From: Rhodobacteraceae bacterium EL53
Lineage (GTDB): Bacteria; Pseudomonadota; Alphaproteobacteria; Rhodobacterales; Rhodobacteraceae
Direction: 5' to 3'
Length of the DNA stretch: 64,000 nt
NCBI GenBank assembly: GCA_900313015.1
Contig: OMPR01000006.1
Span: 124,001 to 188,000, forward strand
Each line of letters begins with the position of its first letter. Position 1 is the stretch's first letter. Below the pieces are notes generated by a model, which ran no database searches, was not told the origin of the DNA, and saw only the letters and a list, made by a program, of their open reading frames with translations. This document shows positions 1 to 64,000 of this stretch, in pieces. The translations under genes were made by a program, and so were the position numbers.

Positions 1-27
1 GCCCATGTGGTCCCTGCCCTTTTGAAT

Positions 28-357
28 TCAGAATTGCGCGACCAATTCGGCCACCCCGTCAGGCAACGCAGGCCATGCGCTGTCCAACGTGTAATCCGCA
101 TCCGGATCTGCGATCAGGGGCGGGCTAGCCGCGCGCATGTCATCGACCCACTGCAAGGCCGCTGCCCACAGCGCCTTTTGCTCTGGCGACAAACGATCCG
201 CCGATGACGCCGCCGTCAGGTTCATCTGCGTGGTCTGTGACGCCGCTGCAAAGATCCGTTGGCGACACTCCGCTTTCACGACCTCGATGCGCTCGATCAG
301 GATCTGCGCCGCCTTCTGCTCTGCGGTGATCACAAGGCCAAAGTTGATATTGCTCAT
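28..357 (-). CDS. phage tail-region protein, unknown function
   Basis: A 109-residue, mostly helical, Ala/Gln-rich protein with no motif I recognise. Its start overlaps the stop of the gene before it by four bases (ATGA), so the two are translationally coupled. It is the last complete gene of the minus-strand tail block on this side. Small proteins in this place in prophages are often tail-fibre assembly chaperones, but nothing in the sequence proves that. The block may continue beyond the left edge of the window. Confidence 0.6.
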   Translation of the reverse strand: MSNINFGLVITAEQKAAQILIERIEVVKAECRQRIFAAASQTTQMNLTAASSADRLSPEQKALWAAALQWVDDMRAASPPLIADPDADYTLDSAWPALPDGVAELVAQF

Positions 358-677
358 TCTGCCGCCTCCTTTGGCACAACAGCCGCGTTGAACGGCGGCA
401 ATGTGATCTTGCCATCCGCTGGTTCAATCGGAGCCGGGAACAGGGTTTCTTTCGGGGCGTGCGGCCCGTGTGGTAGCTTCAAGGTCAGGTGCAGAACCCC
501 ATCGACCCGCTCCACATCAGAGGCCAGCCAATCACAATCCACCGCCGCGCGCGGCAAGGTGGCCTCCTCTGGGATGGGCGAGAAGTCGAATGCCTCGCCA
601 TTGAGTGTCAGGGTGTCGCCAATCTTGACCAGCTCATACTGATCATCCTGGCGCACCGGGGAAAACGAAAGTCGCAT
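354..677 (-). CDS. phage tail-region protein, unknown function
   Basis: A 107-residue protein. I chose the ATG at 677 because a strong Shine-Dalgarno (AAGGAGGG) lies just upstream; the longer frame to 884 has no such site and reads like noise. The protein is beta-rich and acidic, with no recognisable domain. It lies between the tail-fibre gene and the last tail gene, overlapping the latter by four bases. It probably belongs to the tail module, inferred from position only. Confidence 0.65.
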   Translation of the reverse strand: MRLSFSPVRQDDQYELVKIGDTLTLNGEAFDFSPIPEEATLPRAAVDCDWLASDVERVDGVLHLTLKLPHGPHAPKETLFPAPIEPADGKITLPPFNAAVVPKEAAE

Positions 678-688
678 GATTGCCCTCC

Positions 689-1510
689 TTACAGGCCCAA
701 ACCGATGGCCAGCAGCGAGACGCCACCCGCCACCGCCGCATTGCTGTGATCGCGCAACTGGATGGTTGCGTCCTGATAAGATGAAGAGATCCCCGAGACC
801 GTCCGCGCGGTTGCCGCACTGGTGGCCGAGCCGATCACCGCAACACTGCCCTGCCCGCCACTGAATACGGCCGGAAAGGTCCAAGTTGTAGCCCCCGGTC
901 CAATGCTACAATTGCGTCGCCAACAGACCTGCACCCCGTTGGCCACGCGCAGATAATATCCGTTTGCATTGGCCCCGTATTCAAACACCGCACCCGAGGG
1001 CTTGCCCCCTGTTATAGCAACAGTGCCCAACAGGTTTTCCGTGCCGTAAAGCGTGTTGGGATCGTCCCAATTTGACCCATTGTCCGAGCTGGTCCAGATC
1101 ACCGGCACGTTGCTGTGAAAGAACACGCGCGCAATGCCATAGACCCCGGCTGAGATCCTGCGGTTCATGGTTAAAAACGGGTGCGACCGCGCCCCGGCCA
1201 CCGGGAAAGTTGCCGCATCCGCCGCCGAACCGCCGCCCGCCTAAAACCCACTTGGCAAGGGTCCGTTGCCAACATTAAGCCGGGTCAACGCCTCATCCGT
1301 TGCGCCCAAACCAAAGGCCCCAACGGGCATCAAACGCCCCTCAGTCGCATCAATTGCGTCACTCATCACCTGAAAGAATTCGCTGGCCTTCAAGCTGTTG
1401 AACTGACCCGGCATCCCCAGAATGTAGCTCAGCGCCGCGCGCATTTTGCTGTTAAAGTCAGGATCATTCTCATCAGGAATGACCCCATCAAACACGTCGA
1501 TAATGCTCAC
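689..1510 (-). pseudogene. phage tail fibre protein interrupted by in-frame TAG
   Basis: Two open segments (1510-1241 and 1240-689) lie in the same frame and are separated only by a TAG at 1243-1241. The first begins MSIIDVFDG and ends GPLPSGF. After the stop the frame continues AGGGSAADAATFPVAGA and runs into a C-terminal region of the phage tail-fibre type (GANANGYYLRVANGVQVC, then a Ser/Thr/Ala-rich beta region ending LLAIGLGL). A protein of about 273 residues would be normal. The second half could start at a GTG at 1201, but no Shine-Dalgarno supports it. A nonsense mutation is the simplest reading; amber suppression or readthrough is possible. The start overlaps the previous gene's stop (1507-1510). 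Confidence 0.7.
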
Positions 1511-2313
1511 TCGACTACCCCTCGCATATCCAAGCGCCCGGTCGAAAAAACCGCCTCGCCGGGAAGTTCCAAATCGTTGATCAGGCCATAAACCAAGGTG
1601 CCAAATCGTTCGGCATCAAGATCTTGATAAGCGACCACCAGCCGCCCGCTGTTGCGCATGACCCGGCGCAAAATGCGTTCTTGGTTTTCCGTCTCATAAG
1701 AGAACCGGAACTTGACCAGCCGGATCTTTTCCCGCCCGACCGGCGCAATGTGCCCGTATTGGTCTTCGTTCAGTTCTGAGAAGTCGCGGAAATCCACACT
1801 GGTTCCCGCCTGCGTGATCCCCAGGTTCATCTGTGTGCCCAGCACCAGCGCCCCGATTTCCGCAATCCCCGTGCCTGCATCCACTGTGACTTTGACAAAC
1901 CGATCCAGCCCGCGCGGCATGCCCGAGATCAGAAACGCGCGGGTGAATTCGCGTTCGGCAAACCAGAAATCAAACTGATCTGCGATCTCGATAGGATCAA
2001 ACAGCGAATAGGTGTTATCCCAGATCTCGACCATCGCATTGGTAAAGACCTGCACCCGCACCGTGCCACCGCGCACACCAAACAAGGCCAGCGCATCACA
2101 GGTGCGATCTGTATGCACCGTGAATTCCACCTTGCCTGCATGGCTGGACCCGGACCCGATGGTGCCATCAAAAGCGCGCAACCGATTGGTCGGACCAATA
2201 GCCAGCCAGTTTGACCCATCATCACTGACAGGATCGTTGCCCAGATTGGTATCAACAGCCGATTCAAAGACGTGCACACAAAGATGAGTGCATGGAGGAT
2301 TGATCAACACCAC
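1507..2313 (-). CDS. phage tail protein, probably 5'-truncated
   Basis: A 268-residue, beta-rich protein with an IGPTNRLRAFD segment near residue 40, as seen in phage tail or baseplate proteins that begin with a longer N-terminal region. The frame opens on two consecutive GTG codons (2313 and 2310) without a Shine-Dalgarno. An in-frame TAG lies about 60 bases upstream, next to the integrase operon on the other strand. I infer that the normal N-terminal region was lost when the integrase module was joined here. It heads the minus-strand tail block and is followed by the tail fibre with a four-base overlap. Confidence 0.6.
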   Translation of the reverse strand: MVLINPPCTHLCVHVFESAVDTNLGNDPVSDDGSNWLAIGPTNRLRAFDGTIGSGSSHAGKVEFTVHTDRTCDALALFGVRGGTVRVQVFTNAMVEIWDNTYSLFDPIEIADQFDFWFAEREFTRAFLISGMPRGLDRFVKVTVDAGTGIAEIGALVLGTQMNLGITQAGTSVDFRDFSELNEDQYGHIAPVGREKIRLVKFRFSYETENQERILRRVMRNSGRLVVAYQDLDAERFGTLVYGLINDLELPGEAVFSTGRLDMRGVVE

Positions 2314-2373
2314 GTGAAAGTCACGGCCATCGCCGCAATAGAACGCGCCCTAGCAGAGCAAGGAGAAGCGTGA
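2284..2373 (+). CDS. 29-residue upstream ORF, possible remnant or leader
   Basis: The frame starts MSAWRIDQHH and ends ALAEQGEA, with its TGA overlapping the ATG of the next gene (TGATG). The coupling and the helical, protein-like composition suggest a real short peptide or the C-terminal end of a gene lost at the junction. It overlaps the start of the opposite-strand tail gene by about 30 bases. It has no recognised family. Confidence 0.35.
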   Translation: MSAWRIDQHHVKVTAIAAIERALAEQGEA

Positions 2374-2681
2374 TGGACCTACCCAGCTGGGCCACGACAC
2401 CTATCGACATGAATGGAGCTGCCGCAGCACTTGGGATTTCGCGGCGGACTCTGATTGACGCCATAAAGGACTACCCCCACTTTGAATTCCGGGGCAGTAA
2501 AAAGGTCTTTTACCCAGAACACATTTCGCAACTCAGAAGGGATATGAACCAATGCGCCTCAAAGTCAAATGGATCAACGGTTGGGCCTACCTACATGGCA
2601 CCGGTCCAGATGGGCGGCGTATCCGACAATCTCTTAAAACTAGAAACCCTCGCCATGCGGAGGAAAAACGCGCACAGATAG
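2373..2681 (+). CDS. small HTH protein, excisionase-like
   Basis: A 102-residue frame from the ATG at 2373, preceded by AGGAGA. Residues about 13-55 look like a helix-turn-helix (MNGAAAALGISRRTLIDAI followed by a basic wing), as in AlpA/excisionase-type or MerR-like DNA-binding proteins. The last 40 or so codons overlap the integrase in another frame and look poorly constrained, so the functional part is probably the first 60 residues. Lying directly before the integrase, it is likely the directionality factor or repressor of that element. That role is inferred from position. Confidence 0.6.
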   Translation: MDLPSWATTPIDMNGAAAALGISRRTLIDAIKDYPHFEFRGSKKVFYPEHISQLRRDMNQCASKSNGSTVGPTYMAPVQMGGVSDNLLKLETLAMRRKNAHR

Positions 2682-3553
2682 AGGCTCGCCTGTGGCGCAC
2701 TGGCCTGTATGGTCCGGGCGATGTGGTCACGTTTGACGAATGCGCAGTTGCATATGCAGAGGATGGTGGAGACCCTCGCTTTCTCTTAAAAATCAGCAAA
2801 GAGCTATCCGGGCTGCGGCTAAAAGACATTACACCAAGAGACATCCGTGCAGCGGCTCGCAAAGCCTATCCAAACGCTGCAAACTCCACAATCAACAGGC
2901 AAGGCATTACACCAGCGAAAGCCGTGATTAATTATGGCCACGCCCAAGGCTGGTGCGGCTTAATTAAGGTCGAAGGATTACCGGTGAAGCGCCCCAAGCG
3001 AAAAGCCATAGACAGGGACTACATAGACGCCCTGCAACCGCACCTGCCTGTGAGAACCTACGCTTTAATGCTGTTTCTGTTCCAAACGGGGCGGCGTGTT
3101 GGCGATGCCATTTACATGCGGCCCGATTGGCTGGACATGGAAACGATGCGGGTTTTCATTCCAGAGACGAAAAACGGGGAACCCGCGACCGTCGTTATAA
3201 CCGCCGAGCTTGCCGAACTGATTGCAGAGCTAACACCTCGCCATGGTCGCGTGTTTGGATACGTCCACAGATCCAGCCTGTACAACACATTGCGCCGCGC
3301 CTGCGACAAAGCCGGGCTTGAGTACCTCGGAACACACCAACCGGGACGGCACAGCTTCGCAACGAGCCTCAGTGAGGCTGGCTGGGGAACCAAAGCAATT
3401 GCAGAGGCCGGGGGATGGAAATCAACACGCTTGGTTGCTGAAACATACGAGCATCCAGTTGATGCGCAGGCTAAAGCGGCGATGCATTTTGGCACGAAAT
3501 TGGCAAAGACCAATTTTGACAACCATAAAAAACCTGATAAAAGAAAAGCTTAG
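2552..3553 (+). CDS. tyrosine recombinase / phage integrase
   Basis: A 333-residue site-specific recombinase that would integrate or excise the element. Catalytic residues of the tyrosine recombinase family are visible: Arg181 in TGRRVGD, Lys207 in TKNGE, His262 and Arg266 in HQPGRHSFA, Trp289 in AGGWKS (in the second His/Trp position) and Tyr299 in AETYEHP. The N-terminal 60 residues carry a short arm/core-binding region starting MRLKVKWINGW. It follows the HTH gene with overlap and ends 11 bases before a tRNA-like 3' end, the usual place for the integrase beside its attachment site. The gene looks intact. Confidence 0.93.
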   Translation: MRLKVKWINGWAYLHGTGPDGRRIRQSLKTRNPRHAEEKRAQIEARLWRTGLYGPGDVVTFDECAVAYAEDGGDPRFLLKISKELSGLRLKDITPRDIRAAARKAYPNAANSTINRQGITPAKAVINYGHAQGWCGLIKVEGLPVKRPKRKAIDRDYIDALQPHLPVRTYALMLFLFQTGRRVGDAIYMRPDWLDMETMRVFIPETKNGEPATVVITAELAELIAELTPRHGRVFGYVHRSSLYNTLRRACDKAGLEYLGTHQPGRHSFATSLSEAGWGTKAIAEAGGWKSTRLVAETYEHPVDAQAKAAMHFGTKLAKTNFDNHKKPDKRKA

Positions 3554-3560
3554 CGCCAAG

Positions 3561-3616
3561 TTGATACCTCCTTGGTAAGGGAGATGTCGAGAGTTCGATT
3601 CTATCCGACCGCACCA
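3561..3616 (+). other. 3' part of tRNA-Thr (GGT), probable att site
   Basis: The sequence reads as the 3' half of a threonine tRNA. It has an anticodon loop TTGGTAA between imperfectly paired arms, a five-base variable loop, a T-arm with loop TTCGATT, an acceptor strand CGACCGC, a discriminator A and an encoded CCA at 3614-3616. No 5' half (D-arm) precedes it; the integrase stop lies there instead. One mismatch in the T stem and one in the anticodon stem suggest a decayed copy. Integrases of this class commonly use tRNA 3' ends, so this is read as one attachment end of the element. Confidence 0.65.
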
Positions 3617-4125
3617 ATTATTTCGTATTTATACTTTAGATATAATATCTTAGATGTATTTTGACTTTTGGGGTCCACCCTGCGGCCCACCTTTCGCTCG
3701 GCCTTTGGATGCCAATCGGTTACCTATCAACTGCCCGCGTAGGAATTTTTCAAACTTTCGACGGCTGTGTAGGGAATACGCTAACTCATGTGGTTAGCTT
3801 ATGTTGCTTTCGGACTTTCGACATCCCTCTGAAGAAAGGTGCTAGCCTATGATTTTGCACCGTCCGAGCCTATCAATCTTGAGATTGAAGGAGGCGAGCT
3901 GTTGAAAGGTCTTCAGGCCTGATCTGTAATTGGCAGGCGGCACCGTTCTCTGGGGGCAGCTTCGGTTGGACCTGATGCCGCATTTCAGGGATTGCATAAT
4001 CCTTCAATGGTACAAATCTGTCCGCTTTCAAAACAACCTGTTTCACCCACCAGAAGGCAATTCTTGAATTAGAGCAACCAACCAGATAACAGTTCGCGAG
4101 AATTTTGTATATTCAGGTATTTGGC
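3617..4125. other. intergenic, no gene recognised
   Basis: About 500 A+T-rich bases between the attachment-like site and the next gene. A plus-strand frame at 3661-3852 exists, but its product has no protein-like character and no ribosome-binding site. A small perfect hairpin (arms GCTAAC and GTTAGC, 3780-3798) lies inside. I see nothing else that can be supported. Confidence 0.4.
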
Positions 4126-5310
4126 ATGTCAAAAGTTGCAGATTGCAAGCAGGAGTTTCCTCTCAACCCATCAGGTCTCAATTATAGGCTGCTCACGAGA
4201 ACAGGATCAAAAAAGCTCATCATTTTCTTCTCTGGAACGGGTAAAAAAAATGGTAAATTCGACTTTTGGGCTGTAGGTAACAACCTTGGCGAAAATGTCA
4301 TTTTTTTAAGTGACAGCCGAAATTTCTGGTATCAAGAAGGCGTTGCAGGCATAGCCAATAGCATCTCGGGTACAGTCGCCAGAATATTAGAGTTTTGCGA
4401 GAGTGCAGGGGTCTACGAAATCGTCACTGTCGGTGCTAGTATGGGTGGATATGCAGCAGTGCTTTACGGGGCGCTACTCACCTCCGACATCAAAGTGAAG
4501 GTATTGGCATTCAGCTTCGATAGCATACTAAAATTACCGACTAGCCCCAGCGAGAAACACATGAACGACCTTGCCCCGGTGCATTATCCCGATTTGCTGA
4601 AGACCGTTCAGACCTACCAGCCGCGCATACATATTTACGTTGGTGAATTTTATACGATGGATCTTCTGGGCGCTGAAAGACTATCCACCATACCGAACGT
4701 GACAATCCAAAGCCTTCGGGGTGTAGATCACTCAACAGCTCGCTTTGTACATCAGAGTATGGGTTTAGAAACGATGATAGATCAATATTCGGCAATTGGA
4801 AGCCTGCCCGGTACATACCTCAAGGGCGACATTATTGGCAAAAAGGGTACCATCGAGCTCCTACACAAGGCACATTTGTGTTTTTCAAGAAATGAGCTCT
4901 CTGATTGCATCGATCATTGCAATCTGGCGCTAAGAGAAGCCCCTTTTTGCGATCCGCTACACTTCATGATTGGCAAAGCTTATCTAGCTCAAAAACTACC
5001 AGTACTCGCTTGCCAGCACTTCGGCTCACTCACAGCCTCTCTACCAGAGCATGAAGAGGTGCACTTCTATTTTGCTAATGCCTTAAGATCGGCCAAGCAG
5101 CTAAACTTAGCGCGATATCTACTTACTGGGTATCTGGAAAAATGGCCAAAATCGGCTAGGCTTTGGCTCAATCTAGCCTTGACCCAGGAAGCATTGGGGG
5201 AATTTGTATCGGCGCTGGATAGCATGAGGAAAGCCCAAAAATTGCAGACCAACTACGATGAGCGGTTATTAAAAATGCAAAAGAGGATTACCGCCAGATT
5301 GGCGGAGTAA
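4126..5310 (+). CDS. alpha/beta-hydrolase domain fused to TPR repeats
   Basis: A protein of about 394 residues. The N-terminal half has an alpha/beta-hydrolase pattern: strand KKLIIFFSGTG, a nucleophile elbow VGASMGGYAA and a late GVDHSTARF that could supply the catalytic His. The C-terminal 140 residues form several TPR-like helical pairs (ALREAPFCDPLHFMIGKAYL and similar). The ATG at 4126 is preferred over the upstream TTG at 4105; AGG at 4114-4116 is a weak ribosome site. Related proteins occur near surface polysaccharide or glycosyltransferase genes, but none are here, so the substrate is unknown. The gene is visibly richer in A+T than the main chromosome, in keeping with transfer on the island. 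Confidence 0.75.
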   Translation: MSKVADCKQEFPLNPSGLNYRLLTRTGSKKLIIFFSGTGKKNGKFDFWAVGNNLGENVIFLSDSRNFWYQEGVAGIANSISGTVARILEFCESAGVYEIVTVGASMGGYAAVLYGALLTSDIKVKVLAFSFDSILKLPTSPSEKHMNDLAPVHYPDLLKTVQTYQPRIHIYVGEFYTMDLLGAERLSTIPNVTIQSLRGVDHSTARFVHQSMGLETMIDQYSAIGSLPGTYLKGDIIGKKGTIELLHKAHLCFSRNELSDCIDHCNLALREAPFCDPLHFMIGKAYLAQKLPVLACQHFGSLTASLPEHEEVHFYFANALRSAKQLNLARYLLTGYLEKWPKSARLWLNLALTQEALGEFVSALDSMRKAQKLQTNYDERLLKMQKRITARLAE

Positions 5311-5357
5311 TTTTCTACGATATCGTCATTGACGAAATTCATTAGGACGAAACACTT

Positions 5358-5837
5358 ATGTTAAAATTCTCAAACATTTTCAAGAAGCATCAACTAGCAA
5401 CCCAAGAAATCAAACAAGGCCAGTCTCGCTACTGAAGCGCGGACGAGATCGCTAAAGCCGATGCCTTCGGCACTATAGAGGTAGCACGAATAGTGGGACA
5501 GGATCTGTCTGAGTTCCCTGATTTCCGATCAGGATGAAATATTTTTGGCATTGAGGGCCAAAGTTATGCCGGACAGGATGGAACGTCAGAAACCTACCTC
5601 ACAGACGACTTGGTTGAAAGCATGGGCTGGCAGTCAAACGCGTATTCGGTGGGCCTTAACGCGCGGTGCTTCGCTGCTGGGCCGGAATATAAACCTTTTG
5701 GTGAGACAAGAGACCTACACCCACTTCGAGAACGGAGGATTGGGTCCACAAATCAGAATATAATTTACTCAGACTTAGCAAAAAAATTGGGAAAATACCC
5801 CAAGAATGCCCGTGGCAGGGATATTAGTCCCCACTAA
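5358..5837 (+). pseudogene. decayed gene with two in-frame TGA codons
   Basis: From ATG 5358 a single frame runs to a TAA at 5835-5837, broken only by TGA at 5433-5435 and 5535-5537. The text on both sides of each stop is protein-like (GQSRY|SADEIAKADAFG and DFRSG|NIFGIEGQSYAG), and each TGA could have been TGG (Trp). Intact, the product would be about 159 residues. I do not recognise the family. The neighbouring gene uses TGG for Trp, and so does this frame, so decay is more likely than recoding. A minus-strand frame at 5775-6056 after it looks spurious. Confidence 0.5.
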
Positions 5838-6118
5838 CAGCACTCCTGTTCCAATGGTTTTGGCGAGAACACAATAAAAAATTAGCGCGGCACCCTCAGT
5901 ACTAGATGATCGCCATGAAAAAATCCAAAAACGAAGGTTCTCTTGCTGAAATCTTAGATGGCGACGGGTTAGGTAGTTCATGTTATTCGTCTGCCCTTGG
6001 CTAGATGTAGATATGTCCTGTTTATTGTGTCGCTGGGAAGCTCCAAACACCTTCACGCGTCACAGTTTTCAGGCCGGTTAAGTTATCTGAAACCGATTTC
6101 TTTCCCCTCTATGCACCC

Positions 6119-6541
6119 TTAAAGTGACACTCTGTCCTGTTTTTGTGCGGGGCTTTTGTTTTGCCGCCACGCCATGAAACCCTTGGTCGCTGGTTTCAGG
6201 TCATCGGTGGGCACTTCCTCTAGCGCCCAGTGCGATGTCTGCCCCACGCCAGACGGGCCAAGGCATGGCGCACGGGTCATTCGGATAAAGGCGCGGTCCT
6301 GTAGCACCTCAAACCACGGCCCTACCGTATTGCGATGCACGCCCAGCGCCTGTGCCGCGTCACGGTGGCTTAGGATAATGCGGCCATTGTTGCCGCCGTT
6401 ATACCTGCGCTTTAGCTCGATATAGAGCGCACGCGGGCCGGGCTTTCGGCTTGCCCATGCTTCGGATGCTTGCAGCCATTCGGGAAGCTGGACAAAACGC
6501 CCAGCCCCCTTCTTTTGGCTTTTGTAGGGCTTGCCAGCCAT
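6119..6541 (-). CDS. island protein with winged-helix-like region
   Basis: A 140-residue basic protein from the ATG at 6541. Its start overlaps the upstream gene's stop by one base (TAATG). The middle (LSHRDAAQALGVHRNTVGPWFEVLQ) reads as a helix-turn-helix, followed by a strand-rich wing (AFIRMTRAPCLG). Proteins of this build occur in alphaproteobacterial islands and prophages, where they are thought to act in replication or regulation. No catalytic motif is seen. Confidence 0.6.
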   Translation of the reverse strand: MAGKPYKSQKKGAGRFVQLPEWLQASEAWASRKPGPRALYIELKRRYNGGNNGRIILSHRDAAQALGVHRNTVGPWFEVLQDRAFIRMTRAPCLGPSGVGQTSHWALEEVPTDDLKPATKGFMAWRQNKSPAQKQDRVSL

Positions 6542-6708
6542 TAGCGGTCCACGCGCATTTTCAGCGCCAAATAGACGCGCATGGCGGTCATGTGGCTGGG
6601 AAATCCGCCAAGAGATAGCCACGCCGCGTCTGTAGCCGCTCCAGCCCCCTTGCGCGCCATGATGGCCCAACCGTTACCTTTGGTGGTGAGTTTGTAAGGC
6701 TCAGTCAT
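6541..6708 (-). CDS. small island protein, unknown
   Basis: A 55-residue protein. The ATG at 6708 is preceded by GAGG at a good distance, so it is preferred to the longer frame from 6768. The sequence MTEPYKLTTKGNGW and the following basic and helical stretch show no known family. It is coupled to the downstream HTH protein by a one-base overlap, suggesting one transcript for this minus-strand island block. Confidence 0.45.
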   Translation of the reverse strand: MTEPYKLTTKGNGWAIMARKGAGAATDAAWLSLGGFPSHMTAMRVYLALKMRVDR

Positions 6709-6801
6709 TTCGGGAACCTCCAAAAACCAGATCGGCATATAGGTGGGCCTGCGCCTCGGACATCCCAAAGCGGTGGCGTAGGCGGGTGATACGCATATTA
6801 G

Positions 6802-7089
6802 TCATTCAGCGCCCTCCAATTTACCAAGCGCAGATGCAGAGGGCGGGAAGCGCAAGGCGCTGCGGTCTGTCTCCATCGGCAGACTGTAGAACGCCACGTT
6901 ATCGGGTGAGCGGTAGCGGGTCTGGATCGGCCAGCCGTAGTCCGATTTCAGTCGGTGAATAATCGCGTCGAGACGCCAGCCGCGCACCTCCCTAATTTCG
7001 GTGGCGTGTGAGATTTCGCGCTGGTCCAACAGCGCCTTACAGGTCCAATGCACCTGCGTTCCCTTTGAATAATAATCATCTGATTTCAT
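6802..7089 (-). CDS. island protein with HTH-like core
   Basis: A 95-residue protein. A central stretch (EISHATEIREVRGWRLDAIIH) resembles a short helix-turn-helix, followed by YGWPIQTRYRSPDNVAFY, which looks like the wing of a DNA-binding domain. Similar short proteins occur in prophage and island regions of roseobacters, without a proven role. It lies 93 bases from the preceding small gene on the same strand. Confidence 0.55.
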   Translation of the reverse strand: MKSDDYYSKGTQVHWTCKALLDQREISHATEIREVRGWRLDAIIHRLKSDYGWPIQTRYRSPDNVAFYSLPMETDRSALRFPPSASALGKLEGAE

Positions 7090-7201
7090 CGTGTCGTCCT
7101 AACGGTTGATGCCGCAAGGCGCTGGGCGTAAAGTGTAAACATTCCTACCACGGAAAACGCTGCACCCTCCGCCCATGCGCTTTGCATGGCGGGGGGTGAA
7201 G

Positions 7202-7375
7202 TTATGCGTCCGTACGGGCTTGAAGTGTCGCGTCGATGTCCGCTTCGTTCCAGTACAAACGGGAACCGATTTTCACAGGTTTGGGCAAGCGGCCCAGATC
7301 AACGTCACGATAGATCGTGGTCCGACCACGGCCTCCGAGTTTGGCTTGTAGGTCGCGGAAAGATAGATAACGCAT
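7202..7375 (-). CDS. AlpA-family transcriptional regulator
   Basis: A 57-residue protein, starting MRYLSFRDLQAKLGG. It has the AlpA/MerR-like HTH: recognition segment GRTTIYRDVDLGRLPKPVKI, then SRLYWNEADIDATL. AlpA proteins control integrase or excision genes of P4-like islands. It lies inside the island with a P4-type integrase pseudogene at the island's end, which fits that role. Confidence 0.8.
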   Translation of the reverse strand: MRYLSFRDLQAKLGGRGRTTIYRDVDLGRLPKPVKIGSRLYWNEADIDATLQARTDA

Positions 7376-7463
7376 CAAGGTGCTCCATGTTGTTTCATGG
7401 TGCTCAGCGTGCCAAGTGCTATTCGTTAAACAAATTTGTTTCGGTTACGAACTATTTTGACAA

Positions 7464-7790
7464 TTATCTGCGTTTCGGTTTGGGGCCCGACCTTCCTAGT
7501 TCTGGACGTATCGTTACCGCCTCCCGCCAATGCGCTCGCCACTCGTCAACCATCATGTTGACCGCAACGCGCCTGTTGATGTCATCGCGCTTAACTGCAA
7601 CACCGCTGTCTATTATTTCAAATATTTGATCGACTACTGAGGCTCGTTTCTTACTTGGTGCACTATAGCCGTTTTCTTTTCTAAGTTTATTGCTATTTGC
7701 TGCATCAAATTCATTAAAGGAAGCTTTTGGAATCAGTACTGGGCAAAACGCAAAAGGACCGTATCGTTTTTGTGCGGTCTCCACACTCAT
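7464..7790 (-). CDS. island protein, unknown function
   Basis: A 108-residue basic protein (MSVETAQKRYGP to GPKPKRR) with no motif I know. The ATG at 7790 has no Shine-Dalgarno. The same frame continues open upstream through protein-like sequence (HGGVLDENDFIDAS) to about 7858 without an ATG or GTG start, so the true start may be non-canonical, or the gene may have lost its 5' end to a frameshift. It sits between the AlpA gene and another unknown gene. Confidence 0.4.
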   Translation of the reverse strand: MSVETAQKRYGPFAFCPVLIPKASFNEFDAANSNKLRKENGYSAPSKKRASVVDQIFEIIDSGVAVKRDDINRRVAVNMMVDEWRAHWREAVTIRPELGRSGPKPKRR

Positions 7791-7840
7791 AGACGCGTCT
7801 ATGAAATCATTTTCATCAAGAACGCCTCCATGCCCAGTAT

Positions 7841-8170
7841 TCAGAAATCCAGATGAAAGTAAAAGTTTGTTTTTTGGTCAATCCACCCATCGTTAGCAAA
7901 GGTTTTTAAGTCGACAGGTATCACTTCACCGGTTGGTCCGAGAACTGCACCCGATGGCTTTTCCTCTAGACACTCCCATGCCGCCCACAGTCCTATCCGT
8001 TGGGCGGTATCATCCGACATGTGTCCTGAGGTTGCTTCATCCCACCAGTACGTAATTGACGAAGTAAACCAATTGTGTAGGCCATCGATTGACAGCCATC
8101 CCTTTGGGCAGAATATCACGCTAAAATCCTCGAAATGTTGCTGTTTGAGTTTTGGATTAAGTCGCTCCAT
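7841..8170 (-). CDS. island protein, unknown function
   Basis: A 109-residue protein, Trp-rich (GLHNWFTSSITYWWDEA, GLWAAWECLEE), with no recognised domain. Its first 18 codons overlap the end of the integrase pseudogene in another frame. No clear Shine-Dalgarno is visible at the ATG at 8170. It could be island cargo of unknown role. Confidence 0.45.
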   Translation of the reverse strand: MERLNPKLKQQHFEDFSVIFCPKGWLSIDGLHNWFTSSITYWWDEATSGHMSDDTAQRIGLWAAWECLEEKPSGAVLGPTGEVIPVDLKTFANDGWIDQKTNFYFHLDF

Positions 8171-9301
8171 CGCTTCATCAGCACACGCCGTTGCTCCAGA
8201 TAGTCCGTGCGCCGATATGCTAGTTCTACCGCGCCACTCGATACATGGCCTAGACAGATTTCGGCCACTTCACGCGGCGTATTTGTCGCCTCTGCGGTCC
8301 AGTCACGGAATGAGGATCGGAACCCGTGTGGGCGCTCTGCCATACCGCGCCTGTCCATGTATTTCGCCATGGTGGCATCCGAGATAACGCCGCGCCGCAC
8401 ACCCGCGAATAGAAACCCGGTACGGGCAAAGGGTCGCGCCTGTTCTATCACTCCCAGCGCCTCAGTTGATAGTGGCACCCGGAAATCGCTTGTCGCATCC
8501 TTGCGGCCCTTCATGGCATCGGCGGGGATGGTCCAAACATCGCCCTCAATCTGATCCAAATGCAGAAACCGCAAAGGCGCGGAACGTACCGCCGTGAGGA
8601 TAAGCAACCGCAAAGCCAGTTCGGTTACGGTTCCTTCATTCAGAGATTGATAGAAGGCAGGGACACCTCGCCAATGAAGGGCAGGGATGTTTTGCACCTT
8701 ATGGCGTTGCTTGCCCAAAAGCGCTTTTGCCTTGTCCGTTGCTTGAATATCCACATCCAAGCCCAGCGCCGCCGCATGTCGCATGCATATGCTTAAACGG
8801 TCCATCGCCTTTTGTGCTGTGCTGGCCTTTTCATGCCAGATCGGGGCCAGCGTGTCGCGAATGTCGCGTTGGTCGATCTCGGACACTGGCACCTGGCCCA
8901 GCTTTGGCAGGATGTGCAGCTCTATGGGTGAGAACCACCGCCCCGCTTCTCCATCACCTTTGAGTTCGGCTTTACGGCTTTCGATGGCATCACGGGCAAC
9001 ATCGCTTAGAAGGTACATATTACGTTCAGCGGCGCGCATATCGGTCTGGCGTTGCTTGATCGGGTCTAACCCTTGTGCGATACCCTGCGCCACTTGTCAG
9101 CCTCTAGCCGCGCTTCTTAAGGGATGTTCGGGGGTAGGGGCCAAGCCCCATTTCACGGCGGCGTCCGTGGACGTGAACACGCAGCACCCATTTGCCTTTG
9201 TCCACGTCACTTTTGAATATCCACAATCCGCCGCCATCCGAATGTTTGCCCGCCCCTGCGGATTTCACACTCTGCGCCGATAACTTGTTCAAAGCACCCA
9301 T
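8116..9301 (-). pseudogene. P4-type tyrosine integrase broken by two frameshifts
   Basis: The N-terminal arm-binding domain (9301-9104, MGALNKLSAQSVKSAG to MGLGPYP) and the main body (9093-8116) are in different frames. A third frame carries the joining sequence ARLEADKWRRV. Restoring one base near 9110 and one near 9077 gives a continuous integrase of about 396 residues. The body keeps the catalytic set: Arg170 (TAVRSAP), His256 and Arg259 (HGFRSSFRDW), His283 (LGHVS) and Tyr293 (ELAYRR), numbered from the 325-residue body. It marks the right end of the island and is probably inactive unless the shifts are sequencing errors. Confidence 0.85.
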
Positions 9302-10328
9302 TTAACAGTACACCTTATGGTCCACCCTCTACATATAGTATGGGGTGGGGTGCCGTGGATTACCATGGCGTTAGAAAGTTCAATAGAATATGCCTAAGAG
9401 GCGCAGGGCGGAGTTCAGGGAAACCCCATGAAACATGACTTCAATGCGCTCCAGCAGCACCATTTACCCCCTTTGTTTACAAATACTTATATCTGCCAGG
9501 GATGAACCATCGCTTCTGGGCATTGTGCGGTACTGCGCAAATTTTCTGTGCAAAACCAACCAAATCCGTGCAAATCCCTTACACGTTTTCTCCGTCCTTT
9601 ATATGAACGAAAGATTGCCACCTTCACTGCTGTAGTGCGCTCTGGGCCTTTTTGCGAGGGTGATGCAGAGAGCAGCTCGCTCCTGCAGGCAAGCGGTTGC
9701 AACTTTGACCAATGTCTGGACGCCAGTCACACCGTGCGTCTGAATGCAGGTGTTTCAAAGTACTGTTGCGCGGGTTCGTGCATGGGCTGATTTGCGTGGA
9801 ATTTGCCCATGTTCAGGCGTTCGCTGTTGTCGGCCATTCGCCCAAACACAACATCGGCGACAAAGAACAATCACCAAACTGAACGAAACCTGTCTGACAC
9901 CAGCTTTGGGGTCGATCATACCGCTCCGGGTTGGCTGTATTGAAAGACGCTTGGAGCCCCATACCCTTCCCCGGGATCATGATCTACATCAAGGCAAAAA
10001 GCTCAAAATATTCTACAATATGAATATCTAGAAACCACAGCGCATTTGAAGTGCTGAGGCGAAAAAAGACCAACGCCAATGTTGGTTTTAACCGTCGAGT
10101 TGATAGCCAGATATTGCCTTCTTTAAGGAGGGCCAAATTCTTGGCTGGCGGCATCAAAGCCTTGAGATTTCTGGCGCATATGGACGCCAGTTCAACTGCT
10201 CTTCGGCCTCGGTTTGATCGCCGCAAATTTGATGGAAACACCTCTCGCGGCGTCGGAGTTAGCTCTGCGTCTTCCAATGCCCAGACTTGGGCAAAGTTAG
10301 AAATTTGTAACAAGCTAGGAACTGCCAG
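9302..10328. other. 1-kb intergenic region, no gene recognised
   Basis: Several open frames cross this stretch on both strands, but none reads like a protein or has a convincing start. It probably holds the upstream region of the RTX gene and relic sequence at the island edge. The one feature I can point to is an FNR-like box, listed separately. Confidence 0.5.
9979..9992. promoter_or_regulatory. FNR/DNR-like box
   Basis: The bases ATGATCTACATCAA match the FNR/DNR consensus TTGAT-N4-ATCAA at nine of ten positions. The site lies 337 bases before the RTX gene. It could make a promoter respond to oxygen or nitric oxide, or be left over from a lost gene. The distance makes control of the RTX gene uncertain. 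Confidence 0.35.
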
Positions 10329-13300
10329 ATGACATATACACTCGTGCCAACCTCAGATGCATTCCCCGCCTACGCCGACCGTACAGGTTCACAATCCCGC
10401 TCCGACATTGCGGCGCTTGCCGATGGTGGCGCGATTGTCGTTTACACGCAGAAAACACAGCCCGACCAAAACGTTTATCACTATGTGCATGAAATGTTCG
10501 CTCAGCGATATGATGCAAACGGAACGGCTGTGGGGGCCGCCATTTCTATCGATTTGAGTGACAGCGACAATGATGGCCACGGTGGCCCAAGCCTGTACCC
10601 TGCTGTGACCGGCCTCGCAGACGGTGGCTATGCCATTGGATGGCGTGATTTTGCGACAAGAGACGCCAAGGTGCGCAGCTATGATGCAGACGGCACCGCG
10701 CGCGGCGAAACGATCATTGCTTTGCCCGATCACGATGTCGGGGGTGGGCGCATGGCTGAGGTCCATGCGAACAGTGGCTATTATTCGATCAATGCGCTCG
10801 GTACGGGTGGCTTTGCGTTTACATGGAACGCAGAATACAGCGGAATTCTGGCGCAATATGGCGGCGCGCAGATAATGTATACGCAAACATTCGCACAAGA
10901 TGGCACCGCTGTAGGCAGTCCTGTGGCAGTAACACCTTGGGTTGGCACAGGCAGCTATTCTGTAGACCGCCACAATTGGATCTCGGACTCTGTTGAGCTT
11001 CCCGGCGGCAATTACATTGTCCTGATGCGGGGTGGAGAAGGCGCACCGGGCAATACCAGTGATGACGCCGCAGTTCTTGGGCGTATTTACGACCAGAACG
11101 GAAATGCTGTGGGCGCAAGTTTCATGATCAATGAAAACACGCCCGTCTGGAACGAGAGTAACCCGGCGGCCACAGCGATGCCCGATGGTGGCTTTGTCGT
11201 TACATGGCACAACGGAAGCGTCTCGGCGTGGCGCCGTTTTGATGCCGATGGGGACCCCGTAACCAGCAGTATGGTGCTTGATGCCAGCTATCGCGACACC
11301 AAGGTTGCCGCACTGGAAGATGGGGGTTTCTTGATCACCGCAAGGTACGTTGCGGGCGGTTCTGTCGGCTATACCACATATGCCCAACGCTTTGACGAGA
11401 ACAACGAAGCGGTTGGCGACATGTTTGTAGCAACAGAGCGACGTGCGCCTGATTACGAAACTAATTATTATCATAGTCCGCTTGATCTCGTGACGCTTGG
11501 AAACGGCAAGGTCATGGCTCTCATCAAAAGCAGAGCTTTCTCGGACGATCTCAGCGACGACGTGTTGCTTAGGCTTTATATGCCTGACGCGCTTGGCACG
11601 AGTGGCGATGACCAGATGACCGCAGCCGTTGGTGGTACGGCGATCTTTGGCCGCAATGGTGATGACTCGCTGCAAGGATCAGATGATGCCGATTATCTGG
11701 ATGGCGAGGTCGGAGACGACACTGTTAGTGGCGGTCAAGGTGACGACACGCTTGTGGCCGGCGATGGCGCAGATAGCCTTGATGGTGGTGTTGGTGATGA
11801 TGTTGTCATCGAAGGCGTGGGCAACGACACGATGGTCGGTGGTGATGGCACCGACACGGCCGTGTTCGGCGTTAGGGTTTCTGACGTTACTGTCAGGGGC
11901 GCGGCGGATGCGCTGACCATTTCACATACAGGAAGCAGTGACTTGGTGCAGGGGTTTGAAACCTTCGAATTTACAAATGGTTCTTACACCGACACGCGCA
12001 CCCTGGCCGAAGTTTTGGAACTTCGGAACATGTACGTCTATGGAACAGGTGGCGACGATACAATTGTCGGCGATTTTGGCGAGGACAGCCTAATTGGGTC
12101 TTACGGCGATGACGAGATCTTTGGCGAAGCTGGCGATGACTCCATAGAGGGCAGTGATGGTGAAGACCAACTCCGCGGCGGTGTTGGCAACGATACGCTA
12201 GATGGTGGGCACGGTAATGATGGGTTGTTTGGCGATGCAGGCGATGATGTGCTGCATGCCGGCAAGGGTGACGATGCTTTGGACGGTGGAGAAGGCAATG
12301 ACACGGCCGTTTTCTATGGGTTCCCCATTGATGCGCTGGTTGTTGGGGGGCCTGATGATGCAATAACTATAGAATACAACGGCTATTACAACCCTCAGCA
12401 CAACGTCGTAACAAATGTCGAAACATTCGAGTTCCGGCCCTACAATGATCCGGTCACAGTGATGACCTATGCTCAGATCCTGGACCTCCGGAATCGTGAA
12501 ATCACTGGCACTGCGGGTGAGGACACTCTCACGGGCAACCACGGTGATGACACCATCCGCGGCCTTGCAGGAAATGACCTTCTTCAAGGCGCAGAAGCCG
12601 ACGACCTGCTCGTCGGTGGTGCGGATGATGACATATTGCAGGGTGGCAGCGGGAGCGACACCGCCGTTATTGATGCGTCCCTACGCTCCGGCGGCAGTCT
12701 ATCTGCGATGCTGGGACATGTGCAGGACGGATTGTCAGTGGGAACGTCGGATGGCAATGACATAGTCCACAACGACATTGAATTTATTCAGTTCTCGGAT
12801 GAGACGGTCAGCTTTAGTGACCTTGCTGATTTGGTTCCCCCGACCATCACTGGCACAGCGGCGGCCGAAAATGTCACCGGTACGGCCGCGTCCGAGTTAA
12901 TCAACGCGATGGACGGAGATGACTGGATCACACCGGGCGGTGGCGATGACACCGTAGACGGTGGATCCGGGCGCGACATGATCAGCTTCTTCAACCTAGC
13001 GGATACACCGGGCAGAACGAACACGGATTATCGCCTAGAAATCGACATGAGCGCCGGTTCGGCAGTTAATCACGATGGCAGCGAAGACATCTCGTTTACT
13101 AATGTTGAACGTTTGACGTCGACGATCTTTGCAGACTGGATTCGCGGTACTGATGGCGATGACCAGATCCGCGGTCTTGGCGATTACGACTGGATTATTG
13201 CGACCGAAGGCAGCGACACGATTGATGGCGGAACAGGGCAGGACATGATTTCCTTCTTTGAATATCAGTCGAACGCTACAAACGTGGTTGCTGATATCTT

Positions 13301-14006
13301 TTCGTCGAATGGACTACCACCCACAGGCGCGCAAGCTTCTGGACTAGTTGTTGATCTCGCCAATCCAAGCAACAACACAGGTCTTGCAGCCGGGCTTAAC
13401 TTGACCTCGGTAGAGCGGATTACGGGGTCAGGCCGTCAGGACGTATTCTATGGCGACGCGGGACAGAACGACTTTCGCGGGCTTGGTGATTACGATTGGT
13501 TCGTCAGTTCGACGGGTGGGCGCGAGCGGTATTTTGGCGGCGATGGCATCGACACGGTGACCTATTTCAATGCATCGAGTGGGATAGTCGCGAACCTTAG
13601 CAATGGCGCAACGGTGAACGGACGCGAAAGTGGTTACGGCTCGGGCGGCGACGCAGCACGAGACCTCTATTTTGAAATTGAGAACCTAGTCGGGTCGCGA
13701 TTTGACGACGAATTGCGTGGTTCAAGTGAGCGCAATCAGCTGAATGGGCTGGAAGGAGATGACTTTATCTTTGGCTATGGTGGTATCGACTACCTGAAGG
13801 GCGGGTTGGGCAATGATCACATCGACGGTGGTGGCGGCTCGGATTATGCACTCTTCGAAGGCAACGCGTCGGACTATTCGTTGACCCGAGGCTCCGGTTC
13901 TAACAGCAATCAGATAACGGTCGTGGGCGCTGAAGGCACTGACAGCCTCGTCGATGTGGAATACCTCTCGTTCGATGATGGAGATATCTCAATCTGGAGC
14001 CTGTAA
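10329..14006 (+). CDS. giant RTX calcium-binding protein, type I secretion substrate
   Basis: A 1225-residue acidic protein. The first 410 or so residues hold about six repeats of a beta pattern (ALADGGAIVVYT, AMPDGGFVVTWHNG, QRYDANGTAVG). From about residue 425 onward come many RTX nonapeptides (GGxGxDxx forms such as GGEGNDTAVF and GDAGDDVLHAG) in four to five blocks that would bind calcium. There is no N-terminal signal peptide, as expected for type I secretion substrates, whose signal is C-terminal. No ABC exporter or membrane-fusion gene is next to it. A ribosome site AGGA precedes the ATG. The role could be adhesion, surface layer or a degradative enzyme; no enzyme domain is visible. 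Confidence 0.88.
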   Translation: MTYTLVPTSDAFPAYADRTGSQSRSDIAALADGGAIVVYTQKTQPDQNVYHYVHEMFAQRYDANGTAVGAAISIDLSDSDNDGHGGPSLYPAVTGLADGGYAIGWRDFATRDAKVRSYDADGTARGETIIALPDHDVGGGRMAEVHANSGYYSINALGTGGFAFTWNAEYSGILAQYGGAQIMYTQTFAQDGTAVGSPVAVTPWVGTGSYSVDRHNWISDSVELPGGNYIVLMRGGEGAPGNTSDDAAVLGRIYDQNGNAVGASFMINENTPVWNESNPAATAMPDGGFVVTWHNGSVSAWRRFDADGDPVTSSMVLDASYRDTKVAALEDGGFLITARYVAGGSVGYTTYAQRFDENNEAVGDMFVATERRAPDYETNYYHSPLDLVTLGNGKVMALIKSRAFSDDLSDDVLLRLYMPDALGTSGDDQMTAAVGGTAIFGRNGDDSLQGSDDADYLDGEVGDDTVSGGQGDDTLVAGDGADSLDGGVGDDVVIEGVGNDTMVGGDGTDTAVFGVRVSDVTVRGAADALTISHTGSSDLVQGFETFEFTNGSYTDTRTLAEVLELRNMYVYGTGGDDTIVGDFGEDSLIGSYGDDEIFGEAGDDSIEGSDGEDQLRGGVGNDTLDGGHGNDGLFGDAGDDVLHAGKGDDALDGGEGNDTAVFYGFPIDALVVGGPDDAITIEYNGYYNPQHNVVTNVETFEFRPYNDPVTVMTYAQILDLRNREITGTAGEDTLTGNHGDDTIRGLAGNDLLQGAEADDLLVGGADDDILQGGSGSDTAVIDASLRSGGSLSAMLGHVQDGLSVGTSDGNDIVHNDIEFIQFSDETVSFSDLADLVPPTITGTAAAENVTGTAASELINAMDGDDWITPGGGDDTVDGGSGRDMISFFNLADTPGRTNTDYRLEIDMSAGSAVNHDGSEDISFTNVERLTSTIFADWIRGTDGDDQIRGLGDYDWIIATEGSDTIDGGTGQDMISFFEYQSNATNVVADIFSSNGLPPTGAQASGLVVDLANPSNNTGLAAGLNLTSVERITGSGRQDVFYGDAGQNDFRGLGDYDWFVSSTGGRERYFGGDGIDTVTYFNASSGIVANLSNGATVNGRESGYGSGGDAARDLYFEIENLVGSRFDDELRGSSERNQLNGLEGDDFIFGYGGIDYLKGGLGNDHIDGGGGSDYALFEGNASDYSLTRGSGSNSNQITVVGAEGTDSLVDVEYLSFDDGDISIWSL

Positions 14007-14043
14007 TCTTGATCCCTTTGCGGGGTGATGCGCGGCCAGACCT

Positions 14044-14604
14044 TCAGTAACGGCCTGGTTTGCTGAGGCTGAACACCCGTGACGGGAGAGAGCGCACAAC
14101 CTGATCCTGCACCGGGTCGAGGTTAAAGGCGATCTTGGATCCGAAGGTGAACAAAGGGCAGTTGCGCACCGGCATCGACAAAATGACATAGAGTGCGTCG
14201 CGGTTCAGGCTTGGCGGTGTTGAGGCCTGACCTGTTTGGGCCTCGACTGCTGAAAAGTCGTGCACCGAATATCGGGTGTGGGCCCTTAGACTCTGCCCCG
14301 GTTCCAGCACGATATAGGGGCTGCGAAATTTGTCTGAGGTGCCTTCGTCTGTCGGCGCAACGGTCAGCGGTGCGTCGTCAGAGGCGCGGAACTGTCCAAC
14401 AAACACCGATGGATCGTTACGTGACCCCGGCAAACAGACCCGTTGATCGGCCTCATTGTTGATTTCGTAATACACCCAAACCTGCCCGTTCTTGTAGACC
14501 GACAGCCCCTCGATCTGGACGCCATACTCAGCTTGAGCCAAGGCTGGGCCGATGGCCAGCGACAGGGCAAGACCCAAAGACAGGAGGAGGCGGGACAAGG
14601 TCAT
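14044..14604 (-). CDS. exported protein of unknown function
   Basis: A 186-residue protein with a clear signal peptide (MTLSRLLLSLGLALSLAIGPALAQA, cleavage likely after the ALA or AQA). The rest is beta-rich with two cysteines (Cys57 region VCLPGS and late NCPLF) that could form a disulphide in the periplasm. I recognise no domain. It is convergent with the RTX gene and stands 80 bases downstream of the MoaD-like gene on the same strand, but no functional link is evident. Confidence 0.65.
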   Translation of the reverse strand: MTLSRLLLSLGLALSLAIGPALAQAEYGVQIEGLSVYKNGQVWVYYEINNEADQRVCLPGSRNDPSVFVGQFRASDDAPLTVAPTDEGTSDKFRSPYIVLEPGQSLRAHTRYSVHDFSAVEAQTGQASTPPSLNRDALYVILSMPVRNCPLFTFGSKIAFNLDPVQDQVVRSLPSRVFSLSKPGRY

Positions 14605-14684
14605 ATGGACAGCGATCCGTGATTCGAATGTGCCCTCTCACTTAGAGCGCCATCAGGGGCAACGACAAGCGGGGAATTCCCGAA

Positions 14685-14930
14685 TTAGCCGCCCTTTAGA
14701 CGTTGCATCAGGTAGATTTCGCTATCGGGATTGACCGGTTCGGTCAGCCCACTGGCGATGATGCGGCCATCCACAGCCACGGAAACGCCTGCCTCAATCG
14801 GGGCCTGCAGTTCCGGATAGGCTTTAACGAGGCCCGACAGGACCTCGCCAACGGTCGAGGCCTCGACCTCGACCACTTGTTTGCCGCCGGTCAGCGCCCG
14901 GAGGCCTGACCAGAGGTTTACCTCAACCAT
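14685..14930 (-). CDS. MoaD/ThiS-family sulfur carrier
   Basis: An 81-residue beta-grasp protein ending in Gly-Gly (LMQRLKGG), the hallmark of MoaD/ThiS carriers, which are thiocarboxylated at that glycine. It begins MVEVNLWSGLRALTGG and has the usual PELQAPI and VNPDSEIYL segments. It lies six bases after the molybdenum hydroxylase large-subunit gene, so it is probably co-transcribed and may serve cofactor synthesis for that enzyme. General molybdopterin MoaD genes normally sit beside moaE, which is absent here. Confidence 0.78.
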   Translation of the reverse strand: MVEVNLWSGLRALTGGKQVVEVEASTVGEVLSGLVKAYPELQAPIEAGVSVAVDGRIIASGLTEPVNPDSEIYLMQRLKGG

Positions 14931-14936
14931 CCGAGG

Positions 14937-17177
14937 TCACCCGTTGTCTTTGAGCGCCGCAAGGATGCGGGGCGGAGACATCGGCAGTTCGCGCAGACGC
15001 ACACCAGCCGCCGCAGACACCGCGTTGGCGATGGCCGCCAGCGGGGGCACGATGCCGGTTTCGCCCACACCGCGGACCCCAAAGGGGTGACCAGGGTTGG
15101 GAACTTCGACGATGACGGTGTCGATCATGGGCAGGTCCGAGGCGACGGGAATGCGATAGTCGAGGAAGATCGTGTTCTGCAACCGACCGTCTTCGCCATA
15201 GATGTATTCCTCGTTCAGTGCCCAGCCGATGCCCTGCGCAGCGCCACCCTGAAACTGACCTTCGACATAGGTCGGGTGAATTGCTTTGCCTGCATCCTGA
15301 ATCACGGTGTAACGCGGGATCGAGGTTTTGCCGGTTTCCTGATCAACGATGGCATCCACGATGTGCACACCGAAAGAAACGCCAGCGCCTTCAGGGGTTG
15401 CCTCGAAGTGGCCCGAGATCGGACCGCCGGTTGCGCCCATGTTGGCCGTGATCGACGCCAGTGGCAGGGGATCAAAGTCGCCTGCGTTTGGTCCCGAAGG
15501 CACCGCACAGCCGTCTTCCCATTTCACCGCGTCCTCGGGGATGCCCCATTTCGCAGCGGCGCGTTGGCACAGGGTTTGCACCGCAGCTTCGGCCGCTTTG
15601 ATGGTGGCCAGACCCGAGGCATAGGTCACCCGCGAGCCGTGGCTGACGTCGTTGTAGCCCAGTGTCGCCGTATCCGCGATGGTGACGCGGATGTTTTCAT
15701 ACGGAACGCCCAGAACTTCGGAGGCCATCAGCGCCATGGACGCACGCGAGCCGCCGATATCGGGGGTCCCAACCGAAACCTGCACAGTGCCGTCTTCGCT
15801 GAGGGCCAGCGAGACCGAGGTTTCACCGCCGTGGTTGAACCAGAAGCCACAGGAAATCCCACGCCCCTGCTCCGCCTCAAGCGGTGCTGCGTAATGGGGG
15901 TGCGCTCTGGCCGCCTCAAGACATTCGACTAGGCCGATGGCGTCAAAACGTGGGCCATAGCTGGCTTTGGTGCCCTTTTGCGAAGCGTTTTTCAGGCGCA
16001 CATCGATGGGATCAAGGTTCAGCTGGTTGCACAGCTCGTCCAGCACGGATTCAACCGCAAAGGCCGCCATGGGCGAACCCGGCGCGCGATATGCGGCCTG
16101 TTTCGGGCGGTTGGCGATAACGTCATAACCCATCTGTTTGACGTTTTCGAGCGCGTAGGGCGCAAAGGCGCACATGGCTGAGAATTCCATCGGAGCACCG
16201 GGGAATGCGCCGCCTTGCAGGCGGAAGATGCCCTGCGCCGCGGTAATGGTGCCGTCCTTTTTCATGCCGATCTTGATGTCCATCGAGGTCGACGAGGTCG
16301 GACCCGTTGCACGGAACACTTCGGAGCGGTTCATCACCAGTTTCACCGGGCGGTTCGCTTTGCGCGACAGAGCCAGTGCGACCGGTTCGATAAAGACAGT
16401 GGTTTTGCCACCAAATCCACCACCGATTTCGGAGGCTGTAACACGCAACTGCGAGGTTTCGATACCGACCAGCGCGGCGCAGTGTTTCTGCGCGTACCAG
16501 TGTCCTTGGGTGGTACACCACAGCTCGCCCTTGCCGTCTGCGCCCAGCGAGGCGAGACAGGCGTGGGGTTCGATGTAACCTTGGTGGGTGGCTTCGGTTT
16601 TGAAGTGATCCTCGATCACCAGATCCGCCTCAGCGAAACCAGCATCCACATCGCCGTGGCCGCTTTCGTGATAGCGCACGACGTTGGGGTGCATGCCTTC
16701 GGGAACTGAGCTGTCGGCGGTCCCGGCGCGGATCACGGGCGCATCGGGGGCCATTGCCTTGTCCACGTCGGTGACGTGGGGCAGGATCTCGTATTCCACC
16801 TCGATCAGCTTAGCCGCGTCGCGGGCGTCGATGGCAGAGCCTGCCGCAACCGCCGCAACCGTGTGACCATCATAGAGCGCCGTGTCACCTGCCATGACGT
16901 TTTCCAGCACGTTCCAGAATTCGCCGGTCAATCCGGTGGCGAAATCTGCGCGGGTTACGACAGCTTTGACGCCTTTCATGGCCTCGGCCTTGGACGTGTC
17001 GATCTTGACGATCCGGGCGTGAGCATGCGGCGAACGCACGATGGCACCGAACAACATGCCCGGTGCAGTGGCATCTGCACCGAATTTGGCGCGGCCAGTG
17101 ACCTTGTCCATCCCGTCGGGACGGTCTGGGCTGGTGCCTACGAAGGTGAATTCTGTCTTGCGATCGTCCAGAGCCAT
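14937..17177 (-). CDS. xanthine dehydrogenase-family molybdenum-binding subunit
   Basis: A 746-residue large subunit that binds the molybdenum cofactor and hydroxylates a heterocycle, purine or aromatic ring or aldehyde. Visible are GGGFGGKTT (cofactor contact), AYRAPGSPMAAFAVE, SHGSRVTYASG and the catalytic-glutamate motif GVGETGIVPP near the C-terminus. It lacks the AYxCSFR motif of true CO dehydrogenase, so CoxL is unlikely. Transcription order is FAD subunit, Fe-S subunit, this subunit, MoaD-like carrier, with overlaps of four and one bases. The substrate is not given by the sequence. The adjacent tryptophan-catabolic genes hint at an indolic or N-heteroaromatic compound, which is inference only. 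Confidence 0.85.
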   Translation of the reverse strand: MALDDRKTEFTFVGTSPDRPDGMDKVTGRAKFGADATAPGMLFGAIVRSPHAHARIVKIDTSKAEAMKGVKAVVTRADFATGLTGEFWNVLENVMAGDTALYDGHTVAAVAAGSAIDARDAAKLIEVEYEILPHVTDVDKAMAPDAPVIRAGTADSSVPEGMHPNVVRYHESGHGDVDAGFAEADLVIEDHFKTEATHQGYIEPHACLASLGADGKGELWCTTQGHWYAQKHCAALVGIETSQLRVTASEIGGGFGGKTTVFIEPVALALSRKANRPVKLVMNRSEVFRATGPTSSTSMDIKIGMKKDGTITAAQGIFRLQGGAFPGAPMEFSAMCAFAPYALENVKQMGYDVIANRPKQAAYRAPGSPMAAFAVESVLDELCNQLNLDPIDVRLKNASQKGTKASYGPRFDAIGLVECLEAARAHPHYAAPLEAEQGRGISCGFWFNHGGETSVSLALSEDGTVQVSVGTPDIGGSRASMALMASEVLGVPYENIRVTIADTATLGYNDVSHGSRVTYASGLATIKAAEAAVQTLCQRAAAKWGIPEDAVKWEDGCAVPSGPNAGDFDPLPLASITANMGATGGPISGHFEATPEGAGVSFGVHIVDAIVDQETGKTSIPRYTVIQDAGKAIHPTYVEGQFQGGAAQGIGWALNEEYIYGEDGRLQNTIFLDYRIPVASDLPMIDTVIVEVPNPGHPFGVRGVGETGIVPPLAAIANAVSAAAGVRLRELPMSPPRILAALKDNG

Positions 17178-17656
17178 TACGATGCCTCCCGCATGTCAGC
17201 AGCCGTGTCCATCACGGCGCGAATGATTTTGTCATAGCCGGTGCAGCGGCACAGGTTGCCTGCCAGCCAATATCGGACCTCAGTTTCGGTGGGGTTCGGG
17301 TTCTTTTCGAGTAGCGATTTTGTTGCGACCAGAATACCCGGAGTGCAGACGCCGCATTGCAGGGCTGCGTGTTCGATGAACTTTTTCTGCAGCGGGTGCA
17401 GTTCGTCCCCATCGGCGATGCCTTCAACGGTGCCGATCTCTTGGCCTTCGGCCTCGACGCCCAATACAAGGCACGAGCAGACCAGACGGCCATTCAGGGT
17501 GACGGAACACGACCCGCAATCGCCTGTTCCGCAGCCCTCTTTGGCACCGGTCAGGTTCAGCTTATCGCGCAGGGAATCCAGCAGCGTTTCGCGTGGATCG
17601 CAGAGGAATTCCATCTCGTCGCCGTTGACGGTGGTTGTGACGTGGACCTTGCTCAT
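17177..17656 (-). CDS. molybdenum hydroxylase 2Fe-2S subunit
   Basis: A 159-residue small subunit with two 2Fe-2S sites. The plant-ferredoxin site is EGCGTGDCGSCSV plus VCSC, and the second site is LQCGVCTPG plus GNLCRCTGY. It passes electrons from the molybdenum centre to the FAD subunit. Its stop overlaps the start of the large subunit by one base and its own start overlaps the FAD-subunit stop by four, so all three are made together. Length and motifs are normal for the family. Confidence 0.92.
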   Translation of the reverse strand: MSKVHVTTTVNGDEMEFLCDPRETLLDSLRDKLNLTGAKEGCGTGDCGSCSVTLNGRLVCSCLVLGVEAEGQEIGTVEGIADGDELHPLQKKFIEHAALQCGVCTPGILVATKSLLEKNPNPTETEVRYWLAGNLCRCTGYDKIIRAVMDTAADMREAS

Positions 17657-18534
17657 GCGTGGGCTCCTTTCACGGTTTCGCCTTTTGCACGGGCATAGGC
17701 GATTTTGGCGGCGCGCTTGGCCAGAACGCCAGCGACCTCGGTGCGGAATTCGATGGTTCCGCGTTTGTCTGTGATCGGGTTGCAGGCTGCCGAAGCGGCA
17801 GCTGCCAGCGCGTCCAGAGCGGCATCGTCCAGCGTTGTGCCGATGATCGCATTGGCGCAGTCCTGCACCAGTAGAACGGTTGGAGCGACCGCACCAAGAG
17901 ACACGCGCGCCTCGGTGACGGTATCGCCATCCAAACGCAGGTTCACAGCACAGCCGACAACCGCGATGTCCATTTCGGTACGCGGGATAAAGCGCAAATA
18001 CGCATCACCTGCATGTTCGCCACGGGCCGGGATGTTCACCGCTGTCACCAACTCTCCCTTGGCGATCGAGGTGCGGCCCGGGCCGATTGGGATATCTTCT
18101 ACTGCAACGGTGCGCGCGCCTTCAGGGCCGGTGATCGAGACAGTTGCGCCTGCGGCCACCATGCCCGGAACGCTGTCCGCAGCGGGCGAGCCGTTGCACA
18201 GGTTACCGGTCAGCGTCGCGCGACCCTGCACCTGTGTCGAGCCGACCAGATCCATGCCTTCGACCACACCGGGCCAGGCTGCAGACAGGCTGGCGTGTTC
18301 GGTCATTTCTGCGCCTGACACTGCGACGCCAAGCGTCCAGCTGCCATCGGCGTTTTGGGTGATGTCAGAAACACCGTCGATCTTTTTGATATCGATCAGC
18401 GTATCGGGTGTAACGATGTCTGCGCGCAACTGAACGAGTACGTCCGTTCCGCCGGCCAAGAATCGTGTCACGCCCGTAGCGGCTGTCGCCAAAGCAACAG
18501 CATCGTCAAAATTGGCTGGGGTATGATAGTCCAC
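17653..18534 (-). CDS. molybdenum hydroxylase FAD-binding subunit
   Basis: A 293-residue protein of the CoxM/XdhA-FAD family. FAD-contact segments are LAGGTDVLVQLR near the start and TLTGNLCNGSPAADSVPGM in the middle. I chose the GTG at 18534 because GGGAGG lies just upstream and the length then fits the family; the longer frame to 18696 reads like noise. It is the first gene of the hydroxylase operon. In this family the FAD hands electrons to NAD or another acceptor. Confidence 0.88.
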   Translation of the reverse strand: MDYHTPANFDDAVALATAATGVTRFLAGGTDVLVQLRADIVTPDTLIDIKKIDGVSDITQNADGSWTLGVAVSGAEMTEHASLSAAWPGVVEGMDLVGSTQVQGRATLTGNLCNGSPAADSVPGMVAAGATVSITGPEGARTVAVEDIPIGPGRTSIAKGELVTAVNIPARGEHAGDAYLRFIPRTEMDIAVVGCAVNLRLDGDTVTEARVSLGAVAPTVLLVQDCANAIIGTTLDDAALDALAAAASAACNPITDKRGTIEFRTEVAGVLAKRAAKIAYARAKGETVKGAHA

Positions 18535-18759
18535 GCAAATGCCTCCCACATGGATTTCGTGCACCCGGATCGGGCGTTGACCGAAAGTGTTAGAGTAGGA
18601 ATTTGGCCGCGTCCATCGTCCGTTTTCACAGATTTGCAAACTTGTGACGGGAAATGGTGAATTGTGGGCCGCCTTGGGATCACAAAACCGCCACACAGCA
18701 GGGCATGCGCGCGGCGGTCATGTAATTTCGTCTTGGACCGAATGGGATCGGAGTCGCGC

Positions 18760-19593
18760 TTACAGATCGCCGCGCAAGTTCCACAATTCGGGGAACAGTT
18801 CCACCTCAAGCATGCGGCGCAGATATTGAACACCGCTGGTGCCGCCGGTGCCGCGTTTAAAGCCGATCACGCGCTCGACTGTAGTGACGTGGTTGAACCG
18901 CCAGCGACGGAAATAATCCTCGAGATCCACCAGCTTTTCGGCCAACTCGTAAAGATCCCAGTATGTTTTGGGGTCCTGATAAACCATCACCCAAGCGCGC
19001 TGTATCTCCGGGTCGGCGGCGTGTGGCGCCTCCATTCGGTAGGCCTCAGGCGCAAAGATGACACCAGTTTTGACGGACAGCGCATCAAGGGCCACGTGAT
19101 AAAGCGATTTGGTCGCCAGCTCATCCTTAAGCACCTGATGGGATTCGGGACGGTGTTCGTGCACCTTGAGCATTGCAGGATTGCGATTGCCCAGAGAGAA
19201 TTCGATCAGGCGATATTGGTGCGACTGAAAGCCAGAGGAATTGCCCAGCGCCTCGCGGAAGGTGGTGTAATCGCTGGGCGTCATGGTGCGCAGCACGTCC
19301 CACGCGGAATTCAACTGATCAAAGATCCGCGCGACACGGGCCAGCATCTTGAACGCTGGGCGGAAATCATCGCCCTTGAGCAATTCCCGCGCGGCGGCGA
19401 TTTCGTGCAGGACAAGACGCATCCACAATTCGGACGTCTGGTGCTGAATGATGAACAACAGTTCGTCATGCGCGTCCGAGTGCAGCTCATGCGTGGCAAG
19501 CAGTTGCTCCATGTGTAGGTAATCGCCATAGCTCATGTCCTTGGCATAGGACATTTTGGCGCCGTCCTGACTGGGATCATAGGCATCGGTCAT
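18760..19593 (-). CDS. kynA: tryptophan 2,3-dioxygenase
   Basis: A 277-residue haem enzyme that opens the indole ring of L-tryptophan to N-formylkynurenine. Family marks include YLHMEQLL, ELWMRLVLHE and the C-terminal haem/substrate segment FNHVTTVERVIGFKRGTGG. The ATG at 19593 gives the usual length; the frame upstream to 19713 overlaps kynB and is not used. It starts four bases after the kynB stop, so the two steps are co-expressed. Confidence 0.95.
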   Translation of the reverse strand: MTDAYDPSQDGAKMSYAKDMSYGDYLHMEQLLATHELHSDAHDELLFIIQHQTSELWMRLVLHEIAAARELLKGDDFRPAFKMLARVARIFDQLNSAWDVLRTMTPSDYTTFREALGNSSGFQSHQYRLIEFSLGNRNPAMLKVHEHRPESHQVLKDELATKSLYHVALDALSVKTGVIFAPEAYRMEAPHAADPEIQRAWVMVYQDPKTYWDLYELAEKLVDLEDYFRRWRFNHVTTVERVIGFKRGTGGTSGVQYLRRMLEVELFPELWNLRGDL

Positions 19594-19597
19594 GGGG

Positions 19598-20371
19598 TTA
19601 ATCCTTGAGCAATTCAGTAAGAAGGGGGGAACCCGGGTGGCTGATCGCCTCGACCACGGAAAAGTGATCCTGATCGGGTTCGAACACATTGGGGCATTGC
19701 CATTTTTCGGCAATCAGACGGGTCTGGCGGATCAGTTCAGGACGTTCCAGCGCGCCGACCCAAAAGGTTGCGTTGAGACCCTCGCGTTTGGGGTGCAAGA
19801 CCGGGCTTTGCGCCTCGGCCTCAGCCGCGTCAAGATGCAGGGTGTCGTTCATTTTTGTACCCAGCAGCGGGCGCAGATCGTGGATGCCGCTGACCGAGAC
19901 AAACTTGTCCAGCCGATCCTGTAGCGGGCCATCGGTACAGGCCATGCGGGATACCAGATGTCCGCCTGCGGAATGGCCAATCATGCGGACGGGACCCGCG
20001 ACGTGGTTCGCCGCCTCGGTCACGGCAGCGGCAATTTCACTGACCATCTGGCCCAAACGGGCCTCGGGCGCGAGGGTGTAGCTGGGAACGGCCAACGCCC
20101 AGCCCTGCGACAGGGGACCAACTGCGAAATGGGACCAAAAGCTTTTGTCCAGCATCTGCCAATAGCCGCCATGGACGAACACAACCAACCCCTTGGGTGC
20201 GCCTTGGGGACGGAACAGATCAAAGCGATTGCGCGCCCCTGCGCCATACGGCAGATCCAGCTCGCCAGCTGTGGCGCGATAGGCCGCAGCCTGTCCGCTC
20301 CACCTGTCTGCGAGTTGATCTGACCCCGGCACATAGCTGGAATTGTCAAAGGCATCATCCCAATCGATCAT
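19598..20371 (-). CDS. kynB: kynurenine formamidase, alpha/beta-hydrolase type
   Basis: A 257-residue hydrolase. It has the oxyanion-hole motif VVFVHGGYWQ, the nucleophile elbow MIGHSAGGHLV and a C-terminal DQDHFSVVE with the catalytic His. In context it hydrolyses N-formylkynurenine to kynurenine, directly before the dioxygenase gene. It belongs to the alpha/beta-hydrolase class of formamidases rather than the metal-dependent cyclase-like bacterial KynB family, so the name is by function. It is the first gene of the leftward operon, divergent from the 2-aminobenzoyl-CoA operon. Confidence 0.82.
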   Translation of the reverse strand: MIDWDDAFDNSSYVPGSDQLADRWSGQAAAYRATAGELDLPYGAGARNRFDLFRPQGAPKGLVVFVHGGYWQMLDKSFWSHFAVGPLSQGWALAVPSYTLAPEARLGQMVSEIAAAVTEAANHVAGPVRMIGHSAGGHLVSRMACTDGPLQDRLDKFVSVSGIHDLRPLLGTKMNDTLHLDAAEAEAQSPVLHPKREGLNATFWVGALERPELIRQTRLIAEKWQCPNVFEPDQDHFSVVEAISHPGSPLLTELLKD

Positions 20372-20413
20372 GCGACCCTCCGTTTGTTGGGAACAGCCTA
20401 TGGCCCCTCCTTA

Positions 20414-20457
20414 TTTATTTCAAGCTTAAAGGTTTAGGCTTGAAATAAATTCAAGCC
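20414..20457. promoter_or_regulatory. overlapping palindromic operators, probable MarR site
   Basis: Two perfect inverted repeats share one arm in the 132-base gap between kynB and the monooxygenase gene. The first has arms TTTATTTCAAGC (20414-20425) and GCTTGAAATAAA (20438-20449). The second has GGCTTGAA (20437-20444) and TTCAAGCC (20450-20457) with a five-base spacer. The second has the size of a MarR operator, and a MarR gene is the third gene of the operon to the right. The position allows control of both divergent operons. Confidence 0.65.
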
Positions 20458-20503
20458 TGCGTATCCTCTGATCTCAACAACACCGGTTTGAGGGAGAGAA
20501 TCG

Positions 20504-22798
20504 ATGCGCGTTGCATGTTTGGGCGGAGGGCCTGCCGGGCTCTATTTTGCGATTTCAATGAAACTGCGTGATCCCTCGCATGAGGTCACCGTGATCGAGC
20601 GCAACAAGGGCGATGATACGTTTGGTTGGGGCGTGGTTCTAAGCGATGATGCCCTGGGCAACCTGTCGGTGAATGACCCAAAGAGCGCCGAGATGATCCG
20701 CGAAAACTTTGCCTATTGGGATGACATTGCTGTTGTCCATGACGGCGTGCGCACGGTATCGGGTGGCCATGGGTTTGCCGGAATCGGGCGCAAGAAAATG
20801 CTGCTGATCCTGCAAGAGCGGGCGCATGAACTGGGTGTCGATCTGCAGTACGAGACCGAAGCCCGCCCTGTCGCCGAATATCAGGCCGAATACGATCTAG
20901 TGGTGGCTTGTGACGGGTTGAATTCACGGGTCCGCACCGATCTGTCAGAGCACTTCAAACCGGACGTGGACACGCGCGAGTGCAAGTTCATCTGGCTTGG
21001 CACCAAGCAGAAATTCGACGATGCGTTTACCTTTATCTTTGAAAAGACCGAACATGGCTGGGTCTGGGTGCACGCCTATCAATTCGATGATGAAACCGCG
21101 ACTGTCATCGTGGAATGCAGCCAAGAGACATGGGATGCCTTTGGCTTTGAGCATATGTCCAAAGAAGACAACATCGCCACTTGCGAGCGGATTTTTGCAG
21201 ATCATCTGGATGGCCATGCGCTGATTTCCAACGCGACGCATTTGCGCGGGTCTGCAGTCTGGATCAATTTCCCCCGCGTGCTGTGTGAGAAATGGCACCA
21301 CGAGAATGTGGTTCTGATGGGGGATGCGGCGGCGACCGCGCATTTCTCGATCGGGTCCGGGTCACGTCTGGCCTTTGACAGTGCGATTTCGCTGGCGACG
21401 TTCCTGCATTCGGAACCTAACTTAGAACAGGCTTTTGTTCGGTATCAGGACGAACGCCGTTTGGACGTGCTGCGCCTTCAATCCGCAGCGCGCAATTCGC
21501 TGGAATGGTTTGAGCAGGTCGAACGCTATCTGGATATGGATCCAGTGCAGTTCAACTATTCCCTGCTGACCCGATCCCAGCGCATTAGCCACGAGAATTT
21601 GCGATTGCGAGATGCAGAATGGCTTAAGTCAGCCGAAGGTTGGTTTCAGACCCGGTCGGGGGGTGCGTCATCCCCCGTCCGCGCGCCAATGTTTGCACCC
21701 TATCAACTTCGTGACATGGCGTTGCAGAACCGGATCGTTGTGTCCCCCATGGCGCAGTACAAAGCCGAAAACGGCACCCCGACAGACTGGCATCTGGTGC
21801 ATTACGGCGAGCGCGCCAAAGGCGGTGCGGGTCTGGTCTACACCGAAATGACCTGTGTTTCTGCCGAGGGACGGATCACGCCGGGCTGTCCGGGGCTCTA
21901 TGCGCCGGAACACGAGGCAGAGTGGACCCGGTTGACCAAGTTTGTGCATCAGCATTCGAATGCAAAGATCTGTTGTCAGATCGGGCATTCCGGGCGCAAG
22001 GGGTCGACCCAGGTGGGGTGGGAGATCATGGACGCCCCCCTAAATGACGGCAATTGGGAGCTGATGTCAGCCTCGGCCCTGCCGTGGGCGGATGCGAACC
22101 AGACCCCGCGGGAAATGACCCGTGCGGATATGGACACCGTGCGGGCTCAGTTTGTGGCGGCGGCCGAGATGGCCGGGCGCGCCGGATTTGATATGATCGA
22201 ACTACACGCGGCGCACGGCTATCTGGTGTCGTCGTTCATCTCACCAGTCTCGAACGTGCGCGGCGATGAATACGGCGGATCACTAGAAAACCGGATGCGC
22301 TATCCACTGGAAGTGTTTGCCGCCATGCGTGCCGTCTGGCCTGCGGCCAAGCCTATGTCAGTGCGGATTTCAGCCAACGACTGGATGGGCGACGACGGTG
22401 TTACCCCCGAAGAGGCCGTGCAGATCGCGGCGATGTTCCGCGATGCAGGGGCCGATATCATTGACGTATCCGCCGGCCAGACCACCACCCAAGGGCAGCC
22501 GGTCTATGGCCGCATGTTCCAGACGCCATTTTCTGACCGTATCCGCAACGAGGCGGGCATCGCCACCATGGCCGTTGGCAACATCTATGAAGCCGATCAC
22601 GCCAATTCGATCCTAATGGCGGGGCGCGCCGATCTGATCTGTGTCGGACGTCCGCATCTGGCCGATCCCTATTGGACGTTGCACGAAGCCGCACGCATTG
22701 GCGACCGCGCCGCCGATTGGCCCCTGCCCTATCTGGCTGGGCGCGATCAGGCCTGGCGTCTGGCCGACCGCGATGCTGAGGCGGAGATCCGGGCGTGA
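20504..22798 (+). CDS. 2-aminobenzoyl-CoA monooxygenase/reductase (salicylyl-CoA 5-hydroxylase type)
   Basis: A 764-residue two-part flavoenzyme. Residues 1 to about 390 are an FAD monooxygenase ([11 protein letters not shown] at the N-terminus and [18 protein letters not shown] later). Residues about 395-764 are an Old-Yellow-Enzyme-type FMN reductase ([47 protein letters not shown]). This is the build of the Azoarcus enzyme that hydroxylates and reduces 2-aminobenzoyl-CoA, and of related salicylyl-CoA 5-hydroxylases. The CoA ligase, hydratase and dehydrogenase downstream and the tryptophan genes next door favour anthraniloyl-CoA. A ribosome site GGGAGAG precedes the ATG. Confidence 0.88.
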
Positions 22799-23553
22799 GT
22801 GTCGACGGCAAACATGTGGTAATCACCGGTGGCGGCAGTGGCGTTGGGGCGGAAATCGCCGAGGTCATGGCCCATGCCGGCGCTAAGGTCACGATCATGG
22901 GACGCCGCGAACAGCCACTGAAGCAGGTGGCCAAACAGCACAAATTCATCGGTTGGGTCACCTGTAACGTGACCGACGGCGAGGCGGTCAAAGACGCGTT
23001 TCGTCAAGCCCGTGGGTTGAATGGCCCCGTCGATGTGGTGATCGCCAACGCAGGTGCCGCAGAAAGCGTGCCTTTTGCCAAAATGACCGCCGATGATCTG
23101 ACCGCTATGCTGTCGGTCAACCTGATGGGCGTGGTGAACACATGGCAGGCGGCGCTGCCGGATATGAAATCCAACGATTGGGGCCGGATGATTGCTGTGG
23201 CCTCGACCGCCGGACTGAAAGGGTACCCCTATGTGTCTGGCTATGTGGCGGCCAAGCATGGGGTGGTCGGACTGACCCGTGCTTTGGCCTTGGAGCTGGG
23301 CGCGAGCGGCATCACCGTCAACGCGATCTGCCCCGGTTTCATCGAGACCCCCTTGTTGGAACGCTCGATCCAGAACATCGTGGACAAAACCGGCATGAGC
23401 CCGGAACAGGCCGCCAAGTCGCTGTACAAGAACAACCCGCAAAAACGGTTCATCCAAACGGACGAGGTGGCGGGCACGGCGTTGTGGCTCTGTTCTGATG
23501 CGGCGCGCTCGGTCAATGGCCACACTCTGACCCTATCCGGAGGCGAAATATGA
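22795..23553 (+). CDS. SDR-family oxidoreductase
   Basis: A 252-residue short-chain dehydrogenase. It has the NAD(P) motif [16 protein letters not shown] (IANAGAAES), catalytic Ser (VASTAGLKG) and YVAAKHG with Tyr and Lys. It starts on GTG, overlapping the monooxygenase stop by four bases, and its own end overlaps the MarR start. In this operon it would oxidise or reduce a hydroxy- or keto-acyl-CoA intermediate of the ring-cleavage product. The exact step is not known from sequence. Confidence 0.85.
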
Positions 23554-24017
23554 CATCCGCTGACCCCACCCCCCTATCGGAGCCAACCAGCAAGACGCGG
23601 CTGCGGCTGTGGCTGAAGCTGCTCAAGGCGACCCGGCTGGTCGAAGCCGACCTGCGCGAAAACCTGCGGACCGAATTTGGCACCACCCTGCCCCGGTTCG
23701 ATGTGATGGCCGCGCTGAGCCAATATGCTGACGGATTGAAGATGAGTGAACTGTCGGGGCTGCTGCGGGTGTCGAACGGCAATGTGACTGGCATCGTTGA
23801 ACGGCTGGTCGAAGACGGTTTTGCCCTGCGCGAAGCCGTGCCGGGGGATCGCCGCGCATCCCGCGTGCGCCTGACCCGCAAAGGCGCCGAGGAGTTCGCA
23901 CGCCAAGCATCGGAACATGAACATTGGGTGGATGAATTGCTGGGTGCGCTGGGGCCGGAGGAGGCCACAGGCATGACAGAACAATTGGATAGAATTTTGA
24001 GGGAGGGAGCGCAATGA
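23550..24017 (+). CDS. MarR-family transcriptional regulator
   Basis: A 155-residue winged-helix regulator. The HTH region [20 protein letters not shown] is followed by a wing with [16 protein letters not shown], typical of MarR proteins that respond to aromatic acids or CoA thioesters. It is embedded in the operon, overlapping its neighbours by four bases each side. It is the likely binder of the palindromes at 20414-20457, probably released by an aromatic-CoA intermediate, as in other MarR regulators of such pathways (inference). Confidence 0.88.
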
Positions 24018-24814
24018 GCGCCGAGACAACGCATTTTTTGTGCAAGATTGAGGATGGGATTGCCACCATCGCACTGGACCGGCCCGATCGGAAGAATCCG
24101 CTAACATTCGACAGCTACGCCGAGCTGCGCGACTGGTTCCGTGATCTGGTGTACAATGACGATGTGAACGCTGTTGTGTTTGCCTCGAACGGCGGAAACT
24201 TTAGTTCTGGCGGCGATGTGCATGATATCATCGGCCCCCTGACCCGCATGAGCATGAAAGAGCTGTTGGCGTTCACCCGGATGACCGGCGATCTGGTCAA
24301 GGCCATCGTGAACTGCGGCAAGCCGGTGATTGCGGCGATTGATGGGATTTGTGTTGGCGCCGGGGCGATCATCGCGATGGCCGCTGACCTGCGGATCGCA
24401 ACGCCCGAGGCCAAGGTCGCATTCCTGTTCACACGCGTTGGTTTAGCAGGCTGTGACATGGGCGCCTGCGCCATCCTGCCCCGAATCATCGGTCAGGGCC
24501 GTGCAGCTGAATTGCTGTACACCGGGCGGTCGATGTCGGCGGATGAAGGGTCGGCATGGGGCTTTCACAACCGAGTTGTGCCAGCGGATGAGCTGGATGG
24601 TGCGGCGCTGAAGTTGGCAGAGCAGATCGCGGCAGGTCCGAACTTTGGCAATATGATGACCAAAACGATGCTGGCGCAGGAATGGTCGATGTCGATCGAA
24701 CAAGCGATCGAGGCCGAAGCGCAGGCCCAAGCGATCTGTATGCAAACTGCTGATTTCGAGCGGGCGTATAATGCGTTTGTCGCCAAGCAGCGCCCTGTTT
24801 TCGAAGGGGATTGA
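24014..24814 (+). CDS. enoyl-CoA hydratase/isomerase family protein
   Basis: A 266-residue crotonase-fold enzyme. The oxyanion-hole segments are [11 protein letters not shown] and [15 protein letters not shown] glutamate of the usual hydratase position is not evident in [11 protein letters not shown], which has Asp-Met-Gly instead, so it may be a hydrolase- or lyase-like member. In the anthraniloyl-CoA route an enzyme of this family would hydrate or hydrolytically open the reduced ring. It overlaps the MarR gene by four bases. Confidence 0.82.
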
Positions 24815-24817
24815 TAC

Positions 24818-25966
24818 ATGCCTGATCGCAGCTTTCTACAGTGGCCGTTTTTTGAGGACCGTCATCGCGACTTAACGGCGGCACTAGATACATGGTGCGC
24901 GGACAATCTGAGTGTTGATCACTCAGATATCGACGCGGCCTGTCGCAAGTTGGTGGCTGATCTGGGTTCTGCTGGATGGTTGCAGCCCACAGCCGGGGAC
25001 ACGCTGGATGTGCGCACCCTGTGCCTGATCCGTGAGACTTTGGCGCGTCATGACGGGTTGGCGGATTTCTCATTTGCAATGCAGGGGCTTGGAACCGGAG
25101 CGATTTCGCTGTTCGGGACCGAGGCACAAAAGGCAGAGTGGTTGCCGTTGACCCGCAGTGGTCAGGCGATGTCTGCTTTTGCGCTGACGGAGCCACAGTC
25201 GGGATCGGATGTTGCGAATTCGACCATGACGGCAACATTAGATGGTGACGATTACATTCTGAACGGTGAGAAAACCTGGATCTCAAACGGTGGCATCGCG
25301 GATGTTTACACTCTGTTTGCACGCACGGGCGAAGCGCCGGGTGCTAAGGGGCTGAGCGCCTTTGTGCTGCCTGCTGGGTTGCCGGGATTTGAGGTGGTTG
25401 AACGGTTGCAGGTTATTGCGCCGCATCCCTTGGCGACCCTGCGGTTCACCGATGTGCGTGTGCCCAAATCGGCCCTATTGGGGGCCGCTGGGCAAGGGTT
25501 TAAGGTGGCGATGGCGACGTTGGACGTGTTCCGCACAACGGTGGCAGCGGCGGCGTTGGGCTTTGCCCGACGCGCGCTGGACGAGGCGCTGTTTCGGGTT
25601 AATGACCGTCAGGTACAGGGCGCACCCCTGTTTGAGCTGCAGATGGTGCAGGGCCACATCGCGGATATGGCACTGGACGTCGATGCAGCAGCCTTGCTGG
25701 TCTATCGTGCGGCCTGGACCAAGGATTCAGGCGCGGCACGGGTCAGTCGCGAGGCGGCAATGGCCAAGCTGTTTTCCACCGATCAGGCGCAGCACGTCAT
25801 AGACAAGGCGGTGCAATTGCACGGCGGTGACGGCGTGAAACACGGGCAGAAGGTAGAGGAGCTGTATCGTGATATCCGAGCCCTGCGCATTTACGAGGGC
25901 GCATCGGATGTGCAGCGCGTTGTGATCGCGCGTCAAACGATGGGAGCGTTTCTGGGAGGGAATTGA
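24818..25966 (+). CDS. acyl-CoA dehydrogenase
   Basis: A 382-residue flavoprotein. It has the substrate/FAD loop [17 protein letters not shown], the strand WISNGG, the C-terminal helix [19 protein letters not shown] and the end motif [15 protein letters not shown]. It is of normal length and starts three bases after the hydratase. It would insert a double bond in a ring-derived acyl-CoA before hydration, passing electrons to an ETF that is not in this window. Confidence 0.88.
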
Positions 25967-25968
25967 TC

Positions 25969-27591
25969 ATGCTGGGACCAACAGCGCATACAGATACATT
26001 TTCGCGGGATAATCTGCCCGCACCCGAGATGTGGCCAGAATTCCTGATGGAGAGGTTTGACTACCCCGATCACGTCAATGTCGGGGTCGAACTGACCGAT
26101 GCCATGGTTGGCAAAGGCTTTGGCGATCACATCGCCCTGATCGGCAACGGGCGGCGACGCACCTACAAAGAGTTATCCGACTGGACCAACCGACTGGCCC
26201 ATGTGCTGGTCGAAGATTTGGGCGTGAAACCGGGCAACCGGGTATTGATCCGGTCTGCAAACAACCCGGCGATGGTGGCCTGCTGGTTGGCGGCGACCAA
26301 AGCTGGTGCGGTAGTGGTGAACACCATGCCAATGCTGCGTTCAGGCGAACTGGGCGCAATCATCGACAAGGCCGAGATCACTCATGCGCTGTGTGACACC
26401 CGGTTGATGGAGGACATGGTCAAATGCGCCAAGAAGTCCAAGTTCCTGAAATCAGTCGTTGGCTTTGACGGCACATCGAACCACGACGCCGAACTCGATC
26501 GATTGGCGTTGGAAAAACCCGTGCGCTTTGATGCGGTCGACACGGGCCGTGATGATGTGGCGTTGCTCGGGTTCACCTCGGGCACCACGGGCGACCCCAA
26601 GGCGACGATGCATTTTCACCGCGATCTGCTGATCATTGCGGATGGCTATGCCCAAGAGGTTCTGGGCGTGACCGAAGACGACGTGTTCATTGGCTCCCCC
26701 CCACTTGCGTTCACCTTTGGACTTGGCGGCTTGGCCGTATTCCCCTTGCGGTTCGGTGCGGCGGCGACCCTGTTGGAACAGGCCAGCCCACCAAACATGG
26801 TTGAAATCATTCAGCAATACAAAGCGACCGTTTGTTTTACTGCGCCCACAGCGTATCGGTTCATGCTGCAAGCGATGGAGGATGGGGCTGATCTGTCATC
26901 GTTGCGAGCTGCCGTTTCGGCTGGCGAAACCCTGCCTGCCCCGGTCTATGACGCCTGGATCGAACAGACCGGCAAGCCAATGCTCGACGGGATCGGTGCA
27001 ACAGAAATGCTGCATATCTTTATCTCAAACCGGTTTGACGATCACCGCCCCGCCTGCACCGGCAAGCCCGTCAGTGGATATGAGGTGCGTATTCTGGACG
27101 ACGAAGGGCGCGAATTGCCGCCGGGCGAGGTTGGCAAACTGGCGGTGCGCGGCCCCACCGGGTGCCGGTATCTGGCGGATGATCGGCAGGGTGTATACGT
27201 CAAAGACGGCTGGAACGTTACTGGCGATGCCTTTGTGATGGATAAAGACGGGTATCTGCATTTTGCGGCCCGTAACGACGACATGATCGTTTCGTCTGGC
27301 TATAACATCGCTGGCCCCGAGGTCGAAGCGGCGTTGTTGGCCCATCCCGCAGTGAGTGAATGTGGCGTGATCGCTGCCCCCGATGAAGCGCGTGGTCATA
27401 TCGTTGAGGCACACGTCGTGCTGAATGAGGGCGAGACGCCCAGCGATCTGATGATCAAGACCCTTCAGGATCACGTCAAAGCCACCATCGCCCCTTACAA
27501 ATACCCCCGCAGCGTCAGGTTCATCGACGCGCTGCCCAAGACACAAACCGGTAAGATCCAGCGCTTTCGCCTGCGCCCCGATCTGCACTGA
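25969..27591 (+). CDS. 2-aminobenzoate/benzoate-CoA ligase-type AMP-binding enzyme
   Basis: A 540-residue adenylate-forming ligase with the P-loop-like motif GFTSGTTGDPKATMHFH, PTAYRFML, IGATEMLHIF and the C-terminal Lys motif KTQTGKIQRFRL. Overall form is that of benzoate/2-aminobenzoate-CoA ligases. The ATG at 25969 follows GGGAGGG; a TTG six bases earlier is not needed. It would activate anthranilate to 2-aminobenzoyl-CoA, the first step of the operon's pathway, using ATP and CoA. Confidence 0.87.
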   Translation: MLGPTAHTDTFSRDNLPAPEMWPEFLMERFDYPDHVNVGVELTDAMVGKGFGDHIALIGNGRRRTYKELSDWTNRLAHVLVEDLGVKPGNRVLIRSANNPAMVACWLAATKAGAVVVNTMPMLRSGELGAIIDKAEITHALCDTRLMEDMVKCAKKSKFLKSVVGFDGTSNHDAELDRLALEKPVRFDAVDTGRDDVALLGFTSGTTGDPKATMHFHRDLLIIADGYAQEVLGVTEDDVFIGSPPLAFTFGLGGLAVFPLRFGAAATLLEQASPPNMVEIIQQYKATVCFTAPTAYRFMLQAMEDGADLSSLRAAVSAGETLPAPVYDAWIEQTGKPMLDGIGATEMLHIFISNRFDDHRPACTGKPVSGYEVRILDDEGRELPPGEVGKLAVRGPTGCRYLADDRQGVYVKDGWNVTGDAFVMDKDGYLHFAARNDDMIVSSGYNIAGPEVEAALLAHPAVSECGVIAAPDEARGHIVEAHVVLNEGETPSDLMIKTLQDHVKATIAPYKYPRSVRFIDALPKTQTGKIQRFRLRPDLH

Positions 27592-27603
27592 ACGGAGAGC
27601 AGT

Positions 27604-27999
27604 ATGACTCATCAAATTATTCAACCCAACGGTTGGTCCCCCGCCAAAGGCTATGCCAACGGAGTGTTGACAAAAGACGGGCAGTTGTATGTTGGCGGTC
27701 AGATTGGCTGGAACGCAGAGCAGGTGTTTGAAACCCATGACTTCATCGGTCAAATGGAGCAGACGCTGCGCAATATCATGGATGTCGTCGAGGCCGCCGG
27801 GGGCCAGGCAGGACACATCACCCGGTTGACGTGGTACGTAACGGACAAGAAAGAATACCTAGCCCGTCAGGGAGAAATCGGCGCCGTGTATCGCAAAATT
27901 CTGGGCCGGCATTTTCCGGCAATGGCGATGGTGGTTGTGGCCGGATTGGTCGAGGACGAAGCTTTGCTAGAGATTGAAGCGACGGCTGTCATCAACTGA
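27604..27999 (+). CDS. RidA-family enamine/imine deaminase
   Basis: A 131-residue RidA/YjgF-type protein. Family marks are YANGVLTKDGQLYVGGQIGWN near the start, the helix QTLRNIMDVVEAAGG and the end AMAMVVVAGLVEDEALLEIEATAV. RidA proteins hydrolyse reactive enamines or imines and form trimers. Directly downstream of the CoA ligase it may deaminate the amino-enone produced by the 2-aminobenzoyl-CoA monooxygenase/reductase. The family is plain; this substrate is inference. The general RidA arginine of the active site is not evident here, so this may be a subgroup member. Confidence 0.8.
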   Translation: MTHQIIQPNGWSPAKGYANGVLTKDGQLYVGGQIGWNAEQVFETHDFIGQMEQTLRNIMDVVEAAGGQAGHITRLTWYVTDKKEYLARQGEIGAVYRKILGRHFPAMAMVVVAGLVEDEALLEIEATAVIN

Positions 28000-28025
28000 C
28001 TCGACCCAACACGGAAATTCAGAAA

Positions 28026-28056
28026 CAGTCATCCCGAGGAGGAATCGGGATGACTG
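28026..28056 (+). promoter_or_regulatory. hairpin holding ribosome site in loop and start codon in stem
   Basis: A perfect 12-base inverted repeat (arms 28026-28037 and 28045-28056) encloses a seven-base loop GGAGGAA, which is the Shine-Dalgarno of the dioxygenase gene. The ATG at 28050-28052 is in the right arm. Folded, the mRNA would hide the start codon while showing the ribosome site. This could set translation or respond to temperature or a binding factor. Confidence 0.6.
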
Positions 28057-28862
28057 AAATGACCGTTAAGCAGGTCGCAGGCTATGTAGGGGCAGAGATT
28101 TCAGGCCTGTCGCTAAGCGGATTGGATGACGCCGGGTTTCAGGTGATACGGGATGCCCTGTTCACCCATGGTGTCGTGTTTTTTCGGGATCAGGGTGTCT
28201 CACCCGAAGATCATATCGCGCTGGCAGAACGCTTTGGGACCATCGACGTAAATCGGTTCTTTACCCCCGTTGCCTCCCACCCAAACATCGCTGAGGTGCG
28301 CACCGAAGCGGATCAGAAAAACGTTATTGGCGGGTCTTGGCACACCGATCATTCCTACGACACAGCGCCCGCGATGTGCTCGATCCTTGTGGCGCAGGAA
28401 TTGCCGCCCTTTGGTGGAGATACGCTGTTTGCGTCACAGACCGCCGCCTATGCGCACTTGTCAGATGGGTTAAAGGCCATGCTGGAAAATTTGAAGGCCT
28501 GGCATTCAGATGCCTCGTTCAGCGACAGCCCCAAGGATGGGCGTTTGACGGGTGACAGTGTCACAAAACCGGTGCTGCATCCGGTGGTCATTCACCACCC
28601 ACAGACCGGTGAAAAGGCGCTGTATGTGAACGGGGATTTCACCACACACTTCGAGGGCTGGACCAAGGCAGAAAGCCAGCCGCTTTTGGATTACTTGTAT
28701 GACTACTGCACCCAACCCGCGTTTGCCTTTCGGTTCCAATGGCAACCCGGCAGCGTCGCAATCTGGGACAATCGCTTGGTGCAGCATTATGCGGTGGCCG
28801 ATTATCACGGTGCGCGGCGGTTGATGCATCGTATCACGGTCGAGGGCCAGCCGCTCTACTGA
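28050..28862 (+). CDS. TauD/TfdA-family Fe(II)/2-oxoglutarate dioxygenase
   Basis: A 270-residue dioxygenase. The iron ligands are visible as HTDHSYD (His-x-Asp) and the later His in RLVQHYAVADY, with the 2-oxoglutarate-binding Arg in RLMHRITVEG. The family hydroxylates sulphonates, aryloxyacetates, quaternary amines and other small acids. The substrate here is not shown. It lies 50 bases after the RidA gene; its start is placed by GGAGG in the loop of the hairpin at 28026-28056. It may be an added function rather than part of the anthranilate core. Confidence 0.85.
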   Translation: MTEMTVKQVAGYVGAEISGLSLSGLDDAGFQVIRDALFTHGVVFFRDQGVSPEDHIALAERFGTIDVNRFFTPVASHPNIAEVRTEADQKNVIGGSWHTDHSYDTAPAMCSILVAQELPPFGGDTLFASQTAAYAHLSDGLKAMLENLKAWHSDASFSDSPKDGRLTGDSVTKPVLHPVVIHHPQTGEKALYVNGDFTTHFEGWTKAESQPLLDYLYDYCTQPAFAFRFQWQPGSVAIWDNRLVQHYAVADYHGARRLMHRITVEGQPLY

Positions 28863-28886
28863 GGCGCACCAGCGCAATCAAATTGA

Positions 28887-28909
28887 CATCCCCCGGCTTC
28901 AGGGGGATG
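28887..28909 (+). other. short hairpin between dioxygenase and BKACE genes
   Basis: Arms CATCCCCC (28887-28894) and GGGGGATG (28902-28909) form an eight-base stem with a seven-base loop. It is not followed by a T-run, so it may be a weak terminator or an mRNA-stability hairpin. Confidence 0.4.
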
Positions 28910-28940
28910 ACTTGTTCCTATCGAAATCAGGAGCCCGCTT

Positions 28941-29771
28941 ATGTCCAAACCTTGCATTTTGTGCTGCGCCATCACTGGGTCCGTTCCGACCACGGCGGAT
29001 AACCCGAATGTGCCTGTGACCATCTCACAGCAAGTCGAAAGCAGCCATGCAGCGGTCGAGGCAGGCGCGTCGATTATCCACGCCCACGTGCGCAACGATG
29101 ATGAAACCCCGACATCCGACCCGGATCGGTTTGCCCAGCTCAAGGAAGGTCTGGAGACGCACTGCCCCGGCGTGATCATTCAGTTCTCAACCGGTGGGCG
29201 GTCTGGTGCAGGACGCGATCGTGGTGGCATGTTGCCCCTAAAACCGGACATGGCCTCATTGTCGGTTGGGTCCAACAATTTTCCAACGCGCGTTTATGAG
29301 AATTCGCCCGATTTGGTGGCGTGGCTTTCGGCGGAAATGGTCAAGTATGAGATCACGCCCGAGATCGAAGCCTTTGACCTGAGCCACATTTTGCACGCGA
29401 TCCGGATGAGCGAACAAGGGTTGCTGTTTGGTAAGCTGTATGTGCAGTTCGTGATGGGTGTGAAAAACGCGATGCCTGCGGACAAAGAAGTCTTTGATTT
29501 CTACGCCAAGATCATGCGTGAACGCGCTCCAAACGCGGAATGGTGCGCCGCCGGGATTGGACCAAACCAGTTGATCGTCAACGAATGGGCAATTGCCAAT
29601 GGCGGTCACACACGCGCTGGTCTTGAGGATAACATCCGCATCGACAAGAACACCCTTGCCCCGTCAAACGCGGCATTGATCGCGAGGGCCGCTGATCTTT
29701 GCGAAAAATACGAACGCCCAGTGGCAACATTGGCGCAGGCACGTGAGATTTTGGGCCTGAAACCAACCTGA
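28941..29771 (+). CDS. BKACE-type beta-keto acid cleavage enzyme
   Basis: A 276-residue TIM-barrel enzyme of the 3-keto-5-aminohexanoate cleavage family (formerly DUF849). Zinc ligands are visible in IIHAHVRNDD, and QFSTGGRSGAG and AGIGPNQLIVNEWAIANGGH are the usual later segments. These enzymes join acetyl-CoA to a beta-keto acid and split off acetoacetate plus a new acyl-CoA. Downstream of the aminobenzoyl-CoA genes it may process a beta-keto acid from ring opening. The order of genes supports one pathway, but the exact substrate is unknown. Confidence 0.85.
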   Translation: MSKPCILCCAITGSVPTTADNPNVPVTISQQVESSHAAVEAGASIIHAHVRNDDETPTSDPDRFAQLKEGLETHCPGVIIQFSTGGRSGAGRDRGGMLPLKPDMASLSVGSNNFPTRVYENSPDLVAWLSAEMVKYEITPEIEAFDLSHILHAIRMSEQGLLFGKLYVQFVMGVKNAMPADKEVFDFYAKIMRERAPNAEWCAAGIGPNQLIVNEWAIANGGHTRAGLEDNIRIDKNTLAPSNAALIARAADLCEKYERPVATLAQAREILGLKPT

Positions 29772-29796
29772 TCTGGTGCGTCGTCATCGCGCAAAC

Positions 29797-29994
29797 TTAG
29801 CGCGACACTCTAGGCTTTGTGAATGCGGTACGCACCTTTTCCGGGATTTTCGGCTGAAAGCGGTTGAACGTGGAATAGGTGTCGGGTGTCTCGACATCAT
29901 GGGTTTTCATGAATCCCTTTGCAATGGTTGCTGCCATTGTCTTCAGCCCTGATCGGAACCTGAGCAGTTCTGGCGCATTACCCGAGCCACCAGA
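29797..29994 (-). pseudogene. fragment of an unrecognised gene
   Basis: A frame open from an in-frame TAG at 29997 down to TAA at 29797. It includes MAATIAKGFMKTHDVETPDT and ends FTKPRVSR. The text is protein-like and reads as the 3' end of a lost gene. An ATG at 29937 would give 46 residues, but no ribosome site supports it. I do not recognise the family. Confidence 0.35.
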
Positions 29995-30205
29995 CTAAGA
30001 TTTCTCGACCGGCGCTGGAGCGATTGCCCTCAGGTTTTGTCTGACTTGATTGCATTTAGAAACGCACCGGCACAGGAACAACGCCGACCCTATTACAAAG
30101 TGAGTTGAAAGAATCCGACGCCTTCTTGATCCGCACCGCTATAGTCGGGGTTGAATTCTTATCCTGCTGCCTTGAGCACCAAGCAACTCGTCTGCACTGC
30201 GCTCG

Positions 30206-30448
30206 TTACTTTCTGTTCTTATTAATAGCGGTAGCACGTCCATTTAGACCGGCGTCTGGTTCGGTCTCATTGCACAAATCCAAATTCGGATTACAGCCCA
30301 TAGGTCCGGCTTCAAAAAGTACGACTTTTACATTGGGATCAGCACTTAGCCTGTTGACCAATACACGACCTGCTGAGCCAGTTCCAACCAACTCAATATC
30401 CACAATTATGAGGGCATTCCTCATCTTTTGAAAAAAAACACTAGCCAA
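30206..30448 (-). pseudogene. N-terminal remnant of a GMC-family oxidoreductase
   Basis: The frame reads VGTGSAGRVLVNRLSADPN followed by VKVVLFEAGP. This is the FAD-binding start of GMC flavoenzymes such as choline dehydrogenase, whose usual text is VGAGSAGCVLANRLS. The homology stops after about 50 residues and the frame ends. The rest of the roughly 530-residue enzyme is not found nearby. The region 29772-30516 therefore holds relics of deleted genes. Confidence 0.65.
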
Positions 30449-30487
30449 AAGCTCAAACCTAAACTAGCCTTTTTTGATAAGAAAAGT

Positions 30488-30500
30488 CTCAATAATTGAG
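30488..30500. promoter_or_regulatory. palindrome before the TRAP operon
   Basis: CTCAATAATTGAG is a perfect 13-base palindrome 16 bases before the start codon of the TRAP binding-protein gene, just upstream of its ribosome site. It could be an operator for the IclR protein of the same operon. Being so short and A+T-rich, it may also be chance. Confidence 0.3.
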
Positions 30501-30516
30501 AAAATGGGAGAAGACA

Positions 30517-31749
30517 ATGACAATCAACAATAGAATTAAGGGTGTCTCGAGGAGAGATTTCTTCAAAGTCGCAGGTACTTACGGCATGAGCTCGACGCTC
30601 CTTGCTGCTGGTGCATTTGGTGGCGCAATGACAACCGCGAATCTCGCGGCTGCTGCAGAATCAACGTACGACCGTCGCTTCGCCAAAGACGCAAAGTTCA
30701 CTTTGAAGTTCGGAGCTGCTGGTTTTAACCCGCAAAACCTTTTGATCGAACGCGCTGGCGCACTTGAATTTGCACGCGATCTTGAATCACGGACTGACGG
30801 TGAAATCCGCGTTGAGTTCATCGGCAACAATCAGATTTGTGGTCAGACATCCTGCGTTGAAAAAACACAGCAAGGTATCGTTGATATCTATGCGGCTTCG
30901 ACACAGAACTCAGCAGGCGGTGCACCGTATCTGAACGTGCTCGATTACGCATATATGTTCCGTAACCGTGCCGATCAGTACCACTTCCTTTACTCTCCAA
31001 AATCACAAGAACTCTTGCGTGACCCCTATGAAAAGAACCATGGTTTGAAGTTCCTCTTCAGCCATGCGGAACTTCGTGGCATTCAGCTAGGTCTTGCTTG
31101 GGAAGATAAACCAACGGTTACTTCTATCGAACAATTGTTCGGGACAAAGAACCGCGTCACAGGCACACAACTTGGCCGTATCGCCATGAAGGCGTTGAAC
31201 CTGAACCCAGTTCCGGTTGCTTGGGAAGAAACACTTGATGGCCTCAAGCAAGGCCTCATAGATGGCGCTGAAACTTGGGCGTCTGCGGTAGCCTATGCCA
31301 ACATGTCACCAGTGGTGTCCCAGTCAGTTCACCTGAACTTCTTCTGTGGCACAGAGCACACTGCGATGAGCGCGTCAGTGTTTGATAGCCTTGGTGGTGA
31401 ACTTCAGGACGCTGTGATGGAATCGTCCTATTGGGCGCAAACGCACGTTCAAGCGGCAAACGAAGCGGCATTGGTGAAAACCGTTGGTATGTCTGACCCA
31501 ATGTTGCCTGATACAATCTTTGCACAGAACAACGTGCGCAACGCGTTCTTGTCGGATGCAGAAATCCGCAAAGCAGAAGAAATGTGTTCACCAGAATTCC
31601 AACCGCAGTTGTGGGAGGAATGGCGTGAGCGGATCAACGGTTGGTCCGGCGGGCACGACACCTATCAGGAAATCTATGACGAAGTCCGCACAATTGATAA
31701 GGACACGCTGCCTGAAAACGTTGAGCCACGTCGTTGGTGGAAGGGCTAA
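30517..31749 (+). CDS. TRAP transporter substrate-binding protein (DctP family)
   Basis: A 410-residue periplasmic solute receptor. The N-terminus has a twin-arginine-like signal (SRRDFFKVAG, then a hydrophobic Ala/Gly run ending AAAAE). The mature part has the DctP-type segments EFARDLESRTDGEIRVEF, GIVDIYAAST and GLKQGLIDGAETWASA. ATG 30517 follows GGGAGAAG. It belongs to the type annotated mannitol/chloroaromatic compound TRAP. It is the first gene of dctP-Q-M-IclR. Sequence cannot name the ligand; nearness to a reductive dehalogenase suggests a halogenated aromatic acid. Codon use is visibly more A+T-rich than the flanking operons. Confidence 0.88.
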   Translation: MTINNRIKGVSRRDFFKVAGTYGMSSTLLAAGAFGGAMTTANLAAAAESTYDRRFAKDAKFTLKFGAAGFNPQNLLIERAGALEFARDLESRTDGEIRVEFIGNNQICGQTSCVEKTQQGIVDIYAASTQNSAGGAPYLNVLDYAYMFRNRADQYHFLYSPKSQELLRDPYEKNHGLKFLFSHAELRGIQLGLAWEDKPTVTSIEQLFGTKNRVTGTQLGRIAMKALNLNPVPVAWEETLDGLKQGLIDGAETWASAVAYANMSPVVSQSVHLNFFCGTEHTAMSASVFDSLGGELQDAVMESSYWAQTHVQAANEAALVKTVGMSDPMLPDTIFAQNNVRNAFLSDAEIRKAEEMCSPEFQPQLWEEWRERINGWSGGHDTYQEIYDEVRTIDKDTLPENVEPRRWWKG

Positions 31750-31774
31750 TAGCCCTTAGCTAGCTGACTAAATT

Positions 31775-31810
31775 GGGCCGGTCCGAAGGGAAACTTGGAC
31801 CGGCCCTTTT
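31775..31810 (+). terminator. rho-independent terminator between dctP and dctQ
   Basis: A perfect ten-base stem GGGCCGGTCC / GGACCGGCCC with a 12-base loop is followed by TTTT. Placed inside the operon after the binding-protein gene, it would lower expression of the membrane subunits relative to the receptor, a pattern common for binding-protein operons. Confidence 0.8.
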
Positions 31811-31866
31811 CATATTACAGGGCCATCGCTTAGTGGTGGCAATCAATAAATCTGGGAGAGAGCGTG

Positions 31867-32538
31867 ATGTCTATTTGGGCTGACGCAGCGACTATCGTCT
31901 CGAAGACGTTAAGTGGCGACATCGATTTCCAAGTTGTAAACGCATATAGATCCAACGCCGCTTGGATCGTATTCACAACGGTCACGTTGGTAGGCGGTTT
32001 CTTGGTCTACTATCTTTACAAGGCTAGCCCATGGCTTGAAAGAAACCTTGAACGCACAATCGTCGTTTGGTCCTACATCATCATGGCCGCGATCATTTTC
32101 TTTGGCGTTATTCAACGTTTTCTACTCAGTGGCCAACCCGCTTGGTCGACGACAATACCCCCGCTCATTTTCATGATCATGGCTTGGTACGGGTGTTCGT
32201 TTAATGTCCGCTTGCGCACGCATCTGAGTTTTAATGAGTTTCGCACGAAATTCTCACCCAAGGGCCAAATTGCAGCCCTCAGTTTGGATGCCGTGCTTTG
32301 GATGATCTTCTGCATCGTGATCGTGACAACCGTGTCGCGCGAAGTTGTTCGGTCTTATTCAAACTTTCAGATCGTACTCGGGACCGACAACACCATGCAG
32401 TGGTGGTTCCTGATCACAATTCCAATCGCCTTTATCTTGATGGCCGGTCGCGTTCTCGAAAACTTATTTGAGGACTGGTCCAATTATCGCAAGGGCGAAC
32501 CCTTGATCAAGCAGGCTGTAATCGGGGGGGACGTCTAA
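31867..32538 (+). CDS. TRAP transporter small membrane subunit (DctQ family)
   Basis: A 223-residue membrane protein with four predicted helices, for example WIVFTTVTLVGGFLVYYLY, VVWSYIIMAAIIFFGVI, LIFMIMAWYGCSF and WWFLITIPIAFILMAG. ATG 31867 follows GGGAGAGAG; the GTG three bases earlier is not needed. It joins the receptor to the large DctM channel subunit, whose start overlaps this stop by one base. Confidence 0.85.
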   Translation: MSIWADAATIVSKTLSGDIDFQVVNAYRSNAAWIVFTTVTLVGGFLVYYLYKASPWLERNLERTIVVWSYIIMAAIIFFGVIQRFLLSGQPAWSTTIPPLIFMIMAWYGCSFNVRLRTHLSFNEFRTKFSPKGQIAALSLDAVLWMIFCIVIVTTVSREVVRSYSNFQIVLGTDNTMQWWFLITIPIAFILMAGRVLENLFEDWSNYRKGEPLIKQAVIGGDV

Positions 32539-33896
32539 TGGCTGATAGTACAATCATTACGTTGATTTCACTGACTGTCACCGTGCTCTTCATGCTCGGC
32601 ACGCCGGTCCTACTCGTCATCTTTTATTGGGTCGTTGGATGTAGTTTTGTAATTGGCTTGCCGTTAGACAATACCGGCGCTGAAATGCTGAACGTATTCA
32701 ACAAGGGCTTTGCCCTCTTGGCCATGCCGTTGTTCATCCTCACCGGTGATTTGATCAACAAATCCGGCATCGCACGACGGCTTTCTGATTTTGCCTATTC
32801 CTGTCTTGGTTGGCTACGTGGCGGTCTTGCCATGGCAGCAATTGGTGCATGTGGCCTGTTCGCCGCGATCTCTGGTTCTAACTCAGCAACGACAGCGACC
32901 ATCGGTTCGATGTTGCATCCCGAAATGGTCAAAGGCGGCTATGACGAACGTTTCTCGGCCGCAACAGCTGCGGCTGGTGGTACGGTTGGGATCATTATAC
33001 CGCCGTCGATTATCTTCATCGTCTACGGCTTCTTGATGAACCTGCCGATCTCGGACCTATTCGTCGCTGGTATTATTCCCGGCACATTGATGGTTGTCGG
33101 TATGATGGTCACGTGTTTCATCATCTGCTCGATCAACGGTTGGGGTTACCTTATCAAACTGTCGTTTGAGCGCGTTATGAAGACTGCAATTGGTGCATGG
33201 TTGGGCTTCTTCGCGATTGGGCTTGTTCTTTGGGGCATTTACACGGGTAAGTTTTCACCGACAGAGGCGGCAGGTGTGACCGTTGGTTTCTGTATCATCG
33301 TCGGCCTTTTGTCTTATCCGATGAACAAGATCATGGGCACTGATGCGGATACGCCGGTTGCGGACAAATCCGTGTCATCCATGTTCGTTGTCGAAGGGTT
33401 CACCCCATTCGAAATCCCATCTATCGTCGTACGTTCCGCGCAAATTACAGGCATCCTTGCGCCACTCATCGCGGTATCGGTTGTTATGCAACAGGTACTG
33501 TCGGCAATGGGCGCGCAGGACACAATCGGCAATTTCGTGACAAGCATGGGCGGCTATTACCCTGTTCTGTTCACGGCAATGGCCATGGTTTTTGTCGCTG
33601 GAATGATCCTTGAATCGCTTCCTGTGACTATCATCCTGGCACCGATCCTTGCGCCGATCACAGCATCAGTTGGTGTCGATCCTATCCACTTCTCTGTTAT
33701 CTTCCTTGTTGGTGCCTCAATCGGCTTCATCACACCCCCCTATGGCCTCAACCTTTATGTGGCTTCAGGTGTGACGGGTGTCCCCTACTTCCGTCTCTTG
33801 CGGTATTCATCATTGTACCTCATTTCGCTGATCGCGGTTTGGATAGTCGTGGCGCTGACACCTGAACTCGCACTTTGGCTACTGCCAAATCGATAA
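32538..33896 (+). CDS. TRAP transporter large membrane subunit (DctM family)
   Basis: A 452-residue membrane protein with about a dozen hydrophobic helices. The family segments are FALLAMPLFILTGDLINKSG, GACGLFAAISGSNSATTATIG and VGIIIPPSIIFIVYGFLM. It forms the ion-driven import channel with DctQ. Its end lies ten bases before an IclR regulator gene, which appears to be part of the same transcript. Confidence 0.92.
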   Translation: MADSTIITLISLTVTVLFMLGTPVLLVIFYWVVGCSFVIGLPLDNTGAEMLNVFNKGFALLAMPLFILTGDLINKSGIARRLSDFAYSCLGWLRGGLAMAAIGACGLFAAISGSNSATTATIGSMLHPEMVKGGYDERFSAATAAAGGTVGIIIPPSIIFIVYGFLMNLPISDLFVAGIIPGTLMVVGMMVTCFIICSINGWGYLIKLSFERVMKTAIGAWLGFFAIGLVLWGIYTGKFSPTEAAGVTVGFCIIVGLLSYPMNKIMGTDADTPVADKSVSSMFVVEGFTPFEIPSIVVRSAQITGILAPLIAVSVVMQQVLSAMGAQDTIGNFVTSMGGYYPVLFTAMAMVFVAGMILESLPVTIILAPILAPITASVGVDPIHFSVIFLVGASIGFITPPYGLNLYVASGVTGVPYFRLLRYSSLYLISLIAVWIVVALTPELALWLLPNR

Positions 33897-33905
33897 AGGG
33901 ACGAC

Positions 33906-34670
33906 ATGACAGACGATAACAAGGGCCACATTCCAACGAACTTGCGTCTGTTATTGCTGGTGGAGCAGATCGCGCAAGAGGGCGCGCCTGTTTCACCTAG
34001 CGCCCTTAGCGCAGCCCTTGGCCTGCCTAAACCAACCGTCCATCGGATTTTGGCAACAGCTGAAGAAGAAGGATTTTTGCAACGCGATCTTGATGGCCGT
34101 TCGTTCGGTCCAGGATCGCGTTTGCGCAAGCTTTCAGCCAATGCGTTATCATCGCAACGCGTACGGACAGAGCGATTGCTGGTCCTTAAAAAGCTTGCTG
34201 AAGAGATCGGTGAGACGTGCAATCTAGCGGCGCCAGGTCGTTACGGCATGGTCTACCTTGACCGTGTCGAAACGCACTGGCCGCTGCGTATCCAGTTACC
34301 CATCGGAACACGGGTTCCGTTTCATTGCACCGCAAGCGGTAAGATGTATCTCTCTTCAATGCCGCCCGACAAATTGCAACGCCTGTTGCAATCCATGCAG
34401 CTGGAACAGAAAACTTCTCGCTCAATTGTTAAACCGGAACAATTGATGACTGAGCTTGCTGAAACCCGCGAGCGTGGGTTCGCAACTGATAATCAAGAGT
34501 TCATGGAGGGGATGGCAGCTGTAGCTGTCCCAATCTGTGACGATCACGGACGTTTACTTACCACCCTATCGATCCACGCCCCAATCCTACGACACGATTT
34601 AGATGATCTCGCGCTATCGATAGATACGGTGCGTGCCGGTGCAAAGCGGCTGGAAGAAATCGTGCAATAG
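33906..34670 (+). CDS. IclR-family transcriptional regulator
   Basis: A 254-residue regulator. The N-terminal winged helix has VSPSALSAALGLPKPTVHRIL. The C-terminal ligand domain has the usual VPFHCTASGKMYLS and RGFATDNQEFMEGMAAVAVPI segments. Following dctM closely, it probably controls the TRAP operon in response to the imported compound or a metabolite. IclR proteins often regulate aromatic acid uptake and breakdown. Confidence 0.9.
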   Translation: MTDDNKGHIPTNLRLLLLVEQIAQEGAPVSPSALSAALGLPKPTVHRILATAEEEGFLQRDLDGRSFGPGSRLRKLSANALSSQRVRTERLLVLKKLAEEIGETCNLAAPGRYGMVYLDRVETHWPLRIQLPIGTRVPFHCTASGKMYLSSMPPDKLQRLLQSMQLEQKTSRSIVKPEQLMTELAETRERGFATDNQEFMEGMAAVAVPICDDHGRLLTTLSIHAPILRHDLDDLALSIDTVRAGAKRLEEIVQ

Positions 34671-34982
34671 CCCCTGCTCGGGGAGAATTCCCGGCTTTCC
34701 AAAAGCGAATGAACCTTAAAACTGGGTCAGGGTAACGCAGATCCAGTGTATCAAATCATGACACCAAGGTTTTTCGAGGTATGCCAATTTTAAAGTAACC
34801 TAACGATCTGCCTATCCCACAATTCGCGACCTTGCAGACACTCGATACGTTGCAGAAATCAAACAATTTGGGCTCAATCGAAGCGTTCGCTGCAGCGAAC
34901 CCATAGGTCTGGTTTTCCACTTCAGGTTAGCAAATGACGTAACAATCAAAGTTGTCTGCCCTTCCGCTCGCGGTGATCTGGA
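34671..34982. other. intergenic region between convergent genes
   Basis: About 310 bases between the IclR gene and the reductive dehalogenase, which converge. I see no gene, no clear terminator hairpin with a T-run, and no repeat. Confidence 0.5.
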
Positions 34983-37900
34983 TCATAGGTCGATTTCAAT
35001 CACGCCGTCTGCTTTGGCCGCGCGACTTTGGCACAGGATGATTGCCCCCTCACGTTGCTTGTTTGACAGCACAAAATCGCGGTGTTCCACCTCGCCCGCA
35101 AGCAAGCCACATTTGCAGACCCCGCAGATGCCGTCGGCACATTTCACATCCACCTGAATGCCAGCTGCATTCAGCACCTCGGCGGCGTCCTTGTCCGCGG
35201 GCACGGTCAGTTCGCACCCAGATTTGGCCAGCTTCAACGTGAATGCGTGGTTCTCATACTCTGGCTGCTCAGGAACCGAGAAATACTCCAGATGCCTCGC
35301 CTCTTCGGGGAAGCCCTGCTGTTCAGCGGCCTGCATCACGCCGTCCATGAACCGATCAGGGCCACAGGTGTAGACGTGCCAACCGCTCTGATACCCCGCC
35401 ATGACGGCGTTCAGATCCGCACGGGTGCCTTCGTCCGAGAAATGCAGATGCACCCGATCCACCCATGGCATGGTGGCCAGATCGTCCAGATACCCAGCCC
35501 CGGCGCGGGCGCTGGCGGAATAATGCAGCTCAAAGTCCGCCCCCAGATCATGCAGGCGGTGTGCAAAGGCGATCATGGGCGTGATGCCGATCCCGCCTCC
35601 CATGAGAAAAGTTCTGGTAGCTGTTTCATCCAGTTCGAAATGGTTGATGGGTTTCGAGACGAAGACCTTGCGCCCCTCATCAAAAATGCGGTGCAATAGG
35701 GCCGAGCCACCGCGCCCTTCATCCTCGCGCAGAACTCCGATCTGATAGGTGGAACGATCCGTTGGGTTGCCCGACATCGAATATTGGCGCAGGAATTCAG
35801 GTGCCACAAGGATGTCGAGATGCGCCCCAGCGGTCCAGTGCGGCAAGGGGCTGCCATCCAGCGATGAGAATTCATATTTGGTGACGTCTGCGGTCATCTG
35901 ATCGACCTTGGACAGCTCAACCCGGATCACCGGCGCATCGCCAGAAATCTGATAGCGGTGCACGACCGACAAATCGCCCGCCGCCTTGCGGGCTTGGTAT
36001 TCCTCGGCGCTGATCATGTTTTCATAGGCAGCGATCCCTGCCTCGCGGTCCATCGCAAAAGGATAGGGCCAAGGGTGCGGGGCCAGCGGCGCGGGATAGA
36101 CCGCAAGGGTCTGATCCTCGAACTTCAGATCCAGATCCCGTTGCAGGCCACGCCGGTTCAAGGGGTGTTTGGTCGGACGGTAAGCCCCATCCGGGTCCAG
36201 TTCGATATCCCACCACCACTTTTTGACGTCATTCAATTCGCCGTGGCCCACCGCATCATCCAGTTTGGCCAGCACAGGCGCGGCTGAAGGGATGTTCATT
36301 GCGGCCCAGCGAAACGGTTTTTCTGCAAAGATCCCTTCGAGGTTCCATGGGCAGGTTTTCATGCATCGCCCACACATCGCGCCGCCGGGCGTAGTAATCC
36401 GGTATGTGGCGCATTTCTGGCTGTCTGATTTCCAGATTTCATAGCCGTTGAACATACGCTTGGGGCCTGCCGTGATCGCGCCGGATGGGCATTCGCGGGC
36501 ACATTTGTTGCAGCTCTCGCAGAATTTTTGCAGGCCAAAATCGATTGGCCTGTCGTGGGCCATTGGCATGTCGGTGGTCACGGCACCCGATTTCAAGCGT
36601 GGGCCAAGGTATGGATTCAAGATCACCTCGCCGATGCGGCTAACCTCGCCCAATCCGCTTAGCAATAGCAAGGGCGGTTGCAGGACCTCGCCATCCATCA
36701 CTGTGTGGGCCTTGGCTTTGTAACCAAGATTGCGGATTTGTTGCGCCATCACGCCGCCCAACAGCGAAAACCGCAGATATGCGCGCATGGATTGACTAAC
36801 CGCGATCCAGTCGTCGCCGCTGGACCCCTCCATGGTTTCATAGCCCTGATCAATGATCATGCTGATGGCTTGGTCGTGAGGTGGCACGATTTCCTCGCCG
36901 GTGGCGTCATGCGAATACCAAGACCAATCCGGACATCGGCTAAGGCCCGCAGCGTCCGCACCTAGGAAGTAGCTGGCCGCTTTGAGGTTATCGGCATTGC
37001 GTTGCGCATCACTTGGGCGGGTGCCGTCGGCCGTTTCACCATCTTGTAACAGCACAAAGGCCCCCAGCGCGCGGCGTTGGGCAAAACTGGGCGCGGCTTT
37101 GCGCACGTAGTAACCGCCCTTTGCCCCATCTTGCAGCGTCTTGCCCATGTCACCAAACTGTGCCCGGGCGAACATATCGGCGCGCTTGGGAACGCGTGCG
37201 ACGTTTTCTTCGTCGATATAGGTGGTGGGGGTGTCCACGCGTTTCAGCCGCTCGAACGGCTGCGCGCCGTCTACATAGCGGCGTTTCGCGTAGGGGTCGC
37301 GGTTCATCGCATTCTTGGCAAAACCCGCGCCCAGCCACCATGCGGGGCCTTGAGTTTTGAACCACGGCTGGTCAGCCATAGGGGCCAATGGCCGGTCATG
37401 TGCCAGATCCATTTCGGTGGTGATCGCAGCAAGGCCAAAGCGTTTGCCCAGCCACGGTGCAACCAGATCACGGTTTTCAGATGTCACCAAACCCGCAGAA
37501 ACGGCGAGTTTTCCTAGATCCACATCAGTCGAAGTCGCGGTATGCGCCCGTGCATCAAAACCCAACAGACGGATATAGTTGGCAATGACCATCGCGTTTT
37601 CAGTGGCCAGCAGACAGGCTCGGTGATCTTGGGCATCCATGATCCAATCGCTGCCCGGTTCGTCCGCCTTGGGGTCGCGCATATGTTCGTAGAGAAAGAC
37701 AATCGCATGACGGTGGCCATCGATGGGACGTGGTACAGCCTGCATGCTGTCGCGCAGATCAGCCATGATCACGTCAATGCCTGACGCCAATGTCTTTGTC
37801 TGACGGGTTTTGAGCGCATGCGCCAAGCGGTCAATGTCTGGGTTGCGCAGAGGCGTTTCCAACAGGGCTGCTTCAGGCAGAGGCCCAATGCCAATCATCG

Positions 37901-38195
37901 ACGCATCGTTGAAATACCCAAACGCCTTGAGGTGATCCGAACGTTCCTGCGGATCAGTTGGAATTTCAGATTGAACCGGATTCACCAACCCATCTCGAAT
38001 GGCATCCATCATTGCTTGAAATTCGCCCATCGCATTGACGATGCTGTCGGGCTGGTCCGGGCGATGAAAGCTGAGTTGCTGTTGCGCCGGTGCTGACGAC
38101 AGATCAGGAAGACCGGACCTGCGCTGCAATCGCTCCAACGGATACGATCCCAAATGCACCGGTCTTTTCTTATCTGAGAATATGCGCATGCCCAT
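34983..38195 (-). CDS. self-sufficient reductive dehalogenase fused to flavin and 2Fe-2S reductase
   Basis: A 1070-residue fusion. Residues about 85-270 and 395-552 resemble each other and look like an internal duplication of the cobalamin-binding dehalogenase fold. Two 4Fe-4S sites follow: Cys559/562/565/569 (CESCNKCARECP) and Cys595/608/611/615 (CGRCMKTCP). Residues about 740-960 are a ferredoxin-reductase module with RQYSMSGNP for flavin and MGGGIGITPM for NAD(P). The C-terminus is a 2Fe-2S domain with Cys1019/1024/1027 and Cys1055. This is the build of catabolic, oxygen-tolerant dehalogenases such as Comamonas BhbA and Nitratireductor NpRdhA, which remove halogen from halophenolic compounds. 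No Tat signal is seen, so it is cytoplasmic. ATG 38195 (AGGGGA upstream) is preferred to 38255, which would leave only 21 bases to the divergent LysR gene. Confidence 0.85.
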   Translation of the reverse strand: MGMRIFSDKKRPVHLGSYPLERLQRRSGLPDLSSAPAQQQLSFHRPDQPDSIVNAMGEFQAMMDAIRDGLVNPVQSEIPTDPQERSDHLKAFGYFNDASMIGIGPLPEAALLETPLRNPDIDRLAHALKTRQTKTLASGIDVIMADLRDSMQAVPRPIDGHRHAIVFLYEHMRDPKADEPGSDWIMDAQDHRACLLATENAMVIANYIRLLGFDARAHTATSTDVDLGKLAVSAGLVTSENRDLVAPWLGKRFGLAAITTEMDLAHDRPLAPMADQPWFKTQGPAWWLGAGFAKNAMNRDPYAKRRYVDGAQPFERLKRVDTPTTYIDEENVARVPKRADMFARAQFGDMGKTLQDGAKGGYYVRKAAPSFAQRRALGAFVLLQDGETADGTRPSDAQRNADNLKAASYFLGADAAGLSRCPDWSWYSHDATGEEIVPPHDQAISMIIDQGYETMEGSSGDDWIAVSQSMRAYLRFSLLGGVMAQQIRNLGYKAKAHTVMDGEVLQPPLLLLSGLGEVSRIGEVILNPYLGPRLKSGAVTTDMPMAHDRPIDFGLQKFCESCNKCARECPSGAITAGPKRMFNGYEIWKSDSQKCATYRITTPGGAMCGRCMKTCPWNLEGIFAEKPFRWAAMNIPSAAPVLAKLDDAVGHGELNDVKKWWWDIELDPDGAYRPTKHPLNRRGLQRDLDLKFEDQTLAVYPAPLAPHPWPYPFAMDREAGIAAYENMISAEEYQARKAAGDLSVVHRYQISGDAPVIRVELSKVDQMTADVTKYEFSSLDGSPLPHWTAGAHLDILVAPEFLRQYSMSGNPTDRSTYQIGVLREDEGRGGSALLHRIFDEGRKVFVSKPINHFELDETATRTFLMGGGIGITPMIAFAHRLHDLGADFELHYSASARAGAGYLDDLATMPWVDRVHLHFSDEGTRADLNAVMAGYQSGWHVYTCGPDRFMDGVMQAAEQQGFPEEARHLEYFSVPEQPEYENHAFTLKLAKSGCELTVPADKDAAEVLNAAGIQVDVKCADGICGVCKCGLLAGEVEHRDFVLSNKQREGAIILCQSRAAKADGVIEIDL

Positions 38196-38255
38196 GATGG
38201 CGTCCCCTGTTCGCGTGTTCGTCAGGCCATATCGCGCCATCGACACAAAATCCAT

Positions 38256-38280
38256 TCATGCCTATTAATAGACTGCATGA
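38256..38280. promoter_or_regulatory. inverted repeats in the dehalogenase-LysR gap
   Basis: Arms TCATGC (38256-38261) and GCATGA (38275-38280) flank a perfect ten-base palindrome CTATTAATAG (38262-38271). They lie between the divergent dehalogenase and LysR genes and overlap the LysR start codon. A LysR-type autoregulatory site could sit here. No precise LysR T-N11-A match is certain. Confidence 0.35.
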
Positions 38281-39185
38281 GCAATTTCGATATTACAGAT
38301 CTGGATGGCAAGGTTTTAAAGACCTTTCTGACCATTCTAGAGGAGTCTTCAGTGTCCAAGGCCGCGGACCGTTTGGGGGTGACACAATCTGCCGTCAGTC
38401 ACACCTTGGGCAAGTTGCGCGCAGTGCTGGGTGATCCGCTGTTTGTCCGATCGGGTCAGGGCCTGACACCAACAGAACGGGCAGTGGCCCTGCAAGAGCC
38501 GGTGCAGCGGGTGCTGGATGGGATCAAGGCGCTAACCGATGCGCGCCCTTTTGACCCCAACGCCGAAACCTTACAGTTTCAGATTGCTGCAAATGATCTG
38601 CAACGCGAGCTTATTTTCCCCCAGCTGCTGCGAGAGGCCCGGTCTGAGGGTTTGCGATTGCGGTTGGATTTTGTGCCTTCGGGTGTGCCGGACGCTGCCA
38701 TTTTGCGCAGCGACCGCTGTCAGCTGATGCTTACCCCCATGCCCCCCGATGGGCCCGACATTTTCCAGAAACGTCTGATGCAAAGCGAGATGCGGATATA
38801 TTACGATGCGAGACACCGCGCACCCCCATCAACTTGGGGCGCATATTGTCAGGCCGATCATGTTCAAGTGCGCTTTGCCGATGGGCGCAGTGCGCAGGTG
38901 GTGTTGCGTGGGGTGGATCAGAGCCAGATAAAGGCGCCGGTTTTGACCCTGCCTCACTTCAACGCAATCCCGGCGTTTATTCAGGGCAGTGACCTGATTT
39001 CCACTGATACGGCACTGATGGCGCAGGGACCCTTGGCTGGGTTGGATAACGCCCCGGTGCCATTCCACTGTGAACCCGTCGCGATCTATATGGTCTGGCA
39101 TGAACGCTCGAATGCAGACCCCGCGCATCGCTGGTTGCGGCAGCGAATTGAACGATTGGCGCAACAATTTACGCACGGGATCTAG
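38277..39185 (+). CDS. LysR-family regulator, NodD/PcpR-like
   Basis: A 302-residue regulator. The HTH is SVSKAADRLGVTQSAVSHTLGKLR, followed by DPLFVRSGQGLTPTERA, the form seen in the NodD/PcpR/LinR group, several of which govern chloroaromatic breakdown. It is divergent from the reductive dehalogenase and is most simply its activator. The effector is unknown. The start ATG has no strong ribosome site and may be leaderless or weakly translated, as is common for such regulators. Confidence 0.88.
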   Translation: MSNFDITDLDGKVLKTFLTILEESSVSKAADRLGVTQSAVSHTLGKLRAVLGDPLFVRSGQGLTPTERAVALQEPVQRVLDGIKALTDARPFDPNAETLQFQIAANDLQRELIFPQLLREARSEGLRLRLDFVPSGVPDAAILRSDRCQLMLTPMPPDGPDIFQKRLMQSEMRIYYDARHRAPPSTWGAYCQADHVQVRFADGRSAQVVLRGVDQSQIKAPVLTLPHFNAIPAFIQGSDLISTDTALMAQGPLAGLDNAPVPFHCEPVAIYMVWHERSNADPAHRWLRQRIERLAQQFTHGI

Positions 39186-39211
39186 GCCAGCCGCCCAAAT
39201 ATCGCGAAGCT

Positions 39212-40492
39212 TTAAATATGCCCGCGGGATTTCACCAGATGGGTCAGGGTCGCCCCGGTTTCAAAGAATATCTGACGGGCGCCAGTCAGGGCTTCAGGGT
39301 GGGTCGGGATCGCAGAGATGGGCAATGGATCCGGTGATCCTGACAACAGACTGTCAGCCATGCCCATGCCAAACACAGTGCCCGGACCGATGCCCCGCCC
39401 CGAATAACCGAACACAGCCAAGGCGTTTGGCCCAATCGAAATAATTTTAGGGATGCGATCTGAGGTCATAGCGATGCGCCCGTGCCAGCCAGCCGTCAGC
39501 GGCTGGTCTGCAAGCGCAGGAAACAGCTCGGTCAGTTTGCGTTTGATCCAAGCCTTGTGGGCAAAGCTAGCGATGTGGTCGAGATTCCCCATCGCGCCAA
39601 TCACCAGACGCCCAGCCTGATCCATGCGAAATGACGTCATAATCAGCCCCGTATCCCAGCATCCTTCGCCACCGGCCAGAATGGTGTCGCGCAAACCCTG
39701 TGGCAAAGGGGCCGTGGCATATTGGAAGTAGTTCACGGGAACGTATCTCTGCGCAGAGGCTGACAGATCCTGATGATAGGCATTGGTTGCTTGTATCAGT
39801 GCCTTAGCCTGCACAGTGCCGCCAGCGGTTTCAACCTGCCAAACCCCGCCGTCGTGCTGGATGTACAGTGCTGGGGTTCGCGCATGCAATTGCGCTCCGG
39901 CGGCCACGGCCGCGCGCGCCAATCCCCTGACATATCCAAGCGGCTGAATGGTGCCTGCACGCGGATCAAACAGCGCACCATGAAAGGCAGAAGAGCCCGT
40001 GCGCCGGGTGGCTTCGGCCTGATCCAGTAAAACAACCGGTGCGCCATCTTGGGACAACTGCCGGTGGCGGGTTTGCAGGTTAGCGAACCCTTTGGGCGAA
40101 TGGGCACAATGCAGGGTGCCCTGGCGCACCGGTTCGCATTGAATATCGTGCTGTGCGATCAAGTCGAACACCCGGCTCGGGGCCTCGGCCAGCAGGGTCA
40201 CAAGGCGATCCCCCTGCGACTGTCCCAGATGTTTGCGGATCTCAACCGGGGGCAACCATAAACCAGCATTGGCCAGACCAACATTGCGCCCGGATCCGCC
40301 AGACCCGATCTCCTGCGCCTCGAGCAGGCAGACGGATGCACCGCTTTGCGCCGCTTGCAACGCCGCAGCAACACCAGAATACCCACCGCCGATCACAACG
40401 AGATCAACAGAAGCATCCCACGATAGTGGCGGAGCAGTCACTTTTTCTGCACAAGTTTGGAACCAAATGTTCTGTGCGTTTTCAGGAGTCAA
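39212..40492 (-). CDS. FAD-dependent amine/amino-acid oxidoreductase (DAO family)
   Basis: A 426-residue flavoprotein with an N-terminal dinucleotide site VVIGGGYSGVAAALQAAQSG and a following EAQEIGSGGSGRNVG, plus the C-terminal FGYSGRGIGPGTVFG. This is the DadA/glycine oxidase/PuuB-like type that oxidises secondary or primary amines or amino acids. The ATG at 40492 has no strong Shine-Dalgarno. It ends 26 bases from the convergent LysR gene and is 79 bases downstream of the FabD-like gene on the same strand, so it may be the last gene of that operon. The substrate is unknown. Confidence 0.82.
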   Translation of the reverse strand: MTPENAQNIWFQTCAEKVTAPPLSWDASVDLVVIGGGYSGVAAALQAAQSGASVCLLEAQEIGSGGSGRNVGLANAGLWLPPVEIRKHLGQSQGDRLVTLLAEAPSRVFDLIAQHDIQCEPVRQGTLHCAHSPKGFANLQTRHRQLSQDGAPVVLLDQAEATRRTGSSAFHGALFDPRAGTIQPLGYVRGLARAAVAAGAQLHARTPALYIQHDGGVWQVETAGGTVQAKALIQATNAYHQDLSASAQRYVPVNYFQYATAPLPQGLRDTILAGGEGCWDTGLIMTSFRMDQAGRLVIGAMGNLDHIASFAHKAWIKRKLTELFPALADQPLTAGWHGRIAMTSDRIPKIISIGPNALAVFGYSGRGIGPGTVFGMGMADSLLSGSPDPLPISAIPTHPEALTGARQIFFETGATLTHLVKSRGHI

Positions 40493-40571
40493 TTTCGATC
40501 CTCGGAGTCAGGATATGCCAGCAATGTGGGGTGCAGTTAGAGGGCCCACCCCAACCGGGGCGGCTGGTCGC

Positions 40572-41606
40572 TCATTTCACAACCAAGCCACGTTGATCAT
40601 CGCGACCCATCGAAATCAAGAAGCGATTGGCTGTCTGCGCGGACTGAAAGGCGGCTTTGCTGTCCATGCCCTGCCAATTGGCCAAGGTCAGAGATTGCGC
40701 CACCGCGCCGCCCAAAGTGGTGCCGGGACCGGTGACGATGAACAGATCAGGCGCAAATTCACGCGCAGCTGTTTGAATGGCGCGGCTGAAGTCATACGTC
40801 TCGGTCACCTGATGCCCCAAAGTATAATCCCACAGTTCTTTGATATCACTGGCCCCCGGCCACCAAATTTTACCGCGCCCATCAATCAGGGGGCGGTCCG
40901 GTTGGGTGAACAGATCAATGCCGAGCTGGGCCCGACCTTGCGCCGCAACAGGAGTCTGTAGATGGGTATGAAACGCTGCATGGTTGGCCAACCGCAGCGG
41001 AAACCGATCTTGGGTCAAAGGATTTTCGGCCTCGAATGCCTTGAGCCCCTCTTCGTTGCCAGCAAGGACCAACATACCGCCCAGATCAATGGACAAGGCA
41101 AGTGTGTGCCCTTCGCGCGCGTTGATCTCAGTCACCTGCCTCAACAACGCAGACTTGCGCGCGGGGTCGTTGACCCAGTCGACGTCGGTAAACGGATAGA
41201 CCAATTGACCGCCGATCAGCTGTTCTTGCATCAACGTGCCCATGGTGTTGACGACGCGAAATCCATTTTCAGGGCTGACCGCCCCCGCTACCGCCAAGGC
41301 GATATACCACCCCATGGAATTGCCGGTGACGGCCACAACCTCGATATCATTTGCCAATGCCTGTGCATCGGCCAGTGAGGCGGAATAGATCAGTGGCGAG
41401 GCGACGTCCCCGCGTGAGTATTTTCCAACTGAAAACCTGCTTGCGCCATCCAAGCCCGTTACCGGTTCTTGTCGGGTTTCAGCGCGGATCGCGTCGAATT
41501 CCCGGAACATGTCCATCCGTCCCGCGTGATGGCGGTGTAGGTATCCCAGCTCGGCCTTGTTATAGGTCCCCCGACCGGGGCAGATCACAACAGCGGTGCG
41601 AGTCAT
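40572..41606 (-). CDS. FabD-like acyltransferase lacking the malonate-binding Arg
   Basis: A 344-residue member of the malonyl-CoA:ACP transacylase fold. The nucleophile elbow is VTGNSMGWYIAL (family GHSLG), the catalytic His lies in RLANHAAFHTHL and the C-terminal VTGPGTTLGGAV is typical. In FabD the segment VEMRGKFMQE holds the Arg that grips the malonyl carboxylate; here it reads VNTMGTLMQE, with Met in that place, and the first motif is CPGRGTY rather than PGQGSQ. It may transfer an uncharged acyl group. It overlaps the E1 gene by four bases. There is no ketosynthase or ACP gene nearby, so it is not a normal fatty-acid gene. Confidence 0.78.
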   Translation of the reverse strand: MTRTAVVICPGRGTYNKAELGYLHRHHAGRMDMFREFDAIRAETRQEPVTGLDGASRFSVGKYSRGDVASPLIYSASLADAQALANDIEVVAVTGNSMGWYIALAVAGAVSPENGFRVVNTMGTLMQEQLIGGQLVYPFTDVDWVNDPARKSALLRQVTEINAREGHTLALSIDLGGMLVLAGNEEGLKAFEAENPLTQDRFPLRLANHAAFHTHLQTPVAAQGRAQLGIDLFTQPDRPLIDGRGKIWWPGASDIKELWDYTLGHQVTETYDFSRAIQTAAREFAPDLFIVTGPGTTLGGAVAQSLTLANWQGMDSKAAFQSAQTANRFLISMGRDDQRGLVVK

Positions 41607-43792
41607 GAGCGGGCTCCTGTCAATGCGAGCGCGGCAGCAACAATGCCGTCTTTAGAGGGGAGCGGCGCGGCATAGGCCGGGCCGGTGGCAATAAAGCAAT
41701 CCTCGGCCACGACGCGGGCGGTAGGTTGATCGCTGTGCTCGGCGAACAGCGTCATCAACGCCTCGGAATGGCTGCCGGTGCGGCGACATTCATCCACGAT
41801 CAGTACATGTTTGCAACCTTTTGTCGCCTCGAGCAAGGCTTCAGCGGGCAGCGGCGACAGCCAGCGCATGTCGATGATCCGAGTGCTTTGACCGGCGGCT
41901 TCGAGTTCGGGCAGCGCCTGTTTCGACAGGTAATGCCCGTTGCCGTAGGTGACGATAGCCAAATCGGTTCCATCGCCGTGCACGCCGACCTCACCCAAAC
42001 CGATGCGTTGGTCTGGCGACGGATAGGTCGTCATCCAGCCTCCATCCTGCGCCCCGTACAGATCGCGCATCGGGTAAAGCGCGATGGGTTCCAAGAACAC
42101 CACAACGCGCTGTTCTTCGCGCGCCAATCGCACGCTTTCACGCAGCATCATCGCCGCATCCGCGCCGGTTGAGGGGCAGGCAATGATGACGCCGGGAATG
42201 TCGCGCAGGACGGCTAGTGAGTTGTCGTTGTGAAAATGGCCACCAAATCCCTTTTGATACCCAAGACCAGCGATCCGCAGCACCATTGGGTTGGTGAATT
42301 GACCGTCTGAGAAGAACGGCAGAGTTGCTGCTTCGCCACGGATCTGATCCTCAGCGTTGTGTAGATAGGCCAGGAACTGGATTTCGGGGATCGGGATAAA
42401 TCCGTTGTGTGCCATGCCAATCGCCAGCCCCAGAATGGACTGTTCATCGAGCAGCGTGTCGATCATCCGGTCCGGGCCAAACCGCGCCTGTAGCTTCTGT
42501 GTGACGCCATAGACGCCGCCTTTGCGACCAACGTCTTCCCCCATCATGACGATTTCGCCATGTTCCAGCATCAGATCCGTCAGGGCCCAATTGATGATCC
42601 GGCTCATCGGTTGCGGATCGGCCATGGCACGCATGTCGCCGCCGAAGGCTTCGGCACGGGCTGCGTCGCTGGGGCCGTTGGTGGGCTTACAGTCACGTTT
42701 GGGCGGGATCAGGCTGGCCATGACGGATTTAGCATCGCTCAGGTGGGGGCGCTTGACGGCCTCGGCCGCGACACGATCCACCCGCGCGCAAGTGTCTTGG
42801 TAAATCGACAGGGCCTGTTCGGGACTGAGGGCACCCGCTTGATCCAGCAAACGCACGCTGTGCAGCAATGGGTCATTGGCCTCGTCACTTTCGACCTCGG
42901 ACTTGCTGAGATAGGTAGTCGGAACGTCCGCCCCTGCGTGGCCATAAAGGCGGACGGTTTTGAGGTGCAAGAACGCCGGTTTACGCCGTGTGCGGACATA
43001 TTCGGCTGCCTCTTGAGCAACCGCATGCGCCTCGTAAAGATCCAGACCGTTGGCGCGGAAGTATTTGATGCCGGGGCGATGCTCCATCGAGGTTGCGATC
43101 CACCCTTTGGGGGTTTTGGTCGAGATGCCGATGCCGTTGTCCTCGCAAACAAACAGCAGCGGCAAGGGCACGGATTGCACCGATGTCCATCCCGCTGAAT
43201 TAATCGCGCCCTGCGCGGTGGAATGGTTGGCCGATGCATCCCCAAACGAACAGACGGCGATGCCATTCTCGGGCAGCTCGCGGTGTTCAGGTGCATGGCG
43301 CCGCGCAGCACCCAGACCATAAGCAGCCCCGACCGCCTTGGGCAGGTGGCTGGCGATGGTTGAGGTCTGCGGTGGAATGGTCAGGGCCTTGGAGCCCAGC
43401 ACCTTGTGCCTGCCACCCGAGGTCGGATCCTCGGAAGAGCAGGCAAAGGACAGCAACATATCCCATGCAATCTGTTGCCCCGGCACCTGATCGGCCCGCG
43501 CGATCTGAAACGCAGCGTCACGGTAGTGCAGAAAGGCGATGTCGGTTGGACGCAGGGCATGGGCCACTGCGGCCATGCCTTCGTGACCAGACGATCCGAT
43601 GGTGTAAAATCCCTGCCCCGCCTTTTGCATCGCGCGGCTGGTACGGTCCAGTGCGCGGCTAAGCACCTGCGCCCGGAACAGAGACACCGCTTCGGTGGTG
43701 CTTAACCCCTCCTGCGGGGCGGCGCCTGTCGGAAAGTCGCGCGCAGCCACACGAGACAAGAAATTTTCATGAACGATCTGGGCGCGAGCCAT
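41603..43792 (-). CDS. fused alpha-beta 2-oxoacid dehydrogenase E1, thiamine-diphosphate enzyme
   Basis: A 729-residue fusion. Residues 1 to about 375 are the E1 alpha part, with the thiamine-diphosphate motif SFGDASANHSTAQGAIN and FVCEDNGIGIST. Residues about 395-729 are the E1 beta part (IVMMGEDVGRKGGVYGVTQ, DTLLDEQSILGLAIG, FLEPIALYPMR). Such enzymes decarboxylate pyruvate or branched 2-oxo acids. No E2 lipoyl acyltransferase or E3 gene is in the window, so it may work with distant partners or as a stand-alone carboligase or decarboxylase. It lies between the aminotransferase and the FabD-like gene in one minus-strand operon. Confidence 0.85.
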   Translation of the reverse strand: MARAQIVHENFLSRVAARDFPTGAAPQEGLSTTEAVSLFRAQVLSRALDRTSRAMQKAGQGFYTIGSSGHEGMAAVAHALRPTDIAFLHYRDAAFQIARADQVPGQQIAWDMLLSFACSSEDPTSGGRHKVLGSKALTIPPQTSTIASHLPKAVGAAYGLGAARRHAPEHRELPENGIAVCSFGDASANHSTAQGAINSAGWTSVQSVPLPLLFVCEDNGIGISTKTPKGWIATSMEHRPGIKYFRANGLDLYEAHAVAQEAAEYVRTRRKPAFLHLKTVRLYGHAGADVPTTYLSKSEVESDEANDPLLHSVRLLDQAGALSPEQALSIYQDTCARVDRVAAEAVKRPHLSDAKSVMASLIPPKRDCKPTNGPSDAARAEAFGGDMRAMADPQPMSRIINWALTDLMLEHGEIVMMGEDVGRKGGVYGVTQKLQARFGPDRMIDTLLDEQSILGLAIGMAHNGFIPIPEIQFLAYLHNAEDQIRGEAATLPFFSDGQFTNPMVLRIAGLGYQKGFGGHFHNDNSLAVLRDIPGVIIACPSTGADAAMMLRESVRLAREEQRVVVFLEPIALYPMRDLYGAQDGGWMTTYPSPDQRIGLGEVGVHGDGTDLAIVTYGNGHYLSKQALPELEAAGQSTRIIDMRWLSPLPAEALLEATKGCKHVLIVDECRRTGSHSEALMTLFAEHSDQPTARVVAEDCFIATGPAYAAPLPSKDGIVAAALALTGARS

Positions 43793-43844
43793 TGGGTGAC
43801 CTTTTCTTTAGATATGTAAGTAAGGGCAAACGCCCAGAAACAGG

Positions 43845-45002
43845 TTACAGAGCTTCTACCGCACGGGTGATGCGCACCAATCCTTGCTGCAGACTTTCCC
43901 GCCCGTAGGCAAATGACAAGCGCAGATGTCCCGGCATGCCAAAAGCCCGCCCGGGAACAACCGCAACTCCCGCCTTATCCAGCAAATGTCGGCAGAACTC
44001 CGGATCCGATGGCATTTTTTCCGGGCACTTCGGAAAGACATAAAAAGCGCCGTCCGGCACAGGACACTCCAGCCCTGCGGCGTTCAGGCTGTCGACCATC
44101 ATATCCCGCCGGCTCCGCAGTTCGACCAGACGATCCGCAAGCAGGTCTTGTGGGCCCGTGACTGCGGCCAAAGCCGCCGCCTGTGCGACAGAACACGTCC
44201 CAGAAGTAACCTGCCCTTGAACGGCGGTCATTGCTTTGATTAGGGGCAGTGGCCCAATGGCCCATCCGATCCGCCACCCGGTCATAGAAAACGCTTTGGA
44301 CACACCATTCACGGTCAGAACCCGGTCCGCCAATTTTGGCATCGCCTGTGCAAACGGTGGAAAGGACACGTAGCTCAGGTGTTGATAGATTTCATCCGAG
44401 ATCACCCAGACATGTGGGTGACGGGACAACACATCGGCCAGAGCAAGCAGCTCGGCCTCGGAGTAAATCGCCCCGCTTGGATTGGACGGAGAGTTCAGCA
44501 GCAACCACCTTGTGCGCGGGGTGATGGCCTGTTCCAACTGCGCCGGGGTAAGCTTGAACGCCTGGGCCGCGTCGCAGGTTATAACAACAGCCACCCCGCC
44601 CGCCAGTCTCACCATATCAGCATAAGAGGTCCAGAATGGCGCGGCCATGATCACCTCGTCACCCGGGTTCAACGTCGCCAGAAACGCATTCGCAAGCACC
44701 TGTTTTGCTCCGGTCGAGATCATCACCTGTTCCGTCCCAACCCCAGCCTGACCGGCAACGGCAGCGCGTAAATCTGGTGTCCCTGCGGTAGCGGTGTATC
44801 GGGTCTGTCCCGCCAGCGCGGCCTGATGCGCGGCCTCGACCACATGCGCAGGGGTTGGAAAGTCAGGCTCCCCGGTGCTGAGCGCGATGACATCCACGCC
44901 CTGACGCCGCAACTCCGCTGCGCGCTCGGAAATCTGAACGATCTTGGACAAGGCGATTCCATTCAGACGACCCGCGGGTTGGAATTCAGTATGTGTGTTC
45001 AT
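43845..45002 (-). CDS. class I/II PLP aminotransferase
   Basis: A 385-residue fold-type I aminotransferase of the aspartate/prephenate type. It has STGEPDFPTP near the start, the helix NSPSNPSG, ISDEIYQHL and the PLP lysine in VNGVSKAFSMTGWRIG. The ATG at 45002 (MNTHTEFQ) is preferred because it gives the family length; the frame up to 45095 reads like noise. It is the first gene of the operon with the E1 and acyltransferase and would supply a 2-oxo acid from an amino acid. A LysR regulator is divergent from it. Confidence 0.88.
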   Translation of the reverse strand: MNTHTEFQPAGRLNGIALSKIVQISERAAELRRQGVDVIALSTGEPDFPTPAHVVEAAHQAALAGQTRYTATAGTPDLRAAVAGQAGVGTEQVMISTGAKQVLANAFLATLNPGDEVIMAAPFWTSYADMVRLAGGVAVVITCDAAQAFKLTPAQLEQAITPRTRWLLLNSPSNPSGAIYSEAELLALADVLSRHPHVWVISDEIYQHLSYVSFPPFAQAMPKLADRVLTVNGVSKAFSMTGWRIGWAIGPLPLIKAMTAVQGQVTSGTCSVAQAAALAAVTGPQDLLADRLVELRSRRDMMVDSLNAAGLECPVPDGAFYVFPKCPEKMPSDPEFCRHLLDKAGVAVVPGRAFGMPGHLRLSFAYGRESLQQGLVRITRAVEAL

Positions 45003-45108
45003 CTTTGGAATAGGTCCTTTGACTGACTTTATGCAGCAAGAGCAATATCGCCCTATGATCCAAAGAAAGCGAATGATAATTCGGAAGGAAGGCATGAGGT
45101 AAAGTTAT

Positions 45109-46014
45109 ATGGATATCCCGCGTCGGTTCCTGCCCTCCATCAGCTCTCTGCTTGCATTAGAGGCGGTAGATCGTCTGGGCAGCGCTTCTGCAGCAGCAGA
45201 AGAGTTGTCACTGACACAAAGCGCAATAAGCAGGCAATTGAAGGTGATGGAAGAGCAATTGGATGTCGCACTGATTCAACGCAATCAGATGCGACTACAG
45301 CTGACACCTGCGGCGCAGGAATATGTTATCGAAGCACGCGCAGCGATCCAGAAGTTGGCGCAGGCGTCTCTAAAGCTAAAAGCAAATCCAATGGGCGGAT
45401 CGCTAAACCTGTCCGTCCTGCCTGCATTTGCCATGCATTGGCTTGCTCCACGGCTGAGCGATTTCGCCCGTAAGCACCCCGGTGTCACGATCAACCTGAA
45501 CACGCGGTTGAAGCCGTTTGATTTCACCATGGAACCCTTTGATGCCGCGATCCATTTTGGTGGTCTCGACTGGCCGGGCGTCAATGCGTTGCGGATCATG
45601 CGCGAAGAGGTCGTGCCGGTTTGCGCACCTCACCTTTGCCCCCCAAACCGACGCTCGGCCGAATGGTTGCTGGACGCACCGCTGCTTCACCTCGATACCC
45701 GGGCGAACGCTTGGGAGGCATGGTTTTCAGCACAGGGAATCTCTCCCCCAGCATTGCAGGGCATGCTGTTTGATCAGTTTTCCACAATGATCCCAGCAGC
45801 AATCCACGGGCTGGGTGTGGCACTTCTCCCCAGTTACCTGATCCAGGACGAATTGAGCTCTGGACGGCTCATCAGAGCCTTTGACAGCAAAAGCATCTCA
45901 TTGGGGGATTATTTTCTGGTGTGGCCAAGCACAAGGCCGATGCCGGTGGCTTTTGAGACGTTCCATACCTGGCTACTGGAACAGATTGACGACCTAGACC
46001 CCAGCTTCGGATAG
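45109..46014 (+). CDS. LysR-family regulator, GcvA-like
   Basis: A 301-residue regulator. The HTH is GSASAAAEELSLTQSAISRQLK, followed by a ligand domain with LSVLPAFAMHWLAPRL and FDAAIHFGG, typical of the GcvA subgroup. The GcvA group often governs amino-acid genes. It is divergent from the aminotransferase gene across 106 bases and so is probably the regulator of the aminotransferase-E1-acyltransferase operon. Confidence 0.88.
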   Translation: MDIPRRFLPSISSLLALEAVDRLGSASAAAEELSLTQSAISRQLKVMEEQLDVALIQRNQMRLQLTPAAQEYVIEARAAIQKLAQASLKLKANPMGGSLNLSVLPAFAMHWLAPRLSDFARKHPGVTINLNTRLKPFDFTMEPFDAAIHFGGLDWPGVNALRIMREEVVPVCAPHLCPPNRRSAEWLLDAPLLHLDTRANAWEAWFSAQGISPPALQGMLFDQFSTMIPAAIHGLGVALLPSYLIQDELSSGRLIRAFDSKSISLGDYFLVWPSTRPMPVAFETFHTWLLEQIDDLDPSFG

Positions 46015-46077
46015 TCAGTGGCCTCAGCGCTGTTGCTGCGCGGCTTTTCGCCTTGCGTCCTGCGGACGGCGGGATGT

Positions 46078-46118
46078 GGGCCCGGCAGGGCGCGGCTTTG
46101 CCGCGCCCTGCCGGGCCC
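46078..46118. terminator. perfect 19-base hairpin between convergent genes
   Basis: Two 19-base arms (46078-46096 and 46100-46118) pair perfectly around a TTT loop. No T-run follows on either side, so it may act as a two-way stem terminator or as a REP-like element. Its G+C content is very high. Confidence 0.6.
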
Positions 46119-46178
46119 AACGGGAGGAAATGTCTCGCTAGTGACATTGCCGACGGGCGGGAGTGCCCGTTTGATTAG

Positions 46179-47336
46179 TTAAACGTCGATAGAACGCGCG
46201 ATGAGTTCCTTCATCACTTCGTTGGTCCCACCATAGATCATCTGGACACGTGCATCTGCATAGAGACGGGCAATCGGGTATTCCATCATGAACCCATAGC
46301 CCCCGAACAGTTGCAGGCACTCGTGCATGATTTCATTCTGAACTTCGGACCCCCAATATTTCACCATCGAGGCCGTAGTTGCATCCAGTTGGCCTTGTTC
46401 CAAACGCCCAATGCAGTCATTCACAAAACTACGCAGCAACTCTGCCTTGGTTTTGCACTCTGCCAGTTTGAACCGTGTGTTTTGGAAATCCATTACGCGC
46501 TGCCCGAACGCCTTGCGTTCCTGCGTATACTTCACGGTTTCGGCGATCGCGAAATCAATCGCCCCAAGCGCCATCAATCCGATTGTCAGGCGCTCCCATG
46601 GCAGCTGCTTCATCAGTTGATAGAAGCCTTGACCCTCTTCGGCACCAATCAGGTTGGTCATCGGCACTTTGACGTCCTCAAAGAACAGCTCGGCTGTATC
46701 ATTGCCCTTCATCCCCAGTTTCTTGAGGTTTTTACCGCGGCGGAAACCTTCAGTTCCTTCGGTTTCCATTGCGATCAGTGAAACACCTTTGGCACCCAGA
46801 GTTTTGTCCGTTTTGGCCACCACGATCACCAGATCAGCCGACTGACCGTTGGTGATAAAGATTTTGGAGCCGTTGATTTTGTAGCTGTTGCCCTCTTTTT
46901 CAGCGGTGGTACGCACCGCCTGCAAATCGGATCCGGTGCCCGGTTCGGTCATCGCAATTGCACCGACCATTTCGCCAGAGACCAATTTCGGCAACCATTT
47001 CTGCTTTTGCTCTTCGCTGCCGTAGCCGTTGATGTAGTGCATCACAATGGACTGGATGCCAAAGCCCCAACCGCTGTCGCCCCGCGCAGCTTGTTCGTAC
47101 ATCGCCACGGCATCAAAGCCCATGCCTCCGCCTACTCCCCCGTATTCTTCGGCAATGGTTCCGCCCATCATGCCAGCTTCGCCAGCTTTGTTCCAAAAGC
47201 CGCGATCAACGACACCGTTGGCATTCCACGAGTCGATGTTGGGAACCAGTTCGTCATCGTAAAACCGGCCCGACATTTCGGCAAACATCCGGTGTTCTTC
47301 GGTGATCCAGCTGGCGGTTGGGGTAAAGAGCGTCAT
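46179..47336 (-). CDS. acyl-CoA dehydrogenase
   Basis: A 385-residue flavoprotein. It has AIAMTEPGTGSDLQAVRT (FAD/substrate loop), KIFITNG, LQLFGGYGFMMEYPIAR and the end motif QMIYGGTNEVMKELIARSI. The ATG at 47336 follows GAGG; the one at 47348 lacks a site. It lies 106 bases after the TIGR03084 gene and may be the last gene of the long terpene-like operon. It is a second acyl-CoA dehydrogenase beside that at 56308. Substrate unknown. Confidence 0.85.
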   Translation of the reverse strand: MTLFTPTASWITEEHRMFAEMSGRFYDDELVPNIDSWNANGVVDRGFWNKAGEAGMMGGTIAEEYGGVGGGMGFDAVAMYEQAARGDSGWGFGIQSIVMHYINGYGSEEQKQKWLPKLVSGEMVGAIAMTEPGTGSDLQAVRTTAEKEGNSYKINGSKIFITNGQSADLVIVVAKTDKTLGAKGVSLIAMETEGTEGFRRGKNLKKLGMKGNDTAELFFEDVKVPMTNLIGAEEGQGFYQLMKQLPWERLTIGLMALGAIDFAIAETVKYTQERKAFGQRVMDFQNTRFKLAECKTKAELLRSFVNDCIGRLEQGQLDATTASMVKYWGSEVQNEIMHECLQLFGGYGFMMEYPIARLYADARVQMIYGGTNEVMKELIARSIDV

Positions 47337-47442
47337 GGCATGCCTCATTGAAATCTAGGTTGAAACCAAGCTATCGCGTGCTGTGCTTTATGCCAATCTG
47401 GGTGACGCCGCGTCCCAATTCTGCAACGCAACGTCCTTTGGT

Positions 47443-48234
47443 TTAGTTCGCGACACGATGGCGCATCCCTTGGGTCGGTGGGGTTTCAGCGCCACCAGCA
47501 AAGCACTGAGCAATGGACATCCATTCGACCGCAATCGGCCCGTCCAGCTTTAGCTCTGTGTCCGTCACGTTTCGCGTTTGCGCCATGACTTGGGCGAACT
47601 CCACGGCCGATCCGTTGATCTCATTGTCGTTTGGTTCGCCAAAGGTCCAGACCGCACCTGACGGGGCAACCAATGTCATATACGGCATCACTTCGGGCAC
47701 CTTCCGGCCATTGACCTTGTAAGACCAGGCAAAGGTGTTCAATCCCAGAACCACGATGTTCTTGATGCGATCCATTTCGTGCCGCTCAGCGCCGAGGATA
47801 TCAAACACCTCTTGTCCATGCGCCCATGTTTCCATCTGCCGCGCCGTCATGGACGAACGTACCGACATGTCCGGCCCGGCCCATTTCACCCGTCGCTTGG
47901 GGTCGAGATCCGCCCAGCGCACGCCCATATCGGTATATAGGCTGCGCCATGCTTCGCGCAGCTGTTCACCGCGTTCTGAAACCATTGCGTTTTCGGTGGC
48001 ACGGAATCCTTGCTTGGCGATTCCGCCCATCACAGCCCCCACCTTGGCTGCAAACGCGTCTTCGTCCTGCAACGACAGATCCGCCATTTGGTTCCAGAAA
48101 TGCAGGTGCACCATGACGTCATTCAGGGTCCAGCCTTTGAATTGGGTGACCTGATCCCACCCATCCCCACGCACATCTGCAAGCACTGCAAAAAGCGCCT
48201 CGCTTTCGTCCAGAAAATCCTGCGCCTGTTCCAT
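47443..48234 (-). CDS. TIGR03084-family metal-binding protein
   Basis: A 263-residue protein related to mycothiol-dependent maleylpyruvate isomerase/DinB helical bundles. Metal-ligand candidates are the His residues in DVMVHLHFWNQMADL and the region METWAHGQEVFDILG. It ends next to the acyl-CoA dehydrogenase and starts one base after the nitronate monooxygenase stop. Alphaproteobacteria do not make mycothiol, so its true reaction is unknown. It is often found with acyl-CoA catabolic genes. Confidence 0.72.
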   Translation of the reverse strand: MEQAQDFLDESEALFAVLADVRGDGWDQVTQFKGWTLNDVMVHLHFWNQMADLSLQDEDAFAAKVGAVMGGIAKQGFRATENAMVSERGEQLREAWRSLYTDMGVRWADLDPKRRVKWAGPDMSVRSSMTARQMETWAHGQEVFDILGAERHEMDRIKNIVVLGLNTFAWSYKVNGRKVPEVMPYMTLVAPSGAVWTFGEPNDNEINGSAVEFAQVMAQTRNVTDTELKLDGPIAVEWMSIAQCFAGGAETPPTQGMRHRVAN

Positions 48235-49362
48235 TTATTCCTCCAACGTTGCCATCAGCCGTTCCACGGCGGCAAGGTAGTCCTGTTTAAAATCCTGTAC
48301 CACAGCGGTGGTTGAAGTCGCCTGATTCATCAACCCAACCCCCTGCCCGACCCAATAGGTCGACAATTCGGCCGCGCCATCATGGCCGGACTGCGCCAGC
48401 TTTTCGACCTTGCGCAGGGCCGGTTCCGATACCAGCGTCTGCAGTGGCATCGGCAGCGGGCTGGGGCCTTTGACCTCCCAGGCATCCGTCCAAGCTGATT
48501 TGAGCTGTCGCGACCCTTTGCCGGTGCGCGACCGAGACCGAACCGTATCGGACGAGGTCGCGGCCAACATCTTATCCTTGATTTGTTGCGGCGGTTCGCC
48601 TTCTGCCGTGGTGAGCCAGACAGACCCGCACCAAGCGCCCGCAGCCCCCATGGCCATCGCCGCGGCCATTTGTTGCCCTGTAACGATACCACCAGCGGCC
48701 AATACCGGCGTGCCCTTGGCGACCGAAACGACTTCGGGCACCAGCACCATGGTTGAGATTTCACCGCAGTGACCGCCCGCCTCGCCACCCGCCGCCACAA
48801 GGATATCGACCCCAGCAGCGACTTGCAGTTCTGCGTGTTTCTTGGCCCCGACCAAAGCAGCGACAGGAACACCTGCAGCCTTGGCGCGTTCCATCATGAT
48901 CGGGGGAGGCGTGCCCAGTGCATTTGCAATCAGCTTGATCGGGAATGAGAACGCCACATCCAGCATGTCCTGTGAGCCAGCGCTGTTCATATTGTGCGAG
49001 AACATCAACAGATCGCCGCGCGCGGCATCCAAATCATCAGTGGCCACGCCATATTGATCCAGCACCTGATTGGCGAAATCCACATGTTCTTGTGGAACAG
49101 ATGCCAGCAAATCTGCATCGCTGGGTTCAGCAGCCTGTTTTTGGATTGAGGTCGGAACGATCAGATCCACACCATAGGGTTTCCCATCACAGTTGGCATC
49201 TATCCATTCCAGTTCGGTCCGCAGCTGTTCGGGCGTATACATCACCGCCCCAAACACGCCCATGCCCCCGGCACGGGACACCGCAGCCACCACATCACGG
49301 CAATGGCTAAATGCAAACAACGGGAATTCGATGCCCAATTGGCGGCACAGGTCGGAATTCAT
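48235..49362 (-). CDS. nitronate monooxygenase-family flavoprotein
   Basis: A 375-residue FMN-binding TIM barrel. It has GIEFPLFAFS near the start, DILVAAGGEAGGHCG in the middle, PVLAAGGIVTGQQMAAAMA and WLTTAEGEPP. It belongs to the nitronate monooxygenase/2-nitropropane dioxygenase family, many members of which act as flavin reductases or dehydrogenases on other compounds. It is three bases downstream of the carboxylase alpha subunit, so it is likely part of the same pathway. Confidence 0.82.
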   Translation of the reverse strand: MNSDLCRQLGIEFPLFAFSHCRDVVAAVSRAGGMGVFGAVMYTPEQLRTELEWIDANCDGKPYGVDLIVPTSIQKQAAEPSDADLLASVPQEHVDFANQVLDQYGVATDDLDAARGDLLMFSHNMNSAGSQDMLDVAFSFPIKLIANALGTPPPIMMERAKAAGVPVAALVGAKKHAELQVAAGVDILVAAGGEAGGHCGEISTMVLVPEVVSVAKGTPVLAAGGIVTGQQMAAAMAMGAAGAWCGSVWLTTAEGEPPQQIKDKMLAATSSDTVRSRSRTGKGSRQLKSAWTDAWEVKGPSPLPMPLQTLVSEPALRKVEKLAQSGHDGAAELSTYWVGQGVGLMNQATSTTAVVQDFKQDYLAAVERLMATLEE

Positions 49363-49365
49363 AAC

Positions 49366-51339
49366 TCAAGTCTCCTCAATCTCGATCATCACGTCACCCG
49401 CGGTCAGTTGTTGCCCGGCTTTGACGTGCACGGCGCTAACTGTTCCATCGACAGCGGCCATGATCTGATGTTGCATTTTCATGGCTTCCAAAACGGCCAG
49501 TGTGTCCCCTTTGGTCACGGTCTGACCCGGTTGTGCTGTGACATCGACCACCAGCCCGGGCATTGGCGCGCTGACACGTCCTCCGGCAACGACGGTTTCG
49601 TCCTGCGCGCCCGGTCGCACCCGCGAAAACGTCATGCGTTCAGCCCCCACCGCGATTTGAATGCTATCGCGGCTGAGCACAGCGACAACATCGACCGTTT
49701 TTCCGTTTACACGGGCGCGGATCATGTCCTTGTCGCGGGCTGTCACGGTGATCTCAAATGTCTCATCACCCGCCCCAATCGTCCAACCAGCGAGCGTAGC
49801 AGTCGCGCGCAGGTGCAGGTCTTGCCCGGCGAAGGTCAACGTCACATTCAACGGCAACAGCGCCACGCTAGACCAGCCCAACTGATCCTCAGAGACATAC
49901 CCAGCAGCCTCTCTTGCCCGTTTCGCATCCGCATCAAGCAGCAGGGCCAAAGCCAATGCTGCATCTTGCGCGTGCGGCAGTGTTTTAGGGAAACCTGTGG
50001 GATAGGCCTGATCCAAAAAGGCGGTTGTTGCTTCGCCTTGCGCGAACACCTTTTGGTCCAAGACATCCGCCAGAAAGGCAGAATTGGTCACTGTACCCAG
50101 CAGAACACTTTCGCGAACTGCTTTGATCAAACGGGTGCGCGCGACCTGACGTGTGGGGCCGTGGGCGATGATTTTGGCCAACATCGGATCATAGAAGGGT
50201 GAGACGTCTTGCCCGGTCACGACCCCTGAATCCACCCGCACACCCGGGCCTGTCGCCGCGTGCCACAAATCAATTGGACCGGTTGCAGGCAAATAGTCAT
50301 TGGCAGGATCTTCGGCATAGAGACGCACCTCGATCGCGTGACCGGTGAGGGTCACGTCATCTTGGGTCAACGCCAAGGGGTCCCCCTGAGCCACCGCAAT
50401 TTGCATCGCGACCAGATCCAACCCCGTGACCAGTTCAGTTACCGGATGTTCAACCTGCAATCGGGTGTTCATCTCTAGGAAATAGAATTGCCCGGCCTCA
50501 TCCAGTAGAAACTCAACCGTTCCTGCCCCACGATAGTTGACGGCACGCGCCGCGTGCACGGCTGCTGCGCCCATTGATGCGCGCAGGTCGGGTGTCATGA
50601 CCGGGCACGGCGCTTCTTCGACCACCTTCTGATGGCGGCGCTGAACCGAGCAATCGCGTTCGCCCAGGTGGATGACTGCACCATGACTGTCGGCAAAGAC
50701 CTGAATTTCGACATGGCGCGGGGCGATGATTGCCCTTTCAAGGATCAACTCGCCTGAGCCAAACGCATTCTCAGCTTCGGATCGTGCCAAGCTGATAGCC
50801 CCGGCAAGATCTGTCTTACTTTGAACCAAGCGCATCCCACGTCCGCCACCGCCAGCGGCGGCTTTGACCATGACCGGGAACCCTATTTCATCGGCGGCCT
50901 CTATTAGCACATCGTCGGCTTGATCCGCCCCCTCATACCCGGGTACGCAGGGCACCCCAGCGGCAATCATCAGGCGCTTGGCCTCGGCCTTGTTGCCCAT
51001 CGACAGGATCGCCTGCGGTTCTGGCCCGACAAAGACCAAACCCGCAGCCTCGACCGCAGCAGCAAAATCCGAATTCTCTGACAGAAACCCGTATCCCGGA
51101 TGAATGGCCCCGGCCCCAGTGTGCTGAGCTGCTGCAAGGATCTTACCTGCATCAAGGTAACTGTCCCCCACTGGCCCGTCGCCGATCCACACGGCCTCAT
51201 CCGCCAACGCAACATGCGGCGCCTGTGCATCAGCCGTGGTGTAAACCGCCACAGCGCGCAGCCCCAGCGCCTGAGCCGAGCGGATCACACGGGCGGCGAT
51301 TTCGCCTCGGTTGGCCACCAGAATTGTATCAAATGCCAT
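49366..51339 (-). CDS. acyl-CoA carboxylase alpha subunit, biotin-containing (AtuF-like)
   Basis: A 657-residue protein. Residues 1 to about 445 form the biotin carboxylase domain (ILVANRGEIAARVIRSA, VKAAAGGGGRGMRLV for ATP, EMNTRLQVEHPVTE). The C-terminal biotinyl domain has the biotin lysine in VLEAMKMQH. The ATG at 51339 gives the family length; the longer frame to 51606 overlaps the hydratase. Together with the beta subunit at 52141 it would carboxylate a branched or isoprenoid acyl-CoA, geranyl- or methylcrotonyl-like. The AtuA gene in the same operon favours the geranyl-CoA type. Confidence 0.85.
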   Translation of the reverse strand: MAFDTILVANRGEIAARVIRSAQALGLRAVAVYTTADAQAPHVALADEAVWIGDGPVGDSYLDAGKILAAAQHTGAGAIHPGYGFLSENSDFAAAVEAAGLVFVGPEPQAILSMGNKAEAKRLMIAAGVPCVPGYEGADQADDVLIEAADEIGFPVMVKAAAGGGGRGMRLVQSKTDLAGAISLARSEAENAFGSGELILERAIIAPRHVEIQVFADSHGAVIHLGERDCSVQRRHQKVVEEAPCPVMTPDLRASMGAAAVHAARAVNYRGAGTVEFLLDEAGQFYFLEMNTRLQVEHPVTELVTGLDLVAMQIAVAQGDPLALTQDDVTLTGHAIEVRLYAEDPANDYLPATGPIDLWHAATGPGVRVDSGVVTGQDVSPFYDPMLAKIIAHGPTRQVARTRLIKAVRESVLLGTVTNSAFLADVLDQKVFAQGEATTAFLDQAYPTGFPKTLPHAQDAALALALLLDADAKRAREAAGYVSEDQLGWSSVALLPLNVTLTFAGQDLHLRATATLAGWTIGAGDETFEITVTARDKDMIRARVNGKTVDVVAVLSRDSIQIAVGAERMTFSRVRPGAQDETVVAGGRVSAPMPGLVVDVTAQPGQTVTKGDTLAVLEAMKMQHQIMAAVDGTVSAVHVKAGQQLTAGDVMIEIEET

Positions 51340-51343
51340 CTGT

Positions 51344-52138
51344 TCAGCCCTCTGCCCATTTGGGTTTACGTTTGTCAAAAAATGCGGAGATGCCTTCACG
51401 TGCTTCGTCCGAGAGCATCCGCGCGGCAAAGCTTTCAGCGGCCGTCTGGCGTTGCTGATCGCGTGTTTGAAACGGCATCTGCGCCAATTGCTGTTTGATC
51501 GCCGCCAAAGCCGCGGGCGCTGCGGCCTGTACATTGGATCGCACCTGCCCAAGGGCTGTTTCCATCCCACCGGGTGGCACGATTTGATCCACCAACCCCG
51601 TTTCATGCGCTATGGCACTATTGAACGCGGCCCCGGTCAGCATCAATCGACGCGCAGTAGGCAGGCCCAGACGCGCGACCACAAACGGCGCGATCTGCGC
51701 CGGGGTCAGGCCGATCCGGGTCTCCGACAGACTGAATTTCGCCCCTTCGGTAGCGATCACCATGTCGCCAACACAAGCCAGACCAAAGCCCCCCGCCATC
51801 GCGGCACCTTCGACAGCCATCACAATGAACTGCGGTAGGGCGGCAACGGCATCGAACAAGTCGGCGGCTTGCAGGCTCATAGCAATGATGTCCTGTTTCG
51901 ACGCACCACCCTGAAACACGGATTTGAAGGCCTTGAGGTCACCGCCCGCACAAAAGATCCCACCCTGCCCACGAAAGGTGATTCCGCGGATATCAGATGT
52001 TTGCAGGGCAGCGCACAGATCAAGCAGCGCCACAACCCGCTCACCGGTCAGAGGGTTGCGTTTGTCGGGCTCGTTGAACCAGACGGTCAGCCACGCGCCG
52101 TCCTGTTCCAGCTCTAAATGAGGAGAAGTTGGCAACAT
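51344..52138 (-). CDS. enoyl-CoA hydratase family protein (AtuE-like)
   Basis: A 264-residue crotonase-fold enzyme. The oxyanion-hole motifs are GIFCAGGDLKAFKS and EGAAMAGGFGLACVGD, and LSETRIGLTPAQIAPFV is the typical later helix. In atu clusters the corresponding gene hydrates isohexenyl-glutaconyl-CoA. It lies between the beta and alpha carboxylase genes, three to four bases from each, so all are made from one mRNA. Confidence 0.83.
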   Translation of the reverse strand: MLPTSPHLELEQDGAWLTVWFNEPDKRNPLTGERVVALLDLCAALQTSDIRGITFRGQGGIFCAGGDLKAFKSVFQGGASKQDIIAMSLQAADLFDAVAALPQFIVMAVEGAAMAGGFGLACVGDMVIATEGAKFSLSETRIGLTPAQIAPFVVARLGLPTARRLMLTGAAFNSAIAHETGLVDQIVPPGGMETALGQVRSNVQAAAPAALAAIKQQLAQMPFQTRDQQRQTAAESFAARMLSDEAREGISAFFDKRKPKWAEG

Positions 52139-52140
52139 GA

Positions 52141-53760
52141 TCAGAACCTATGCACCCCATATGAGGTTGGCTTAACTTTACGCGCCCGCCCTTCAAGGCA
52201 GGTTTCAAGACAGAACCCTAACACCCGCCGGGTGTCGCGCGGATCAATCACACCATGATCTATACACCGCCCCGAAGTATAGAACGCCCCTTCCTGACGG
52301 GTGAAATGATGGGTTATTGCTGCCGTTTGGGCTGCCATCTTTGCCTCGTCCGGCTCAACGCCTTTGCGTTTGAAACCGGCGCGGGCGACCATCTCCATCG
52401 TGCCGGCAGCTTGTTCGCCCCCCATCACGCCGGTTGCTGCATTGGGCCACGCGAACAGGAAATCCGGGTCATAGGCGTAACCGCACATACCATAGTTTCC
52501 CGCCCCGAAACTGGCCCCGATGTACAGCGCGATTTTGGGTACATCGACCGAGGTCACAGCCTGAATCATCTTTGCGCCATGTTTAATCATGCCACCTTGT
52601 TCAGACTGCGTGCCGACCATAAATCCCGTGATGTTGTTAAGGAAAATCAGCGGCGTATCACTTTGACCGCAAAGCTGGATGAACTGTGTGGCCTTGTTTG
52701 CACCCGCCGGATCAAGCGGCCCATTGTTACCGATGATGCCAACTGCAATACCGTTGATCGCCGCCTGAAGACACACTGTTGCGGGGCCATACCCCGGTTT
52801 GAAATCCTCGAACTCTGAACCATCGACCAGACGCGCCACAACTTCGCGCATGTCATAGGGCATGCGGTAGTCCGTTGGCACCACGCCCGCGATTTCCTCA
52901 GCGTCATACCGGGGGGGCTCGACGTGCTTTTCATGTCGCACAGGCAGGGACTTGTTCCAATCCAGCCGCGCCATCACATCACGGGCCATTTCTACGCCGT
53001 GCGTGTCATCCTCGGCTAAATATTCCACCAAACCTGAGATGGTGGCGTGCATTTCCGAGCCACCCAGATCACGGTCATTTGCCCGCTCACCCGTGGCCGC
53101 ATGGGTCAAGGCCGCGCCCGCCAACGCCGCCATGCCATTGTTTTTCACGCCAACAACGTAATCAGCCAACCCGGGCATATAAGCCCCGCCAGCCGTGGAT
53201 GGACCATGAAGAACCGCAACGTTGGGCAAACCCGCTGCCGAGTGGCGTGCGAGATTGCGGAACAGCTTACCGCCATTGGCCCAGAACTCGACCTTATACT
53301 CCATCAGGTTCGCACCGGCGCTTTCGACCAGATGCACAAAGGGCAGATTCTGCTTTAACGCCATGTCCTGCGCACTCAGGACTGCCGCGCCGGTCATTTC
53401 AACCATCGAGCCTGCCTTAATGCCCGCGTCATCCACCACGATCATGCAACGCACGCCTGACACAAACCCAATGCCGATGATGACCGAGGCCCCCGGCACC
53501 GATTTTTCCGGCTCTTTGATGTCGACCAAATACCCGGCCAAACCGTGAATCTGCAAAAACGGCATGCCCGGATCCAGCAGATGCGCAAGCCGGTCGCGAG
53601 GTGTGATTTGGCCACGGGCCTCCATCCGTTCGCGGCGCTGTTCAGACAGGGCGACCGGACGCGCCTCGAGCGCGCGCATTTCGGCAACCAGATCCAGCAT
53701 TCCGGCGCGGTTCTTGGCAAAGGTTTCGGATTCGCGGACAACTTGACTGACAAAGCCCAT
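52141..53760 (-). CDS. acyl-CoA carboxylase beta subunit (AtuC-like)
   Basis: A 539-residue carboxyltransferase. It has RGQITPRDRLAHLLD near residue 50, VESAGANL, GPSTAGGAYMPGLADY and a later NNGPLDPAGANKATQF and GASFGAGNYGM. It works with the biotin subunit at 49366. The methylcrotonyl-, geranyl- and propionyl-CoA types are hard to separate by eye. The neighbouring AtuA and the lack of an HMG-CoA lyase gene point to an isoprenoid substrate rather than leucine breakdown. Confidence 0.85.
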   Translation of the reverse strand: MGFVSQVVRESETFAKNRAGMLDLVAEMRALEARPVALSEQRRERMEARGQITPRDRLAHLLDPGMPFLQIHGLAGYLVDIKEPEKSVPGASVIIGIGFVSGVRCMIVVDDAGIKAGSMVEMTGAAVLSAQDMALKQNLPFVHLVESAGANLMEYKVEFWANGGKLFRNLARHSAAGLPNVAVLHGPSTAGGAYMPGLADYVVGVKNNGMAALAGAALTHAATGERANDRDLGGSEMHATISGLVEYLAEDDTHGVEMARDVMARLDWNKSLPVRHEKHVEPPRYDAEEIAGVVPTDYRMPYDMREVVARLVDGSEFEDFKPGYGPATVCLQAAINGIAVGIIGNNGPLDPAGANKATQFIQLCGQSDTPLIFLNNITGFMVGTQSEQGGMIKHGAKMIQAVTSVDVPKIALYIGASFGAGNYGMCGYAYDPDFLFAWPNAATGVMGGEQAAGTMEMVARAGFKRKGVEPDEAKMAAQTAAITHHFTRQEGAFYTSGRCIDHGVIDPRDTRRVLGFCLETCLEGRARKVKPTSYGVHRF

Positions 53761-53770
53761 GCGTCGCTCC

Positions 53771-55537
53771 TTAATTCGAATTCAGGATCAGCCCGGCCGG
53801 AATTTGCACCGGCACAGACAGGAGTTTCTGGGCAAAGCCCTTGCCCTGTGCATCGTTGCGCAGGGATGCGATGCCGCCGCCGCCTAGGGCGTTGTGCATC
53901 AGGATGTTCATGGAATGGGATCCGGGCAAGAAAAACCGTTTAATCTCGCCCCGGGTCTGGTCTGTGAAGACCTCAGCGATCCGATCCGGTGTGAGAGCGG
54001 CCCAAATGTAAGGGATATAGGCGGGGTGGCGGGCAATGACGCCGATGTTGGCGCTGTCACCTTTGTCACCGGATCGCGCCCATGCCAGATCTTCGAGGCC
54101 ATGCGTGACCATTTCAGTCGATGTGCCCGCAGAAGCTGGCGCTTTTGGCGAACTTGGAGCGGGTGGTTTCAACCCACCCTGCTCCGGTTCATAATCTATC
54201 GTCTTCTCATCAAGCGAGATTTTGTAGGCCAACTGATCCGCGTCTACCAAAAAGGAAAACAACGCGACCACGGGCGAGGGTTTAGGTCGCCCGCCACCAG
54301 TAAAGAAATGCAATCCCGGCGGTGTCGCCAAGGCTCCACCGATCAATTCTTTTAGAAACAGTCCAATGGCGCGCGGATCATGATGGCGCACTGCCGCTTT
54401 GAACGCGATCTCTTCATAAGGGCCATCACCGGGACGCCCGCCAAAGGCCTCAAAACTAACTTCGCTATAGTCCGGCACGCGCATCTTGGTCAGCGTTGCC
54501 CGCGCCCGATCAAGACCGGCCTGCGCGAACGCCTGCGCTTTGGTGCGCGCATCCCGGCCATTAAACTGAAACACCATGCCAGCCCGGTAGCCATCCGACC
54601 ACGTGGTGGACACCTTGAGCTGCCCTGAGGCTGGTCGCCCCTTGGCCCCACGGACCTGCACCCTGTCAGCCCCAAGCTGCACGAGCTGAACGTCGGAAAA
54701 GTCACACACGACATCGGGCAGCAAATAGGCTTGAGGGTCGCCTATCTCATAGAGCATTTGTTCACAGGCTGAGGCAGTCGAAACAATACCGGTTGTGGCA
54801 TCAGGTTTGGTCAATACCATGCTGCCATCGGCGTGAACTTCGGCAATCGGGTACCCGATCTGGGCGACATCCCCGGCCTGCTCCCAATCGGTGAAATTCC
54901 CACCGGTGGATTGCGGACCACATTCCAACAGATGACCGGCCAACGAGCCAGCCGACAACAGATCAAAGTTATCCGCAGACCAATTGAAATGATGCATGCA
55001 AGCCGCCAAGGTCAACGCGCTGTCAACGCAGCGCCCCGTAATCACGATATCAGCGCCCGCATTCAGCGCCGCCACAATCGGGGCTGCCCCGATATAGGCA
55101 TTCATTGAAGCGATTTTGTCCCGAGGCGGCATTGCCGCCCCTGAAAACATCTCGGTCACGCCGGCAAATTCCGCCGCCCGTGGGAGGAGATCATCCCCCT
55201 CAACCACCGCAACCGTCAAAGACAAACCTGCCTCTGCAATATTGGCCTTCAATGCCGCCCCACAAGCCGCAGGATTCACCCCACCCGCGTTGGACAGAAC
55301 CTTAACACCCTGCGCGGCGATTGCGCCCAGATTACGACCCATTGCGTCTGAAACAAAATCAACCGCGTACCCTTTGTCGGCATCCTTAAGCCGTGCGCGC
55401 GCCATGATCGACATGGTGATTTCTGCGAGATAGTCATAGACGAGCACATCCACACCCGCGCCAAGCAACTGCGCCGTCGCATGTGGTGCTTCCCCCCAGA
55501 ACCCGCTGGCCCCGCCGATCCGCAATGCGTTTGTCAC
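53771..55537 (-). CDS. atuA: acyclic terpene utilisation protein AtuA-like (DUF1446)
   Basis: A 588-residue protein. The N-terminal DUF1446 part begins TNALRIGGASGFWGEAP and includes VLSNAGGVNPAACGAAL and ITGRCVDSALTLAACMHHF. A shorter C-terminal domain starts near LAWARSGDKGDSANIGVIAR. The GTG at 55537 has GGAGG eight bases ahead and is preferred over ATG 55552. AtuA is required for growth on citronellol/geraniol in Pseudomonas, but its reaction is not established. It heads the carboxylase operon. Confidence 0.82.
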   Translation of the reverse strand: MTNALRIGGASGFWGEAPHATAQLLGAGVDVLVYDYLAEITMSIMARARLKDADKGYAVDFVSDAMGRNLGAIAAQGVKVLSNAGGVNPAACGAALKANIAEAGLSLTVAVVEGDDLLPRAAEFAGVTEMFSGAAMPPRDKIASMNAYIGAAPIVAALNAGADIVITGRCVDSALTLAACMHHFNWSADNFDLLSAGSLAGHLLECGPQSTGGNFTDWEQAGDVAQIGYPIAEVHADGSMVLTKPDATTGIVSTASACEQMLYEIGDPQAYLLPDVVCDFSDVQLVQLGADRVQVRGAKGRPASGQLKVSTTWSDGYRAGMVFQFNGRDARTKAQAFAQAGLDRARATLTKMRVPDYSEVSFEAFGGRPGDGPYEEIAFKAAVRHHDPRAIGLFLKELIGGALATPPGLHFFTGGGRPKPSPVVALFSFLVDADQLAYKISLDEKTIDYEPEQGGLKPPAPSSPKAPASAGTSTEMVTHGLEDLAWARSGDKGDSANIGVIARHPAYIPYIWAALTPDRIAEVFTDQTRGEIKRFFLPGSHSMNILMHNALGGGGIASLRNDAQGKGFAQKLLSVPVQIPAGLILNSN

Positions 55538-55572
55538 GTCACGTTCCTCCATCCCGATCAAAACGGCACTTT

Positions 55573-55590
55573 ACAGACCGTCCGTTCTGT
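55573..55590. promoter_or_regulatory. TetR-type operator palindrome
   Basis: ACAGACCGTCCGTTCTGT fits the 18-base palindrome ACAGANCGNNCGNTCTGT. It lies in the gap between atuA (leftward) and the TetR gene (rightward) and is the evident site for that TetR protein to control both. Confidence 0.7.
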
Positions 55591-55651
55591 TTTTAAGTTC
55601 CAGCCATCGCTCCGGTCAACGGGGTTTTGCAACAAACGACGCCACGGAACG

Positions 55652-56311
55652 ATGCCACAGACACCCGCCCCCACCAAACCAACCCCGCAAGATTTACGGT
55701 CTCAGGCGACCCGCACAAAGGTGTGTCAGGCCACCATCGATTGTCTGGATCGACTGGGCTACGCCGAGACGACATTTGCCAAAATTCAGGCAAAAGCCTG
55801 TGTTTCACGCGGCGCCATCACCCACCACTTCCCTACAAAACAAGCCCTTGTTGCCGCCACCGCGATGGATTTGCTGGGCAATGCACTGGGCCCCGTAGAA
55901 CGGCGCGCCGGATCGCCGCGCGAAAACCCCGTGCCGGTCTATGAGTTGATCATGAAAGCCTGGGACAACGTGGTGAATTCATCAGGCGGGCGTGCGATTG
56001 TCGAAATCCTTGTGGCATGTCGCACCGACCCCGAGCTGTATCAACTGCTCGAGGATCGTCTGCACCATTGGGACCGCGTCAGCCTGACCTCTGTCACGCA
56101 GAGCTATCGCGGCACTGGCCCTGACCCAGACGACGCAGAACTGTTGTGGAGCATGAGCCGGAACTTTCTGCGGGGGCTGATCCTGCACGAAAGCTTTGTC
56201 AGCGACCCTGCCTATCTGGCCCGAATGGTCGACCGCTTTGCCCGCATGATGGAAACGCAGCTGATTGTGCTGCCCCCTGAACACCGAACACCGCAAGAGG
56301 ATCCGAAATGA
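55652..56311 (+). CDS. TetR-family regulator of the terpene-like cluster
   Basis: A 219-residue regulator. The HTH spans ETTFAKIQAKACVSRGAITHHFPTK, the normal TetR position. The ATG at 55652 gives a normal length with a weak GGAA site; the longer frame to 55481 runs into the atuA gene. The protein is divergent from atuA and translationally coupled (ATGA) to the acyl-CoA dehydrogenase after it. The likely ligand is an acyl-CoA of the pathway. Confidence 0.87.
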   Translation: MPQTPAPTKPTPQDLRSQATRTKVCQATIDCLDRLGYAETTFAKIQAKACVSRGAITHHFPTKQALVAATAMDLLGNALGPVERRAGSPRENPVPVYELIMKAWDNVVNSSGGRAIVEILVACRTDPELYQLLEDRLHHWDRVSLTSVTQSYRGTGPDPDDAELLWSMSRNFLRGLILHESFVSDPAYLARMVDRFARMMETQLIVLPPEHRTPQEDPK

Positions 56312-57465
56312 CCTGCCCATCGCCTTTTATGACCCCCGAACGCGAGGCGTTTCGCGCCAACCTGAAACGGTTCTTTGATGACGAGGTGAAACCCAACCTT
56401 GATGAATGGGAACTGAACAAAGCCGTGCCATGGGCAATGCATGAACGCGTGTCCAGCTTTGGTGTCTTTGGATTTGGGATCGACGAAAAATACGGTGGAC
56501 TGGGGTTCGATGATGCCTTTATGCGCGCCGATTATGCCGAACTCGCGTTTGGGTGCGGCGCGTCAGGGTTTGCGGCTGCGGTGGGCGGGCGCATGATCTC
56601 ATTGGGGCCGATTGCCAAATTCGCGCCGGATGGTTTTCGCAACACCGTGCTGCCCGAAATTATCGCCGGACGGATGAATTCGTCGCTGGCCATTACCGAA
56701 CCCGGGGGCGGATCGGATGTTGCCAACCTCAACACCAAGGCAGTGCGCAAAGGTGACAAATGGGTCCTGAACGGGGACAAAGCGTTCATCACCGGGGGCA
56801 TGGACAGTCAATGGTTTGTGGTTGGCGCCCGTACCGGGGGGCCGGGCATTGCTGGCATTTCGCTGTTCCTGATCGAGGCCGACACGCCCGGCTTCACCCG
56901 AACGCCTTTGGGGGGCAAAATGGGGTGGCATTGCTCAGAACAGGCGATGTTGCACTTTGATGATTGCGAGGTGCCCACCGAGGCCCTGATCGGTCCTGAA
57001 AACAAGGGCTTTATCGCGATCATGAACAATTTTAACTACGAACGGCTGGCGATGACCGCCGGGTCCTTGGGCATGATGCGGCTGTGTTACGAGGCCTCGC
57101 TGGATTGGGCACGCGAACGTAAAACTTTTGGTGAGCGCCTGATCGACCATCAGATCATCGCACATAAATTCGCGGAAATGTCCGCTAAGATCGATATGAT
57201 CGAGGCTTATGTCGAACGGATTTGCTGGGCCATGAACCAAGGCGTGATGCCAGTGGCCGAAATCTCCAAGGCCAAAGTGCAATCCACCAAAGCTCTGGAG
57301 TATGTCGCTTCAGAGGGCATGCAGATCTTTGGCGGCGCCGGATATTTGCACGGCAACCCGGTCGAACGAGTTTGGCGCGAAATCAAAGTCATGGCGATTG
57401 GGGGCGGATCCGAAGAGATCATGCGCGATCTGGCCGTGCGTCAAATGGGACTGGCCGGGCAATAG
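56308..57465 (+). CDS. acyl-CoA dehydrogenase (AtuD/citronellyl-CoA-type)
   Basis: A 385-residue flavoprotein. It has SLAITEPGGGSDVANLNT, KAFITGGMDSQWFVVG, the helix MQIFGGAGYLHGNPVERVWRE and the end AIGGGSEEIMRDLAVRQM. Its start overlaps the TetR stop by four bases. In atu clusters this family oxidises citronellyl-CoA to geranyl-CoA, which would feed the carboxylase of the divergent operon. The assignment rests on context. Confidence 0.85.
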   Translation: MTCPSPFMTPEREAFRANLKRFFDDEVKPNLDEWELNKAVPWAMHERVSSFGVFGFGIDEKYGGLGFDDAFMRADYAELAFGCGASGFAAAVGGRMISLGPIAKFAPDGFRNTVLPEIIAGRMNSSLAITEPGGGSDVANLNTKAVRKGDKWVLNGDKAFITGGMDSQWFVVGARTGGPGIAGISLFLIEADTPGFTRTPLGGKMGWHCSEQAMLHFDDCEVPTEALIGPENKGFIAIMNNFNYERLAMTAGSLGMMRLCYEASLDWARERKTFGERLIDHQIIAHKFAEMSAKIDMIEAYVERICWAMNQGVMPVAEISKAKVQSTKALEYVASEGMQIFGGAGYLHGNPVERVWREIKVMAIGGGSEEIMRDLAVRQMGLAGQ

Positions 57466-57499
57466 ACCCTCACTCTGGGGTCCAAATGGGGCGCATGTG

Positions 57500-58495
57500 T
57501 TAAAGCTCTGACAGGCGATAGGCGCGCGGCGTCACGCCTGTCCAACTGCGAAACGCGCGAATAAACGCGCTGGCTTCGCTAAAGCCTGCGCGCTCCGCGA
57601 TCCCCTCTACCGACGCATCCGATGTGGTGAGCAGGCGAACCGCCAGATCCCGGCGCACCTGTTTGCGGATGTCGGAATAATCCACGCCCTCCTTTTTCAA
57701 ACGACGGCGCAGGGTGTGTTGAGCAATGCCAAGCGCAGAGCAAACCTCGGCCATGTCCGCAAGCCGCCGCTCAACGGTCAGGACATTCTCGACCGCCACC
57801 GCCACCTCTAGCGACAGACCCACGGCTGCATCCACCGGCAGGAACGCATCCAGAGGCGTCCGTCGGGCATAATTGATCGCTTGGGCTTCGCTACGCACGA
57901 TGGGCAATTTCATCAATCCAGCGGGAATGGCGATGCCTGAACTGGATTGCCCGAACTGCATCGGCGCACGGGCAAACATTCCACGATAGGCCGCGACATG
58001 CCCGGGTGCAGGGTAATCAAACCACGCTGCATTGGTGGCACCGCGATTGCCGGCCATCCAGCTGAGCATTCGTGTAACCAGCACCAAAATCATCTCAATC
58101 GCCATGACGTTCAGAACCTCGCGACCGGGAATCCGAGTAAGTTCGAACATCACGCTCGACCCGGATTCACGGAAACCGTAGCGAAACGAATTGTCCATCA
58201 GGTCCATGAACTGAACCGCCCGACCATATGCTTCGCCCAATGTTTCTGCGTGGCTCAAGGCTCCGGCCATGATCGCAGTGATGCCGATGCGCTGTGGGCG
58301 ATGCTGAAGACCGCCAAGCTCATCATCCATTGTCAGAGTAACCGTACGCACAAGCCTGACGAAATCAGGGGCGGCCAAATCGGTCGGCTGCGGCGGCAAT
58401 CCTGCCCGTCGCAATAAACCCGCCGGGTCAATGCCCTGAAGGGTTGCACCCTCTAACATGTTTGCCGCAAAGGCCGCTGGAATCCTGACCGCCAT
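57500..58495 (-). CDS. AraC-family transcriptional regulator
   Basis: A 331-residue regulator with an N-terminal ligand-type domain (the Arabinose_bd/OruR kind) and a C-terminal double HTH: ADMAEVCSALGIAQHTLRRRL, then VEGIAERAGFSEASAFIRAF and WTGVTPRAYR. It is divergent from the thiolase gene and probably activates the thiolase/beta-oxidation operon. The effector is not known; related regulators sense fatty acids or amino acids. Confidence 0.87.
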   Translation of the reverse strand: MAVRIPAAFAANMLEGATLQGIDPAGLLRRAGLPPQPTDLAAPDFVRLVRTVTLTMDDELGGLQHRPQRIGITAIMAGALSHAETLGEAYGRAVQFMDLMDNSFRYGFRESGSSVMFELTRIPGREVLNVMAIEMILVLVTRMLSWMAGNRGATNAAWFDYPAPGHVAAYRGMFARAPMQFGQSSSGIAIPAGLMKLPIVRSEAQAINYARRTPLDAFLPVDAAVGLSLEVAVAVENVLTVERRLADMAEVCSALGIAQHTLRRRLKKEGVDYSDIRKQVRRDLAVRLLTTSDASVEGIAERAGFSEASAFIRAFRSWTGVTPRAYRLSEL

Positions 58496-58596
58496 GCAGT
58501 GTCACTTAATGTCTATTTTTCTGCACCGCCAGATCATTGTCGAATTTGCGACCCCACGTTTACGCTGCTCACAACCGTCAACGGAGGATTCATTTC

Positions 58597-59805
58597 ATGG
58601 CAACTGCTGCCTACATCTACGACGCCGTCCGCACCCCGCGCTCCAAGGGTAAGGCCGGGGGCACCCTGAACGAAGTCAAACCCATCCAACTGGCCGCTGG
58701 CCTGCTACGCGAGTTGGAAAGCCGCCACGATCTGGACACCGCCTTGGTCGGTGACGTGATTCTGGGCTGTACCGCCGCAATTGGGGATCAGGGTGCCTGT
58801 GTGGCAAAAGCCGCCGTTCAAGCCGCGCATTGGGACGAATCCGTTCCGGGTGTTCAATTGGACCGGTTCTGCGCATCCGGACTGGAAGCTGTAAACATGG
58901 CCGCCGCCAAAGTCGGCTCAGACCAAGAGGATCTGGTGGTTGCAGGTGGCATTGAATCCATGAGCCGCATTCCAATGCTGTCCGGTGGCGGGGCGATGTT
59001 CACCGACCCTGATTTTGTGATCGACCAGAACTCCGCCCCCCAAGGGATCGGCGCGGATCTGATCGCCACCATTGATGGCTACAGCCGCGAAGACGTAGAT
59101 GCCTTTGCAATGGAAAGCCAACGCCGCGCGGCGCACGCGCGCGACAATGGCTGGTTTGATCGCTCGGTCGTGCCTGTCAAAGACGAGAACGGCATCACTA
59201 TTTTGCAACGTGATGACTTCATCAAACCCGCCACGGACATGCAGAAACTGGGGTCTTTAAACCCGTCGTTCGCGCAAATGGGCGGCTTTGGCTATGACGA
59301 CATGGCGCTGGCGAAATACCCACAGGTGAGCAAGATCAACCACGTCCACACGCCGGGCAATTCCTCGGGCATCGTAGATGGGTCATCGGCGGTGATGATC
59401 GGCTCTGAACAAGCAGGCAAAGACATGGGGTTAGAGCCGCGCGGGCGCGTTGTTTCGGCCACCGTGATTTCAACCGATCCCGTCATCATGCTGGCAGGCC
59501 CCGGCCCAGCGGCCAAGAAATGCCTCGCCAAGGCGGGCCTTACAGTCAACGACATCGATATCTGGGAGATCAACGAAGCGTTTGCCTCGGTCGCGATGCG
59601 CTACATGAAAGACCTAGAGATTGATCACGAAATCACCAACGTCAACGGCGGCGCAATTGCCATGGGTCACCCATTGGGGGCCACGGGCGGTATGTTGGTG
59701 TCGACCGTGCTGGACGAGTTGGAACGCCGCGGCAAGAAACGCGCGATGATTTCGCTGTGTGTCGGTGGTGGCATGGGCATTTCGACCCTGATCGAGCGGG
59801 TGTAA
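58597..59805 (+). CDS. acetyl-CoA C-acyltransferase (thiolase)
   Basis: A 402-residue thiolase. The nucleophilic Cys is in [16 protein letters not shown], the His in [15 protein letters not shown] and the second Cys in [10 protein letters not shown]. The ATG at 58597 follows GGAGG. It cleaves beta-ketoacyl-CoA in fatty-acid oxidation and is followed 11 bases later by the multifunctional FadJ-type gene. The interval before the AraC gene is the likely promoter region. Confidence 0.93.
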
Positions 59806-59816
59806 GGAGAAAAACA

Positions 59817-61961
59817 ATGGGTGAATTTGCTTACGAAAAAGACGCCGATGGAATCGTCACCATCACCATGAATATGGACGGCCCGGTCAATGCGATGAAC
59901 GACGCATTCTGGCCGCTGTTTGCGGACACTATGAACAAGATCGAGGCCGAAGAGGGTCTGACCGGCGTCATCTGGACCTCGGCCAAAGACACGTTCTTTG
60001 CTGGTGGGGATCTGAACATGCTCAAGGGCATTCAGCCCGATGGTGCAGGTGCCCTTTTCGAAAGCGTCGAAGCGACCAAAGCCGTGATGCGCCGTCAGGA
60101 AAAGCTGCCAGTTCCGGTTGTGGCCGCGATCAACGGTGCTGCGTTGGGTGGCGGTTTTGAGATCTGTCTGGCGTGCAATTATCGCATCGCAGCTGAAAAC
60201 CCGAAAACCAAGATCGGCCTGCCCGAAGTCACACTGGGCCTGTTGCCCGGTGGTGGTGGTGTCGTGCGGATGACCTATCTTTTGGGCATAGAGGCCGCAA
60301 TGCCCTTCCTGTTAGAGGGGCGTCAGGTCTCACCAGAAAAAGCAACGAAAGCGGGTTTGATCCACGAAGTAGTCCCTGCCGACCAACTTCTGGCGCGCTC
60401 CAAGGAATGGATCCTGTCCGTCCAAGGCGATCAAGCTGTGATCACGCAACCTTGGGACACCAAGGGCTACCGGTTTCCCGGTGGACCGTCGAACTCCCCC
60501 AAAAACATGACCCGCATCGCTGGTGCGGCGGCCATGCTCTATAAGAAAACTAAGGGCCTGATGCCTGCGCCCGTGCGTATTCTCGACATCATGACCGAGA
60601 CCGCAGGTAAGGTCGATTTCGACACCGCCCAACGCTATGAGAGCCGCCGGTTTGCCTCGTTGACGCCACTTGCGACCACAAAAAACATGATCTCGACGCT
60701 GTTCTTCGGCATGAACAAGGTGAACGGTGGGGCCAGCCGCCCCAAAGACATCCCACGCTCCAAAGTGGACCGTCTGGGCGTTCTGGGCGCGGGCATGATG
60801 GGCCAAGGTATCACCTATTCCGCTGCCATGGCGGGTATTCCGGTGGTGCTCAAGGACATGTCGATGGAAGCCGCCGAACGCGGCAAAGCCTATACCGCTG
60901 GATTGTTGGAAAAGCGGATCAAACGCGGCCAGATGACCCCTGAAAAACGCGATGCCGTTCTGGCCTTGATTACACCGACGGACAAATCCGAAGACGTCAA
61001 AGGCTGCGATCTGATCATCGAAGCGGTGTTTGAACAGATCGACATCAAAGATAAAGTGCTAGCGGAACACGAGGCCCTGCTTGCTGATGGCGGTTTCTGG
61101 GGGTCAAACACCTCAACCTTGCCCATCACGCGTCTGGCGACCGGATCTACCAAACCGGAGAACTTTGTCGGGCTTCACTTCTTCTCGCCCGTCGACAAGA
61201 TGCCATTGCTTGAGATCATCGCAGGCGATCAGACATCGGACGAAACGCTAGCGCGCGCCTTTGATTTTGCACGTCAGATCAAGAAGACCCCGATCATCGT
61301 GGGGGACAAAACCGGGTTCTATACCTCGCGCACCATCGGCACCAAGATCATCGAAGCGGTGGAACTGGTGGCCGAAGGGCACGACCCTGTTCGTGTCGAC
61401 AACCTGTCCCGCCTGATTGGCATGCCCACCGGAATGCTGTCGTTGCTGGATGAGGTGCAGATCAAACTGGTCACCGACATCTACAACACTCAGGTCGAAA
61501 TGGGGCTGTTGGACCCCGCCAAAGAGCCAAACCCCGGCGCACGCGCCATGTTGGCAGAAATGATCAGCCAGCACGAACGCCACGGCCGCGCCACAGGCAA
61601 AGGGTTCTATGACTATTCGACCGACGGCAAGACCATCTGGCCGGGTTTGGCCGCATGGCGCAAAGACGGTGCAGATATCCCGGATGAGGATATCAAAGAC
61701 CGCATCCTGTTCCGCGCGGTTCTGGAAAGCCTGCGCTGTCTCGAAGAGGGTGTGTTGCGCACTGTGAACGACGGCAATGTTGGCTCCATCCTGGGCATTG
61801 GTGCCCCGGTGCACACAGGCGGTTACATCCAGTTCGTCAATACTTATGGCCTGGATCGGTTCAAGGCCCGGTGCGAAGAGCTGGCCGGCAAATACGGTGA
61901 CCGCTTTGCGCCGCCAGAAATCCTAAAAACGCACGTTGCCGAACAAAAAGAGTTCGCCTGA
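59817..61961 (+). CDS. multifunctional beta-oxidation protein (enoyl-CoA hydratase / 3-hydroxyacyl-CoA dehydrogenase)
   Basis: A 714-residue fusion. Residues 1 to about 290 are crotonase type (DTFFAGGDLNMLKG, NGAALGGGFEICLACN, GLPEVTLGLLPGGGG with the catalytic Glu). Residues about 320-714 are the dehydrogenase (LGVLGAGMMGQGITYSAAMA for NAD, then GLHFFSPVDKMPLLEII and KTPIIVGDKTGFYTSR). The ATG at 59817 follows AAGGAGA. It works with the thiolase upstream on straight-chain acyl-CoAs. It is the FadJ/FadB alpha-type. Confidence 0.93.
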   Translation: MGEFAYEKDADGIVTITMNMDGPVNAMNDAFWPLFADTMNKIEAEEGLTGVIWTSAKDTFFAGGDLNMLKGIQPDGAGALFESVEATKAVMRRQEKLPVPVVAAINGAALGGGFEICLACNYRIAAENPKTKIGLPEVTLGLLPGGGGVVRMTYLLGIEAAMPFLLEGRQVSPEKATKAGLIHEVVPADQLLARSKEWILSVQGDQAVITQPWDTKGYRFPGGPSNSPKNMTRIAGAAAMLYKKTKGLMPAPVRILDIMTETAGKVDFDTAQRYESRRFASLTPLATTKNMISTLFFGMNKVNGGASRPKDIPRSKVDRLGVLGAGMMGQGITYSAAMAGIPVVLKDMSMEAAERGKAYTAGLLEKRIKRGQMTPEKRDAVLALITPTDKSEDVKGCDLIIEAVFEQIDIKDKVLAEHEALLADGGFWGSNTSTLPITRLATGSTKPENFVGLHFFSPVDKMPLLEIIAGDQTSDETLARAFDFARQIKKTPIIVGDKTGFYTSRTIGTKIIEAVELVAEGHDPVRVDNLSRLIGMPTGMLSLLDEVQIKLVTDIYNTQVEMGLLDPAKEPNPGARAMLAEMISQHERHGRATGKGFYDYSTDGKTIWPGLAAWRKDGADIPDEDIKDRILFRAVLESLRCLEEGVLRTVNDGNVGSILGIGAPVHTGGYIQFVNTYGLDRFKARCEELAGKYGDRFAPPEILKTHVAEQKEFA

Positions 61962-61967
61962 AACCAA

Positions 61968-61993
61968 CTGGCGCGGGGGGTCCCTCGCGCCAG
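61968..61993. terminator. hairpin between convergent fad and TetR genes
   Basis: Arms CTGGCGCG (61968-61975) and CGCGCCAG (61986-61993) form a stem with a ten-base loop between the two convergent genes, beginning just after the FadJ-type stop. There is no long T-run, so termination strength is uncertain. It may serve both directions. Confidence 0.6.
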
Positions 61994-61994
61994 C

Positions 61995-62561
61995 TTACTT
62001 CGCTAGCGCGTGATCTAACAAAACACGCGCAGCCTCTTTAGCATCTTGTGCTGGCTTGCAACTGTTGAGCAGCACAGATGATACAATCGCCCCCTCTTTC
62101 AGCAACAGGATCTGACTGCCCAGCGCCTCGGGGTTTTTGGTTCCAGCTTCGGTTGCCAGCCTGATAAAATGATCCAACAACGCCTGTTTGTGCCCGGCCG
62201 CCTGTTGGTGGATCGGGTGGCTCTTTTCCTGATATTCGGCCCCGGCTTTGATGAACATACAGCCGCGATACCCGTCCTCAGCGAACCATTCTCCCAAGAC
62301 ATCAAACCCGGCCATCAGCTGCCCTTCTGGCGTATCTGAAAGCTCTTGAATGCGGTCTAGAAACCAGGCTCGAAAACTTTCGTCGCGTAGCTGCAGCGCT
62401 GCAACGATCAATTCTTCTTTCGTGCGGAAGTGTTTGTACATCGACGTTTTAGAGACGCCGGTTTCCGTCACCAGCTTATCCATGCCCGTGGCATGAAACC
62501 CATCGCGATAGAACACCTGCAGCGCCTTGCGGACCAGCTCGTCTCTTTTGTTTGGGCGCAT
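61995..62561 (-). CDS. TetR-family transcriptional regulator
   Basis: A 188-residue regulator. The HTH region is HATGMDKLVTETGVSKTSMYKHF; the ligand domain contains GCMFIKAGAEYQEKSHP, common in TetR proteins sensing electrophiles or N-ethylmaleimide-like compounds (NemR-like group). It is divergent from the 62769-63981 genes. Three matching operators lie in the gap, one directly before its own start, so it is autoregulated and controls those genes. Confidence 0.9.
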   Translation of the reverse strand: MRPNKRDELVRKALQVFYRDGFHATGMDKLVTETGVSKTSMYKHFRTKEELIVAALQLRDESFRAWFLDRIQELSDTPEGQLMAGFDVLGEWFAEDGYRGCMFIKAGAEYQEKSHPIHQQAAGHKQALLDHFIRLATEAGTKNPEALGSQILLLKEGAIVSSVLLNSCKPAQDAKEAARVLLDHALAK

Positions 62562-62576
62562 GATTCGGCTCCTTAG

Positions 62577-62592
62577 TGTACCGATCTGTACA
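62577..62592. promoter_or_regulatory. TetR operator copy 1
   Basis: TGTACCGATCTGTACA is a 16-base near-perfect palindrome 15 bases before the tetR start codon. It matches the two copies found on the other side of the gap. Confidence 0.75.
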
Positions 62593-62707
62593 TAGTCACA
62601 AACTTTCTTACGTGCAACAAGGCCCCATCAACCGGCTGAAATAAAACACTTTAATGTCAGCTTTGTATTTTAAGAAAACCTTTCCGAAAACAAAGACCTT
62701 GAAAAAA

Positions 62708-62723
62708 GTTACCGATCGGTACA
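62708..62723. promoter_or_regulatory. TetR operator copy 2
   Basis: GTTACCGATCGGTACA matches the consensus TGTACMGATCKGTACA at 14 of 16 positions. It lies exactly 30 bases before copy 3, placing both on the same face of the helix. Confidence 0.75.
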
Positions 62724-62737
62724 CTTTATCTTCATAG

Positions 62738-62753
62738 TTTACAGATCAGTACA
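62738..62753. promoter_or_regulatory. TetR operator copy 3
   Basis: TTTACAGATCAGTACA, a near match to copies 1 and 2, immediately before the ribosome site (AAGGA) of the 27-codon ORF. Occupation would block transcription of the rightward genes. Confidence 0.75.
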
Positions 62754-62768
62754 CCAAGGAAATTCATC

Positions 62769-62852
62769 ATGCCTCGTTTCATCTCTCCGTTCCCGGCCAA
62801 TTGCGGCCCCCTCATCCTGACACTGGCCCTTTTGGCCGCAACACTGACCTGA
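62769..62852 (+). CDS. 27-residue hydrophobic small ORF
   Basis: The frame [14 protein letters not shown] to LLAATLT has a good ribosome site (AAGGA, nine bases ahead of its ATG) and sits right after the operators. It has one hydrophobic stretch near its end. It could be a small membrane peptide or a leader peptide that affects the gene 11 bases downstream. Conservation would be needed to prove it. Confidence 0.45.
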
Positions 62853-62863
62853 AAGACACTCTT

Positions 62864-63328
62864 ATGACACGTCCTCCCCTCCCTCCGTTTACCCGCGAAA
62901 CAGCTATTGAAAAGGTCCGGTTGGCTGAAAACGGCTGGAACAGCCGTAACCCTGATTTGGTTACACCCGCTTATACTGACGACAGCACGTGGCGAAACCG
63001 TGCTGAATTCCCCAAGGGCCACGCAGAAATCCAAGCTATGCTGACCCGCAAATGGGAAAAAGAAACGCAATACCGCCTGATCAAAGAGCTGTGGGCCTTC
63101 ACCGACAACCGCATTGCGGTGCGCTATGCCTATGAGTGGTGTGATGCAGACGGCAATTGGACCCGATCATACGGCAACGAGAATTGGGAATTTGCCAAAG
63201 ATGGCCGCATGGCCAACCGGCATGCCTCGATCAACGATTTGCCCATCCGTAAAGAGGATCGCTTGTTTCACTGGCCCCTCGGCCCGCGCCCCGATGACCA
63301 TCCCAGCCTAAGCAACCTTGGCCTGTAA
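62864..63328 (+). CDS. NTF2/SnoaL-fold protein (DUF1348)
   Basis: A 154-residue protein of the DUF1348 family, in the NTF2 superfamily. Visible marks are [23 protein letters not shown] and [21 protein letters not shown]. The ATG at 62864 gives the normal length; its ribosome site is weak, so translation may be coupled to the small ORF before it. It is under the TetR operators and is followed by a flavin-fold protein. Function unknown; induction by an electrophile or aromatic compound is likely by analogy with NemR-type systems. Confidence 0.8.
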
Positions 63329-63354
63329 GCTGAGCCGCAAGAGGAGATAAACCA

Positions 63355-63981
63355 ATGCCCCGCGCCTTTTCCGAACTCATGTTCACCCCCGCTGTCCGTG
63401 CTCACCAAGAACGCATGGGATCGGCAGCATCTTATGCCAAATTCATCGCCGATGGCCCCAAAAGCGGGCATTTGATCGGCCCCGCAGAAAAGGCATTCAT
63501 CGAGGCGCGGGATGGATTTTACCAATCCACTGTTTCGGAAACAGGCTGGCCCTATGTTCAGTTTCGCGGCGGCCCCGTTGGGTTCTTGCGGGTGCTGGAC
63601 GAACGGACGATCGGATACGCTGACCTGACCGGCAACAAACAATACATCTCGCTCGGCAATCTGGATGGCAATAACCGTGTGTCGCTTATCCTGATGGATT
63701 ACGCCAACAAACGACGGCTCAAGATTGTGGGGCGGGTATCCTTTACCGAGGGCGCGCAAGCCGCGGCAAGCCTGTTTGCCGATGGCTCAGAAACAGAACC
63801 AGAGCGCGCCGCCATCATCACAGTCGAAGGCATGGACTGGAACTGCCCCCGCCATATCACGCCACGCTACACCGAGGCCGAGTTGCGCCCGCACCTGAAC
63901 AAATTGGGGGCTGAAATTGCCGAACTCAAGGCCGAGAATGAACGCCTACAAGCCGAAGTAGCTGCGTCCAAAACCAGATAA
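63355..63981 (+). CDS. pyridoxamine 5'-phosphate oxidase-fold flavoprotein
   Basis: A 208-residue split-barrel protein. Residues about 50-140 hold the fold (FYQSTVSETGWPYVQFRGGP, GYADLTGNKQYISLGNL, RVSLILMDYANKRRLKIVG). The last 30 residues are a short coiled coil (LGAEIAELKAENERLQAEV), which may mediate dimer formation. AGAGGAG lies before the ATG. It follows the NTF2-fold gene and so shares its TetR control. It probably binds FMN or haem, though the ligand is not shown. Confidence 0.82.
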   Translation: MPRAFSELMFTPAVRAHQERMGSAASYAKFIADGPKSGHLIGPAEKAFIEARDGFYQSTVSETGWPYVQFRGGPVGFLRVLDERTIGYADLTGNKQYISLGNLDGNNRVSLILMDYANKRRLKIVGRVSFTEGAQAAASLFADGSETEPERAAIITVEGMDWNCPRHITPRYTEAELRPHLNKLGAEIAELKAENERLQAEVAASKTR

Positions 63982-64000
63982 GTCGCTCCCACACCTCGTA

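Follow-up and report, generated by a model that had tools for sequence, protein, structure and literature searches.

The window, a 64,000-nucleotide stretch of DNA from Rhodobacteraceae bacterium EL53, contains a gene whose start codon lies inside a perfect inverted repeat, and the locus raises the question of whether the resulting hairpin controls translation of that gene. The gene (28050..28862, + strand) encodes a 270-aa protein of the tauD family of Fe(II)/2-oxoglutarate dioxygenases (Pfam PF02668, E 3e-70) in an intact open frame. The hairpin, designated H1, is composed of a 5' arm, CAGTCATCCCGA (28026..28037, + strand), a loop, GGAGGAA (28038..28044, + strand), and a 3' arm, TCGGGATGACTG (28045..28056, + strand), so that 12 perfect Watson-Crick pairs enclose 7 nt. 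The loop contains the Shine-Dalgarno sequence (AGGAGG, 28037-28042), the 3' arm contains the ATG (28050-28052), and the spacing between GGAGG and ATG is 7 nt. When a 161-nt context was folded, H1 was present in the minimum-energy structure (z = -3.1). The predicted fold thus pairs the AUG in a stable local hairpin, as in elements that sequester a start codon, and the loop places a GGA at the Shine-Dalgarno, as in CsrA-type sites. The sequence-only reading of this DNA had described a perfect 12-base stem with the Shine-Dalgarno in the loop GGAGGAA and the dioxygenase ATG in the stem, and that geometry was borne out.

Rarity of the hairpin over the tauD start

We assessed how often such a stem would occur by chance using first-order Markov simulations of the window (stems of at least 12, loop 3-12). 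A single perfect stem of at least 12 was obtained in 15 runs (~0.07 per window), as compared to three in the window itself. Hairpins and starts were counted over 433 kb, comprising two contigs of the 4.86-Mb genome. This search identified 10 such stems against about 0 expected, indicating that long perfect hairpins are a recurrent class in this genome, where they occur about once per 43 kb and are mostly intergenic. Among the 391 predicted starts on the two contigs, tauD was the only one with such a stem, and the runner-up had 6 Watson-Crick pairs in the same arrangement; the starts were called by a simple script (long ORFs, best Shine-Dalgarno), and the count is a yardstick in which single starts may be wrong. 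When left flanks were reassigned to the starts of other genes, stems of at least 9 appeared in ~3/10,000 trials, which is an upper estimate since a few trials still include the tauD leader or repeated sequence. The low chance claimed for this geometry therefore held up, and it is the position over the start codon, not a long hairpin as such, that is unusual. Low chance alone does not mean that H1 is under selection. We also considered a dispersed repeat or REP-like element and rejected it, since the full inverted repeat occurs once in the genome, with no further copies, and its core, shared with a second hairpin described below, occurs twice.

Other repeats were noted in the same genome. A perfect 20-bp GC-rich hairpin with a 3-nt loop and no clear T-run lies between convergent genes in the window (46077-46119), and a perfect 22-bp inverted repeat with a 5-nt loop lies directly past a gene end outside it (contig C7, 44579-44627). 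The sequence GATCCATGACCTCGAAGGGGATGACT is repeated at about 500-bp spacing on contigs C17 (230488-231515, at the contig end) and C1 (115086-115609); these copies perhaps come from one long tandem-repeat gene that was broken up in assembly.

The tauD operon and its leader in sister species

The tauD gene is part of a same-strand run that consists, in order, of a salicylyl-CoA 5-hydroxylase/oxidoreductase-type flavoenzyme (20504-22798; NF006101 above cut-off), an SDR gene (22795), a MarR regulator (23550), an enoyl-CoA hydratase (24014), an acyl-CoA dehydrogenase (24818), a benzoate-CoA-ligase-like ligase (25969), a ridA-like gene (27604..27999, + strand; Pfam PF01042), tauD, and a BKACE gene of the 3-oxoadipate:acetyl-CoA acetyltransferase type (28941..29771, + strand; NF053568 above cut-off). 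Past BKACE, after a gap, there is a likely TRAP transporter, recognized by reading of the protein sequences, with an IclR regulator, and a divergent tryptophan 2,3-dioxygenase, whose profile score is slightly under the model cut-off, lies upstream. Judged from this gene content and the divergent dioxygenase, the operon probably serves aromatic-CoA catabolism, namely anthranilate breakdown by the 2-aminobenzoyl-CoA route known from Azoarcus evansii (PMC4539516). The divergent intergenic region ahead of the operon holds an 18-nt, 94% inverted repeat (20413-20450) that may serve as an operator for the MarR regulator (23550). Since this repeat differs from H1, we rejected H1 as the operator of the MarR regulator.

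We compared the leader with those of four species of the sister genus (two of them titled Tropicibacter sp.), whose tauD is 79-81% identical; the window's own genus is represented by one genome, and a search for plasmid relatives that might add further strains gave no match. The sister leaders align with the window as GACTCGACCC...GCGGAATTCGGGAACAGTC, followed by 7-8 variable bases and then GGGAGGAATCGAAATGACC. The inner 5' arm of H1, ATCCCGA, coincides exactly with the variable bases and is not kept in the sisters, whereas the outer CAGTC, the Shine-Dalgarno and the ATG are retained in all four, and GGAGGAATCG in the region of the loop is unchanged. At the 3' arm the sisters carry TCGAAATGACCG or TCGAAATGACCA; the GGG that precedes the ATG in the window is an invariant GAA in the sisters, and codon 2 is ACT in the window as compared to ACC. 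Scored pair by pair, 4-5 of the 12 H1 pairs are broken in each sister, and both sides of a pair have changed in a single case only (12 pairs in four sisters), so that the four sisters give no indication of a stem kept by compensatory change, as a conserved cis-regulatory RNA would be. The 79 loci of the tauD family that were compared included none with a comparable stem at the start. The sequence-only reading had proposed this comparison of homologous arms and had taken unconserved arms in close relatives as evidence against translational control; because the four closest relatives that we found break the stem, the comparison went against it on this point.

The sisters do retain an imperfect quasi-palindrome, with about four outer and three inner pairs if G-U is counted, and relative to it the differences in the window are clustered on both arms of H1. 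Template switching has been documented to create and perfect hairpins (PMC8794818), including at quasipalindromes of E. coli (PMC7202029). H1 resembles these cases in having an imperfect repeat in relatives and a perfect stem with a substitution cluster in one lineage, here a derived genome that is the sole one of its genus; it differs from them in falling on a bacterial initiation site, and either arm may be the copying source. The clustered changes fit perfection of a quasipalindrome by template switch, although in five sequences with no close intermediate this is indistinguishable from the outcome of drift plus selection.

Upstream of the variable bases, the alignment with the four sisters delimits a conserved leader block, GACTCGACCC-AACA-CGGAAATTCAGAAACAGTC (27998..28030, + strand), which has no second copy in the genome and is possibly a promoter or operator. 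The block, GACTCGACCC...CGGAATTC...AACAGTC, is kept in the four sisters despite differing sequence before it, namely ridA in the window, que genes in sister locus L004 and a sulfotransferase gene in sister locus L005. A dyad in the leader reads CGACT/AGTCG in the sisters and TGACT/AGTCA in the window. A TauD protein that starts farther upstream, with an N-terminal extension, was rejected because of a 1-nt indel between sister leaders. In L004 and L005 (3822-5544), pcaC-, pcaH- and pcaG-like genes lie between tauD and BKACE, with tauD directly preceding the pcaC-like gene; the pcaC-like call comes from a CMD domain and the other two from reading of the sequences. The closest relative of the sister pcaH-like gene in the window genome (86% identity) is on contig C6, not at the tauD-BKACE gap (28862-28941).

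Predicted effect of the hairpin on translation

The modeled cost of opening positions -15 to +15 at 30 C was 31 kcal/mol for H1 as compared to 12-13 kcal/mol in four orthologous sister leaders. An effect of H1 on translation would be a plain biophysical expectation of this model. A precedent is the MS2 coat-gene hairpin, in which the start codon lies together with a partial GGAG and whose free energy is the main determinant of yield (de Smit and van Duin; PMC9894550). Since the predicted opening cost of H1 is high and the MS2 precedent links stability to yield, static dampening of tauD is to be expected. H1 is like the MS2 hairpin in that the start codon and Shine-Dalgarno share one local hairpin, but the two are not homologous; in H1 the Shine-Dalgarno is wholly in the loop and the AUG wholly in a longer perfect stem, and the influence of stability on translation is a prediction.

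The model gave no sign of a response to temperature. The unpaired probability of GGAGG was 0.99-1.00 from 10 to 80 C, and that of the AUG was 0.00-0.02 up to 80 C; the Shine-Dalgarno was not paired at low temperature, and the start codon did not melt out near physiological temperature, contrary to what would be expected of an RNA thermometer. We therefore rejected a thermometer, because in the model the stem stays closed below 80 C and the Shine-Dalgarno is always open. Simple hairpin thermometers such as cyanobacterial hsp17 (PMC4477652) also place a hairpin over the initiation region, but in hsp17 the ribosome binding site is paired in a stem with an internal bulge and responds to temperature, unlike the unpaired Shine-Dalgarno and perfect, non-melting stem of H1.

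CsrA and RsmA proteins read a GGA in a hairpin loop over the Shine-Dalgarno. This layout, which H1 shares with their repression sites, would suit a switch in which a protein, a small RNA or an upstream ribosome opens H1 on a signal, and an upstream TGACT (27997-28001) could compete for the AGTCA of the 5' arm. However, CsrA (PF02599) was absent from this genome and the four sisters, while the same search found it in the E. coli, B. subtilis and T. maritima controls, and a CsrA site was therefore rejected. A known RNA family was rejected as well, since an Rfam covariance search returned nothing above the gathering score; its only hit was mir-M7, on the other strand, with 19.3 bits against a cut-off of 91. 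The 12-bp stem is much stronger than the competing 5-bp pairing, and a ribosome terminating at the ridA stop, 26 nt from the stem, would be too distant to keep it open. Together with the unconserved arms and the lack of a modeled thermal response, these results make a responsive switch quite improbable. The suggestion of translational control made by the sequence-only reading thus survived in part: lowered translation is predicted by the difference in opening cost, whereas a conserved or responsive switch is not supported, in view of the unconserved arms in four relatives, the absence of any modeled response from 10 to 80 C, the Rfam search and the missing CsrA.

The true effect on tauD could still be small, if the 30S subunit docks at the exposed Shine-Dalgarno and the stem then opens, or if ribosomes reinitiate from ridA. 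Carried further, H1 would be a neutral by-product of little effect, with tauD translated through loop docking, through ridA re-initiation or from an ATG at 28059 just outside the stem. The state of the gene agrees with this. The tauD gene is undamaged, and purifying selection has acted on it across the comparison as a whole (relative to the sisters, dN is about 0.13-0.15 and dS is close to saturation); the window branch has no clear excess of amino acid changes when judged with two outgroups, results that also led us to reject a decayed tauD. We nevertheless consider a neutral by-product rather unlikely, since opening H1 is predicted to cost far more than opening the orthologous leaders, and since the sisters do not share the ATG at 28059.

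The explanation that we favor, to which we assign about an even chance, is that H1 is a lineage-specific static start-codon hairpin, probably perfected by template switch, that dampens tauD translation. The ancestor would have had an imperfect inverted repeat around the tauD Shine-Dalgarno like that of the sisters, which in this lineage was perfected, most likely by a template switch in which one arm served as the template for the other. In the mRNA, the resulting 12-bp stem would hold the AUG in paired form and leave the Shine-Dalgarno accessible in the loop. Initiation at tauD would consequently be slow, leaving less TauD than the products of its operon neighbours, and H1 would act independently of a ligand or protein.

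A second hairpin beyond tauD and the shared motif

One observation is left unaccounted for by a static hairpin. An 8-bp hairpin, H2 (CATCCCCC-GGCTTCA-GGGGGATG; 28887..28909, + strand), lies between tauD and BKACE and is followed by ACT. A scan of the 4.86-Mb genome found the motif CATCCC-N11-GGGATGACT, with the same spacing, at H1 and H2 (28887-28912) and nowhere else, and the shorter core CATCCC-N(3-20)-GGGATG was likewise confined to H1 and H2 in 433 kb. The two hairpins occupy the gaps on either side of tauD, and neither is followed by a T-run. One repeat could have been seeded by the other.

These observations would suit two copies of one tauD-flanking element. As a two-site operator, it would have 9-bp half-sites (AGTCATCCC/GGGATGACT) 20 bp apart on the same DNA face; as paired intercistronic hairpins, it would set the decay of the tauD segment within the polycistronic message, and such hairpins often determine differential decay within operons (PMC5927463). 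Against this, the left half-site of H2 has 2 mismatches, and the sister loci contain neither GGGATGACT nor a CATCCC/GGGATG dyad. H2 by itself is ordinary, since 7 of 91 same-strand gaps hold a perfect hairpin of at least 8 bp. The match between H1 and H2 was spotted post hoc, with a chance of roughly one in one to two thousand as estimated from the genome frequency of the core. We regard a two-copy element as unlikely. A bolder version, which we hold to be very doubtful, is that H1 and H2 form a gene-specific palindrome pair that brackets no gene but tauD in the long catabolic operon, the two together setting its translation and mRNA lifetime or binding one protein. If true, the pair would allow this lineage to set one enzyme independently of the rest of its operon, and it is the part of the finding that is worth bench attention.

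The locus shows why the presence of one perfect hairpin whose loop carries the Shine-Dalgarno should not, on its own, be taken as evidence for a conserved switch. If H1 does lower tauD translation, it would be a clean case of a template-switch-type mutation making a perfect initiation hairpin, in which the output of one gene was re-set inside its operon and four sister species preserve the 'before' state.
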